A stretch of 64,000 bases of DNA from Eutreptiella sp. 'Long Island Sound 2002' (Eukaryota > Euglenozoa > Euglenophyceae > Eutreptiales > Eutreptiaceae): positions 1 to 64,000 of the forward strand of contig CAXIWF010000193.1 of NCBI GenBank assembly GCA_964036045.1, in the 5' to 3' direction. Under the pieces are notes generated by a model. That model worked only from the letters and a program-made list of their open reading frames with translations. It did no database searches and had not been told where the DNA came from. Below, piece by piece: positions 1 to 64,000 of this stretch (position 1 is its first letter; every line of letters begins with the position of its first letter). Made by a program: the position numbers and the translations under genes.

Positions 1-2147
1 GGGGGGGCGATGGGGGGCGATCGGGGACGAGGGAGGGCGAGGTGGGGCGATGGGGGGCGATGGGGGTGATTGGGGACGATGGGGGGGGGGGGGGGGCGCT
101 GGGGGCCGATGGGGGGCGATGAGGGGCGATGGGGCGCGAGGGGGGGCGAGGGGGGGCGATGGGGGGCGATGGGGGGCTATCGGGGGCGATCACGGGCGAT
201 GGGGAGGGGAGGGGGGGCTAGGGGGAACGATGGGGGCCGATGGGGGGCGATGGGGGGCGATGGGGGGTGACCGGGAGCGATGGGGGATGACGGGGGGTGA
301 TGGGAGGCGATGGGGGGCAATGAGGGGCGTCTGGGGGCGATGGGGAGCGAGGGGGGCGAGGGGGGCAACGGGGGGCGAGGGGGGGGGCGAGGGGGGGCGC
401 TGGGGGGGCGAGGGGGGGGGCGAGGTGGGGGGCGATGGGGGGCGATGGGGACGATGGGGGGCGATGGGCGGCCATCGGGGGCGAGGGGGGGCGATGGGGG
501 GCGATGGGGGGCGATGGGGGGCGCTGGGGGGGCAATGGGGGGCAATGGGGGGGGCAATGGGGGGCAATGGGGGGCGATGGGGGGCGATGGGGGACGATGG
601 GGGGCGAGGGGGGGGGGCGAGGTGGGGGGCGATGGGGGGGGCGATGGGGGGCGATGGGGGGCGAGGGGGGCGAGGGGGGGCGATGGGGGGTGATTGGGGG
701 TGACCGGGGGCGATGGGGGGCGGGGGGGGCGAGGGGGAGGCGAGGGGGGGGGCAAGTTGGGGGGCGATGGGGGGCGATGGGGGGCGATCAGGGACGAGGG
801 GGGGCGAGGGGGGTGATGGGGGGCGATGGGGGGCGATGGGGGGCTATCGGGGGCGATCACGGGCGATGGGGAGGGGAGGGGGGGCGAGGGGAACGATGGG
901 GGCCGATGGGGGGCGATGGGGGGCGATGGGGGGTGACCGGGAGCGATGGGGGATGATGGGGGGTGATGGGAGGCGATGGGGGGCAATGGGGGGCGATGGG
1001 GGGCGATGAGGAGCGAGGGGGGGCGAGGGGGGCGATGGGGGGCGATGGGGGGCGATGGGTGGCGAGGGGGGCAACGGGGCGCGAGGGGGGGGGCGAGGGG
1101 GGGCGTGGGGGGGCGGTGGGGGGGCGAAGGGGGGGGGGCGAGGTGGGGGCGATGGGGGGGGGGTGATGGGGGGCGATGGGGGACGATGGGGGGCGATGGG
1201 CGGCCATCGGGGGCGAGGGGGGGCGATGGGGGGCGATGGAGGGCGGTGGGGGGCGATGGGGGGCGATGGGGGGCGGTGGGGGGCGATGGGGGGCGCTGGG
1301 GGGGCGATGGGGGGCAATGGGGGGCAATGGGGGGCGATGGAGGGCGATGGGGGACGATGGGGGGCGAGGTGGGGGGCGATGGGGGGGGCGATGGGGCGGG
1401 GCGATGGGGGGCGATGAAGGGCGATGGGGGGCGAGGGGGGGCGGGGGGGCGATGGGGGGTGATTGGGGGTGACCGGGGGCGATGGGGGGCGGGGGGGGGC
1501 GAAGGGGGGACGAGGGGGGGGGCGAGGGGGGGCGAGTTGGGGGGCAATGGGGGGCGATCGGTGACGAGGGGGGGCGATGGGGGGTGATGGGGGGCGATGG
1601 GGGGGGAGGGGGAGCGCTGGGGGCCGATGGGGGGCGATGGGGGGCGATGGGGCGCGAGGGGGGGCGAGGGGGGTCGATGGGAGGCGATGGGGGGCTATCG
1701 GTTGCGATCAGGGGCGATGGGGCGGTGAGGGGGGGCGAGGGGAGCGATGGGGGCCGATGGGGGGCGATGGGGGGCGACCGGGAGCGATGGGGGGTGATGG
1801 GGGGCGATGGGAGGCGATCGGGGGCAAATGGGGGGCGATGAGGAGCGAGGGGGGCGAGGGGGGGCGATGAGGGGGCGTGGGGGGGCGCTGGGGGGGGGGA
1901 GGGGGGGGGCAAGGTGGGGGGCGATTGGGGCGGGGGCGATGGGGGGCGATGGGGGGCGATGGGGGGCGATGGGGGGCGGTGGGGGGCGATGAGGGGCGCT
2001 GGGGGGGCGATGGGGGGCAAGAAGGGGCGATGGGGGGCGATGGGGGGCGAGGGGGTGCGAGAGGATGCGAGGGGGGGCGAGGGGGGGCGATGGGGGGCGA
2101 TCGGGGGCGATGGGTGGCGAGGGGGGGCAATGGGGGGCGAGGGGGGG
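1..2147 (+). repeat. Satellite family A, block A1 (10-bp G-rich unit)
   Basis: Head-to-tail copies of a 10-bp unit, GGGGGGCGAT, with frequent one-base changes in G-run length and in the CGAT part (CGAG, CAAT, CGCT). The G-rich strand is always +. All six frames stay open because 10 bp is not a multiple of three and the unit has no stop, so predicted Gly/Trp/Arg-rich (+) or Pro/Ser-rich (-) proteins here are not genes. The block ends in a run of eight G directly fused to the first family B unit. Confidence 0.95.
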
Positions 2148-3074
2148 GTCGCGAAGTCGTCGCAAAGTGGTCGCGAAGTGGTCGCGAAGTGTTCGCGAAG
2201 TGATCGCGAAGTGGTCGCGAAGTGGTCGCGAAGCCGTCGCGAAGTGGTCGCGAAGTGGTCGAGAAGTGGTCGCGAAGTGGTCGCAATTGTCGCGAAGTGG
2301 TCGCGAAGTGGTCGCGAAGTGGTCGCGAAGTGGTCGCGAAGGGGTCGCGAAGTGGTCGCGAAGTGGTCGCGACGTGGTCGCGAAGTGGTCGCGAAGTGGT
2401 CGTGAAGTGGTCTCGAAGTGGTCGCGAAGGTTGCGAAGTGGTCGCGAAGTGGTCGCGAAGTGGTCGCGGAGTGGTCGCGAAGTGGTCGCGAAGTGGTCGC
2501 GAAGTGGTCGCAAAGCGGTCGCGAAGTGGTCGCAATTGTCGCGAAGTGGTCGCGAAGTGGTCGCGAAGTGGTCGCGAAGGTTGCGAAGTGGGCGCGAAGT
2601 GGTTGCGAAGTGGTCGCAATTGTCGCGAAGTGGTCGCGAAGTGGTGGCGAAGTGGTCGCGAAGTGGTGGCGAAGTGGTCGCGTAGTGGTCGCGAGGTGGT
2701 CGCGAAGTGGTCGCGGAGTGGTCGCGAAGTGGTCGCGAAGTGGTCGCGAAGTGGTCGCGGAGTGGTCGCAATTGTCGCGAAGTGGTCGCGAAGTGGTCGC
2801 GAAGTGGTCGCGAAGTGGTCGCGAAGTGGTCGCCAAATTTTTCGCGAAGTGGTCGCGAAGTGGTCGCAATTGTCGCGAAGTGGTCGCGAAGTGGTCGCGA
2901 AGTGGTCGCGAAGTGGTCGCGAAGTGGTCGCGAAGTGGTCGCGAAGTGGTCGCGAAGTGGTCGCCAAGTGGTCGCGAAGTGGTCGCGAAGTGGTCGCGAA
3001 GTGGTCGCGAAGTGGTCGCGAAGTGGTCGCGAGTTGGTCGCGGAGTGGTCGCGAAGTGGTCGCGAAGTGGTCGC

Positions 3075-5227
3075 GATGTGATAGCGAAGTAGTCGCCAAG
3101 TGGTCGCGAAGTGGTCGCGAAGTGGTCGCGAAGTGGTCGCGAGGTGGTCGCGGAGGGTTGGGAAGTGGTCGCGAAGTGGTCGCGAATTGGTCGCGAAGTG
3201 GTCGCGAAGTGGTCGCGAAGTGGTTGCAATTGTCGCGAAGCGGTCGCGAAGTGGTCGCGAAGTGGTTGCGAAGTGGTCGCGAAGTGGTCGCGAAGTGGTC
3301 GCGAGGTGGTCGCGAAGTGGTCGCGAAGTGGTCGCGAAGTGGTCGCGAAGTGGACGCGAAGTGGTTGCGGAGTGGTCGCGAAGTGGTCGCGAAGTGGTCG
3401 CGAAGTGGTCGCGAAGTGGTCGCGAAGTGGTCGTGAAGTGGTTGCGAAGTGGTCGCGAAGTGGTTGCGAAGTGGTCGCAATTGTCGCGAAGTGGTCGCGA
3501 AGTGGTCGCGAAGTGGTCGCGAAGTGGTCGCCCAGGGTCGCGAAGAGGTCGCAAAGTGGTCGCGGAGTGGTCGCGAAGTGGTCGCGAAGTGGTCGCGAAG
3601 TGGTCGCGAAGTGGTCGTGAAGTGGTCGCGAAGTGGTCGCGAAGTGGTCGGGAAGTGGTCGCAATTGTCGCGAAGTGGTTGCGAAGTGGTCGCGAAGTGG
3701 TCGCGAAGTGGTCGCGAAGTGGTCGCGAAGTGGTCGCGAAGTGGTCGCGAAGCGGTCGCGAAGGGGTCGCGAAGTGGTCGCGGAGTGGTCGCGAAGTGGT
3801 CGCGAAGTGGTCGCCAAATTTTTCGCGAAGTGGTCGCAATTGTCGCGAAGTGGTCGCGAAGTGGTCGCGAAGTGGTCGCGAAGTGGTCGCGAAGTGGTCG
3901 CGAAGTGGTCGCGAAGTGGTCGCGAAGTGGTCGCCAAGTGGTCGCGAAGTGGTCGCGAAGTGGTCGCGAAGTGGTCGCGAAGTGGTCGCGAAGTGGTCGC
4001 GAGTTGGTCGCGAAGTGGTCGCGAAGTGGTCGCGAAGTGGTCGCGATGTGATAGCGAAGTAGTCGCCAGGTGGTCGCGAAGTGGTCGCGAAGTGGTCGCG
4101 AAGTGGTCGCGAGGTGGTCGCGGAGGGTTGGGAAGTGGTCGCGAAGTGGTCGCGAATTGGTCGCGAAGTGGTCGCGAAGTGGTCGCGAAGTGGTTGCAAT
4201 TGTCGCGAAGCGGTCGCGAAGTGGTCGCGAAGTGGTTGCGAAGTGGTCGCGAAGTGGTCGCGAAGTGGTCGCGAGGTGGTCGCGAAGTGGTCGCGAAGTG
4301 GTCGCGAAGTGGTCGCGAAGTGGTCGCGAAGTGGTTGCGGAGTGGTCGCGAAGTGGTCGCGAAGTGGTCGCGAAGTGGTCGCGAAGTGGTCGCGAAGTGG
4401 TCGCGAAGTGGTCGTGAAGTGGTTGCGAAGTGGTCGCGAAGTGGTTGCGAAGTGGTCGCAATTGTCGCGAAGTGGTCGCGAAGTGGTCGCGAAGTGGTCG
4501 CGCAGGGTCGCGAAGAGGTCGCAAAGTGGTCGCGGAGTGGTCGCGAAGTGGTCGCGAAGTGGTCGCGAAGTGGTCGCGAAGTGGTCGCGAAGTGGTCGCG
4601 AAGTGGTCGCGAAGTGGTCGCGCAGTGGTCGCAATTGTCGCGAAGTGGTTGCGAAGTGGTTGCGAAGTGGTCGCGAAGTGGTCGCGAAGTGGTCGCGAAG
4701 TGGTCGCGAAGTGGTCGCGAAGCGGTCGCGAAGGGGTCGCGAAGTGGTCGCGAAGTGGTCGCGAAGTGGTCGCGAAGTGGTCGCGAAGTGGTCGTGAAGT
4801 GGTCCGGAAGTGGTCGCGAAGGTTGCGAAGTGGTCGCGAAGTGGTCGCGAAGTGGTCGCGAAGTGGTCGCGAAGTGGTCGCGAAGTGGTCGCGAAGTGGT
4901 CACGAAGTGGTCGCGAAGTGGTCGCGAAGGTTGCGAAGTGGTCGCGAAGTGGTCGCGAAGTGGTCGCGAAGGTTGCGAAGTGGTCGCGAAGTGGTCGCGA
5001 AGTGGTCGCAATTGTCGCGAAGTGGTCGCGAAGTGGTCGCGAAGTGGTCGCGAAGTGGTGGCGAAGTGGTCGCGTAGTGGTCGCGAAGTGGTCGCGAAGT
5101 GGTCGCGAAGTGGTCGCCAAGTGGTCGCGAAGTGGTCGCGAAGTGGTCGCGAAGTGGTCGCGAAGTGGTCGCGAAGTGGTCGCGAGTTGGTCGCGAAGTG
5201 GTCGCGAAGTGGTCGCGAAGTGGTCGC
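3075..5227 (+). repeat. Higher-order repeat inside B1 (about 0.97 and 1.18 kb copies)
   Basis: A rare variant, GATGTGATAGCGAAGTAG, recurs at 3075, 4045 and 5228. It is followed each time by the same downstream marker, GGAGGGTTGGGAAG, near 3151, 4121 and 5304. Spacings are 970 and 1183 bp. The shared order of rare variants shows that kilobase segments, not only single 11-bp units, have been duplicated. Confidence 0.8.
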
Positions 5228-7956
5228 GATGTGATAGCGAAGTAGTCGCCAAGTGGTCGCGAAGTGGTCGCGAAGTGGTCGCGAAGTGGTCGCGAGGTGG
5301 TCGCGGAGGGTTGGGAAGTGGTCGCGAAGTGGTCGCGAATTGGTCGCGAAGTGGTCGCGAAGTGGTCGCGAAGTGGTTGCAATTGTCGCGAAGCGGTCGC
5401 GAAGTGGTCGCGAAGTGGTTGCGAAGTGGTCGCGAAGTGGTCGCGAAGTGGTCGCGAGGTGGTCGCGAAGTGGTCGCGAAGTGGTCGCGAAGTGGTCGCG
5501 AAGTGGTCGCGAAGTGGTTGCGGAGTGGTCGCGAAGTGGTCGCGAAGTGGTCGCGAAGTGGTCGCGAAGTGGTCGCGAAGTGGTCGCGAAGTGGTCGTGA
5601 AGTGGTTGCGAAGTGGTCGCGAAGTGGTTGCGAAGTGGTCGCAATTGTCGCGAAGTGGTCGCGAAGTGGTCGCGAAGTGGTCGCGCAGGGTCGCGAAGAG
5701 GTCGCAAAGTGGTCGCGGAGTGGTCGCGAAGTGGTCGCGAAGTGGTCGCGAAGTGGTCGCGAAGTGGTCGCGAAGTGGTCGCGAAGTGGTCGCGAAGTGG
5801 TCGCGCAGTGGTCGCAATTGTCGCGAAGTGGTTGCGAAGTGGTCGCGAAGTGGTCGCGAAGTGGTCGCGAAGTGGTCGCGAAGTGGTCGCGAAGTGGTCG
5901 CGAAGCGGTCGCGAAGGGGTCGCGAAGTGGTCGCGAAGTGGTCGCGAAGTGGTCGCGAAGTGGTCGCGAAGTGGTCGTGAAGTGGTCCGGAAGTGGTCGC
6001 GAAGGTTGCGAAGTGGTCGCGAAGTGGTCGCGAAGTGGTCGCGAAGTGGTCGCGAAGTGGTCGCGAAGTGGTCGCGAAGTGGTCACGAAGTGGTCGCGAA
6101 GTGGTCGCGAAGGTTGCGAAGTGGTCGCGAAGTGGTCGCGAAGTGGTCGCGAAGGTTGCGAAGTGGTCGCGAAGTGGTCGCGAAGTGGTCGCAATTGTCG
6201 CGAAGTGGTCGCGAAGTGGTCGCGAAGTGGTCGCGAAGTGGTGGCGAAGTGGTCGCGTAGTGGTCGCGAAGTGGTCGCGAAGTGGTCGCGAAGTGGTCGC
6301 GAAGTGGTCGCGAAGTGGTCGCGAAGTGGTCGCGAAGTGGTCGCCAAATTTTTCGCGAAGTGGTCGCAAATGTCGCGAAGTGGTCGCGAGGTGGTCGCGA
6401 AGTGGTCGCGAAGTGGTCGCGAAGTGGTCGCGAAGTGGTCGCGAAGTGGTCGCGAAATGGTCGCGAAGTGGTCGCCAAGTGGTCGCGAAGTGGTCGCGCA
6501 CTGGTTGCGGAGTGGTCGCGAAGTGGTCGCGAAGTGGTCGCGAGTTGGTCGCGAAGTGGTCGCGAAGTGGTCGCGAAGTGGTCGCAATTTGGTAGCGAAG
6601 TGGTCGCGAAGTGGTCGCGAAGTGGTCGCGAAGTGGTCGCGAAGTGGTCGCGAAGGGGTCGCGAAGTGGTCGCGAAGTGGTTGCAATTGTCGCGAAGTGG
6701 TCGCGAAGTCGTCGCGAAGTGGTCGCGAAGTGGTCGCAATTGTCGCGAGGTGGTCGCGAAGTGGTCGCGAAGTGGTCGCGAAGTGGTCGCGAAGTGGAGG
6801 CGAAGTGGTCGCGAAGTGGTCGCGAAGCGGTCGCGAAGTGGTCGCGAAGTGGTCGCAATTGTCGCGAAGTGGTCGCGAAGTGGTCGCGAAGTGGTCGCGA
6901 AGTGGTCGCGAAGGGTCGCGAAGTGGTCGCGAAGTGGTCGCGAAGTGGTCGCGAAGTGGTCGCCAAGTGGTCGCAATTGTCGCGAAATGGTCGCGAAGTG
7001 GTCGCGAAGTGGTCGCCAAGTGGTCGCGAAGGGGTCGCGAAGTGGTCGCGAAGTGGTCGCGAAGTGTCGCGAAGTGGTTGCGAAGTGGTTGCGAAGTGGT
7101 CGCGAAGTGGTCGCGAAGTGGTCGCGAACTGGTCGCGAAAAGGTCGCAAAGTGGTCGCGGAGTGGTCGCGAAGTGGTCGCGAAGTGGTCGCGAAGTGGTC
7201 GCGAAGTGGTCGCAATTGTCGCGAAGTGGTCGCGGAATGGTCGCGAAGTGGTCGCGAAGTGGTCGCAATTGTCGCAAAGTGGTCGCGGAATGGTCGCGAA
7301 GTGGTCGCGAAGTGGTCGCGAAGTGGTCGCGAACCGGTCGCGAAGTGGTCGCGGAGTGGTCGTGAAGTGGTTGCGAAGTGGTTGCGAAGGTTGCGAAGTG
7401 GTCGCGAAGTGGTCGCGAAGTGGTCGCAATTGTCGCGAAATGGTCGCGAAGTGGTCGCGAAGTGGTCGCGAAGTGGTCGCGAAGTGGTCGCGAAGTGGTC
7501 GCGAAGTGGTCGCAATTGTCGCGAAGTGGTCGCGAAGTGGTCGCGAAGTAGTCCCGAAGGTTGCGAAGTCGTCGCGAAGTGGTCGCGAAGTGGTCGCGAA
7601 GTGGTCGCGAAGGTCGCGAAGTGGTCGCGAAGTGGTCGCGAAGTGGTCGCAAAGTGGTCGCGAAGTGGTCGCGAAGTGGTCGCGAAGTGGTCGCGAAGTG
7701 GTCGCGAAGTGGTCGCGAACTGGTCGCGCACTCGTCGCGGAGTGGTCGCGAACTGATCGCGAATTGGTCGCGCACTGGTCGCGAAGTGGTCGCGGAGTGG
7801 TCGCGGAGTGGTCGCGGAGTTGTCGCGGAGTGGTCGCGGAGTGGTCGCGGAGTGGTCGCGAAGTGGTCGCGAAGTGGTCGCCAAGTGGTCGCGAAGTGGT
7901 CGCGAAGTGGTCGCGAAGTGGTCGCGAAGTGGTCGCGGAGTGGGGTGGTCGCGGAC

Positions 7957-10900
7957 TGGTGGCAGGGTGGTCGCGGAGTCATCGCGGAGCGGTCGCGGAG
8001 TGGTCGCGAAGTGGTCGCGAAGTGGTCGCGAAGTGGTCGCAATTGTCGCCAAGTGGTCGTGAAGTGGTCGCGAAGTGGTGGCGAAGTGGTCGCGAAGTGG
8101 TCGCGAAGTCGTCGCGAAGTGGTCGCGAAGTGGTCGCCAAGTGGTCGCGAGTTGGTCGCGAAGTGGTCGCGAAGTGGTCGCGAAGTGGTCGCAATTTGGT
8201 AGCGAAGTGGTCGCGAAGTGGTCGCGAAGTGGTCGCGAAGTGGTCGCGAAGGGGTCGCGAAGTGGTCGCGAAGTGGTCGCGAAGTGGTCGCGAAGTGGTT
8301 GCAATTGTCGCGAAGTGGTCGCGAAGTCGTCGCGAAGTGGTCGCGAAGTGGTGGCAATTGTCGCGAGGTGGTCGCGAAGTGGTCGCGAGGTGGTCGCGAA
8401 GTGGTCGCGAAGTGGAGGCGAAGTGGTCGCGAAGTGGTCGCGAAGCGGTCGCGAAGTGGTCGCGAAGTGGTCGCAATTGTCGCGAAGTGGTCGCGAAGTG
8501 GTCGCGAAGTGGTCGCGAAGTGGTCGCGAAGGGTCGCGAAGTGGTCGCGAAGTGGTCGCGAAGTGGTCGCGAAGTAGTCGCGAAGTGCTCGCAATTGTCG
8601 CGAAATGGTCGTGAAGTGGTCGCAAAGTGGTGGCCAAGTGGTCGCGAAGGGGTCGCGAAGTGGTCGCGAAGTGGTCGCGAAGTGTCGCGAAGTGGTTGCG
8701 AAGTGGTTGCGAAGTGGTCGCGAAGTGGTCGCGAAGTGGTCGCGAACTGGTCGCGAAGTGGTCGCAAAGTGGTCGCGAAGTGGTCGCGAAGTGGTCGCGA
8801 AGTGGTCGCGAAGTAGTCGCGAAGTGCTCGCAATTGTCGCGAAATGGTCGTGAAGTGGTCGCAAAGTGGTGGCCAAGTGGTCGCGAAGGGGTCGCGAAGT
8901 GGTCGCGAAGTGGTCGCGAAGTGTCGCGAAGTGGTTGCGAAGTGGTTGCGAAGTGGTCGCGAAGTGGTCGCGAAGTGGTCGCGAACTGGTCGCGAAGTGG
9001 TCGCAAAGTGGTCGCGGAGTGGTCGCGAAGTGGTCGCGAAGTGGTCGCGAAGTGGTCGCGAAGTGGTCGCGAAGTGGTCGCAATTGTCGCGAAGTGGTCG
9101 CGGAATGGTCGCGAAGTGGTCGCGAAGTGGTCGCAATTGTCGCGAAGTGGTCGCGGAATGGTCGCGAAGTGGTCGCGAAGTGGTCGCGAAGTGGTCGCGA
9201 ACCGGTCGCGAAGTGGTCGCGGAGTGGTCGTGAAGTGGTTGCGAAGTGGTTGCGAAGGTTGCGAAGTGGTCGCGAAGTGGTCGCGAAGTGGTCGCAACTG
9301 TCGCGAAATGGTCGCGAAGTGGTCGCGAAGTGGTCGCGAAGTGGTGGCGAAGTGGTAGCGAAGTGGTCGCGAAGTGGTCGCGAAGTGGTCGCAATTGTCG
9401 CGAAGTGGTCGCGAAGTGGTCGCGAAGTAGTCCCGAAGGTTGCGAAGTCGTCGCGAAGTGGTCGCGAAGTGCTCCCGAAGTGGTCGCGAAGGTTGCGAAG
9501 TGGTCGCAAAGTGGTCGCGAAGTGGTCGCGAAGTGGTCGCGAAGTGGTCGCGAAGTGGTCGCGAAGTGGTCGCGAAGTGGTCGCGAAGTGGTCGCGAACT
9601 GGTCGCGAACTGGTCGCGCACTCGTCGCGGAGTGGTCGCGAACTGATCGCGAATTGGTCTCGCACTGGTCGCGAAGTGGTCGCGGAGTGGTCGCGGAGTG
9701 GTCGCGGAGTTGTCGCGGAGTGGTCGCGGAGTGGTCGCGGAGTGGTCGCGAAGTGGTCGCGAAGTGGTCGCCAAGTGGTCGCGAAGTGGTCGCGAAGTGG
9801 TCGCGAAGTGGTCGCGAAGTGGTCGCGGAGTGGTCGCGAAGTGGTCGCGAAGTGGTCGCGAGGGTTGCGAAGTGGTCGCGAAGTGGTCGCTAAGTGGTCG
9901 CGAAGTGGTCGCGAAGTGGTCGCGAACTGGTTGCGAAGTGGTCGCAAAGTGGTCGCGAAGTGGTCGCGAAGTGGTCGCGAGGTGGTCGCGAAGGTTGCGA
10001 AGTGGTTGCAAAGTGGTCGCGAAGTGGTCGCGAAGTGGTCGCGAAGTGGTCGCGAGGGTTGCGAAGTGGTCGCGAAGTGGTCGCGAAGTGGTCGCGAAGT
10101 GGTCGCGAAGTGGTCGCGAACTGGTTGCGAAGTGGTCGCGAAGTGGTCGCGAACTGGTTGCGAAGTGGTCGCGAAGTGGTCGCGAAGTGGTCGCGGAGTG
10201 GGGTGGTCGCGGACTGGTGGCAGGGTGGTCGCGGAGTCATCGCGGAGCGGTCGCGGAGTGGTCGCGAAGTGGTCGCGAAGTGGTCGCGAAGTGGTCGCAA
10301 TTGTCGCCAAGTGGTCGTGAAGTGGTCGCGAAGTGGTGGCGAAGTGGTCGCGAAGTGGTCGCGAAGTGGTCGCGAAGTGGTCGCGAAGTGGTCGCCAAGT
10401 GGTCGCGAGTTGGTCGCGAAGTGGTCGCGAAGTGGTCGCGAAGTGGTCGCAATTTGGTAGCGAAGTGGTCGCGAAGTGGTCGCGAAGTGGTCGCGAAGTG
10501 GTCGCGAAGGGGTCGCGAAGTGGTCGCGAAGTGGTCGCGAAGTGGTCGCGAAGTGGTTGCAATTGTCGCGAAGTGGTCGCGAAGTCGTCGCGAAGTGGTC
10601 GCGAAGTGGTGGCAATTGTCGCGAGGTGGTCGCGAAGTGGTCGCGAAGTGGTCGCAAAGTGGTCGCGAAGTGGAGGCGAAGTGGTCGCGAAGTGGTCGCG
10701 AAGCGGTCGCGAAGTGGTCGCGAAGTGGTCGCAATTGTCGCGAAGTGGTCCCGAAGTGGTCGCGAAGTGGTCGCGAAGTGGTCGCGAAGGGTCGCGAAGA
10801 GGTCGCGAAGTGGTCGCGAAGTGGTCGCGAAGTAGTCGCGAAGTGCTCGCAATTGTCGCGAAATGGTCGTGAAGTGGTCGCAAAGTGGTGGCCAAGTGGT

Positions 10901-12233
10901 CGCGAAGGGGTCGCGAAGTGGTCGCGAAGTGGTCGCGAAGTGTCGCGAAGTGGTTGCGAAGTGGTTGCGAAGTGGTCGCGAAGTGGTCGCGAAGTGGTCA
11001 CGAACTGGTCGCGAAGTGGTCGCAAAGTGGTCGCGGAGTGGTCGCGAAGTGGTCGCGAAGTGGTCGCGAAGTGGTCGCGAAGTGGTCGCGAAGTGGTCGC
11101 AATTGTCGCGAAGTGGTCGCGGAATGGTCGCGGAGTGGTCGCGAAGTGGTCGCAATTGTCGCGAAGTGGTCGCGGAATGGTCGCGAAGTGGTCGCGAAGT
11201 GGTCGCGAAGTGGTCGCGAACCGGTCGCGAAGTGGTCGCGGAGTGGTCGTGAAGTGGTTGCGAAGTGGTTGCGAAGGTTGCGAAGTGGTCGCGAAGTGGT
11301 CGCGAAGTGGTCGCAACTGTCGCGAAATGGTCGCGAAGTGGTCGCGAAGTGGTCGCGAAGTGGTCGCGAAGTGGTAGCGAAGTGGTCGCGAAGTGGTCGC
11401 GAAGTGGTCGCAATTGTCGCGAAGTGGTCGCGAAGTGGTCGCGAAGTAGTCCCGAAGGTTGCGAAGTCGTCGCGAAGTGGTCGCGAAGTGCTCCCGAAGT
11501 GGTCGCGAAGGTTGCGAAGTGGTCGCAAAGTGGTCGCGAAGTGGTCGCGAAGTGGTCGCGAAGTGGTCGCGAAGTGGTCGCGAAGTGGTCGCGAAGTGGT
11601 CGCGAAGTGGTCGCGAACTGGTCGCGAACTGGTCGCGCACTCGTCGCGGAGTGGTCGCGAACTGATCGCGAATTGGTCTCGCACTGGTCGCGAAGTGGTC
11701 GCGGAGTGGTCGCGGAGTGGTCGCGGAGTTGTCGCGGAGTGGTCGCGGAGTGGTCGCGGAGTGGTCGCGAAGTGGTCGCGAAGTGGTCGCCAAGTGGTCG
11801 CGAAGTGGTCGCGAAGTGGTCGCGAAGTGGTCGCGAAGTGGTCGCGGAGTGGTCGCGAAGTGGTCGCGAAGTGGTCGCGAGGGTTGCGAGGTGGTCGCGA
11901 AGTGGTCGCTAAGTGGTCGCGAAGTGGTCGCGAAGTGGTCGCGAACTGGTTGCGAAGTGGTCGCAAAGTGGTCGCGAAGTGGTCGCGAAGTGGTCGCGAG
12001 GTGGTCGCGAAGGTTGCGAAGTGGTTGCAAAGTGGTCGCGAAGTGGTCGCGAAGTGGTCGCGAAGTGGTCGCGAGGGTTGCGAAGTGGTCGCGAAGTGGT
12101 CGCGAAGTGGTCGCGAAGTGGTCGCGAAGTGGTCGCGAACTGGTTGCGAAGTGGTCGCGAAGTGGTCGCGAAGTGGTCGCGAAGTGGTCGCGAGGTGGTC
12201 GCGAAGGTTGCGAAGTGGTTGCAAAGTGGTCGC
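7957..12233 (+). repeat. Higher-order repeat inside B1 (about 2.26/2.02 kb, two copies)
   Basis: The rare marker TGGTGGCAGGG occurs at 7957 and again 2258 bp later at 10215. Other variant strings keep this 2258-bp offset (8218 and 10476, 8605 and 10863). Further right the offset becomes 2019 bp (8844 and 10863, 9440 and 11459, 9698 and 11717). The 239-bp difference matches a local tandem duplication at about 8605-8844 in the first copy. The end coordinate is approximate. Confidence 0.75.
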
Positions 12234-15200
12234 GAAGTGGTCGCGAAGTGGTCGCGAAGGTTGCGGAGTGGTCGCAAAGTGGTCGCGAAGTGGTCGCGAA
12301 GTTGTCGCGAAGTGGTCGCAATTGTAGTGAGGTGGTCGCGAAGTGGTCGCGAAGTGGTCGCGAAGTGGTCGCGAAGTGGTCCTGAAGTGGTCGCGAAGTG
12401 GTCCCGAAGTGGTCACGAAGTGGTCGCGAAGTGGTCGCGAAGTGGTCGCGAAAAGGTCGCGAAGTGGTCGCGAAGTGGTCGCAATTGTCGCGAAGTGGTC
12501 GCGAAGTGGTCGCGAAGTGGTCGCGAAGTGGTCGCGAAGTGGTCGCGAAGTGGTCGCGAAGTGGTCGCGAAGGTTGCGAAGTAATCGCGAAGTGGTCGCG
12601 AAGTGGTCGCGAAGTGGTCGCGAAGTGGTCGCGAACTGGTTGCGAAGTAGTCGCGAAATGGTCGCGAAGTGGTCGCGAAGTGGTCGCCAAGTGGTCGCGA
12701 AGTGTCGCGAAGTGGTTGCGAAGTGGTTGCGAAGTGGTCGCGAAATGGTCGCGAAGTGGTCGCGAAGTGGTCGCGAAGTGGTCGCGAAGTGTCGCGAAGT
12801 GGTTGCGAAGTGGTTGCGAAGTGGTCGCGAAGTGGTCGCGAAGTGGTCGCGAACTGGTCGCGAAGTGGTCGCAAAGTGGTCGCGGAGTGGTCGCGAAGTG
12901 GTCGCGAAGTGGTCGCGAAGTGGTCGCGAAGTGGTCGCGAAGTGGTCGCAATTGTCGCGAAGTGGTCGCGGAATGGTCGCGAAGTGGTCGCGAAGTGGTC
13001 GCAATTGTCGCAAAGTGGTCGCGGAATGGTCGCGAAGTGGTCGCGAAGTGGTCGCGAACCGGTCGCGAACCGGTCGCGAAGTGGTCGCGGAGTGGTCGTG
13101 AAGTGGTTGCGAAGTGGTTGCGAAGTTTGCGAAGTGGTCGCGAAGTGGTCGCGAAGTGGTCGCAATTGTTGCGAAATGGTCGCGAAGTGGTCTCGAAGTG
13201 GTCGCGAAGTGGTCGCGAAGTGGTCGCGAAGTGGTCGCGAAGTGGTCGCGAAGTGGTCGCAATTGTCGCGAAGTGGTCGCGAAGTGGTCGCGAAGTAGTC
13301 GCGAAGGTTGCCAAGTGGTCGCGAAGTGGTCGCGAAGTGGTCGCGAAGTAGTCGCGAAGGTTGCCAAGTGGTCGCGAAGTGGTCGCGAAGTGGCCGCGAA
13401 GTGGTCGCGAAGTGGTCGCGAAGTGGTCGCGAAGTGGTCGCGAAGTGGTCGCGAAGTGGTCGTGAACTGATCGCGAATTGGTCGCGCACTGGTCGCGAAG
13501 TGGTCGCGGAGTGGTCGCGGAGTGGTCGCGGAGTTGTCGCGGAGTGGTCGCGGAGTGGTCGCGGAGTGGTCGCGACGTGGTCGCGAAGTGGTCGCCAAGT
13601 GGTCGCGAAGTGGTCGCGAAGTGGTCGCGAAGTGGTCGCGAAGTGGTCGCGGAGTGGTCGCGAAGTGGTCGCGGAGTGGGGTGGTCCCGGACTGGTGGCG
13701 GGGTGGTCGCGGAGTCATCGCGGAGTGGTCGCGGAGTGGTCGCGAAGTGGTCGCGAAGTGGTCGCGAAGTGGTCGCGAAGTGGTCGCGAAGTGGTCGCAA
13801 TTATCGCCAGGTGGTCGTGAAGTGGTCGCGAAGTGGTGGCGAAGTGGTCGCGAAGTGGTCGCGAAGTGGTCGGGAAGTGGTCGCAATTGTCGCGAAGTGG
13901 TCGCGAAGTGGTCGCCAAGTGGTCGCGAAGTGGTCGCGAAGTGGTCGCGAAGTGGTCGCGAGGGTTGCGAATTGGTCGCGAAGTGGTCGCGAAGTGGTCG
14001 CGAAGTGGTCGCGAAGTGGTCGCGAACTGGTTGCGAAGTGGTCGCAAAGTCGTCGCGAAGTGGTCGCGAAGTGGTCGCGAAGTGGTCGCGAAGGTTGCGA
14101 AGTGGTTGCAAAGTGGTCGCGAAGTGGTCGCGAAGTGGTCGCGAAGCTGTCGCGAAGTGGTCGCAATTGTCGTGAGGTGGTCGCGAAGTGGTCGCGAAGT
14201 GGTCGCGAAGTGGTTGCGAAGTGGTCCTGAAGTGGTCGCGAAGTGGTCGCGAAGTGGTCACGAAGTCATCGCGAAGTGGTCGCGAAGCGGTCGCGAAGTG
14301 GTCGCGAAGTGGTCGCGAAGTGGTCGCAATTGTCGCGAAGTGGTCGCGAAGTGGTCGCGAAGTAATCGCGAAGTGGTCGCGAAGTGGTCGCGAAGTGGTC
14401 GCGAAGTGGTCGCGAACTGGTTGCGAAGTGGTCGCGAAGTGGTCGCGAAGTGGTCGCGAAGTGGTCGCGAAGTGGTCGCGAAGGTTGCGAAGTGGTTGCG
14501 AAGTGGTCGCGAAGTGGCCACGAAGTGGTCGCGAAGTGGTCCCGAAGGTTGCGAAGTGGTCGCGAAGTGGTCGCGAAGTGGTCGCGAAGTGGTCGCGAAG
14601 TGGTCGCAATTGTCGCGAGGTGGTCGCGAGTGGTCGCGAAGTGGTCGCGAAGTGGTCGCGAAGTGGTCGCGAAGTGGTCACGAAGTGGTCGCGAAGTGGT
14701 CGCGATGTGGTAGCGAAGTGGTCGCGAAGTGGTCGCGAAGTGGTCGCGAGGTGGTCGCGAAGTTGTCGCGAAGTGGTCGCGAAGTGGTCGCGAAGTGGTC
14801 GCGAAGTGGTCGCGAAGTGGTCGCAATTGGCGCGAAGTGGTCGCGAAGTGGTCGCGAAGTGGTCGCGAAGTGGTCGCGAAGTGGTTGCGAAGTGGTCGCG
14901 AAGTGGTCGCGAAGTGGTCGCGGGGTGGTCGCGAAGTGTCGCGAAGTGGTTGCGAAGTGGTTGCGAAGTGGTCGCGAAGTGGTCGCGAAGTGGTCGCGAA
15001 GTGGTCGCGAAGTGGTCGCGAAGTGGTCGCGAAGTGGTCGCGAAGTGGTCGCGAAGTGGTCGCGAAGTGGTCGCGAAGTGGTTGCGAACGTTGCGAAGTG
15101 GTCGCGAAGTGGTCGCGAAGTGGTCGCAATTTTTCGCGAAATGGTCGCGAAGTGGTCGCGAAGTGGTGGCGAAGTGGTCGCGAAGTGGTCGCGAAGTGGT

Positions 15201-16137
15201 TGCGAAGTGGTCGCGAAGTGGTCGCAATTGTCGCGAAGTGGTCGCGAAGTGGTCGCGAAGTAGTCGCGAAGGTTGCGAAGTGGTCGGGAATTGGTCGCGA
15301 AGTGGTCGCGCACTGGTCGCGAAGGTTGCGAAGTGGTCGCGAATTGGTCGCGAAGTGATCGCGGAGTGGTCGCGAAGTGGTCGCGAAGTGGTCGCGAAGT
15401 GGTCGCGAAGTGGTCGCGCACTGGTCGCGAAGTGGTCGTGAACTGATCGCGAACTGGTCGCGCACTGGTCGCGAAGTGGTCGCGGAGTTGTCGCGGAGTG
15501 GTCGCGGAGTGGTCGCGAAGTGGTCGCGAAGTGGTCGCCAAGTGGTCGCGAAGTGGTCGCGAAGTGGTCGCGAAGTGGTCGCAAAGTGGTCGCGAAGTGG
15601 TCGCGAAGTGGTCGCGGAGTGGGGTGGTCGCGGACGGGTCGCGGGGTGGTCGCGGAGTGGTCGCGGAGTGGTCGCGGAGTGGTGGCGAGGTGGTCGCGAA
15701 GTGGTCGCGAAGTGGTCGCGAAGTGGTCGCGAAGTGGTCGCGAAGTGGTCGCGAAGTGGTCGTGAAGTGGTCGCGAAGTGGTCGCGAAGTGGTCGCGAAG
15801 TGGTCTCGAAGTGGTCGCGAAGTGGTCGCGAAGTGGTCGCGAAGTGGTCGCGGAGTGGTCGCAATTGTCGCGAAGTGGTCGCGAATGGCTCCCGAAGTGG
15901 TCGCGAAGTGGTCGCTAAGTGGTCGCCAAGTGGTCGCGAAGTGGTCGCGAAGTGGTCGCGGACTGGAGTGGTCGCGGAGTGGTCGCGGAGTGGTCGCGGA
16001 GTGGTCGCCGAGTGGTCGCGGAGTGGTCGCGGAGTGGTCGCGGAGTGGTCGCGAAGTGGTCGCGAAGTGGTCGCGAAGTCGTCGCGAAGTGGTCGCGAAG
16101 TGGTCGCGAAGTGGTCGCGAGTGGTCGCGAAGTGGTA

Positions 16138-19100
16138 GGGGGGCGAGGGGGGGCGAGGGGGGGCGATGGCGGGCGATGGGGGGCGATGGGGGGCGATGGG
16201 GGCAATCGGGGGCGATGGGGGGCGATGGGTGGCGAGGGCGGGCGAGGGGGGGCCAGGGGGGGCGATGGGGGGCGAGGGGGGGGCGATGGGGCGCGAGGGG
16301 GGGCAAGGGGGGGCGATGGGGGGCCAGGGGGGGCGATGGGGGGCGATGGGGGGCGATGGCGGGCGAGGGCGGCGGTGGGGGGCGGTGGAGGGCGGTGGGG
16401 GGCGATGGGGGGTGATGGGGGCGATGGGGGGCTATCGGGGGCGATCGGGGGCGATGGGGGCGATGGGGGGAGATGCGGGGGCGATGGGGGGCGATGGGTG
16501 GCGAGGGGGGCGATGCGGGGCGATGGGGGGCGATCGGGGGCGAGGGGGGGCGATGGGGGGCGAAGGGGGGCGTTGGGGGGCGGTGGGGAGCGATGGGGGG
16601 CGATGGGGGGCGATGGGGGGCGATGGGGGGCGATGGGGGGCGACGGGGGGCGATGGGGGGGCGATGGTGGGCGATGGGGGGCGATCGGGCGCGATCGCGG
16701 GCGATGGGGGGCGATGGGGGCGAGGGGGGCGAGGGGGGGCGATGGGGGGCGATGGGGGCTAGGGGGGGCGAGGGGGGGCGATGGGTGGCTTTGGGGGGCG
16801 ATGGGGGGCAATGAGGGGGCAATGGGGGGGCGATGGGGGGGCGATGGGGGGCGATGGGGGGCGATGGGGGGCGATGGGGGGCGATGGGGGGGCGATGGGG
16901 GGCGATCAGGGGCGATCGGGGGCGATCGGGGGCGATGGGGGCTGAGGGGGGCGAGGGGGGGCGATGGATGGCGATGGGGGCGATGGGGGGTGAGGGGGGG
17001 CGAGGGGGGCGAGGGGGGCGACCGGGGGCGATGGGGGGCGATGGGGGGCGAGGGGGGGCGAGGGGGGGCGATGGGGGGCGATGGGGCGAGGGGGGGCGAT
17101 GGGGGGCGATGGGGGGCAATTGGGGGCAATGGGGGGCGAGGGGGGCGATGGGGGGCGAGGGGGGGCAAGGGGGGCGATGGGGGGCGATGGGGGGCGTGGG
17201 GGGGAGATGGGGGGCGATGGGGGGCAATTTGGGGGCAATGGGGGGCGAGGGGGGCGATGGGGGGCGAGGGGGGCAAGGGGGGGCGAGGGGGGGCGAGGGG
17301 GGGCGATGGGGGGCGGTGGGGGGCGAGGGGGGCAATTGGTGGCGATCGGGGGCGATCGGGGGCGATGGAGGGCGATGGGGGGCGAGGGGGGGCCAGGGGG
17401 GGCGGGGGGCGGCGATGGGGGGCAATGGGGGGGCGATGGGGGGCGATGGGGGCGATGGGGGGCGATCAGGGGCGATGGGGGGCGATGGGGGGCGATGGGG
17501 GCCAGGGGGTGCGAGGGGGGGCGATGGGGGGCGATGGGGGGCAACTGGGGGCAATGGGGGGCGATGGGGGGCGATGGGGGCGAGGGGGGGCGATGGGGGG
17601 GGATGAGGGGCGATGGGGGGCGATGGGGGGCGATGGGGGGCGAGGGGGGGCGTTGGGTGGCGATGGGGGGCGATGGGAGGCGATTGGGGGCGATGGGGGG
17701 TGCTGGGGGGCGATGGGGGGCGATGGGGGGGCGATCGGGGGCGATCGGGGGCGATCGGGGGCGAGGGGGGGCGAGGGGGGGCGAGGGGGGGCGATGGGGG
17801 CGAAGGGGGGCGATGGGGGGTGAGGGGGATGAGGGGGGGCGAGGGGGGGCGAGGGGGGCGATCTGGGCGATGGGGAGCGAGGAGGGCGAGGGGGGCGAGG
17901 GGAGGCGATTGGGGGCGACGGGGGGCGAGGGGGGCGATGGCGGGGCGATGGGGGGCGATGGGGGGCGATGGGGGGCGAGGGGGGTTTGGGGGCAATTGGG
18001 GGAGATGGGGGGCGATGAGGGGCGATGGGGGGCGATGGGGGGCGATCGGGGGCAATGGGGGGCGATGTGGGGCGATGGGGGGCGAGGGGGGTGCGATGGG
18101 GGGCGAGGGGGGCGAGGGGGGGCAATGGGTGGCGTTGGGGGGTGATGGGGGGCGATGGGAGGCGATGGGGGGCAATGGGGGGGCGAGAGGGGGCGAGGGG
18201 GGGTGCTGGGGGCGATGGGGGGCTATCAGGGGCGATCGGGGGCGATGGGGGGGCGATGGGGGGAGATGGGGGGGCAATGGGGGGCGATGGGGGGCGATGG
18301 GTGGCGAGGGGGGGCGATGGGGGGCAATGGGGGGCGAGGGGGGGCGAGGGGGGCGATGGGGGCGATGGGGGGCGAGGGGGGGCGAGGGGGGCGATTGGGG
18401 GCGATGGGGGGCAATGGGGGGCAATGGGGGGGCAATGGGGGGGCGATGGGGGGCGAGAGGGGGCGAGCGGGGGTGATGGGGGCGATGGGGGGCGATCGGG
18501 GGCGATGGGGGGCGATGGGGGGAGATGGGGGGCAATGGCGGGCCATGGGGGGCGATGGGTGGCGAGGGGGGCGATGCGGGGCGATGGGGGGCGATGGGGG
18601 GCGAAGGGGGGCGTTTGGGGGGCGAGGGGGGCGAGGGGGGGCGGTGGGGAGCGATGGGGGGCGGTGGGGGCGATTGGGGGCGATGGGGGGCAATGGGGGG
18701 GCGCTGGGGGGCGATGGGTGGCGAGGGGGGCGATGGGGGGCGATGGGTGGCAATGGGGGGCGATGGGGGGCAATGGGGGGCAATGGGGGGGCAATGGGGG
18801 GGCGATGGGGGGCGAGAGGGGGCGAGCGGGGGTGATGGGGGGCGATGGGGGGCTATCGGGGCGATCGGGGGCGATGGGGGGCAATGGGGGGGATGGGGGG
18901 GCAATGGGGGGCGATGGGGGGCGATGGGTGGCGAGGGGGGGCGATGCGGGGCGATGAGGGGGCGATGGGGGCCGAAGGGGGCGTTTGAGGGGCGAGGGGG
19001 GCGGTGGGGAGCGATGCGGGGCGGTGGGGGGCGATGGGGGGCAATGGGGGGCGCTGGGGGGCGAGGGGGGCGATGGGGGGCGATGGAGGCGAGGGGGTTC

Positions 19101-20883
19101 GAGAGGGTGCGAGGGGGGCGAGGGGGGGCGATGGGGGACAATGGGGGGCGGTGGGTGGCGAGGGGGGCGAGGGGGGTGATGGGGGGCGAGGGGGGGGCGA
19201 TGGGGGGCGATGGGGGCGCGATGGAGGGCAATGGGGGGAAATGGGGGGCGAGGGGGGGCGAGGGGGGGCGAGGGGGAGCGATGGGGGGCGAGGGGGAGCG
19301 ATGGGGGGCGAGGGGGGGCGACGGGGGGCGATGGGGGGCGATGGGGGGCGAGGGGGGGCAATGGGGGCGATCGGGGGCGATAGGGGGCGAGGGGGGGCGA
19401 TGGGTGGCGAAGGTGGGCGAGGGGGGGCGACCGGGGGCGATTGGGGGCGGTGGGGGGCGATGGGGGGCGACCGGGGCGATTGGGGGCTATGGGGGGCGAT
19501 GTGGGGCGAGGGGGGGTGAGGGGGGGCGAGGGGGGGCGATCGGGGGCGATGGGGGGCGAGGGGGGCGAGGGGGGGCGATAGGGGGCGGGGGGAGGCGAGG
19601 GGGGGCGAGAGGGGGTGATGGGGGGCGATGGGGGGCGATGGGGGGCAAGGGGGGGTTGGGGCAATTGGGGGCGACGGGGGCGATGGGGGGCGATGGGGGG
19701 CGATGGGGGGCAATTGGGGGCCATGGGGGGCGATAGGGGGCGATGGGGGGCGAGGGGGGTACCTGGGGGGGGATGGGGGGCGATGGGGGCGATGGGGGGC
19801 GGTGGGGGGCGATGGGAGCGATTGGGGGCGATGGGGGGCGATGGGGGGCGACGGGGGGCGATGGGGGGGCGATGGTGGGCGATGGGTGGCGTTGGAGGGC
19901 GATCGGGGGCGATGGGGGGCGATGGGGGGCGAGGGGGGGCGAGGGGGGGCGAGGGGGGCGATGGGGGGCGATGGGGGGCACGGGGGGGCGAGGGGGGGCG
20001 ATGGGGGGCGATGGGGGGCGAGGGGGGGCGATGGGTGGCGTTGGGGGCGATGGGGGGCGATGGGAGGCGATGGGGGGCAATGGGGGGGCAATGGGGGGGC
20101 GATGGGGGGCGAGAGGGTGCGAGGGGGGGTTATGGGGGGCGATGGGGGGCTATCAGGGGCGATCGGGGGCGATGGGGGGCGATGGGCGGAGATGGGGGGG
20201 CAATGGGGGGCGATGGGGGGCGATGGGTGGGGAGGGGGGCGATGCGGGGCGATGGGGGGCGATGGGGGGCGAGGGGGGGCGATAGGGGGCGAAGGGGGGC
20301 GTTTGGGGGGCAAGGGGGGGCGATGGGGAGCACTGGGGGGCGGTGGGGGGCGATGGGTGGCGATGGGTGGCAATCGGGGGGCGCTGGGGGGCGAGGGGGG
20401 CGATGGGGGGCGATGGGGCGAGGGGGGGCGATGGGGGACAATGTGGGGCGATTGGTGGCGAGGGAGGGCGAGGGGGGGTGATGGGGGGCGAGGGGGGCGG
20501 GGGGGGGCGAGGGGGGGCGATGGGGGGCGATGGGGGCGCGATGGAGGGCAATGGGGGGAAATTGGGGGCGAGGGGGGGCGATGGGGACCGCTGGGGGGGA
20601 GGGGGGGCGATGGGGGGCGAGGGGGGGCGATGGGGGGCGATGGGGGCGAGGGGGGCGAGTGGGGGCGAGGGGGAGCGATGGGGGCGAGGGGGGGCGATCG
20701 GGGGCGATGGGGGCGAGGGCGGGCGAATGGGGGGCGATGGGGGGCGAGGGGTGGCGAGGGGTGGCGACCGGGGCGATGGGGGGGCGGTGGGGGGGGGGGG
20801 CGAGATGGGGGGCGATGGGGGGGGGGGGGGGGGGGGGGGGCGAGGGGGGGCGACGGGGGCGGGGGGCGGTGGGGGGGTGGGAG
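16138..20883 (+). repeat. Satellite family A, block A2
   Basis: Tandem G-rich 10-bp units as in A1, with local variants such as GGGGGCCAGG and CAATGGGGGG. The left junction reads AGTGGTAGGGGGGCGAGG and matches the left edge of the block at 49474. Near 20820-20840 an almost pure G run lies just before the assembly gap. No coding signal is seen. Confidence 0.95.
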
Positions 20884-21083
20884 NNNNNNNNNNNNNNNNN
20901 NNNNNNNNNNNNNNNNNNNNNNNNNNNNNNNNNNNNNNNNNNNNNNNNNNNNNNNNNNNNNNNNNNNNNNNNNNNNNNNNNNNNNNNNNNNNNNNNNNNN
21001 NNNNNNNNNNNNNNNNNNNNNNNNNNNNNNNNNNNNNNNNNNNNNNNNNNNNNNNNNNNNNNNNNNNNNNNNNNNNNNNNNNN
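20884..21083. other. Assembly gap (200 N)
   Basis: Exactly 200 N. The left flank is family A with very long G runs and the right flank is family B, so an A-to-B junction is hidden here. The true missing length is unknown; the round number suggests a placeholder. Confidence 0.99.
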
Positions 21084-22772
21084 GTCGCGAAGTGGTCGCG
21101 AAGTGGTGGCGAAGTGGTTGCAAAGTGGTCGCGAAGTGGTCGCGAAGTGGTCGCGAAGTGGTCGCGAAGTGGTGGCGAAGTGGTCGCGAAGTGGTCGCGA
21201 AGTGGTCGCGAAGTTGTCGCGAAGTGGTCGCGAAGTGGTCGCGAAGTAGTCGCGAAGTGGTTTCGAAATGGTCGCGAAGTGGTCGCGAAGTGGTGGCGAA
21301 GTGGTTGCAAAGTGGTCGCGAAGTGGTCGCGAAGTGGTCGCGAAGTGGTCCCCAAGTGGTTGCGAAGTGACCGCGAAGTGGTCGCGAAGTGGTCGCCAAC
21401 TGGCCGCGAAGAGGTGGCAAAGTGCTCACGACGTGGTCGCGACGTGGTGGCGACCTGGTCGCGAAGTGTTGGCGAAGTGGTCGCGAAGTGGTCGCGACGT
21501 GGTCGCAAAGTGGTCGCGAAGTGGTCGCGAAGTGGTCGCGAAGTGGTCGCGAAGTGGTCGCGAAGTGGTCGGGAAGTGGTCGCGAAGTGGTGGCGAAGTG
21601 GTCGGGAAGTGGTCGCGAGGTTGTCGCGAAGAGGTGGTGAAGAGGTGGCGAAGTGGTCGTGAAGTGGTCGCGAAGTAGTCGCGAAGTGGTCGCCAAGTGG
21701 TCGCGAAGTGGTCGCGAAGTGGTCGCGAAGTGGTCGCGAAGTGGTCGGGAAGTGGTCGCGAAGTCATCGCGAAGTGGTCGCGATGTCATGGCGACGTGGT
21801 TGCGATGTGGTCGCGAAGTGGTCGCGAAGTGGTCGCGAAGTGGTCGCAAAGTGGTCGGGAAGTGGTCGCGAAGTGGTCGCGAATCAGTCGTGAAGTGGTT
21901 TCGAAATGGTCGCGAAGTGGTCGCGAAGTGGTGGCGAAATGGTTGCAAAGTGGTCGCGGAGTGGTCGCGAAGTGGTCGCGAAGTGGTCCCGAAGTGGTCG
22001 CGAAGTGACCGCGAAGTGGTCGCGAAGTGGTCGCGAAGTGGTCGCGAAGAGGTGGCAAAGTGCTCACGACGTCCTCGCGACGTGGTGGCGACATGGTCGC
22101 GAAGTGTTGGCGAAGTGGTGGCGAAGTGGTCGCGACGTGGTCGCAAAGTGGTCGCGAAGTGGTCGCGAAGTGGTCGCGAAGTGGTCGCGAAGTGGTCGCG
22201 AAGTGGTCGCGAAGTGGTCGCGAAGTGGTCGCGAAGTGGTCGCGAAGTGGTCCGGAAGTGGTCGCGAGTTGGTCGCGAAGAGGTGGTGAAGAGGTGGCGA
22301 AGTGGTCGTGAAGTGGTCGCGAAGTGGTCGCGAAGTGGTCGCGAAGTGGTCGCGAAGTGGTCGCGAAGAGGTGGTGAAGTGGTCGCGAAGTGGTCGCGAA
22401 GTGGTCGCGAAGTGGTCGCGAAGTGGTCGCGAAGTGGTCGCGAAGTGGTCGCGAAGTGGTCGCGAAGTGGTCGCGAAGTGGTCGCGAAGTGGTCGCGAAG
22501 TGGTCGCGAAGTGGTCGGGAAGTGGTCGGGAAGTGGTCGCGAAGTGGTCGCGAAGTGGTCGCGATGTGGTCGCGACGTGGTTGCAACGTGGTTGCGAAGT
22601 GGTCGCGACGTGGTTGCAAAGTGGTCGCAAAGTGGTCGCGAAGGGGTCGCGAAGGGGTCGCGAAGTGGTCGCGAAGTGGTCACGAAGAGGTCGCAAAGTG
22701 GTCGCGAAGTGGTCGCGAAGTGGTCGCGAAGTGTTCGCGAAATGGTCGCGAAGTGGTCGCGAAGTGGTCGCG
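21084..22772 (+). repeat. Satellite family B, block B2 (divergent sub-type)
   Basis: Tandem 11-bp GTCGCGAAGTG units with a variant mix unlike B1 and B4. GTGGCGAAG, GTCGGGAAG, GTCGCGACG and GAAGAGGTGG are frequent, and the GTCGCAATT short unit, common in B1, is absent. The right edge (GCGATGGTGGACGGTGG) is unique among the B-to-A junctions here. Confidence 0.95.
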
Positions 22773-25700
22773 ATGGTGGACGGTGGGGGGCGATGGGGGG
22801 TGATGGGGGCAATGCGGATGCGGGGGCATGGGGGTGATGGGGGGCGATGGGGGCGACGGGCGGCGAAGGGGGGCGATGGGGGGTGATGGGGGGCGATGGG
22901 GGGCTTTCGGGGGCAATGGGGGGCCATGAGGGGCGATGGGGGGCGATGGGGGGCGAGGGGGGGCGAGATGGGGCGATGGGGGGCGAAGCGGGGCGAGGGG
23001 GGGCGATAAGGGGCGATGGGGGGCGATGGGGGGCGATGGGCAGCGATGGGGGGCGAGGGGGGGCGATCGGGGATGATGGGGGGCGATGGGGGGCAATGGG
23101 GGGCAATGGGGGGCGACTGGGGGCAATGGGGGGCAATGGGGGGCGATGGGGGGCGATCGGGGGCGATGGGAGGCGAGTGGGGGGAATGGGGGGCGATGGA
23201 GGGCGATGGGGAGCGATGGGGGGCGGTGGGGGGCGTTTTGGGGGGCGATGGGGGGGATCAAGGGGGGCGTGGGGGGGCGCTTGGAGGGCGAGGGGGGGAC
23301 GAGGTGAAGGGCGATGGGGGGGGATGGGGTGCGATCGGGGGCGATGGGGGGCGATGGGGGGCGATGGGGGGCGATGGGGGGCGATGGGGGGCGATCGGGG
23401 GCGATGGGGGGCGATGGGGGGCGATGGGGGGCGATGGGAGGCGATGGGGGGCAATTGGGGGCGTTGGGGGGCGAGCGGGGGCAATGGGGGATGGGGGGCG
23501 ATGGGTGGCGGTGGGCGGCGATGCGGGGCGATGCGGGGCGAGGGGGGGCGATGCGGGGGCGATGGGGGGCGATGGGGGGCGAGGGGAGGCAATCTGGGGC
23601 AATGGCGGGGCAATTGGGGGGCAATGAAGGGCGATGGGGGGCGATGGGGGGGCGATGGGGGGCGATGGGGGGCGATGGGGGGCGATGGGGTGCGATGGGG
23701 GGCGATGGGGGGCGGGAAGGGGCGATGGGGGGCCATGGGGGGCGGCGGGGGGCAAGGGGGGGCGAGGGGGGGCGATGGGGTGCGATGGGGGGAAATGGGG
23801 GGCAAGGGGGGGCGATGCGGGGCGATGCGGGGCGATGGAGGGCGATGGGGGGGCGATGCAGGCTGATGGGGGGCGATGGGGGGCGATGGGGGGCGACGGG
23901 GTGCGAGAGGGTGCGAGGGGGGGCGAGGGGGTGCGATGGGGGGCGATGGAGGGCGAGGGGGGGCGAGGGGGGCCAATGGGGAGCGAAGCGGGGCGATGGG
24001 GGGCGATGCAGAGCGATGGGAGGCGAGGGGGGGCAATCGGGGATGATGGGGGGCGATGGGGGCAATGGGGGGCAATGGGGGGCGACTGGGGGCAATGGGG
24101 GGCAATGGGGGGCGATTGGGGGCGATGGGGAGCCATGGGGGGCGGTGGGGGCCGTTGGGGGGCGATGGGGGGGTCAAGGGGGGCGTGGGGGGGCGCTTGG
24201 AGGGCGAGGGGGGGGCGAGGTGAAGGGCGATGGGGGGGGCGATGAGGGGGGATGGGGGGCGATGGGGGGCGATGGGGGGCGATGGGGGGCGATGGGGGGC
24301 GATGGGGGGCGATGAGGGGCGATGGGGGGCGATGGGGGGCGATGGGAGGCGATGGGGGGCAATGGGGGGCGTTGGGGGGCGAGGGGGGGCAATGGGGGAT
24401 GGGAGGCGATGGGGGGCGGTGGGCGGCGATGCGGGGCGATGCGGGGCGAGGAGGGGCGATTGGGGGCAATGGCGGGGCAATTGGGGGGCAATGGAGGGCG
24501 ATGGGGGGCGACGGGGGGGCGATGGGGGGCGAGGGGGGGCGACGGGGGGCGATGGGGGGCGATGGGGGGCGAGAAGGGGCGATCGGGGGCCATGGGGGGC
24601 GGCGGGGGGCAAGGGGGGGCGAGGGGGGGCGGTGGGGTGCGATGGGGGGAAATGGGGGGCAAGGGGGGGCGATGCGGGGCGATGCGGGGCGATGGAGGGC
24701 GAAGGGGGGGCGATGCGGGCTGATGGGGTGCGATGGGGGGAAATGGGGGGCAAGGGGGGCGATGCGGGGCGATGCGGGGCGATGGAGGGCGAAGGGGGGG
24801 CGATGCGGGCTGATGGGGGGCGATGGGGGGCGATGGGGGGCGACGGGATGCGAGAGGGTGCGAGGGGGGGCGATGGGGGGCGATGGAGGGCGATGGGGGG
24901 GCGAGGGGGGGCGAGGGGGTGCGATGGGGGGCGATGGGGGGCGATGGGGGGCGATTGGTGGCGAGGGGGGGCAATGGGGGGCGATGTGGTGGGGTGCGAT
25001 GGGGGGCGATGTGGGGCGATGGGGGGCGATGGGGGGCGAGGGGGGCGAGGGGGGGCGAGGGGGGCGATGGCGGGCGATGGGGGGCTAAGGGGAGCGATGG
25101 AGGGCGATGGGGAGCGATGGGGGGCCATGGGGGGCGATGGGAGGCGTTGGGGGGCAATGGGGGGGCGATGGGGGGCGATGGGGGGCGATAAAGGGGGGCG
25201 ATGGGGGGCGATGGCGGGCGAGGAGGGGGCGAGGGGGGCGATGGGGGGGCGATGGGGGGGCAATGGGGGGCAATGGGGGGCAATGGGGAGCGAGGGAGGG
25301 CGAGGGGGGGCGATGCGGGGCGATGGGGGGCTATCGGGGATGATGGGGGGCGATGGGGGGCGATGGGGGGCGATGGGGGCCGATGAGGGGCGATGGGGGG
25401 CGATGGGGGGCGATGGAGGCGATGGGGGGCAATGGGGGGCGTTGGGGGGCGAGGGGGGGCAATGGGGGATGGGAGGCGATGGGGGGCGGTGGGCGGCGAT
25501 GCGGGGCGATGCGGGGCGAGGAGGGGCGATTGGGGGCAATGGCGGGGCAATTGGGGGGCAATGGAGGGCGATGGGGGGCGATGGGGGGCGATGGGGGGCG
25601 AGGGGGGGCGACGGGGGGCGATGGGGGGCGATGGGGGGCGAGAAGGGGCGATCGGGGGCCATGGGGGGCGGCGGGGGGCAAGGGGGGGCGAGGGGGGGCG

Positions 25701-28700
25701 GTGGGGTGCGATGGGGGGAAATGGGGGGCAAGGGGGGGCGATGCGGGGCGATGCGGGGCGATGGAGGGCGATGGGGGGGCGATGCGGGCTGATGGAGGGC
25801 GATGGGGGGCGATGGGGGGCGACGGGATGCGAGAGGGTGCGAGGGGGGGCGAGGGGGTGCGATGGGGGGCGATGGGGGGCGATGGGGGGCGATTGGTGGC
25901 GAGGGGGGGCAATGGGGGGCGATGTGGTGGGGTGCGATGGGGGGCGATGTGGGGCGATGGGGGGCGATGGGGGGCGAGGGGGGGCGAGGGGGGGCGAGGG
26001 GGGGCGATGGCGGGCGATGGGGGGCTAAGGGGGGCGATGGAGGGCGATGGGGAGCCATGGGGGGGCGATGGGGGGCCATGGGGGGCGATGGGAGGCGATG
26101 GGGGGCAATGGGGGGGCGATGGGGGGCGATGGGGGGCGATAAAGGGGGGCGATGGGGGGCGATGGCGGGCGAGGGGGGGACGAGGGGGGGCGATGGGGGG
26201 GCGATGGGGGGGCAATGGGGGGCAATGGGGGGCAATGGGGGGCAATGGGGGGCGAGGGGGGGCGATGCGGGGCGATGGGGGGCTATCGGGGATGATGGGG
26301 GGCGATGGGGGGCGATGGGGGGCGATGGGGGGCGATGGGGGGCGATGGGAGGCGATGGGGGGCGATGGGGGGCGATGGGGGGCGATGGGGGGCGATGAGG
26401 GGCGATGGGGGGCGATGGGGGGCGATGAGAGGCGATGGGGGGCAATGGGGGGCGTTGGGGGGCGAGGGGGGGCAATGGGGGATGGGAGGCGATGGGGGGC
26501 GGTGGGCGGCGATGCGGGGCGATGCGGGGCGGGGAGGGGCGATTGGGGGCAATGGCGGGGCAATTGGGGGGCAATGGAGGGCGATGGGGGGCGATGGGGG
26601 GGCGATGGGGGGCGAGGGGGGGCGACGGGGGGCGTTGGGGGGCGATGGGGGGCGAGAAGGGGCGATGGGGGGCCATGGGGGGCGGCGGGGGCAAGGGGGG
26701 GCGAGGGGGGGCGGTGGGGTGCGATGGGGGGCAAGGGGGGGCGATGCGGGGCGATGCGGGGCGATGGAGGGCGATGGGGGGGCGATGCGGGCTGATGCAG
26801 GGCGATGGGGGGCGATGGGGGGCGACGGGGTGCGAGAGGGTGCGAGGGGGGGCGAGGGGGTGCGATGGGGGGCGATGGGGGGCGATGGGGGGCGATTGGT
26901 GGCGAGGGGGGGCAATGGGGGGCGATGTGGTGGGGTGCGATGGGGGGCGATGTGGGGCGAATGGGGGGCGATGGGGGGCGAGGGGGGGCGAGGGGGGGCG
27001 ATGGGGGGCTATGGGGGGCGATGGAGGGCGATGGGGAGCGATGGGGGGCCATGGGGGGCGATGGGAGGCGTTGGGGGGCAATGGGGGGGCGATGGGGGGC
27101 GATGGGGGGCGATAAAGGGGGGCGATGGGGGGCGATGGCGGGCGAGGGGGGGGCGAGGGGGGGCGATGGGGGGGCGATGGGGGGGCAATGGGGGGCAATG
27201 GGGGGCAATGGGGAGGGAGGGAGGGCGAGGGGGGGCGATGCGGGGCGATGGGGGGCTATCGGGGATGATGGGGGGCGATGGGGGGCGATGGGGGGCAATG
27301 GGGGGCAATGGGGGGGCATTGGGGGGCAATGGGGGGCGATAGGGGGCGATGGGGGGCGATGGGGGGCAAGGGGGGGCGATGGGGGGCGATAGGAGGCGAT
27401 GGGGGGCGATGAGGGGCGAGGAGGGGCGATGGGAGTCGACCGGGGGCAATGGGGGGCGTTGGGGGACGGGGGGGGGCAATGGGGGATGGGGGGCGATGGG
27501 GGGCGGTGGGCGGCGATGCGGGGCGATGCGGGGCGAGGAGGGGCGATGGGGGGGCGATGGGGGGCGATGGGGGCGAGGGGAGGCAATGGGGGGCAATAGC
27601 AGGGCAATTTCGGGGCAATGGAGGGCAATGGGGGGCGATGGGGGGGCGATGGGGGGCGAGGGGGGGCGACGGGGGGCGTTGGGGGGAGATGGGGGGCGAT
27701 GGGGGGCGAGAAGGGGCGATGGGGGGCGATGGGGGGCGTTGGAGGGCGAGGGGGGGCGAGGGGGGGCGGTGGGGTGCGATGGGGGGACATGGGGGGAAGG
27801 GGGGGCGATGCGGGGCGATGCGGGGCGATGGAGGGCGATGGGGGGGCGATGCGGGCTGATGGGGGGCGATGGGGGGCGATGGGGGGCGATGGGGTGCGAG
27901 AGGGTGCGAGGGGGGGCGAGGGGGTGCGATGGGGGGCGATGGGGGGCGATGGAGGGCGATTGGTGGCGAGGGGGGGCAATGGGGGGCGAGGGGGGGCGAT
28001 GGGGGGGGTGCGATGGGGGGCGATGCGGGGCGATGGGGGGCGATGGGGGGCGAGGGGGGGCGAGGGAGGGCGAGGGGGGTCGATGGCGGGCGATGGGGGG
28101 CTATGGGGGGCGATCGGGGGCGATGGGGAGCGATGGCAGGCCATGGGGGGCGATGGCAGGCGATGGGGGGCAATCAGGGGGCGATGGGCAGTGATGGAGG
28201 GCGATGAAGGGGGGCGATGGGGGGCGATGGCGGGCGAGGGGGGGGCGAGGGGGGGCGATGGGGGGGCGATGGGGGGGCAATGGGGGGCAATGGGGGTCAA
28301 TGGGGGGCACTGGGTGGCGATGGGGGGCGATGGGGGGCGATGGGGGGCAATGGGGGGGCGAGGGGGGGGGCGAGGTGGGGGGCGATTGGGGGGGCGATGG
28401 GGGGCGACGGGGGGCGATGGGGGGCGATCTGGGGCGAGGGGGGGCGAGGGGGGGCGAGGGGGGGCGATGGGGGGTGATTGGGGGCGATGGGGGGCGATGG
28501 GGGGCTAGGGGGGGGCGAGGGGGGGGCGAGGTGGGAGGCGATGAGGGGGGCGATGGAGGGCGATGGGGGGCGATGGGGGGCCAGGGGGGGCGAGAGGGGG
28601 CGATGGGGGGCGATGGGGGGTGATTGGGGGCGATGGGTGGCGATGGGGGGCGGGGGGGGCGAGGGGGGGCGAGGGGGGGCGAGGAGGGGCCATGGGGGGC

Positions 28701-31700
28701 GATGGGGGGTGATGGGGGGTGATGGGCGGCAATTGGGGGCGATGGTGGCCGATGGGGTGCGACGTGGGGCGAGGGGGGGCGAGGGGGGGGGATGGGGGGC
28801 GATGCGGGGCGATGGGGGGAGGTGGGGGGCGTTCGGGGGCGATGAGGGGCAATGGGGGGGCAATGGGGGGCGATGGGGGGCGAGGGAGGGCGAGGGGGGG
28901 CGATGTGGAGCGAGGGGGGGCGGAGGGGGCCGAGGGGGGGCGATGGGGGGCGATGGGGGGCGATGGGTGGCGAGGGGGGGCGATGGGGGGCGATGGGGGG
29001 CGAGGGGGGGCGATGGGGAGCGAGGGGGGGCGAGGGGGGGCGAGGGGGGGCGATCCGGAGCGATCGGGGGCGATGAGGGGCGATGGGGGGGCGATGGGGG
29101 GCAAGGGGGGGCGATGGGTGGCGATGCGGGGCGATGGGGGGCGATGCGGGGCGAGGGGGGGCGATGGGGGGGCGATGGGGGGCGATGGGGGGCGAGGGGA
29201 GGCAATGGGGGGCGATAGGGGGCGATCGGGGGCAATGGAGGGCGATTGGGGGCGAGGGGGGGCGATGGGGGGCCATCGGGGGCGATGGGGGGCGATGGGG
29301 GGCGATGGGGGGCGACGGCGGGCGAGGGGGAGGCGAGGGGGGGCGATGGGGGGGCGATGGGGGGGCAATGGGGGGCAATGGGGGGCAATGGGGAGCGAGG
29401 GAGGGCGAGGGGGGGCGATGCGGGGCGATGGGGGGCTATCGAAGGTGATGGGGGGCGATGGGGGGCAATGGGGGGCAATTGGTGGGCAATGGGGGGCAAT
29501 GGGGGGCACTGGGTGGCGATGGGGGGCGATGGGGGGCGATGGGGGGCAATGGGGGGGCGAGGGGGGGGGCGAGGTGGGGGGCGATTCGGGGGGCGATGGG
29601 GGGCGACGGGGGGTGATGGGGGGCGATCTGGGCCGAGGGGGGGCGAGGGGGGGCGAGGGGGGGCGATGGGGGGTGATTGGGGGCGATGGGGGGCGATCGG
29701 GGGCTAGGGGGGGGCGAGTGGGGGAGCGAGGTGGGGGGCGATGAGGGGGGCGATGGAGGTCGAATGGGGGGCGACGAGGGGCGAGGGGGGGCGAGGTTGG
29801 GCGAGGGGGGGCGAGAAGGGGCGAGGAGGGGCCATGGGGGGCGATGGGGGTCGATGGGGGATGATGGGGGGCGATGGGGGGCGATGGTGGGCGATGGGAT
29901 GCGACGTGGGGCGAGGGGGGGCGAGAGGGGGGGATGGGGGGCGATGGGGGGCGATGGGGGGGCAATGGGGGGCGATGGGGGGCGAGGGAGAGCGAGGGGG
30001 GGCGATGTGGAGCGAGGGGGGGCGATGGGGGGCCGAGGGGGGGCGATGGGGGGCGAGGGGGGGCGATGGGTGGCGAGGGGGGGCGATGGGGGCTGAGGGG
30101 GGCGAGGGGGGGCGATGGGGAGCGAGGGGGGGCGAGGGGGGGGCGATCCGTCGCGATCCGGGGCGATGGGGGGCGATGGGGGGGCGATGGGGGGCAAGGG
30201 GGGGCGATCGGGGGCGATGGGGGGCGATGGGGGGCGATGAGGGGCGAGGAGGGGCGATGGGAGGCGATGGGAGGCAAGGGGGGGCGTTGGGGGGCGAGGG
30301 GGGGCAATGGGGGATGGGGGGCGATGGGGGGTGATGCGGGGCGATGCGGGGCGATGCGCAGCGAGGGGGGGCGATGGGGGGGCGATGGGGGGCGATGGGG
30401 GGCGAGGGGAGGCAATGGGGGGCTATCGGGGGCGATGGGGGGCGATGGGGGGCGATGGGGGGCGATTGGGGGCGACAAGGGGCGAAGGGGGGCGTTGGGG
30501 TGCGAGGGTGGGCGATGGGGGGCGGTGGGAAGCGATGGGGGGCGATGGGGGGCGATGGGGGGTGATGGGGGGGCAGTGGGGGGCGAGGGGGGGCTATGGG
30601 GGCTAGGGGGGGCGATGGGGGGCGCTGGCGGGCGGTGGGGGGCGGTGGGGGGCGATGGGGGGCGATGCGGGGACATGCAGGGCGATGGGGGGGCGATGGG
30701 GGGGCGATTAGGGGCGATGGGGGGCAATGGGGGGCGACGGGGGGCGACGGGGCGCGACAGGGGGGGGCGATCCGGGGCGATGAGGGGCGATGGGGGCGAG
30801 AGGGGGCAAGGGGGGGCAAGGGGGGGCGAGGGGGGGGCGAGGGCGGGTGATGGGGGGTGATGGGGGGCGAGGGGCGGCGAGGGGATGCGAGTGGGTGCAA
30901 GGGTGGGCGACCGGGGGGCGACGGGGGGTGCTGCCGGGCGATGGGGGGCAATGAGTGGCGAGGCGGGGCGGTGGGGGGGCGATGGGGGGCGATGAGGGGG
31001 TGGCGATGGGGGGGGGGCGAGGGGGGGCGAGCGGGGCGAGGGGGGGGGGGCGACGGGGGGCGAGGGGGGGCGAGGGGGGCCGAGGGGGGGCGATGGGGGG
31101 CGAGGGGGGGTCGAGGGGGGCGGCGATGGGGGGCGATGCGCAGCGAGGGGGGGCGATGGGGGGGCGATGGGGGGCGATGGGGGGCGAGGGGAGGCAATGG
31201 GGGGGCAAATGTGGGGCAATGGAGGGCGATGGGGGGTGAGGGGGTGCGATGGGGGGCTATCGGGGGCGATGGGGGGCGATGGGGGGCGATGGGGGGCGAT
31301 TTGGGGGCGACAAGGGGCGAAGGGGGGCGTTGGGGTGCGAGGGTGGGCGATGGGGGGCGGTGGGAAGCGAGGGGGGGCGATGGGGGGCGATGGGGGCTGA
31401 TGGGGGGGCAGTGGGGGGCGAGGGGGGGCGATGGGGAGCGAGCGGGGGCGAAGGGGGATGTTGGGGTGCGAGGGGGCGCGATGGAGGGCAGTGGGGGGGG
31501 ATGGAGGGCGATGGGGGTGATGGGGGGCGATGGGGGGGCGATGGGGGGCGAGGGGGGGCAATGGTGGGCGATGGGGGGCGAGGGGGTTCGAGAGGGTGCG
31601 GGGGGGGGGCGAGGGGGGGGCGATGGGGGGCGATGGGGGGCGATGGGGGGCGATGAGTGGCGAGGGGAGGCAATGGGGGGCGAGGGGGGGGGCGAGGGGG

Positions 31701-34700
31701 GGCGGTCGGGGGGGGGCGATGGGGGGCGATCAGGGGCAAGGGGGGGCGAGGGGGGGCGTGGGGGGGCGCTGGGGGGGCGAGGGGGGGGGGCAAGGTGGGG
31801 GGCTATGGGGGGGAGGCTATGGGGGGCGATCGGGGGCGAGGGGGGGCGAGGGGGGGCGAGGGGGGGCGATGGGGGGCGATGGGGGGCTATGGGGGGCGAT
31901 GGGGGGCCATGGGGAGCGATGGGGGGCCATGGGGGGCGATGGGAGGCGACGGGGGGCAATGGGGGGGCAATGGGGGGCGATGGGGGGCGATGGGAGGCGA
32001 TGGGGGGCGATGGGGGGCGAGGGGGGGCCAGGGGGGGCGAGGGGGGGCGATGGGGGGCGATGGGGGGCGATGGGGGGCGATGGGGGGCGATGGGGGGCGA
32101 GGGGGGGCGATGGGGGGGCAATGGGGGGGCAATTGGGGGCAATGGGGGGGCAAAGGGGGGCGATGGGGGGCAATGGGGAGCGAGGGAGGGCGACTGGGGG
32201 CTATCGGGGCTGATGGGGGGCGATGGGCGTCGATGGGGGGCGATGAGGGGCAATGGGGGGGCAATGGGGGGCAATGGGGGGCAATGGGGGGGGATGGGGG
32301 GCGATCGGGGGCGATGGGGGGCAATGGGGGGGCGAGGGGGGGGGCGAGGTGGGGGGCGATTGGGGGGGCGATGGGGGGCGATGGGGGGCGATGAGGGGCG
32401 ATGGGGGGCAATGGGGGCGCGAGGGGGGGGGCGAGGTGGGGGGCGATTGGGGGGGCGATGGGGGGCGATGGGGGGCGATGGGGGGCGATGGGGGGCGAGG
32501 GGGCGCGAGGGGGGGCGAGGGGGGGCGATGGGGGCTGATTGGGGGCGATGAAGGGCGATGGGGGGCGAGTGGGGGGCGAGGGGGGGGGCGAGGTGGGGGG
32601 CGATGGGGTGGGCGATGGGGGGCGATGGGGGGCGAGGGGGGGCGATCGGGGGCGAGGGGGGGCGAGGGGGGGCGAGGTGGGGCGATGGGGGGCGATGGGG
32701 GTTGATTAGGGGCGATGGGGGGGGATGGGGGGCGGGGGGGGCGAAGGGGGGCGAGGGGGGGCGATGGCGGGCGATGGGGGGGGAGGGGGAGCGTTGGGGG
32801 CCGATGGGGGGCGATGGGGGGCGATGGGGGGGCAATAGGGGGGCAATGGGGGGGCAATGGGGGGCGATGGGGGACGATGGGGGGCAATCGGGGGGCGAGG
32901 GGGGGGGCGAGGTGGGGGGCGATGGGGGGGGCGATGAGGGGGGCGATGGGGGGCAATGGGGGGCGATGGGGGGCGAGGGGGGGCGATCGGGGGCGATGAG
33001 GGGTGATTGGGGGCGATGGGGGGCGGGCGGGGGGGCGAGGAGGGGGCGAGGGGGGGGGCGAGGGGGGGGGCGAGTTGCGGGGCGAGGGGGGGGGGGCGAT
33101 GGGGGGCGATGGGGGGCGATGGGGGGCGATCGGGGACGAGGGGGGGCGAGGTGGGGCGATGGGGGGTGATTGGGGGCGATGGGGGGCGATGGGGGGTGTG
33201 GCAGGCGAGGGGGGGCGAAGGGGGGCGAGGAGGGGCGATGGGGGGCGATGGGGGGCGATGGGGGGCGATGGGGGGGTAGGGGGCGATGGGGGGCGTTGGG
33301 GGGCAATGGGGGGCGATTGGGGGCGATGGGGCGCGAGGGGGGCGGGGGGGGGCGAAGGGGGGCGATGGGGGCCTGTCGGGGGCGATTGGGGGCGACGGGG
33401 AGGGGAGGAGGGGCGAGGGGGAGCGATGGGGGGCGATGGGGGGCGATGGGGGGCGACCAGGACCGATGGGGGGTGATGGGGGGCGATGGGAGGCGATGGG
33501 GGGCAAGGCGGGGCGATGGGGGGCGATGGGGGCGAGGGGGGACGATGGGGGGCGATGGGGGGGCATGGGGGGGCGCTGGGGGGCGGGGGGGGGGGCAAGG
33601 TGGGGAGCGAATGGGGGGGGGATGGGGGGCGATGGGGGGCGGTGGGGGGCGATGGGGGGCGCTGGGGGGGCGATGGGGGGCAAGGGGGGGCGAGGGGGGG
33701 CGATGGGGGGCGATGTTGGGCGAGGGGGTGCGATGGGGGGCGATGGGGGGTGATTGGGGACGATTGGGGGCAGGGGGGGGCTGAGGGTGGGGGGCGATGG
33801 GGGTTGATTGGGAGCGACGGGGGGCGATGGGGGGCGATGGGGGGCGATTGGGGCCGATGGGGGGGGCGAGGGGGTGCGAGGGGGGGGGGTGGGGGGGGCG
33901 AGAAGGGGCGATCGGGGGCGTGGGGGGGCGCTGGGGGGGAGATGGGGGGCGATGGGGGGGGGGGGGCGATGGGGCGCGATGGGGGACGATGGGCGGCGAT
34001 GGGCGGCGAGGGGGGGCCAGGGGGGGTGAGGGGGGGCGATCGGGGGCGATGGCGGGCTATGGGGGGCGATGGGGGGTGATGGGGGGCGAGGGGAGGGGCG
34101 GTGGGGGCTGATGGGGGGCGAGGGGGTGGCGATGGGGAGCGATGAGGGGCGATGGGGGGCGATGGGGGGCGATGGGGAGCGATCGCAGGCGATGGGGGGC
34201 GATGGGGGGCGATGGGGGGCGATGGGGGGCGGGGAGGGGCGCGGGGGGGCGAGGGGAGGCGATGGGGGGCGATGGGGGGCGATGGGGGGCGATGGGGGGT
34301 GATGGGGGGCGAGGGGCTGGCGATGAGGAGCGATCGGGGGCGATGGGGGGCGATGGGGGGCGATGGGGAGCGATGGGAGGCCATGAGGGGCGATGGGAGG
34401 CGATGGGGGGCCATGGGGGGGGCGATGGGGGGCGAATTGGGGGCGATGGGGGGCGATGGGGGGCAATGAGGGGGTGAGGGGGGGGGCGAGGGGGGGGGCC
34501 GAGGTGGGGGGCGATGGGGGGCGATGGGTGGCGAGGGGGGGCGATCGGGGGCGAGGGGGGGCAATGCGGTGCGATGGGGGCTGATTGGGGGCGATTGGGG
34601 GCGATGGGGGGCGGGGGGGGCGAGGGGGGGAGCGCTGGGGGCGATGGGGGGCGATGGGCGGCGATCGGGGGCGAGGGGGGGCGAGGGGGGGCGTTGGGGG

Positions 34701-37700
34701 GCGAGGGGCGGTGATTGGGGGCGATGGGGGGCGATCGGGGTTGGGGGGGGCGAGGGGGGGCAAGGGGGGGCAAGGAGGGGCGATGGGGGGCGATGGGGGG
34801 CGATGGGGGGGGAGGGGGAGCGCTTGGGGCTGATGGGGGGCAATGGGAGGCAATGGGGGGCAATGGGGGGGCAATGTGGGGCGATTGGGCGCGATGGGGC
34901 CCGGAGGGGGGCGATGGGTGGCGATGGGGGGCTATTGGGGGCGATGGGGGGCGATGGGGGCTGCTAAGGGTGGATGGGGGGCGAAGGGGGCGAGGGGGGG
35001 CGAGGGGGGGCGTGGGGGGGCGATGCGGGGGGATGCGGAGCGATGGGGGGCGATCGGGGGCGATTGGGAGGGGGGGGGGGCAAGGGGGAGCGATGGGGGC
35101 CGATGGGGGGCGATGGGGGGCGATGGGGAGCGATGGGGGGCGATGGGGGGCAATTGGAGGCGATGGGGGCAATGGGGGGCGATGGGGGGCGATGGGGAGC
35201 GAGGGGAGGCGAAGGGGGGGCGATGGGGGGCGATGGGGGGCGATGGGGGGCGGTTGGGGGGGATGGGGGGCGATGGGGGGCGACGGGGGGGCGAGGGGGG
35301 GCGATGGGGGGCGATGGGGGGCGATGGGGGGCCATGGGGGGCGATTGGGGGCAATGGGGGGCGATTGGGGGGCGATGGGGTGCGAGTTGGGGCGAGGGGG
35401 GGGCGATGGGGGGTGATGGGGGGCGATGGGGGGCGAGGGGGGGCGGTGGGGTGCGATGGGGGGCAACGGGGGGTGATGAGGGGAGATGCGGGGCGATTTG
35501 GGGCGATGAAGGGCAATGGGGGGCGATGGGGGGCGATGGGGGGACATGGGGGGCAATGGGGGGCGATGGGGGGCGATAGGGGGACATGAGGCGCGAGTGG
35601 GGGGCGAGGTGGGGCGATGGGGGCCGAGGGGGGGCGAGGGGGAAGAGGGGGGGCGATGGGGAGCGATGGGGGGGCAAGGAGGGGCGAGGGGGGGCGAAGG
35701 GGGCCGGTGGGGGGCGATGCGGGGCGATGAAGGGCAATGGGGGGGCAATGGGGGGCGATGGGGGGCGATGGGGAGCGATGGGGGGCGATGCGGGGCGATG
35801 CGGGGCGATGGGGGGCGATGGGGGGTGAGGGGGGGCGAGGGGGGGGCGATCCGTAGCGATCCGGGGCGATTGGGGGCGATGGGGGGCGATGGGGGGCGAT
35901 GGGAGCTGATGGGGGACAATGGGGGGGCAATGGGGGCTGATGGGGAGCGAGGGGTGGCGAGGGGGGCCGATGGGGGGCGATGGGGGGCTATCGGGGCAAT
36001 GGGGGGGCGCTAAGGGTGGATTAGGGGCGATGGGGGGCGATGGGGGGCGATGGGGAGCGATGGGGGGTGAGGGGGGGCGAGGGGGGGGCGATCCGTACCG
36101 ATCCGGGGCGATGGGGGGCGATTGGGGGCGAGGAGGGGCGATGGGAGCTGATGGGGGACAATGGGGGGGCAATGGGGGGCGATGGGGGGTGATGGGGGGC
36201 GAGGGGAGCGGCGGTGGGGGCTGATGGGGGGCGAGGGGGTGGCGATGGGGAGCAATGAGGGGGTGAGGGGGGGGGCGAGGGTGGGCAATGCGGGGCGATG
36301 GGGGCTGATTGGGGGCGATGGGGGGCGATGGGGGGCGGGGGGGGGCGAGGGGGGGAGCGCTGGGGGCGATGGGGGGCGATGGGCGGCGATCGGGGGCGAG
36401 GGGGGGAGAGGGGGGGCGTTGGGGGGCGAGGGGCGGTGATTGGGGGCGAGGGGCGGTGATCGGGGTTGGGGGGGGCGAGGGGGGGCAAGGGGGGGCAAGG
36501 AGGGGCGATGGGGGGCGATGGGGGGCGATGGGGGGGGAGGGGGAGCGCTTGGGGCTGATGGGGCGCGATGGGAGGCGATGGGGGGCGATTGGGAGCGATG
36601 GGGGGCAATGGGAGGCAATGGAGGGCAATGGGGGGGCAATGGGGGGCGATTGGGCGCGATGGGGCGCGGAGGGGGGCGATGGGGGGCGATGGGGGGTGAG
36701 GGGGGGCGAGGGGGGGGCGATCCGTACCGATCCGGGGCGATGGGGGGCGATTGGGGGCGAGGAGGGGCGATGGGAGCTGATGGGGGACAATGGAGGGGCA
36801 ATGGGGGGCGATGGGGAGCGGGGGGTGGCGAGGGGGGCCGATGGGGGGCGAATGGGGGGCGAATGGGGGGCGATGGGGGGCGATGGGGGGCAATGAGGGG
36901 GTGAGGGGGGGGGCGAGGGGGGGGGGGCGAGGTGGGGGGCGATGGGGGGCGATTGGTGGCGATGGGGGCGAGAGGGGGCGAGGGTGGGCAATGCGGGGCG
37001 ATGGGGGCTGATTGGGGGCGATGGGGGGCGATGGGGTGCGGGGGGGGCGAGGGGGGGAGCGCTGGGGGCGATGGGGGGCGATGGGCGGCGATCGGGGGCG
37101 AGGGGGGGCGAGGGGGGGCGTTGGGGTGCAAGGGGCGGTGATTGGGGGCGATGGGGGGCGATCGGGGTTGGGGGGGGCGAGGGGGGGCAAGGGGGGGCAA
37201 GGAGGGGCGATGGGGGGCGATGGGGGCGATGGGGGGCGATGGGGGGGGAGGGGGAGCGCTTGGGGCTGATGGGGGGCGATGGGGGGCGATGGGGGGCGAT
37301 GGGGAGCGATGGGGGGCAATGGGAGGCAATGGGGGGCAATGGGGGGGCAATGGGGGGCGATTGGCCGCGATGGGGCGCGGAGGGGGGCGATGGGGGGCGA
37401 TGGGGGCTCCTAAGGGTGGATGGGGGGCCAAGGGGGCGAGGGGGGGCGAGGGGGGGCGTGGGGGGGCGATGGGGGGCGATGCGGGGCGATCGGGGGCGAT
37501 CGGGGGCGATTGGGAGGGGGGGGGGGCAAGGGGGAGCGATGGGGGCCGATGGGGGGCGATGGGGGGCGATGGGGAGCGATGGGGGGCGATGGGGGGCAAT
37601 GGGAGGCGACGGGGGGCGATGGGGCACGATGGGGGGCGATGGGGAGCGATGGGGGGCAATGGGAGGCAATGGGGGGCAATGGGGGGGCAATGGGGGGCGA

Positions 37701-40700
37701 TTGGGCGCGATGGGGCGCGGAGGGGGGCGATGGGGGGCGATGGGGGCTCCTAAGGGTGGATGGGGGGCGAAGGGGGCGAGGGGGGGCGAGGGGGGGCGTG
37801 GGGGGCGATGGGGGGCGATCGGGGGCGATCGGGGGCGATTGGGAGGGGGGGGGGGCAAGAGGGAGCGATGGGGGCCGATGGGGGGCGATGGAGGGCGATG
37901 GGGAGCGATGGGGGGCGATGGGGGGCAATGGGAGGCGATGGGGGGCAATGGGGGGCGATGGGGGGCGATGGGGAGCGAGGGGAGGCGAGGGGGGGCGATG
38001 GGGGGCGATGGGGGGCGATGGGGGGCGATTGGAGGGCATGGGGGGCGATGGGGGCCAACGGGGGGCGACGGCAGGGCGAGGGGGGGCGATGGGGGGCGAT
38101 GGGGGGCGATGGAGGGCGATGGGGGGCGATTGGGGGCAATTGGGGGCGATTGGGGGGCGATGGGGTGCGAGTTGGGGCGAGGGGGGGGCGATGGGGGGTG
38201 ATGGGGGGCGATGGGGGGCGATGGGGGGCGAGGGGGGGCGGTGGGGTGCGATGGGGGGCAACGGGGGGTGATGGGGGGCGATGCGGGGCGATGCGGGCGA
38301 TGGGGGGAGGGGCGATGGGGGGCAATGGGGGGCGATGGGGGGCGATGGGGGGACATGGGGGGCAATGGGGGGCGATGGGGGGCGATGGGGGGACATGGGG
38401 GGCGAGTGGGGGGCGAGGTGGGGCGATGGGGGCGAGGGGGGGCGAGGGGAAGAGGGTTGGCGATGGGGAGCGATGGGGGGCGATGCGGGGGCAAGGAGGG
38501 GCGAGGGGGGGCGAAGGGGGGTGAGGGGGGGCGAGGGGGGGGCGATCCGTAGCGATCTGGGGCGATGGGGGGCGATTGGGGGCGAGGGGGGGCGATGGGA
38601 GCTGACGGGGGACAATGGGGGGGTTATGGGGGGCGTTCGGGAGCGAGGGGTGGCGAGGGGGGCCGATGGGGGGCGAATGGCGGGCGAGGAGGGGCGATGG
38701 GGGGCGATTGGGGGCGAGGGGGGGCGATGGGAGCTGATGGGGGACAATGGGGGGGCAATCGGGGGCGATGGGGAGCGAGGGGTGGCGAGGGGGGCCGATG
38801 GGGGGCGAATTGGGGGCGATGGGGGCAATGGAGGGCGATGGCGGGCGTTGGGGGGCGATGGGGGGCGATGGGGGGCGATTGGGGGCGATGGGGGGCGATG
38901 GCGGGCGATGGGGGGCGATCGGGGGCGAGCTGGGGCGATCGGTGGCGATGGCGGGCGATGGTGGGCGATGGGGGGCGACGGGGGCGAGAGGGGTGAGGGT
39001 GGGAGCTGGGGAGCGATGGGGGGCGATGGGGGGCGAGGAGGGGCGAGGGGGGGCGAAGGGGGGCGCTGGGGTCAATGTGCGGCGATGCGGGGCAATGGAG
39101 GGGCAAATGGGGGCGATGGCGGGCAATGGGGCGCGAGGGAGGGCGAGGTGGGGCGATGCGGGGCGATGGGAGGTGAGGGGGGGCGAGGGGGGGGCGCTCC
39201 GGAACCTTCTGGGGCGAGGGGGGGCGATGGGGGGCGATGGGGGCGATGGGGGGCGATGGCGGGCGATGGGGGGCGATCGGGGTGAGGTGGGGCGATCGGT
39301 GGCGATGGCGGGCGATGGGGGCGAGGGGGGTGAGGGTGGGAGCTGGGGAGCGATGGGGGGCGATGGGGGGCGAGGAGGGGCGACGGGGGGCGAAGGGGGG
39401 CGTTGGGGTCAATGCGCGGCGATGCGGGGCAATGGAGGGGCAATTGGGGGCGATGACGGGCAATGGGGCGCGAGGGAGGGCGAGGTGGGGCGATGCGGGG
39501 CGGTGGGAGGCGATGGGAGATGAGGGGGCGCTCCCGAATCTTCTGGGGCGAGGGGGGGCGATGGGGGGCGGGGGGGGCGATGGGGGGCGATCGGGGGCGA
39601 TGGGGGGCGAGGAGGGGCGATGTGGGGCGATGGGGGCGTAGGGGGGCGGTGCGGGGGCGGTGGGGTGCGATGGGGGGGGATTGGGGGCGATGGGGGGCGA
39701 TGGGGGGTGATGCGGGGCGATGGGGGGCGATGGGGGGCGAGGGGGGGCGATGGGGGGCGATGGGGGGCGTGTGGGGGCGCTGGGGGGCGAGTGGGGGGCG
39801 ATGGGGGGGGCGATGCTGGGCGATGGGGGCGATGGGGGGCGATGGGAGGGGATGGGGGGCAATGGGGGGGCGATGGGGGGGGCGATGGGGGGGGATGGGG
39901 GGCGATGGGGGGCGACGGGGGCGATGGGGGGCGATGGGGAGCGATGGGGGGCGATGAGGGGTGATGCGGGGCGCTGGGGGGCGTTGGGGGTCGATGGGGG
40001 GCAACGGGGGGCAATGGGGCGCGATGGGGGCGATGGGGGGCGATGGGGGATGATGGGGGCGATCGGGGGCGATGGGGGGCGATGGGGGACGACGGGGGGC
40101 GATGGGGGGTGATGGGGGGCCATGGCGGGCCATGGGGCGCCATGGGGGGCGGTGGGGGTCATTGGGGGCGATGGGGGGCAAGCGGGGGCGAGGGGGGGCG
40201 ATGGGGTGCGAGGTGGGGCGAGGGGGGGCAATGGGGGGTGATGGGGGGCGATGCGGGGCGATGCGGGGCGATGTGTGGGCGCTGGGGGGCGAGGCGAGCG
40301 GGAGCAAGGTGGGGCGATGGGGGGCGAGGGGGCTGAGCGGGGTGAGGGGGGCTGAGCGGGGTGAGGGGGGCGATGGGGGGGCGAGGAGGGGCGAGGGGGG
40401 GCGGTGGGGGGCGATGTGGGGCGATGGGAGACAATGGGGGGGCAATGGGGGGCGATGGGGAGCGAGGGGGGGCGCTGGGGGGCTATCGGGGGCAATGGGG
40501 GGCGCTAAGGGTGGATGAGGGGGGATGGGGGGCAACGGGGGGCGATTGGGGGCGGTGGGGGGCGATGGGGGGCGATCGGGGGCCATCGGGGGCGATGGCG
40601 AGCGATGGGGGGCGATGGGGGGCGAGGGGGGTGAGGGGGGGAGCTCGGGAGCGATGGGGGGCGATTGGGCGCGAGGAGGGGCGAGGGGGGGGGACGGGGG

Positions 40701-41833
40701 GCTGCGGGGTCGATGAGCGGCGATGGGGGCAATGGGGGGTGAGGGGGGGCGAAGGGGGCTGGTGGGGTGCGATGGGGGGCAATTGGGGGGCAATGGGGGG
40801 CGATGGGGGGCGATGGGGGACGAGGGGGGGCGAGGAGGGGCGATGCCGGGCGATGGGGGGCGATGGCGGGCGTTGGGGGGCGAGGGGGGGCAAGGGGGGG
40901 TGGTGGAGTGCATTGGGGGGCAATGGGGCCCGATGGGGGGCGATGCGGGGCGCTGCGGGGCGATGGGGGGCGATGGGGGGCGATGGGGGGCGACGGGGGA
41001 GGCGATGGGGGGGGCAATGGGTGGCGATGGGGGGCGATGGGGGGCAATGGGGGGGCAAAGGGGGGTCAGTTGGGGGCGATGGGGGGCGAGGGGGGGCGAT
41101 CGGGGGCGATGGGGAGCGATGGGGGGCGATGGGGGGCGCTGGGCGGCGCTGGTGGTCGATCGGGGGTGATGGGGGGCAATGGGGGGCGACGGGGGGCGAT
41201 GGGGGGCCATTAGGGGCAATTGGGGGCGATGGGGGGCGAATGGCAGCGAGGGGGGGCGAGGGATGGCAATGGGGGGCGATGGGGGGCGACGTGGGGCGGG
41301 AGGGGGCAATGGGGGGGAATGGGGGGGCAATGGGGGGGCAATGGGGGGCGATGGGGGGTGATGGGGAGCGAGGGGGGCGAGGGAGGGCTATCGGGGGCGA
41401 TGGGGGGCGATGGGGGGCGACACGGGGCGATGGGGGGCGATGGGGGGCGAATGGGGGGCGATGAGGGGCGATGGGGGGCGATGGGGGGCGATGGGGGGCG
41501 AGGGGGGGCGATAAGGGGCTGAGGGGGGCGAGGGGGGCGATGGGGGGCGAGGGGTCGAGGGGGGGCGATGGGGGGCGATGGGGGGCGATTAGGGGCGATG
41601 GGGGGCGCCTGGGTGCGATGGGGGGCGAGGGGGGCGAGAGGGGGGAGGGGGGGCGAGGGGAGGCGATGGGGGGCTTTGGGGGGCCATGAGGGGCGATGGG
41701 GGGCGAGGGGGGGCGATGGGGGGCGATGCGGGGCGATGGGGGGTGATGGGGGGCGAGGGGGGTCGGTGGGGGGCGAGGGGGGGCGATGGCAGGCGATGGG
41801 GGGGCGATGGGGGGCGATGGGGGGCGATGGGGA
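22773..41833 (+). repeat. Satellite family A, block A3 (largest, 19 kb)
   Basis: About 19 kb of G-rich 10-bp units, all on +. Long-range order is visible. A GATAAAGGGG variant recurs at 25187, 26138 and 27111. A TAAGGGTGGA variant recurs near 34964, 36011, 37411, 37751 and 40507. Open frames on both strands are a consequence of the unit length. No promoter-like or coding stretch stands out. Confidence 0.95.
24823..28200 (+). repeat. Higher-order repeat inside A3 (about 1 kb, four copies)
   Basis: The same ordered set of rare variants begins at about 24823, 25802, 26805 and 27869, giving steps of 979, 1003 and 1064 bp. The GATAAAGGGG variant lies at matching places in the first three copies (25187, 26138, 27111). 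This supports recent kilobase-scale amplification. End coordinates are approximate. Confidence 0.7.
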
Positions 41834-42083
41834 GCGAAGTGGTTGCGAAGCGGTCGCGAAGTGGTCGCGAAGTGGTCGCGAAGTGGTGGCGAAGTGGTTG
41901 CGAAGTGGTCGCGAAGTGGTCGCGAAGTGGACGCGAAGTGGTCGCGAAGTGGTCGCGAAGTGGTCGCGAAGTGGTTGCAATTGTCGCGAAGTGGTCGCGA
42001 AGTGGTCGCGAAGTGGTCGCGAAGTGGTCGCGAAGTGGTCGCGGATTGGCCGCGAAGTGCTCGGGATTGTCGTGAAGTGGTCG
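41834..42083 (+). repeat. Satellite family B, block B3 left part
   Basis: A short run of 11-bp units after family A (junction GGGGAGCGAAGTGGTTGCG). It is interrupted by the second N gap. Slightly diverged units (GCGGATTGGCCGCG, GCTCGGGATTG) lie next to the gap. Confidence 0.95.
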
Positions 42084-42283
42084 NNNNNNNNNNNNNNNNN
42101 NNNNNNNNNNNNNNNNNNNNNNNNNNNNNNNNNNNNNNNNNNNNNNNNNNNNNNNNNNNNNNNNNNNNNNNNNNNNNNNNNNNNNNNNNNNNNNNNNNNN
42201 NNNNNNNNNNNNNNNNNNNNNNNNNNNNNNNNNNNNNNNNNNNNNNNNNNNNNNNNNNNNNNNNNNNNNNNNNNNNNNNNNNN
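42084..42283. other. Assembly gap (200 N)
   Basis: Exactly 200 N with family B on both sides. The real size of B3 is therefore unknown. Confidence 0.99.
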
Positions 42284-42429
42284 GAAGTGGTCGCGAAGTG
42301 GTCGCGAAGTGGTCGCAAAGTGGTGGCGAAGTGGTCGCGAAGTGGTCGCAATTGTCGCGAAGTGGTCGCGAAGTGGTCGCGAAGGTTGCGAAGTGGTCGC
42401 GAAGTGGTTGCGAAGTGGTCGCGAAGTGA
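42284..42429 (+). repeat. Satellite family B, block B3 right part
   Basis: About 13 units of the 11-bp repeat resume after the gap and end at GCGAAGTGATGGGGG, where family A restarts. Confidence 0.95.
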
Positions 42430-42919
42430 TGGGGGGGGGCGATGGGGGGCGATGGGGGGCGACGGGGGGCGATGGGGGGCGATGGGGGGCGCTGGGGGGG
42501 CGATGGGGGGCGATGGGGGGCGATGGGGGGCGATGGGGGGCGATGGGGGGCGATGGGGGGCGAGGGGGTGCGAGAGGGTGCGATGGGGGGCGAGGGGGGC
42601 GATGGGGGGCGATGGGGGGCGATGGGTGGCGAGGGGGGGCGATGGGGGGCGAGGGGTGGCGGGGGGGGCGTGGGTGGGCGAGGGGGGGGCGTGGTGGGGG
42701 GCGATGGGGGGGGGGGGGCGATGGGGGGCGATGGGAGGCGATGGGGGGCGATGGGGGGCGGTGGGGGGCGATGGGGGGCGATTGGGGGGCAATGGGGGGC
42801 GAGGGGGGGCGATGGGGGGCGAGGGGGTGTGAGAGGGTGCGAGGGGGGGCGATGGGGGGCGTTGGGGGGCGATGGGGGGCGATGGGTGGCGAGGGTGGGC
42901 AATGGGGGGCGAGGGGGGG
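42430..42919 (+). repeat. Satellite family A, block A4
   Basis: A 490-bp island of G-rich 10-bp units between two B blocks. Its last about 40 bp, including GATGGGTGGCGAGG and a final G run joined to TCGCGAAG, match the end of block A1 near 2110-2150. Confidence 0.95.
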
Positions 42920-45900
42920 GTCGCGAAGTGGTCGCGAAGTGGTCGCGAAGTGGTCGCGAAGTGGTCGCGAAGTGGTCGCGAAGTGGTCGCGAAGTGGTCG
43001 CGAAGTGGTCGCGAAGTGGTCGCGAAGTGGTCGCGAGGTGGTCGCGAAGTGGTCGCAATTGTCGCGAAGTGGTTGCGAAGTGGTCGCGAAGTGGTCGCGA
43101 AGTGGTCGCGAAGTGGTCGCGAACTGGTCGCGAAGTGGTCGTGAAGTGGTCGCGAAGTGGTCGTGAAGTGGTCGCGAAGTGGTCGCGAAGTGGTCGCGAA
43201 GTGGTCGCGAAGTGGTCGCGAAGTGGTCGCGAAGTGGTCGCAATTGTCGCGAAGTGGTCGCGAAGTGGTCGCGAAGTGGTCGCGAAGTGGTCGCGAAGTG
43301 GTCGCGAAGTGGTCTCGAAGTGGTCGCGAAGGTTGCGGAGTGGTCGCGAAGTGGTCGCCAAGTGGGCGCGAAGTGGTCGCGAAGTGGTCGCGAAGTGGTC
43401 GCGAAGTGATCGCGAAGTGGTCGCGAAGTGGTCGCGAAGTGGTCGCGAAGTGGTCGCGAAGTGGTCGCGAAGTGGTCGCGAAGTGGTCGCGAAGTGGTCG
43501 CGAAGTGGTCGCGAAGTGGTCGCGAGGTGGTCGCGAAGTGGTCGGTCGCAATTGTCGCGAAGTGGTTGCGAAGTGGTCGCGAAGTGGTCGCGAAGTGGTC
43601 GCGAAGTGGTCGCGAAGTGGTCGCGAAGTGGTCGTGAAGTGGTCGCGAAGTGGTCGTGAAGTGGTCGCGAAGTGGTCGCGAAGTGGTCGCGAAGTGGTCG
43701 CGGAGTGGTCGCGAAGTGGTCGCGAAGTGGTCGCAATTGTCGCGAAGTGGTCGCGAAGTGGTCGCGAAGTGGTCGCGAAGTGGTCGCGAAGTGGTCGCGA
43801 AGTGGTCGAGAAGTGGTCGCGAAGCTTGCGAAGTGGTCGCGAAGTGGTCGCGAAGTGGTCGCGAAGGTTGCGAAGTGGTCGCGAAGTGGTCGCGAAGTGG
43901 TCGCAATTGTCGCGAAGTGGTCGCGAAGTGGTCGCGAAGTGGTCGCGAAGTGGTGGCGAAGTGGTCGCGAATCGGTCGCCAAGTGGTCGCGAAGTGGTCG
44001 CGAAGTGGTCGCGAAGTGGTCGCGAAGTGGTCGCGAAGTGGTTGCGAAGTGGTCGCAATTGTCGCGAAGTGTTCGCGAAGTGGTCGCGAAGTGGTCGCGA
44101 AGTGGTCGCGAAGTGGTTGCGAAGTGGTCGCGAAGTGGCCGCGAAGTGGTCGCGAAGTGGTCGCGAAGTGGTCGCGAAGTGGTCGCCAAAATTTTCGCGA
44201 AGTGGTCGCAAATGTCGCGAAGTGGTCGCGAAGTGGTCGCGAAGTGGTCGCGAAGTGGTTGCGAAGTGGTCGCGAAGTGGTCGCGAAGTGGTCGCGAAGT
44301 GGTCGCGAAGTAGTCGCGAAGTGGTCGCGAAGGTTGCGAAGTGGTCGCGAAGTGGTCGCCAAGTGGGCGCGAAGTGGTCGCGAAGTGGTCGCGAAGTGGT
44401 CGCGAAGTGGTCGCGAAGTGGTCGAGAAGTGGTCGCGAAGCTTGCGAAGTGGTCGCGAAGTGGTCGCGAAGTGGTCGCGAAGGTTGCGAAGTGGTCGCGA
44501 AGTGGTCGCGAAGTGGTCGCAATTGTCGCGAAGTGGTCGCGAAGTGGTCGCGAAGTGGTCGCGAAGTGGTGGCGAAGTGGTCGCGAATCGGTCGCCAAGT
44601 GGTCGCGAAGTGGTCGCGAAGTGGTCGCGAAGTGGTCGCGAAGTGGTCGCGAAGTGGTTGCGAAGTGGTCGCAATTGTCGCGAAGTGTTCGCGAAGTGGT
44701 CGCGAAGTGGTCGCGAAGTGGTCGCGAAGTGGTCGCGAAGTGGTTGCGAAGTGGTCGCAATTGTCGCGAAGTGTTCGCGAAGTGGTCGCGAAGTGGTCGC
44801 GAAGTGGTCGCGAAGTGGTCGCGAAGTGGTTGCGAAGTGGTCGCGAAGTGGCCGCGAAGTGGTCGCGAAGTGGTCGCGAAGTGGTCGCGAAGTGGTCGCC
44901 AAAATTTTCGCGAAGTGGTCGCAAATGTCGCGAAGTGGTCGCGAAGTGGTCGCGAAGTGGTCGCGAAGTGGTTGCGAAGTGGTCGCGAAGTGGTCGCGAA
45001 GTGGTCGCGAAGTGGTCGCGAAGTGGTCGCAATTGTCGCGAAGTGGTCGCGAAGTGGTCGCGAAGTGGTCGCGAAGTGGTCGCGAAGTGATCGCGAACTG
45101 GTCGCGAAGGTTGCGAAGTGGTCGCGAAGTGGTCGCGAAGTGGTCGCGAAGTTGTCGCGAAGTGGTCGCAATTGTAGTGAGGTGGTCGCGAAGTGGTCGC
45201 GAAGTGGTCGCGAAGTGGTCGCGAACTGCTTGCGAAGTGGTCGCGAAGTGGTCGCGAAGTGGTCGCGAAGTGGTCGCGAAGGTTGCGAAGTGGTTGCGAA
45301 GTGGTCGCGAAGTGGTCGCGAAGTGGTCGCGAAGTGGTCGCGAAGGTTGCGAAGTGGTTGCGAAGTGGTCGCGAAGTGGTCGCGAAGTGGTCGCGAAGTG
45401 GTCACGAAGTGGTCGCGAAGTGGTCGCGATGTGGTAGCGAAGTGGTCGCGAAGTGGTCGCGAAGTGGTCGCGAAGTGGTCGCGAAGTGGTCGCGAAGTGG
45501 TCGCGAAGTGGTCGCGAAGTGGTCGCGAAGTGGTCGCAAAGTGGTCGCAATTGTCGCGAAGTGGTCGCGAAGTGGTCGCGAAGTGGTCGCGAAGTGGTCG
45601 CGAAGTGGTCGCGAAGTGGTTACGAAGTGGTCGCGAAGTGGTCGCGAAGTAGTCGCGAAGTGGTCGCGAAGTGGTCGCGAAGTGGTCGCGAAGTGGTCGC
45701 GAAGTGATCGCGAAGTGGTCGCGAAGTGGTCGCGAAGTGGTTGCGAAGTGGTCGCAATTGTCGCGAAGTGGTCGCGAAGTGGTCGCGAAGTGGTCGCGAA
45801 GTGGTCGCGAAGGGTCGCGAAGTGGTCGCGAAGTGGTCGCGAAGTGGTCGCGAAGTGGTCGCGAAGTGGTCGCGAAGTGGTCGCTAAGTGGTCGCAATTG

Positions 45901-48900
45901 TCGCGAAATGGTCGCGAAGTGGTCGCGAAGTGGTCGCGAAGTGGTCGCGAAGTGGTCGCGAAGTGGTCAAGAAGTGGTCGCGAAGTGGTCGCGAAGTGGT
46001 CGCGAAGTGTCGCGAAGTGGTTGCGAAGTGGTTGCGAAGTGGTCGCGAAGTGGTCGCGAAGTGGTCGCGAAGTGGTCGCGAAGTGGTCGCGAAGTGGTCG
46101 CGAAGTGGTCGCGAAGTAGTCGCGAAGTGGTCGCGAAGTGGTCGCGAAGTGGTCGCGAAGTGGTCGCGAAGTGGTCGCAATTGTCGCGAAGTGGTCTTGA
46201 AGTGGTCGCGAAGTGGTCGCAAAGTGGTCGCGAAGTGGTCGCCAAGTGGTCGCGAACCGGTCGCGAAGTGGTCGCGAAGTGGTCGCGCAGTCATCGCGAA
46301 GTGGTTGCGAAGGTTGCGAAGTGGTCGCGAAGTGGTCGCGAAGTGGTCGCAACTGTCGCGAAATGGTCGCGAAGTGGTCGCGAAGTGGTCGCGAAGTGGT
46401 CGCGAAGTGGTCGCGAAGTGGTCGCGAAGTGGTCGCAATTGTCGCGAAGTGGTCGCGAAGTGGTCGCGAAGTAGTCGCGAAGGTTGCGAAGTGGTCGCGA
46501 AGTGGTCGCGAAGTGGTCGCGAACTGGTCGCGAAGGTTGCGTAGTGGTCGCGAAGTGGTCGCGAAGTGGTCGCGAAGTGGTCGCGAAGTGGTCGCGAAGT
46601 GGTCGCGCACTGGTCGCGAAGTGGTCGCGAACTGATCGCGAGCTGGTCGCGCACTAGTCGCGAAGTGGTCGCGGAGTGGTCGCGGAGTGGTCGCGGAGTG
46701 GTCGCGGAGTGGTCGCGGAGTGGTCGCGGAGTGGTCGCGGAGTGGTCGCGAAGTGGTCGCGAAGTGGTCGCCAAGTGGTCGCGAAGTGGTCGCGAAGTGG
46801 TCGCGAAGTGGTCGCGAAGTGGTCGCGAAGTGGTCGCGGAGTGGGGTGGTCGCGGACTGGTCGCGGGGTGGTCGCGGAGTGGTCGCGGAGTGGTCGCGGA
46901 GTGGTCGCGAAGTGGTCGCGAAGTGGTCGCGAAGTGGTCGCGAAGTGGTTGCAATTGTCGCGAAGTGGTCGCGAAGTGGTCGCGAAGTGGTCACGAAGTG
47001 GTCGCGAAGTGGTCGCGAAGTGGTCGCAATTGTCGCGAAGTGGTCGTGAAGTGGTCGCGAAGTGGTCGCGAAGTGGTCGCGAAGTGGTCGCGAAGTGGTC
47101 GCGAAGTGGTCGCGAAGTGGTCGCGAAGTGGTCGCGAACTGGTCGCAATTGTCGCGAAGTGGTCGCGAAGTGGTCGCGAAGTGGTCGCGAAGTGGTCGCG
47201 AAGTGGTCGCGAAGTGGTCGCGAAGGTTGCGAAGTGGTCGCGAAGTGGTCGCGAAGTGGTTGCGATGTGGTCGCGAAGTGGTCGCGAAGTGGTCGCGAAC
47301 TGGTTGCGAAGTGGTCGCGAAGTGGTCGCGAAGTGGTCGCGAAGTGGTCGCGAAGTGGTCGCGAAGTGGTCGCGAAGTGGTCGCGAAGTGGTCGCGAAGT
47401 GGTCGCAACTGTCGCGAGGTGGTTGCGAAGTGGTCGCGAAGTGGTCGCGAAGTGGTCGCGAAGTGGTCACGAAGTGGTCGCGAAGTTGTCGCGAAGTGGT
47501 TGCGATTTGGTCGCGAAGTGGTCGCGAAGTGGTCGCAATTGTCGCGAAGTGGTCGCGAAGTGGTCGCGAAGTGGTGGCGAAGTGGTCGCGAAGTGGTTGC
47601 GAAGTGGTCGCGAAGTGGTCGCGAAGTGGTCGCGAAGTGGGCGCGAAGTGGTCGCGAAGTGGTCGCAAAGTGGTCGCGAAGTGGTCGCGAAGTGGTCGCG
47701 AAGTGGTCGCAATTGTCGCGAAGTGGTCGCGAAGTGGTCGCGAAGTGGTCGCGAAGTGGTCGCGAAGGGTCGCCAAGTGGTCGCGAAGTGGTCGCGAAGT
47801 GGTCGCGAAGTGGTCGCGAAGTGGTCGCGAAGTGGTCGCGAAGTGGTCGCAATTGTCGCGAAATGGTCGCAAAGTGGTCGCCAAGTGGTCGCGAAGTGGT
47901 CGCGAAGTGGTCGCGAAGTGGTCGCGAAGTGGTCAAGAAGTGGTCGCGATGTGGTCGCGAAGTGGTCGCGAAGTGTCGCGAAGTGGTTGCGAAGTGGTTG
48001 CGAAGTGGTCGCGAAGTGGTCGCGAAGTGGTCGCGAAGTGGTCGCGAAGTGGTCGCGAAGTGGTCGCGAAGTGGTCGCGAAGTGGTCGCGAAGTGGTCGC
48101 GAAGTGGTCGCGAAGTGGTCGCGAAGTGGTCGCGAAGTGGTCGCGAAGTAGTCGCGAAATGGTCGCGAAGTGGTCGCGAAGTGGTCGCTAAGTGGTCGCA
48201 ATTGTCGCGAAGTGGTCGCGAAGTGGTCGCGAAGTGGTCGCGAAGTGGTCGCGAAGTGGTCGCGAAGTGGTCGCGAAGTGGTCGCGAAGTGGGCGCGAAG
48301 TGGTCGCGAAGTGGTCGCGAAGTGGTCGCGGAGTGGTCGCGAAGTGGTCGCTAAGTGGTCGCAATTGTCGCGAAGTGGTCGCGAAGTGGTCGCGAAGTGG
48401 TCGCGAAGTGGTCGCGAAGTGGTCGCGAACCGGTCGCGAAGTGGTTGCGAAGTGGTCGCGAAGTGGTCGCGAAGTGGTTGCGAAGGTTGCGAAGTGGTCG
48501 CGAAGTGGTCGCGAAGTGGTCGCGATTGTCGCGAAATGGTCGCGAAGTGGTCGCGAAGTGGTCGCGAAGTGGTCGCGAAGTGGTCGCGAAGTGGTCGCGA
48601 AGTGGTCGCGAAGTGGCCGCGAAGTGGTCGCAATTGTCGCGAAGTGGTCGCGAAGTGGTCGCGAAGTAGTCGCGAAGGTTGCGAAGTGGTCGCGAATCGG
48701 TCGCGAAGTGGTCGCGAACTGGTCCCGAAGGTTGCGAAGTGGTCGCGAAGTGGTCGCGAAGTGGTCGCGAAGTGGTCGCGAAGTGGTCGCGAAGTGGTCG
48801 CGAAGTGGTCGCGAAGTGGTCGCGAAGTGGTCGCGCACTGGTCGCGAAGTGGTCGCGAACTAATCGCGAACTGGTCGCGCACTGGTCGCGAAGTGGTCGC

Positions 48901-49473
48901 GGAGTGGTCTCGGAGTGGTCGCGGAGTGGTCGCGGAGTGGTCGCGGAGTTGTCGCGGAGTGGTCGCGGAGTGGTCGCGGAGTGGTCGCAAAGTGGTCGCG
49001 AAGTGGTCGGCAAGTGGTCGCGAAGTGGGCGCGAAGTGGTCGCGGAGTGGTCGCGAAGTGGTCGCGAAGTGGTCGCGAAGTGGTCGCGGAGTGGGGTGGT
49101 CGCGGACTGGTCGCGGGGTGGTCGCGGAGTGGTCGCGGAGTGGTCGCGGAGTGGTCGCGAAGTGGTCGCGAAGTGGTCGCGAAGTGGTCGCGAAGTGGTC
49201 GCGAAGTGGTCGCAATAGTCGCGAAGGGGTCGTGAAGTGGTCGCGAAGTGGTCGCGAAGTGGTCGCGAAGTGGTCGCGAAGTGGTCGCGAAGTGGTCGCA
49301 AAGTGGTCGCGAAGTGGTCGCGAAGTGGTCGCGAAGTGGTCGCGGAGTGGTCGCGGAGTGGTCGCGGAGTGGTCGCGGAGTGGTCGCGGAGTGGTCGCGA
49401 AGTGGTCGCGGAGTGGTCGCGAAGTGGTCGCGAAGTGGTCGCGAAGTGGTCGCGAAGTGGTCGCGAAGTGGTA
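42920..49473 (+). repeat. Satellite family B, block B4
   Basis: About 6.5 kb of 11-bp units. Markers also seen in B1 occur here, for example GGGGTGGTCGCGGACTGG near 46843 and 49095. A segment around 43157-43960 is echoed near 43650-44580, another internal duplication. Left and right junctions are the same as those of B1, although the block is less than half as long. Confidence 0.95.
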
Positions 49474-51606
49474 GGGGGCGAGGGGGGCGAGGGGGGCGAT
49501 GGGGGGCGATGGGGGCGATGGGGGGCGATGGGGGCAATCGGGGGCGATGGGGGGCGAGGGGGGCGAGGGGGGGCGAGGGGGGGCGATGGGGGGCGAGGGG
49601 GGGCGATGGGGGGCGAGGGGGGGCAAGGGGGGGCGATGGGGGGCCAGGGGGGGCGATGGGGGGCGATGGGGGGCGAGGGCGGCGGTGGGGGGCGGTGGGG
49701 GGCGGTGGGGGGCGATGGGGGGTGATGGGGGGCGATGGGGGGCTATCGGGGGCGATCGGGGGCGATGGGGGGCGATGGGGGGACATGGGGGGGCGATCGG
49801 GGGCGATGGGTGGCGAGGGGGGGCGATGGGGGGCGATGGGGGGCGAGGGGGGGCGATGGGGGGCGAAGGGGGGCGTTTGGGGGGCGGTGGGGAGCGATTG
49901 GGGGCGGTGGGGGGCGATGGGGGGCGATGGCGGGCGATGGGGGGCGATGGGGGGCGACGGGGGGCGATGGAGGGGCGATGGTGGGCGATGGGGGGCGATC
50001 GAGGGCGATCGTGGGCGATGGGGGGCGATGGGGGGCGAGGTGGGGCGATGTGGGGCGATGGGGGGCGAGGGGGGGCGAGGGGGGGTGAGGGGGGACGATG
50101 GGGGGCTAGGGGGGGCGAGGGGGGGCGATGGGTGGCGTTGGGGGGCGATGGGGGCAATGGGGGGGCAATGGGGGGGCGATGGGGGCGATGGGGGGCGATG
50201 GGGGGCGATGGGGGGGCGATGGGGGGCGATCAGGGGCGATCGGGGGCGATCGGGGGCGATGGGGGCTGAGGGGGGGCGAGGGGGGGCGATGGGGGGCGAT
50301 GGGGGGTGAGGGGGGGCGAGGGGGGGCGAGGGGGGGCGAGGGGGGCGACCGGGGGCGATGGGGGGCGATGGGGGGCGAGGGGGGGCGATGGGGGGCGATG
50401 GGGGGCGGTGGGGGGCGATGGGGGGCGAGGGGGGGCGATGGGGGGCGATGGGGGGCCATTGGGGGCAATGGGGGGCGAGGGGGGGCGATGGGGGGCGAGG
50501 GGGGGCGATGGGGGGCGAGGGGGGGCAAGGGGGGGCGATGGGGGGCGATGGGGGGCGAGCGGGGGCCATGGGGGGCGATGGGGGGCGATGGGGGGCAATT
50601 GGGGGCAATGGGGGGCGAGGGGGGGCGAGGGGAGGCAAGGGGGGGCGATGGGGGGCGAGGGGGGGCGAGGGGGGGCGATGGGGGGCGATGGGGGGCGATG
50701 GGGGGCAATTGGTGGCGATTGGGGGCGATCGGGGGCGATGGGGGGCGATCGGGGGGGATGGGGGGCGATGGGGGGCTAGGGGGGGCCAGGGGGGGCGATG
50801 GGGGGCAATGGGGGGGCGATGTGGGGCGATGGGGGGCGATGGGGGGCGATCAGGGGCGATGGGGGGCGATGGGGGGCGATGGGGGGCCAGGGGGGGCGAG
50901 GGGGGGCGATGGGGGGCGGTGGGGGGCAATTGGGGGCAATGGGGGGCGATGGGGGGCGAGGGGGGGCGATGGGGGGGGATGAGGGGCGATGGGGGGCGAT
51001 GGGGGGCGATGGGGGGCGAGGGGGGGCGATGGGTGGCGATGGGGGGCGATGGGAGGCGATGGGGGGCAATGGGGGGGCAATGGGGGGGCGATGGGGGGCG
51101 ATGGGGGGTGCTGGGGGGCGATGGGGGGCGATGGGGGGGCGATCGGGGGCGATCGGGGGCGATCCGGGGCGATCGGGGCCGAGGGGGGGCGATGGGGGGC
51201 GAAGGGGGGCGATGGGGGGTGAGGGGGATGAGGGGGGGCGAGGGGGGGCGAGGGGGGCGATCGGGGGCGATGGGGGGCGAGGAGGGGCGAGGGGGGGCGA
51301 GGGGGGGCGAGGGGAGGCGATGGGGGGCGACGGGGGGCGAGGGGGGGCGATGGCGGGCGATGGGGGGCGATGGGGGGCGATGGGGGGCGAGGGGGGGTTG
51401 GGGGCAATCGGGGGCGATGGGGGGCGATGGGGGGCGATGGGGGGCGATGGGGGGCGATCGGGGGCAATGGGGGGCGATGGGGGGCGATGGGGGGCGAGGG
51501 GGGGCGAGGGGGGGGGCGATGGGGGGCGAGGGGGGCGAGGGGGGGCAAGGGGTGGCGTTGGGGGGTGATGGGGGGTGATGGGGGGCGATGGGGGGGCAAT
51601 GGGGGG
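49474..51606 (+). repeat. Satellite family A, block A5 (end of satellite)
   Basis: G-rich 10-bp units with very regular GGGGGGCGATG/GGGGGGCGAGG alternation. The start shares the GTAGGGGG junction and a nearby CAATCGGGGGCGATG string with block A2. The array stops abruptly at about 51606 and passes directly into ordinary-complexity DNA. Confidence 0.95.
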
Positions 51607-51770
51607 TGAAAGTGCTGCCCTAGGTCGTTGAGGGTGCCGGAGGGCTCAGGGCCGGCAAGACCGGGGGGGCAGGCACGCGAGGAGTCGACCTGAACGCTGC
51701 TGTTGGGGGCAGAACCAGATACACGGACACCAACGGAGGCGAGAGCGGCAACAACAGAAGCAAGATCCAT
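51607..51770 (-). CDS. Short gag-like N-terminal fragment truncated by satellite
   Basis: A minus-strand ATG at 51770 opens about 54 residues of normal composition (start [17 protein letters not shown], then a Ser/Pro/Gly-rich part). The frame then runs into the family A satellite, where it becomes Pro-rich noise. A TATA-like palindrome lies about 93 bp upstream on the same strand. Position and orientation would fit the start of a Ty3/gypsy gag copy, in the same direction as the pol gene at 61.5-64 kb. I see no zinc knuckle or other gag hallmark in this stub, so the identity is a guess. It could equally be a chance ORF. Confidence 0.25.
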
Positions 51771-51862
51771 GCTGATTGTTATCCGGCAAAAAATCCCAGT
51801 CTATGAAGAAAATTGATGCGGATTATCCTAAGTACATCTGAGTGTCCATATCTGTCTGAAAA

Positions 51863-51876
51863 GATTTATATAAATC
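51863..51876 (-). promoter_or_regulatory. TATA-like palindrome upstream of the gag-like start
   Basis: GATTTATATAAATC is a perfect 14-bp palindrome with a TATATAAA core, about 93 bp upstream of the minus-strand ATG at 51770. The distance would suit a TATA box for that ORF. Promoter activity is an inference only. Confidence 0.25.
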
Positions 51877-53883
51877 CGATTGTGAAAAAATATTTGGCTG
51901 ATTTGGCTTCGGGCGCGTATCAGCGGCAATTGGCGATTCCGGGTAAATGATCGGAACGCGACGGATTTACGATGAATGGACCGCGGAATCAGATCCGGCA
52001 CATCAGAAATATATAGGTCTGATCTTGAGACTGAGCTGCGGGGCGGCGATTCCGCCGAAGCAGAGAAAATGACCAAAATGTAGCCAATCTGGGGCAGATC
52101 TGTGAAAATCTGAGCAGATGGGGGTTAGCCGCACTTACACTCCCCCTCCAAAAACACACTGGGGTGTGTCGCTACGTCAACGAAGAACGTAGTGCGGGTA
52201 AGTCCCAGAAAAAAAATAGAAATGTAGCCTCGATGGGGCGAAATCTGCTTGATCTGACCTGATTTGGGCTGAATTGGCACTGAATCAGGATGGATGAACC
52301 TGAAATGAGACACAATGAGGAGTGACGAACAGTCCTCCGTGCAGTAAAACATTAGGTTAAGGGCTAAAAAGCATGTAAACGTATCGAGAATCGATACCAA
52401 ACCATGCACTGGTTGAGAATGAGGTAGATTATTGGTGGATTGAGTGGGAGAATCAAGAGATGGAGTGACATCTCGGCGCTCTGGCACAGTTTAGCTGTCG
52501 CGGGCACGCTACGGTGTCCTCCACGTACTCTACATCGTGTTATTCCCGCTTTTCTCGTTCTGAAAAGTGCAGCATGTGCTTCAGATTTGGCGCATCTGGT
52601 GGATGATCACAAGATTCAGCAAGATTGAGAATCAATTTGAGCAGAGATGAAGGAGATGAAACAATCACAGAGAGGGAAAACAAATACAAATGTAGTCTGC
52701 AGGCCCTAAGTGAACAGAAAAACATCAGCGTCAACGAAGGAACTTCGCCTAACTTGCCTAACTTCGTTGAATGAGAGGAGATGACAAGGAAATCAACCTA
52801 AATTGTCCTAAAATGAGGAAATTCCCTAAGATGAAGGTGAAATGAAGCGGAATGTCTAGAACTGAAACTACTAACACCTTCGTTTAGACTAGAGTTAATA
52901 TATATTGTCGTTTATTCAGCTGAATTGTGCTTTCCGGCACGTTGGTTCGCGAGCATCCAACAGATTCCATGAAAATGTGGATCATGTGATGATGCATCAT
53001 GATGGGACATGATAGCCCTGGATCCTTGGCATGTAACGCGCCGAAGGTTCGCTGAAGGCGCTTTACTGACAGTATATAACGGAGAGACACCGTATAGTCC
53101 TTTATTTACAGTGGCGGCGGTGTCAATCGACTTGGACAAGGCCCATCTTTGGATTGAGTCCCACAAGACACTTGGATTCACCATTTTCGACAGTTTCAGG
53201 TCGGATTGAGCTCACATTGGCGTGTGCCAAAAATACACTGAAGCTTACGGAAGCTCTGGGGTCCGAGAGGTTGCTTTTAGAAGTCCCTGGAGCTCCTATA
53301 TGAAGGTTGTCTGAACAATTGACGTCGGGGTTTTGCTGCAACAGTGCAAGAATGATGGACAAACCTGAGGAATTCAAGGTAAATTCAAGGAATCTGGATC
53401 TGAATCTGGACTTTGGCTTCAGCATCACGGCAAATGAAGGTAAGATCTGAGTTCCTGGCGTCGCATCTAGTGCCGCCAGTACTACAGGGGGTGCATGTAG
53501 GGGTGAATGTCGTTGGCCAACATTTTTACTATGTACATTTGCTTCCATCTGCACGAGTAGTCAAATTCCAAAGATGCACAGACCAACAGAGACAAGATTA
53601 CCCCGAATCTGCCTGAATTAGGCCTGAGTTTGGTTTTTTCTGGACACGGCAGCACACTCCGTGGCTTTCGGCAGCGTATCTACGCCTTGTCTGCCGAACG
53701 GAGACCAAAGAAAAGTTGATTGACGTCAAATTATCAAACATTCGCAGTTCTCCACATCATGTCGTAATCAGGAAGAATGAACAGTGGATTGAGCAGAATG
53801 TGGTTTTTTCAAGTCGTCAGAACACTCACATTGGAATAAGTGGTCGACGGGGCGAGGCTGGAGCTTTTGTAGGAGTTGGACAT

Positions 53884-53951
53884 GCAAGGGTTTCGAACCT
53901 ACACCCTTGAGCCCTAGCGACGAGTGCCATGACGCCCTGGACTAGACGACT
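53884..53951 (-). other. tRNA-derived (SINE-like) segment with pol III boxes
   Basis: Read on the minus strand, TAGTCCAGGGCG (53944-53933) resembles an internal A box. GGTTCGAAACC (53899-53889) is a perfect B box. Their spacing is tRNA-like, but I could not pair an acceptor stem and the T stem is poor. This looks like a tRNA-derived SINE head or a decayed tRNA rather than a working tRNA gene. It lies just outside the left end of the DNA transposon. Confidence 0.4.
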
Positions 53952-53996
53952 GTTACCCAGATTATGGCGTCGGCGACTCAAGTCACGACGGATCTC

Positions 53997-54014
53997 TGTA
54001 ACTGCTAAGATCTG
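53997..54014 (+). repeat. Left terminal inverted repeat
   Basis: TGTAACTGCTAAGATCTG, the exact reverse complement of 61522-61539. Inward similarity resumes at TTCACAT (54025) after a 10-bp insertion relative to the right end. The terminal TG/CA dinucleotides also resemble LTR ends, which is the main alternative reading. Confidence 0.75.
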
Positions 54015-54036
54015 CCCCATTTTGTTCACATGTATG

Positions 54037-54230
54037 CGTACGCGTTGGCGTACGCACTGATTTTGTAACGCGCATGAACCAGCGAACCAGCGCGTACGCG
54101 TTGCGATCTGAGTGCGTACGCGTTGCGTTCTGAGTGCGTGCGCGCTGGTATTTTGGCGCGTACGCGTTGGTATTTTGGCGCGTACGCACTCAGATCGCAA
54201 CGCGTGCGTGCTGCCTATGGTGCCCGTACG
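54037..54230 (+). repeat. Phased CGTACG array 1 (left subterminal)
   Basis: CGTACG cores start at 54049, 54093, 54115, 54159, 54181 and 54225, with one-base or two-base variants at 54071, 54137 and 54203. Every step is exactly 22 bp. An extra core at 54037 is 12 bp before the first. Well-kept units extend to a 16-bp dyad close to CAACRCGTACGYGTTG. The array lies between the left terminal repeat and the first ORF. It is followed by a pyrimidine-rich tract ending in TTTTCTTAG (54321), a possible 3' splice site, so it may be in a 5' leader intron or in the promoter. Confidence 0.85.
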
Positions 54231-54337
54231 CTGTCTGCAGTACTGGCGGTTGAATCGTGCTGCTTTTGACGTGACAAAGAAAAACTTTTACTTTGCTTCA
54301 TGTCTGTTTTCCTTTTCTTAGTGCTTTTTTGCACGAC

Positions 54338-56392
54338 ATGCCCGGCAAGAAAAAACCGGCGAAGAAGAAGGTGGCGAGGAAGGTCTCCGTGCCTCCCACC
54401 GACGCCGGGGCCGTGGCAAGGAGGGCGCCAAGGACAAGTGTGGGTCAAGACGTGGTGGAGGGAGACGTGGATTTGGAGGAGGAGGTGGAGGAGGAGGATG
54501 AGGTGGTGGCCGACGGCAATAGGCCCGCCGAGATTGTGAGGCGGGCCTTGGAGGTTGGGTTGTTGGAGGAGGATGAATCGGTGGAGCGTTGGTTCACGGA
54601 CACTCGTGAGGCAGGAGATCTTGCTCACGGTGTTCATGGTGTTGTTGTTGTTCGTTTAGCGTTGGGTGAGGAAGACATTAAGGGTCTCCCGGAATTGCCA
54701 AGTTCATGGCAAGATCTTTTGCTTTTGGATGTGAATGCGCAAGCACTAGGTGTTATTGCTGTTGTTGATAGTCGTTCCGTTCTTGCATGGCCCAATGCCG
54801 ATGCAATGCCCCACACCCTTCTCCCTGCTGCTTTGTATGAGTTTGTGGGTGAGCGTTTGCTCATGGTTTCCATTAGTTTGAGTGTTGGTGAGCGTGACGC
54901 ACTTTTCACAACTATGAATGCGTCCTTGCGTAAGAGAGTTGCCAAGACCCTTACCCACAAATATGCGGTGCTCAATGATGGTACCCTTTTCCCCAATCCC
55001 GTTGCCAGTGACGTGGATAGCATTTGTCGCACGGACTCCTTTGTCCGGTACATGGGTTGTGCATCGGATGAATGGAATGAGCATGGCCCCATTCAATGCG
55101 TGCCCCCACCCCTTTCGGTAAATTACCACCCCGATTGCTCAACGCCGTATGTGTATGCAACCGCAGCAGAGTCTTTTGCATTGGGTTACGGTGCACCCAC
55201 ACCATTTTTCTGTGATATGCCCTTGCCCTCAAACCAATTGCTTCCGGACGCACCCGTCGAAAATGTGCATGGGTTTGCACATGCCGGTTATTTCATTGAA
55301 CGGCATTCGTTTGATGCTGTTATTGGCGAAGCCATTTTAAACGTTGACATTGCCCCCCGTGATTGGGAGGTGATTACGTTGGAAGATGACACTTATGCAA
55401 GTGCCAACGTGATTCGGAAGCAAACAAAACGGTCGTCGAAATGGTTGCCCGAGGAGTTGCGCACGCAAGTGTTGGGTGCGGTGACGCGCATTGAGGGTGT
55501 TGAGTGGAGTGCGTTGAAACCCGTGGATCTGAAATTGCTACATTGTACCCCATGTGCCCCATGGGATGGGTATCAGTTGGTCCATTCGGATCACAACCTT
55601 ATGGGTCCACCTAGGATGAAGGATTGCATCCAAGTCTTTATTCCCTTGGACAATGTTCCTCCCGAGTGTGCTTTGCAAGTCGGAGTGGGTTCACATCAGG
55701 TTGGGCAACATGAGTCCAATCGTTGGGATGTGTGTTCCATGGAATTGGGTGACATCCTTCTTTTAAAAGGTTGCACCTTTCATCGCGGGGCAGGTGGTGG
55801 GGAAAAGGGGCGCTACACTTTGTTCATCCCGTTTGTCCCTTTGGAGCATGCTGCCACCATGTCAAAGGTGCATCTTGCTCGCCAATTGTATGCCCTTCCT
55901 CCTATGGTTCAATTTCTGAAACATGCCAAAGGTGTTCCTATCCCTTGGGAATCTTTTACCCATTTTTCGGCTCCGTTGCTTGTTCGGCGACGGCAAGCTA
56001 TCCCCTATTGTGGTGACGTTGTGATTTTGGGCCATGGTGTGCATGGTGCAACTTTCTTTTTTAAGTGCCCACCCGGCCCCGAGGAGCCACCATGTCCCTT
56101 GGCCCGGTTTCACCGTTGGTACCTCCCAAAGGCAAGTTTTGACGGCGGGACACGGTTTACGGTTGAGAAAGGTTCGTTGGTGTTCACGTTTGCCACGTGT
56201 GGTTACGTGTTGAGGCGGGACGAGGATGGGCCGGAATGGATGGAGTGGGCAGCCATGGGGCATGCCCTGCATGTGGCGCCCGCTAGTGTTGCGGAGGCGG
56301 TGGAGCAGAACTGGGTGGTCCAGCGGCCGACGGCGACGGGCGGAATGGCGTACTCATTTGGGTGCATGGACCATTGTGATAATTATGGGGAG
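54338..56392 (+). CDS. PhyH-like 2OG-Fe(II) dioxygenase protein, exon 1
   Basis: 685 codons from the ATG at 54338 to a 5' splice site (GGGGAG|GTATGC). The start begins a Lys-rich, NLS-like stretch (PGKKKPAKKKVARK, residues 2-15). A further upstream extension would need a TTG start. Residues 44-60 are strongly acidic. Residues about 405-500 look like a double-stranded beta-helix dioxygenase of the phytanoyl-CoA hydroxylase type: HSD at H416/D418 for iron, the distal His in FHRGAG (H482), and R492 in GRYTLFIPF for 2-oxoglutarate. Known for the family: hydroxylation or oxidation using O2 and 2OG. The substrate here is unknown. The basic N-terminus suggests a nuclear site. The frame runs into the next ORF in phase 0 when the intron is removed, so this is probably the front of a larger protein. 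Confidence 0.7.
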
Positions 56393-56697
56393 GTATGCAT
56401 TTCTTGCGCATGTGGCACGTACGCACCGCGTGCGTGTTGCGCAAGTGCCTCGTACGCGTTACGTTTTTGGTGCGTACGTGTTGACCTACCAACACGTACG
56501 CGTAGGCCACGCAGATCGTACGTGTTGGGGTAGCAACACGTACGCGTTGCCCGAGCGCCTCGTACGCATTGACGTACCAGCACGTACGTGTTGCCCCAGT
56601 AGATCGTACGCGCTAATGCACCAACTCGTACGTGTTGCGTGCGCTGCCCACACGTGTTGTTTCATAAATAACGTGTCTCCACGCTTTCCTCTTGCAG
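56393..56697 (+). other. Predicted 305-bp intron carrying array 2
   Basis: The donor GAG|GTATGC and the acceptor TTTCCTCTTGCAG|TT are close to consensus. Both flanking exons are in phase 0, and the downstream ORF has no ATG near its start. Almost the whole intron body is a CGTACG array. Open reading through the intron is possible for 47 codons but gives only Arg/Cys-rich sequence made by the array. Confidence 0.75.
56418..56632 (+). repeat. Phased CGTACG array 2 (intronic)
   Basis: CGTACG cores start at 56451, 56473, 56495, 56517, 56539, 56561, 56583, 56605 and 56627, all exactly 22 bp apart. A CGTGCG variant at 56429 is in phase, and an extra core at 56418 is 11 bp before it. Cores are embedded in CAACACGTACGCGTTG-like dyads. 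Spacer bases vary between units. Confidence 0.9.
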
Positions 56698-57936
56698 TTG
56701 AACGTCACCCCCTTCAAGTACAAGGAGCGGCGCCCTTGGCCCTCTGAAGCACAAGTGCACCCGACGCCTCCGGATTCGGGCCGGAAGGCGCTGCAGCCGA
56801 AGGCGCTTCTTCAGAGCCCCCCACGCGCTCCCTTGGTTGCCCCGGACCCTGAGTCGATAGGGACAATTGCAGGGCAGTTGGTGCAGGTGAGTAAGGAGGA
56901 TGTGGTGGACAACGTCCATGTTGGGGATGTTGCCAAATATAGTTTTTTTGATCAGGTTACGTTGCAGGCAAAGGTAAAGGAAGACAGTGGTGCGGTCTCA
57001 TGGCTTGAGCCCATGATGGTCCGCTTTCCCATGTGGATGAAGGGCCATGCCGTTGGCAGGGACCCTGCAGCAGTTTTTATTGGGGGGACTTTGTACCAGA
57101 TCAAAGGTGACAGCCACAGTTACGTGCAGACATGGCGTGTGCATGGAGGGCAGCTCAAGCAGGCCAAGCGTGCTCAGTGGTCAGGGGTGGCGGGTTACCT
57201 CCCAATCACCGACGCTGCTGTTGTTGCAGAGGTGGAGGGTGCAATGGAGAGGTGGAAGCTTCTCCTTGCGGGGAAGGTTGGGGGGAAGAGGGACACGGGG
57301 ACAGGGGGGGATGAGGAGGGCTACGACACCGACCAATCGCGGCACAGTTCTCGTATGTCCCGCGCCAAGAAACCAAAGCTTGGTGCCAGGGGGGGGCCCG
57401 TAGTCCCCCAACAGCTCCCCATCTCCCCCTCAGGACCACTGCGTGAGCACCTCAAAGACACACAGGCGCAGCTAAAGGCGCGAATTGTGGAACTTGAGAA
57501 GGTGCGCAAGGAGAGTGCGGCGGCACAGAAAGCTGCAGAGGACATGCTCAGGGAAGAGCGTGTAAAGTGGGAGGATGAGCGAAGAGAAAAAGACAGTGAG
57601 ATTAGGGAGTTAAGAGTGAAGCTGCAGGATGCCTCTGTGAGGGCAAGCAAGAAAGGCCCATCCAGCCCTGGCCCTGGGGAGGGGGGGAAAGATGTGGAAG
57701 ATCAGAAGAATTTTTTGCAGCTGGCAGCAATGGAAATCAGGGATGGCCTTGTCCAAGCCACCACATCCATTGAGGACCTGAGGGATTCACTGCAGGATGC
57801 AAGAGGCAGGGAGACATCACAGGGACAGAAGACTCTCACAGCCCTTATGGCATTGACGAACAAGTACAATGTCCGGAGTCTACAGTCCGGCAAGCCGGCG
57901 GAGCAGCCCGGCGGTGGCAAGGGTGGTGGGAGTTGA
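56698..57936 (+). CDS. Exon 2: globular region plus coiled coil, ends at TGA
   Basis: 412 codons from the 3' splice site at 56697 to TGA at 57934. Joined to exon 1 it gives a protein of 1097 residues. No ATG occurs for the first 105 codons, which supports its being a downstream exon. The first about 190 residues are Trp-containing and globular (for example RFPMWMKGHAVGRD and GDSHSYVQTWRVHGG); I do not recognise a domain. A Gly-rich, charged linker follows. Then comes a strong coiled coil of about 60 residues (LREHLKDTQAQLKARIVELE onward), rich in Glu, Lys and Arg, that could mediate dimers. A second helical stretch (AAMEIRDGLVQATTSIEDLR) precedes a Gly-rich tail. The TGA may be removed by a further intron. 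Confidence 0.65.
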   Translation: MNVTPFKYKERRPWPSEAQVHPTPPDSGRKALQPKALLQSPPRAPLVAPDPESIGTIAGQLVQVSKEDVVDNVHVGDVAKYSFFDQVTLQAKVKEDSGAVSWLEPMMVRFPMWMKGHAVGRDPAAVFIGGTLYQIKGDSHSYVQTWRVHGGQLKQAKRAQWSGVAGYLPITDAAVVAEVEGAMERWKLLLAGKVGGKRDTGTGGDEEGYDTDQSRHSSRMSRAKKPKLGARGGPVVPQQLPISPSGPLREHLKDTQAQLKARIVELEKVRKESAAAQKAAEDMLREERVKWEDERREKDSEIRELRVKLQDASVRASKKGPSSPGPGEGGKDVEDQKNFLQLAAMEIRDGLVQATTSIEDLRDSLQDARGRETSQGQKTLTALMALTNKYNVRSLQSGKPAEQPGGGKGGGS

Positions 57937-58022
57937 CTCCCAGGGGCTGCTGCTCTCCCCTCCTCTCACATATGTTTTTTGTTGGAGGGGTTGGATGGGG
58001 GGGTGTGGCAGTCCAAGGACAG
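57864..58022 (+). other. Candidate 159-bp intron removing the in-frame TGA
   Basis: The ORFs on both sides are in the same reading frame, and only the TGA at 57934-57936 separates them. A donor AACAA|GTACAATG (57864) and an acceptor GGACAG|GTGG (58022) are both phase 2. Using them would fuse the coiled-coil exon to the second dioxygenase. The acceptor lacks a strong pyrimidine tract. The stronger-looking CAG at 58011 does not match a good donor in phase. Stop-codon readthrough, or two separate genes, remain possible. Confidence 0.3.
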
Positions 58023-58047
58023 GTGGGGAGTACGATTGCGTTCCGCG

Positions 58048-58569
58048 ATGTTTGGGGTGGTGCAGCGTGGCAATGTCCGGGTGGCGGTTGCAACACGCAA
58101 CTTCCCGAAGGTGTGCCAGGCCATCAACGCCTACGGGCGCGCACGGTTGCCATCGTGGTTCACTTGGACTGCCGTCCAAGTGAACCATGGTATTTCCCCT
58201 TCAAGCACTATGCCAGGGCACAAGCACCAGGACCACTTGCCCTTGAGTGCCATTGTGACTGTTGGTGATTTTTCAGGTGGGGAGTTTTGTGTGGAAGAGG
58301 CGGGGCTCGTGTTCCCCACAAAGGGAACCCGTCCCTACACAATGGCATGTGTTGCAGGGCCAGAGGGCCAAGACAGAGTGGATGAGGATGGGGTGGCATC
58401 GGATGCCCGGAATGGGGTTGTTTTTTGCAGTGGTGCTTTGCACATGCCAGCCCCGTGGCGTGGTGAGCGCTACGCACTGGTGTTTTTTACCCAGGTCGGT
58501 CTTGGCAAGGTGTCCTGGGAGGACCTCGTGCTGCTGCGCAGTCTTGGGTTCCGGCTGTGTGCCGGGTAG
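58048..58569 (+). CDS. TET/JBP-like 2OG-Fe(II) dioxygenase
   Basis: An open frame runs to TAG at 58567. The first ATG is 58048 (MFGVVQRGN, 173 residues), while the frame itself is open from the TGA at 57934. The fold signature is clear: a TATRNFP-like helix region (VATRNFPKV), FTWTAVQVN, then a His-rich stretch GHKHQDH, the strand AIVTVGDFSGGEF, and ALHMPAPWRGERYALVFFT with the distal iron His and the 2OG-binding Arg. The iron motif is probably HQD. The residue pair at the spacing I would expect reads HKH, so loss of the Asp cannot be excluded. Known for this type: oxidation of 5-methylcytosine or thymine in DNA (TET, JBP, Chlamydomonas CMD1). Action on DNA here is inferred. The TAG overlaps a possible donor (CCGG|GTAGCA). 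Confidence 0.7.
   Translation: MFGVVQRGNVRVAVATRNFPKVCQAINAYGRARLPSWFTWTAVQVNHGISPSSTMPGHKHQDHLPLSAIVTVGDFSGGEFCVEEAGLVFPTKGTRPYTMACVAGPEGQDRVDEDGVASDARNGVVFCSGALHMPAPWRGERYALVFFTQVGLGKVSWEDLVLLRSLGFRLCAG
58156..58187. repeat. Perfect 14-bp hairpin inside the dioxygenase ORF
   Basis: TGGTTCACTTGGAC (58156-58169) is followed by the 4-nt loop TGCC and the exact complement at 58174-58187. It lies within codons for SWFTWTAVQVNH, just before the iron-binding motif. Confidence 0.85.
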
Positions 58570-58943
58570 CATGTGCATGCATTGTGCATTAATGATTGAT
58601 GGGTGAAGTGTGCGTCAACACGCGCGCGTTGTGGCAGGGGCGCGTACGCGCTGGCGTACGTGGTGCGTACGCGTTACGGTGTTGCATCGTACGCGTTGCT
58701 GTGTTGGCGCGTACGCGCTGGGGTCATGACGCGTACGATTCGCTTTTCTGGCGCGTACGCGTTGGGTTCATGACACGTACGATTCAGTGTTGTGGAACAT
58801 ACGCATTAAGAATGGAACGCGTACGCGGCTCGTACGCGCAGACGTACGTGTTGCATGTTGCTTGTACATGTGAAGCTTGTTGTGTCCATGCACCCCCCCC
58901 CCCCCTGTTGTCTTTCCCTAGGTTTTTTTTTCCCCCCCTCAAG
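58566..58943 (+). other. Candidate 378-bp intron or intergenic gap carrying array 3
   Basis: The donor CCGG|GTAGCA overlaps the TAG of the dioxygenase ORF. The acceptor TTCCCCCCCTCAAG|GAAC ends at 58943. Both are phase 2, so the two ORFs could be joined in frame. A more classical acceptor, TGTCTTTCCCTAG (58921), is out of phase for fusion. It could serve a separate transcript whose first ATG is 58948. Confidence 0.35.
58643..58848 (+). repeat. Phased CGTACG array 3
   Basis: Cores at 58666, 58688, 58710, 58732, 58754, 58776 and 58820 are exactly 22 bp apart, with a CATACG variant in phase at 58798. Extra cores at 58643 and 58655 (12 and 11 bp steps) lead in, and cores at 58831 and 58843 follow at 11-12 bp. 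Confidence 0.9.
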
Positions 58944-58947
58944 GAAC

Positions 58948-60636
58948 ATGCCCCCGTTCAAGGAGTACCAACAGCTGGGAAGGACTAAGAGATGGGAACG
59001 GATGGCCGAACTGCAAACTGCAGTCACAGACATTCTTGGCCCAACCTGGCAAGTGCAAGCTGGCGAAAACGTGGGCACCCTCATTTTGAAAACGACGGAA
59101 GGGCCCATGCCCAAAAATCACATGTGGCATGCCGAGGCCCTCCTGTGGGATTGCCGCAAAGAGGGCAAAAGCTGGCGGGCCCTCCAGTACTCCATCCCCA
59201 CGTCCAGGATCAAATGCCCCCTTGATGAAATCAGACGTGTGAAGGAGGATCTTAGTGCACCACCAGTAGTGGACTACAATGCAATGGACGGGGACCACGC
59301 ATTGCTGGGGGCCGGTACAAATTTGAGGGAGAAGCTGGGACTCATGATGGCCACCCATAAGGGAAATTTATACCCGGACCTATGGGTACGGCTATGTGTG
59401 GATGGCACACAACTACACAAGCGGCACTTCGAGCATTTTATGCTTGGAGTGCTTGGATCGGGCAACCCGCTTGGTAGCTGGTGCATTTTGCACGGCTCTG
59501 AAAAACGTGCTGTGCTACGATCGCTCACAAGGGTTAGCAAAATGGATGAGCAGGTGCAAGAGGCCCTAAACACAAGGTATGAGGTACAAGGGGGTTACAT
59601 GGAAAAACCCCATATTTTCCTGGTTGCAGATGTCGTTGCACAACAGGCAATGGCAGGCATCAAAAGATGGAACTGCACCAGTGAGGACCCAGTGTGCTGG
59701 GTATGCGGCAAATGCAGGGCACATTGCGATCGCGACTTTGGAAAGGGACTTTCACCCATTCTGTCACACTGGACCTGGTACGGGCAGGTGCTACGTAGCA
59801 TTGTGCCCAAGTACAGGCCTCCTGACTATGCATTGCATGGGGTCACACGTGTAACCCACAGTGGCCTTGATGGATGCTGGAGGGCTCTTGTACAGCACCA
59901 TCGCTTCACGAAGAGACGCGCTATTACATGGGTGCAGACCCATGTAAATCCTTGCAGGGTTGCCTCACACAGTGTTGCACCGCAAGACATCGCAGGGCAG
60001 GCGGGTGACAAACCGTCACTCCGTTGTGAACAGAGCGCAGCAATTCTATTTGTTTCGACAAAGGCCTGGGGTCCCCTCATTGTAGGGCTGAACAATGAAG
60101 GTCTCTTGCAACATGTCGTGGAAGGGGGTCACACTTGGGCGCAAAATTTTGATTCGTGGTGGGACTGTTTCCACAAAAGTGCAACCATTGCCAAAAAGGA
60201 GGGGCTGTTAGGAGCCCAAGAGATTGAAGCCCTAAAAAATGTGCTACCCCAAATGGCAGTGCATCACAAAAGGTGCCAACTGGGGCAAACCCTGTGGGTG
60301 CACCTTTGGGTTGACCACATGCTTGGGTTTGCTAAGCAGTGGCATGCCCTTGGCGCCTTTGCTGCCTTCAAGGCAGAAGAAAGGCACAAGACTCTGAAAA
60401 CAGAGATTCGGTTTAGGAGCTTCAAGGGGGGGGCAAGGAAAGTAAAAGGGGGGGTACGGGGACGGAGAGGTAGACTGGTGAGGCAAGTTTTAATGAAAGG
60501 GTGGAGGGAAGTTGTAAAAAATGATAATCTGGATTGGGGTTTTTTAAAGAGGGGGTGGGATGTATGGGTGCGTGCATGGACACAGCAAGCACACGTGAAG
60601 GAACACAAAACGTATTGGAAGGCCAACGCGCCTTAG
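58948..60636 (+). CDS. Transposase-like protein, possible DDE nuclease with Cys cluster
   Basis: 562 residues from ATG 58948 (the frame is open from 58855). I cannot name a family. Possible catalytic acids, by position at strand ends: D152 in WVRLCVDGTQL, D228 in IFLVADVV and E477/E478 in FKAEERHKTLK, the last in a helix with the E..H...K look of several transposase families. A Cys/His cluster C250, C253, C256, H259, C260 could bind zinc. Many Trp residues (for example WTWYGQV and LWVHLWVDH) lie in the C-terminal half, and the tail is Lys/Arg-rich. It is the last ORF of the element, about 0.9 kb from the right terminal repeat, and is the best candidate for the mobilising enzyme. The DDE assignment is inference; no structure or alignment was available. 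TGTAA, used as a poly(A) signal in volvocine green algae, lies at 60663. Confidence 0.55.
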   Translation: MPPFKEYQQLGRTKRWERMAELQTAVTDILGPTWQVQAGENVGTLILKTTEGPMPKNHMWHAEALLWDCRKEGKSWRALQYSIPTSRIKCPLDEIRRVKEDLSAPPVVDYNAMDGDHALLGAGTNLREKLGLMMATHKGNLYPDLWVRLCVDGTQLHKRHFEHFMLGVLGSGNPLGSWCILHGSEKRAVLRSLTRVSKMDEQVQEALNTRYEVQGGYMEKPHIFLVADVVAQQAMAGIKRWNCTSEDPVCWVCGKCRAHCDRDFGKGLSPILSHWTWYGQVLRSIVPKYRPPDYALHGVTRVTHSGLDGCWRALVQHHRFTKRRAITWVQTHVNPCRVASHSVAPQDIAGQAGDKPSLRCEQSAAILFVSTKAWGPLIVGLNNEGLLQHVVEGGHTWAQNFDSWWDCFHKSATIAKKEGLLGAQEIEALKNVLPQMAVHHKRCQLGQTLWVHLWVDHMLGFAKQWHALGAFAAFKAEERHKTLKTEIRFRSFKGGARKVKGGVRGRRGRLVRQVLMKGWREVVKNDNLDWGFLKRGWDVWVRAWTQQAHVKEHKTYWKANAP

Positions 60637-61084
60637 GAGTCTGTATGGTGTTTCAGCTCTTGTGTAACATATTTGATTTGGGATTCCATTGAATTGCTTT
60701 GGGCAAGTATACTACGTCTTCAATGCACATTGCATTCAACATGGTGTTCTGGTGCAGTGATGTGCTTTGCAAGGGAGGGAGCTAAAAAAACCAAGGGCAG
60801 CTGGTGGTCTCATTTCAATGCCTGTCTTCAGCGCCTGTGTTTGTTGGTTGCCCCACTAGGTAGGTCTTTGGCAAGCATCTCCTCGTCGCGTCTTCAGCCG
60901 GAATCCACCTCCTTTGTGGGCCCCTGGTCATGCGGTTGGGGTCGCCTCACGCCCTCTCCTGCTCTTGTGTGTCCTCATCCTAAGGTGCAAACACAGTGCG
61001 TGTGCAGGGGTTCGAACCCAGGGTTCCGAAACGTAGGGAACATGCTCATACCTCTAGACCAACCAGCTGCCATGGCACATAACA
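60637..61084 (+). other. 3' noncoding region of the element
   Basis: There is no ORF of note. It holds a TGTAA motif 26 bp past the stop codon (possible poly(A) signal if the host is a green alga) and a tRNA-like segment on the opposite strand at its right end. Confidence 0.4.
61001..61068 (-). other. tRNA-derived segment with A and B boxes
   Basis: On the minus strand TGGTCTAGAGG (61061-61051) fits the A-box consensus exactly, and GGGTTCGAACCC (61019-61008) contains a perfect B box. The D arm resembles that of plant tRNA-Pro. The T stem pairs at 4 of 5 positions, but the acceptor stem does not pair and the anticodon loop lacks the usual T33. It is probably a tRNA-derived SINE head or TFIIIC-binding relic inside the element. 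Confidence 0.45.
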
Positions 61085-61266
61085 CGTAGGCGGTGCGTAC
61101 GAACTGCGTATGCACCAGCAGATCAACGCGTACGCGTCCGTAATCTAACACGTACGCGTTGCTGTTTCGACGCGTACGTGTTAAGTTACCAACGCGTACG
61201 CGTCGAAACACCAGCACGTACGCGCCACGCACCCAACGCGTACGCGTTGCACTTCCAACACGCGCG
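61085..61266 (+). repeat. Phased CGTACG array 4 (right subterminal)
   Basis: Cores at 61129, 61151, 61173, 61195, 61217 and 61239 are exactly 22 bp apart. In-phase variants occur at 61085, 61107 and 61261. An extra core at 61096 sits half-way. The unit around 61239 is a full 16-bp palindrome, CAACGCGTACGCGTTG. Confidence 0.9.
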
Positions 61267-61481
61267 CGTCAGAGGACAATCTGAAAGCAAGGTTTTGGGA
61301 AATTCAGTATGGTTTTCGGGACACTCTGCAGAGGGAGAAGGCGACCTACGGTCGGCAATGTTTGCAGTGGCACCCAGTGGTGTAGGGGAAGTGCAAAGAG
61401 GGGTTGGGTTGGGTAAGGTGATACCCCACACATGAATTTTGCATGAAAAATGACAAATTTCCAACAAAGAAAAAACCAACG

Positions 61482-61509
61482 CGTACGTGTTGAGATTTCA
61501 ACACGTACG
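61482..61509 (+). repeat. Phased CGTACG pair 5 next to the right terminus
   Basis: Two cores, 61482 and 61504, are 22 bp apart and lie 13 bp inside the right terminal inverted repeat. The left end has its first core 22 bp inside its repeat. Confidence 0.8.
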
Positions 61510-61521
61510 CGTCTATGTGAA

Positions 61522-61539
61522 CAGATCTTAGCAGTTACA
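61522..61539 (-). repeat. Right terminal inverted repeat
   Basis: Exact reverse complement of 53997-54014. The next base outward differs from the left end, so the 18-bp match ends sharply. It begins 4 bp beyond the last base of the gypsy pol stop codon. Confidence 0.75.
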
Positions 61540-61543
61540 TCCC

Positions 61544-62030
61544 TCAATTCGGCCAAGCACGAATACATGTGACCACCAACCTGTCTGGTGGGGCCCTCGT
61601 ACGGCTTGGGCGCTGCAAATCAGCGGCCGAACTCGAAGCTTGGTCCTCATTTGGCTCCTGGGCTGGCCTGACCGCAGGAGGGGGGATCGACGGATCAGCC
61701 CTGGAATGTGGCTGCTGAGGGCCGTAAAAGGCTGGATCTCGATTCACCACAGGTCTTTTTCCGTCGCTCTCCACCTGTCTGTCTGGTTTCGACAAACAGT
61801 CTGTCAGGAGTACGCCAATTTCGGGGTGCTTCTTGAGGAAGTCGATGAACCCCTTGGTGTACCCATGGACAAAAGAATGGGCTGGTTCCCAGTTGTTGTG
61901 ACTGGAATCAAAGCCCCTCCACTCACATAGAAATTCCCATTCGCCCTTCTCGTCACGTCTTGCTTCTAAAATCCTCTTGAGTTCGTATTTCCCCCCTTCG
62001 ATGACCCGATCGGACAAAAATTTCGAAGTC
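61544..62030 (-). pseudogene. Gypsy integrase chromodomain tail, frameshifted from pol
   Basis: This is the continuation of pol in another frame. The segment YELKRILEARRDEKGEWEF, followed by LCEWRGF and NNWEP, matches the chromodomain pattern (aromatic, KILxxR, YLVKWKG-like, TWEP). A disordered Pro/Ser/Arg-rich tail ends at the stop codon at 61544. Runs of A5 (62016-62020) and A7 (62032-62038) on + lie at the frame change and are likely sites of a small indel. Chromodomains guide chromovirus integration to heterochromatin, which would suit the neighbouring satellite; that link is inference. Confidence 0.8.
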
Positions 62031-64000
62031 CAAAAAAAGGGGTTTAACCCGATCCTTGGGGGAGGGGATCTCTTTCTTGAGGCGATCGCCCGAAACGTCA
62101 ATTTCCCTGCTGACATCCACACGAATCCTCCACCTGTTCTCACCTAGACGCGCTGTAACAGCGAATGGCCCCTCCCACAAGGGAAGAAGCTTATCATCTC
62201 CGTCCAGGGTGGTTTCGGATTTTCGAAGCCAAACTCGATCATCGACTTCAAAATTGTGGGGGTTTTTTCGGCCTTGATTCTGGACCCAAAGCCAGTCAGC
62301 TTGATGCTTATCGATTAATTTCGAGACAGTTTTTTCTGCTCGTTGGATTTCGTCCAAAAGCAACGAAGCATCTTTACAAGGGCGAGGATTATTCAACGGC
62401 ATGTTCCACCAACACTTCTTTCGTCCAAAGACAATTTCATTTGGAGAAAGGCCATGGTACAAAGGCGTGTTGTGGTAACGGCGAAGCAATGCGAAGAGAA
62501 CTTCAAGCCAATGGAAGTCTTTCTCACTGGCGAGCTCCTTACGAAGCATATTTATAATGGAGCGGCCAGCTCTTTCGCCAGGCAGCGCTCGATGTGAGTG
62601 GATTTCACATCTCAGGTGGTGGATTCCAAGGCGAGCACATAATTCCTTCCACCATTCGGAGGTGTACTCTTTGCCTGAGTCACGTCCCACCTCGGATGGG
62701 ACGTCCCAACCTCCCATCCAGGTCTGCGCGCACCATTTGGCGGCAGCCTTGCCAGTCATCGACTCGATGTTACAAGGCAACACCTGAATGTAGCCGGAAT
62801 GACGGCACTGAATAAGGAGCACACCATTGACCTTTTTATTAGTCCAATGGCACTCTTCGTCATCGAGTTCACCGAGATAGAAGAAATCACTGGGGACTCT
62901 GTTAAAGAGGCGCTCCGGAATAGGATGTGGCCTCAGATGGCCGTGCTTCTTCGCGCTGGGGGGCGTCGAGACAGCACATTGGGCACATCCGGCGGCTACT
63001 TTCATGCAATGAGTATATAGCCTTGAGCCAAACAACCTATGTTTAATCATCGACCATAATCTACGGCCATGTGCGTGGGGGGACTCCCATTTGTGCCACC
63101 AGTTTAACACTCGGGGGGCCAGGGCGTCTGGTACGCACAATTTACCCTCCATCCACAGCTTCCCCCCATCCAACGAATATTCAGCATAAATTCCATCCTT
63201 GTGAGCATCTTTGGATTTGAGATTCTCAAAGACCTCTTTAAACATGGAATCATGCAGATAATCGTTCGTCCAGTCACGGATGATAAGGGAATCTTTCGGC
63301 AGGGGTGGAGTTTTGGCCGGATCTCGACGCTTAATGCCCTGCATCAACCGAAATCCACTTACTGGTCGGGTATACTCAAACCGTTTCACACTCCTTGAGG
63401 AGGGATCGGTGACTTTTTCCACGACTTTCAGTGATTTGGTTATGATTTCATGAGCATGCGCCGGATCTGAGATGGCCGTGATGTCATGACACGGTAATGC
63501 ATGCTGTTTAACAGCGCATTGCATGCATTCACGTCGGATGAGCTTTTTTTCTTCTTGATCCCACTCGATCACGACGTGGCGGTCCTGCTCCGTACCATGG
63601 ATGTTGGTACTTTGCAGCCCCTCTGAAGCGGGGTAAGCCCATCGGCTCAGAGCATCCGCTACCGTGTTGTGTTTTCCAGGCAAATACGACACATGGAGGT
63701 CAAACAGACTGAGAAATTCGTGCCATCTGGCCCGTCGACCAGCTGGGCTCGCGACAGGATCAATGTGTTCGGTGGCCCAATACTCCAGAGATCGATGATC
63801 CGTCAGGACCTCGACTCGATTGGTGCCAACCCACGATTGGTACTTTTTTAGCGCACAGATTATGGCATATGTTTCTTGCTCACGCGGCGACCATTGCATT
63901 TGGCATGGGGCTAGCTTCCGAGACCAAAATGCAAGAGGGTAATGATCGCCGGTGGCTTCATCAACCTGTTCAAGAACAGCTCCGATCGCGTACCTAGAAG
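61953..64000 (-). CDS. Gypsy pol: RNase H end and integrase (5' end outside window)
   Basis: The frame is open from the window edge (reading SRYAIGAVLEQ, an RNase H strand) through the Met at 63899 to 61953. Counted from that Met: RNase H residues TDHRS (D34) and VADALSR (D82); integrase zinc region with His near 269-277 and C305/C308; catalytic core with D338 (SDFF), D407 (GRDSG) and E442 (GERAG), where the last two are 34 residues apart, one fewer than the common D35E. A C-terminal beta-barrel region (LLPLWEGPFAVTARLGEN) follows. It then loses frame near 62011-62040 and ends in unrelated residues, so the natural chromodomain is in another frame. It is probably a decayed or sequencing-frameshifted copy. 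Confidence 0.85.
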   Translation of the reverse strand, partial: SRYAIGAVLEQVDEATGDHYPLAFWSRKLAPCQMQWSPREQETYAIICALKKYQSWVGTNRVEVLTDHRSLEYWATEHIDPVASPAGRRARWHEFLSLFDLHVSYLPGKHNTVADALSRWAYPASEGLQSTNIHGTEQDRHVVIEWDQEEKKLIRRECMQCAVKQHALPCHDITAISDPAHAHEIITKSLKVVEKVTDPSSRSVKRFEYTRPVSGFRLMQGIKRRDPAKTPPLPKDSLIIRDWTNDYLHDSMFKEVFENLKSKDAHKDGIYAEYSLDGGKLWMEGKLCVPDALAPRVLNWWHKWESPHAHGRRLWSMIKHRLFGSRLYTHCMKVAAGCAQCAVSTPPSAKKHGHLRPHPIPERLFNRVPSDFFYLGELDDEECHWTNKKVNGVLLIQCRHSGYIQVLPCNIESMTGKAAAKWCAQTWMGGWDVPSEVGRDSGKEYTSEWWKELCARLGIHHLRCEIHSHRALPGERAGRSIINMLRKELASEKDFHWLEVLFALLRRYHNTPLYHGLSPNEIVFGRKKCWWNMPLNNPRPCKDASLLLDEIQRAEKTVSKLIDKHQADWLWVQNQGRKNPHNFEVDDRVWLRKSETTLDGDDKLLPLWEGPFAVTARLGENRWRIRVDVSREIDVSGDRLKKEIPSPKDRVKPLFLDFEIFVRSGHRRGEIRTQEDFRSKT

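Follow-up and report, generated by a model that had tools for sequence, protein, structure and literature searches.

The 64-kb window, by which we mean the whole stretch of DNA that was analysed, carries near its right end a 7.5-kb unit (53997–61539) that is bounded by 18-bp inverted repeats and holds four main open reading frames, all on the plus strand and so co-directional, as the earlier note had described for its three coding blocks (Table 1). ORF1a encodes a candidate dioxygenase and is separated by a putative intron from ORF1b, its presumed second exon; ORF3 encodes a second candidate dioxygenase and ORF4 a candidate transposase. Four arrays of the palindrome CGTACG accompany these genes, at both ends of the unit, in the putative intron and upstream of the transposase gene.

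Table 1. Positions of the element's features and of an empty site in the window
Feature	Position	Strand	Details
Left terminal inverted repeat, 18 bp, TGT... TGTAACTGCTAAGATCTG	53997..54014	+	TC just before, one copy of the 2-bp target duplication
Array 1, CGTACG palindromes, 22-bp register	54030..54235		CpG O/E 1.88
ORF1a, candidate 2OG-Fe(II) dioxygenase	54338..56392	+	HSD 416-418, H482, R492; no Pfam match above cut-off
Putative intron, phase 0, contains array 2	56393..56697	+	GAG/GTATGC...CTCTTGCAG/TTG, read from sequence alone
Array 2, CGTACG palindromes, 22-bp register, in putative intron	56410..56645		CpG O/E 1.73
ORF1b, presumed second exon of ORF1	56698..57936	+	PHROG matches weak (best E 0.056); little constraint
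ORF3, candidate TET/JBP-type dioxygenase	57937..58569 (ATG at 58048)	+	Motifs KHQDH, GDFSGGEF, LHMPAPWRGERYALVF
Array 3, CGTACG palindromes, before transposase gene ORF4	58612..58855		CpG O/E 1.99
ORF4, CMCT-type DDE transposase candidate	58948..60636	+	D152, D228, C250/C253, H452/H457, E477
Array 4a, CGTACG palindromes	61085..61270		CpG O/E 2.12
Array 4b, subterminal, right end	61476..61516		CpG O/E 2.48
Right terminal inverted repeat, 18 bp TGTAACTGCTAAGATCTG	61522..61539	-	TC directly after
Empty site (unoccupied paralogue) for the insertion of another copy at C1:105.44 Mb	62275..62472	+	196/198 identical, gap-free; retroelement-like stretch, within window

Ends, copies and mobility

The perfect inverted termini 7.5 kb apart pointed out in the earlier note are indeed the only two matches in the window when up to three mismatches are allowed, and 100 shuffles yielded none. 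Its view of the segment as a mobile unit was borne out when the host genome (2.28 Gb; to judge by its spliced leader, from Euglena gracilis or a near relative) was searched with 53997–61539. Among 22 scored of 693 candidates, at least nine are full-length copies with common ends, all of which span base 1 to base 7543 of the element; their pairwise identity is 98.06–99.60 % (36 pairs), and six of the nine have ORF1a, ORF1b, ORF3 and ORF4 all intact. Target duplications of 2 bp and of varied sequence flank all nine testable insertions, and one further 2-bp duplication belongs to a copy nested inside another copy. Empty sites were also found, one of them within the window itself.

The shared ends of the copies, the 2-bp target duplications and the empty sites prove that the unit is a DNA transposon of the euglenid that has moved recently. 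It combines the terminal inverted repeats, target duplication, common copy ends and empty sites of a Class II cut-and-paste element. The alternative of a host gene cluster or a non-mobile repeat with inverted ends by chance is already refuted by the same-ended copies at unrelated loci, the target duplications, the empty sites and the nested copy, which leave it a negligible probability. Taken as a whole, the unit is best explained as an autonomous cut-and-paste DNA transposon with a likely transposase of its own and two oxygenase-like genes that may act on its CGTACG arrays; in this reading as a whole, function included, we place rather better than even confidence.

Transposase and oxygenase-like genes

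The motif residues of ORF4 follow the order D-D-C2C-H4H-E with RAG1-like spacing, and the C2C, H4H and E stand at the same spacing in its relatives P0005 (39 % identical) and P0006 (43 %). Judged by these motifs, ORF4 is likely a DDE transposase of the CMCT clade that would cut at the element ends. The earlier note had remarked that the last ORF is without known KDZ motifs, which agrees with a motif order that fits the CMCT clade. Pfam includes a KDZ model, with which ORF4 gave no match, and a diverged member could escape detection. ORF4 matches were scored at 77 places in the genome out of 6218 candidates (79–100 % identical) and are stop-free in 49 of these 77, as counted from the listing. 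Its nonsynonymous/synonymous ratio is 0.26–0.58 in 8/8 loci, and the gene is clearly under constraint; here and below such ratios are crude estimates, made locus by locus, and within the nine recent copies they are only 0.49–0.80. An acceptor-like site ends at 58921, upstream of ORF4.

In ORF1a the residues H416, D418, H482 and R492 occur in HxD..H..R order, while H60, D62, H132 and R141 of ORF3 give the pattern of an iron triad with a 2OG-binding R. In both proteins the motif order is right and the R lies 9–10 residues past the distal H. On the strength of these motifs ORF1a is probably a PhyH-type 2OG-Fe(II) dioxygenase, and a TET/JBP-type enzyme of the same kind is an equally likely identity for ORF3. 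ORF1a is clearly under constraint, with a ratio of 0.20–0.56 in 10/11 loci; for ORF1b the ratio is at least 0.84 in 11 of 13. Upstream of ORF1a, a pyrimidine-tract/AG acceptor-like site ends at 54321.

ORF3 is open in 9/9 full-length copies, and its constraint is mixed, being evident where the compared copies are more diverged: the ratio is 0.25, 0.26 and 0.70 at three loci (L041, L025 and L039, respectively) and 0.82–1.30 at three loci having 5–7 changes, and seven loci show no synonymous and 2–4 nonsynonymous changes. The frame starts directly after the TGA of ORF1b, with which it is shared. For ORF3 itself the sequence shows neither an evident start nor an evident splice acceptor, and read-through of the TGA may be considered. 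The frame continues open beyond this codon, which is TTA at locus L039, where a paired indel preserves the frame; the relative P0015, by eye, seems to use another frame across the stretch.

The earlier note had named a PhyH-like and a TET/JBP-like dioxygenase, and had suggested HMM searches to place the families. The 2OG-Fe(II) motifs speak for its two enzymes, but the profile and PDB sequence searches stayed below threshold. With the ORFs and their alignments as queries, Pfam, PHROG and PDB sequences (the last without ORF1b) gave no supporting family above threshold: for ORF1a there was no PhyH profile match in Pfam, for ORF3 Pfam and PDB sequences returned nothing or unrelated entries, and for ORF4 Pfam had no match at E<=10 with the window protein and three unrelated weak families with other members, and PDB sequences no supporting match. 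Viral contigs searched with ORF4 and ORF3 contained no relatives. The AlphaFold models are unusable both for ORF4 (7 sequences, pLDDT 37.5) and for ORF3 (12 sequences, pLDDT 39.8), most likely because diverse relatives are wanting.

That the HxD..H..R pattern of ORF3 or ORF1a arose by chance, and that one of them is no dioxygenase, would fit the lack of profile, PDB sequence or structure support and the motif residues lost in some ORF3 relatives (HxN in P0021, HxE in P0017, a changed R in P0012 and P0016). This is nevertheless improbable, given the correctly ordered motifs with a similar R spacing in both proteins and an HxD kept in 11 and a distal H in 12 of the 13 aligned ORF3 sequences.

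CGTACG arrays and their possible function

The window contains 38 CGTACG sites, 37 of them within the element and one at 61598. Similar subterminal sites at both ends had been noticed earlier; they do lie at both ends, but there are four arrays in all, some of them internal. The core of the arrays is rich in CpG and has just one TA, at its centre. Spacings between sites are a multiple of 11 bp in 161/217 cases. In three diverged copies the register of array 3 is mostly kept, arrays 3 and 4 show no gaps across 632 core bases, and array cores are only modestly better kept than spacers (48/632 against 144/1458 mismatches, as raw counts).

Outside the arrays, CpG transitions are 3.3 times as frequent as those at other C/G positions (28/558 vs 48/3013, P=6e-6), whereas inside there is no such excess (11/302 vs 11/233, P=0.66); a direct comparison of CpG sites in the arrays with those elsewhere shows no significantly smaller loss in the arrays (P=0.40). 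CpG decay is thus seen outside the arrays and absent inside, a pattern compatible with self-editing of CpG-rich sites by the element, and selection on binding sites would look identical.

An element protein could bind cooperatively to the 22-bp-phased arrays, and the oxygenase(s) might oxidise methylated bases at the arrays or counter methylation there, which would keep promoters and ends open in a cytosine-methylating genome. We put this function forward tentatively, at somewhat less than an even chance. In such an anti-silencing role the element may erase the silencing marks of its host. The proposal resembles CACTA elements, in which methylation is counteracted by TnpA, a protein that binds the subterminal repeats. 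Euglena DNA contains 5mC, according to PMC12455990.

A rival reading, which we consider unlikely, takes the arrays as operators at which the transposase or an accessory protein serves transposition and transcription only, the oxygenase-like genes being passengers whose targets are host proteins, RNA or small molecules. CACTA-type elements ordinarily have subterminal arrays, the array cores hold their register in diverged copies, and selection on sites can explain why an excess of CpG decay is absent in the arrays. However, the arrays also lie in the putative intron and between genes and not at the ends alone, ORF3 is open in every full-length copy, and many fungal transposons that are unrelated to one another carry TET genes (PMC12730594).

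Distinctly less likely still is a JBP-like thymine hydroxylase in ORF3, with which the element would deposit hydroxymethyluracil or base J on itself without removal of 5mC, as a mark that might define where transcription stops or conceal the element. JBP enzymes and TET belong to one superfamily and base J is reported from E. gracilis nuclear DNA (title of Dooijes et al. 2000), but the searches matched ORF3 to no JBP sequence, the base composition of the array core points the other way, and we know of no J map for the element. Returning to the anti-silencing proposal, a bolder version, itself doubtful, sees a two-enzyme base-oxidation module aimed at the element's own 22-bp-phased CGTACG operator arrays, which would combine promoter control, an anti-silencing island and a transpososome platform; in a lineage that makes base J, the module might even leave a mark of oxidised thymine instead of erasing 5mC.

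As a candidate, the element is intact and has moved recently, its ends, duplication and array sites are resolved to the base, and both 5mC and base J have been reported from its lineage. It allows a direct test of whether a transposon's own dioxygenases protect its promoters and ends from methylation: the putative substrate sites are precisely located, densely packed and phased, and there are diverged copies to compare.

Comparison with known transposons

CMCT elements have CA..TG termini in most cases, and PlavakaA, with TGT..ACA, is a named exception (PMC12730594). Instead of the usual ends, the element shares with PlavakaA the TGT..ACA termini and the 2-bp target duplication (9/9, within the 2–5 bp of the clade), and also the C(2)C and H(3-4)H motifs, which are read in ORF4 between the second D and the last E. 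It matched no Pfam model, and the TET+ Plavaka families in PMC12730594 are all PlavakaB and all fungal. The D..D..C2C..H4H..E order of ORF4 also recalls RAG1/Transib, with 20 residues from the second H to the E as in RAG1, but D1-D2 is 76 residues long against 108, and D2-C 22 against 19 (RAG1 values from PMC4914335). Among PDB sequences ORF4 had no supporting match.

With CACTA/EnSpm the element shares a transposase that is likely of CMCT type, and repeated CpG-containing subterminal motifs. In the TnpA-TnpD system an element-coded protein counters methylation, a role only proposed here. The element differs in that its ends read TGTAAC and not CACTA, its duplication is 2 bp and not 3, its arrays are also internal, and no TnpA homologue is recognised in it.

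In fungi, TET genes ride on 11 transposon lineages, and the TET+ elements include KDZ, Plavaka, EnSpm, hAT7, IS3EU, PHISTA, ESTA and Helitron (Kojima 2025, PMC12730594). KDZ, with which TET/JBP genes had been said to travel in the earlier note, are thus known carriers, but such genes are not confined to them. The element resembles KDZ in having a candidate TET/JBP-type gene aboard; membership was rejected because its target duplications are 2 bp and not the 7–8 bp of KDZ (PMC12730594). ORF4 had no Pfam hit. Unlike the PE-type hallmark HxE (PMC12730594), ORF3 shows HQD (HxD). As in the TET+ fungal transposons, for which escape from methylation silencing has been proposed (PMC12730594), a likely transposase and a candidate TET/JBP-like dioxygenase are joined in one unit. 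TET-carrying transposons are already known from fungi; what is new is a euglenid one that carries a second, PhyH-like oxygenase gene and internal, phased palindrome arrays.

Ends, copies and insertions of the element

The DNA transposon (7543 bp) is bounded by terminal inverted repeats (TIRs) which are exact over 18 bp, as the earlier note had it, and which occur nowhere else in the 64-kb window. A search of the window's own genome (2.28 Gb, 2205 contigs) with 53997-61539 recovered at least nine copies with common ends that align from base 1 to base 7543, a lower bound with 22 of 693 candidates scored; additional partial copies have one or both ends in common with the element. Identity among the full-length copies is 98.06-99.60% (36 pairs). 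Several copies carry internal deletions, which are usual for cut-and-paste elements.

Coordinates and motifs of the element's features in the window
Feature	Position	Details
Left TIR	53997-54014	18 bp, exact
Array 1	54030-54235	
ORF1a	54338-56392	HSDH, FHRG, GRYTLF
Array 2	56410-56645	
ORF1b	56698-57936	
ORF3	57937-58569	ATG at 58048; KHQDH, GDFSGGEF, LHMPAPWRGERYALVF
Array 3	58612-58855	
ORF4	58948-60636	VDGT (D152), LVAD (D228), CWVCG (C250, C253), HLWVDH (H452, H457), EERHK (E477)
Array 4	61085-61270 and 61476-61516	
Right TIR	61522-61539	18 bp, exact

Empty sites and a target duplication, both named in the earlier note, were found. A 2-bp duplication flanks nine of nine insertions with both ends readable, to which the test was restricted: TC in the window, CA (contig C3, 168.4 Mb), GA (C10), AT (C1, 73.9 Mb), TT (C2, 106.6 Mb), AT (C18, three copies with the same flanks counted once), AA (C4, 44.2 Mb), TT (C1, 105.4 Mb) and AT (C11, 22.0 Mb). 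A C6 copy, nested close to the end of another copy, has the duplication CA. The empty site of the C1 insertion at 105.4 Mb is present at window 62275-62472 (196/198 identical, gap-free), and two further insertions (L003, L006) lie within tandem repeats whose unoccupied units can be aligned through the junction, in some cases gap-free.

The stretch holding this C1 empty site (61544-62143, minus strand, and 62159-62557) is retroelement-like and, by eye, includes a chromodomain-like sequence. The three C18 copies (33960621, 34009209 and 34057788) are situated in a tandem repeat with a unit of about 54 bp; since they share their flanks and are spaced at about 48.6 kb, the element was copied there as part of a segmental duplication. 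Some 51 kb of the window (2-51606) consist almost wholly of short-period satellite, in which 10-bp GGGGGGCGAT arrays alternate with 11-bp GGTCGCGAAGT arrays; the giant open frames of its minus strand (up to 3100 aa) look like by-products of the satellite.

Reading frames, putative splice sites and selection

All four frames are intact in six of the nine full-length copies; the lesions are a stop in ORF1a (L007), a frameshift in ORF1b (L004), and a frameshift in ORF1a with a stop in ORF4 (L038). ORF1a and ORF1b would be two exons with a phase-0 junction, array 2 lying in the putative intron between them. ORF3 directly follows the ORF1b TGA in the same frame, and read-through or fusion is possible at this junction. 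The frame stays open from the TGA into ORF3 (57934-58047); L039 has TTA in place of the TGA and a +1/-1 indel pair that preserves the frame, and L041 has a 3-bp gap.

Pyrimidine-tract AG sites ending 16 bases upstream of ORF1a, and 26 and 4 bases upstream of ORF4, could serve as spliced-leader acceptors; L039 and L041 retain the site at 26 bases, and L040 has an altered form of it. A 20-mer, the 3' part of the E. gracilis spliced leader, is found 3690 times in the genome (1785 + 1905; reversed control 0 + 0), and the full 26-base leader, in the form printed in PMC6242988, is present at locus L042 with a 5S rRNA gene 511 bp away. Judged by this leader, the host is E. gracilis or closely related to it. 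The roughly 100 places listed for the 20-mer are dispersed and all on C1; besides leader genes, some are possibly retroposed leaders.

The assignment of two dioxygenase genes to one element is made at the level of motifs: ORF1a and ORF3 both have candidate iron-site motifs, and profile and PDB sequence searches gave no supporting match for either. The order HxD..H..R in ORF3 is that of TET/JBP enzymes; its predicted structure model is of poor quality. In an alignment of 13 ORF3 sequences, 11 retain HxD (P0017 has HxE, P0021 HxN) and 12 the distal H, R is replaced in P0012 and P0016, and GDFSGGEF is variable; because these residues are not kept in all, some relatives may be dead. A Tudor-like match of ORF1a residues 326-368 to 53BP1 stays below threshold (Pfam E 0.04 at 14.3 bits, cut-off 22; PDB E 0.22 and up); it may be due to chance or to a chromatin-reading domain.

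Selection was graded from crude nonsynonymous/synonymous ratios between the window copy and 16 loci, pairs which all include the window and so are not independent, and whose number varies since not every ORF is present at every locus. ORF4 (0.26-0.58 in 8/8 loci) and ORF1a (0.20-0.56 in 10/11; 1.81 on 7 changes at L034) are under selection. ORF3 probably is, with mixed ratios: 0.25 against L041 (22 synonymous, 17 nonsynonymous changes), 0.70 against L039 (7 and 15), 0.26 against L025 (5 and 4), 0.82-1.30 at three loci on 5-7 changes each, and seven loci at which 2-4 nonsynonymous changes stand against 0 synonymous ones, some of these changes being specific to the window copy (S for L, one place in 58012-58566). 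ORF1b is hardly constrained (0.84-2.74 in 11/13 loci; 0.40 and 0.49 in the others). Compared with one another, the nine recent copies give ratios of 0.73 for ORF1a, 0.61 for ORF1b, 0.49 for ORF3 and 0.80 for ORF4. The weak constraint on ORF1b, although its neighbours are constrained, could reflect fast adaptation.

Palindrome arrays, CpG pattern and proposed mechanism

The CGTACG sites noticed near both ends proved to belong to four arrays, internal ones included, with 37 of the window's 38 CGTACG inside the element. The arrays adjoin gene starts and occupy both element ends; their unit approximates the palindrome CAACGCGTACGCGTTG (from column counts). Of 217 distances of 11-240 bp between CGYRCG sites of the element, 161 are multiples of 11, 120 of these being multiples of 22. 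As raw counts in three diverged copies, 48/632 core bases are mismatched with zero gaps, against 144/1458 mismatched and 54 gapped in the spacers.

The arrays have CpG observed/expected values of 1.73-2.48, compared with 0.49-0.79 in the ORFs, 0.41-0.44 in other 3' sequence and 0.51-1.15 around the copies. Among nine copies, transitions outside the arrays affect 28/558 CpG sites versus 48/3013 other C/G (odds 3.3, P=6e-6), and within them 11/302 versus 11/233 (odds 0.76, P=0.66). Outside the arrays the sites thus show a deamination signature of cytosine methylation, and within them they do not, the direct contrast of array and non-array CpG sites being non-significant (P=0.40); selection on array sites could yield the same pattern. 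Base J is reportedly present in E. gracilis DNA (Dooijes et al. 2000). According to PMC12455990, this DNA contains 5mC. Either removal of 5mC or a mark on thymine is therefore possible.

The most likely scheme has three steps: the ORF4 transposase would act at the TIRs, which is well supported; an element protein would bind the phased arrays, as their phasing and conservation suggest; and the oxygenase(s) would keep the CpG-dense arrays free of silencing marks, to which gene content and CpG pattern point. TET-associated transposons are reportedly covered by Iyer et al. 2014; no euglenid TET-carrying transposon appeared among the papers listed by a literature search that takes in a minority of subscription papers.

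The transposase candidate and known systems

ORF4 has at least 77 matches in the genome, 79-100% identical (77 scored of 6218 candidates); profile searches linked it to no transposase family. Seven proteins match it. Five, taken from 'ena' records, are 69-98% identical, P0007 over just 23% of the query; the distant P0005 (39% identical) and P0006 (43%) lie on contigs of about 2 kb. Both keep the second D, C2C, H4H and the 20 residues from second H to E; the first D is kept in P0005, P0006 being too short to cover the position. Mouse RAG1 has D600, D708, C727/C730, H937/H942 and E962 as given in PMC4914335, its second H and E likewise 20 residues apart. As defined by Kojima (PMC12730594), the CMCT clade has the motifs C(2)C and H(3-4)H in the interval from the second D to the E, and duplications of 2-5 bp, and PlavakaA has TGT..ACA ends and 2-bp duplications; the features of the element agree with both descriptions.
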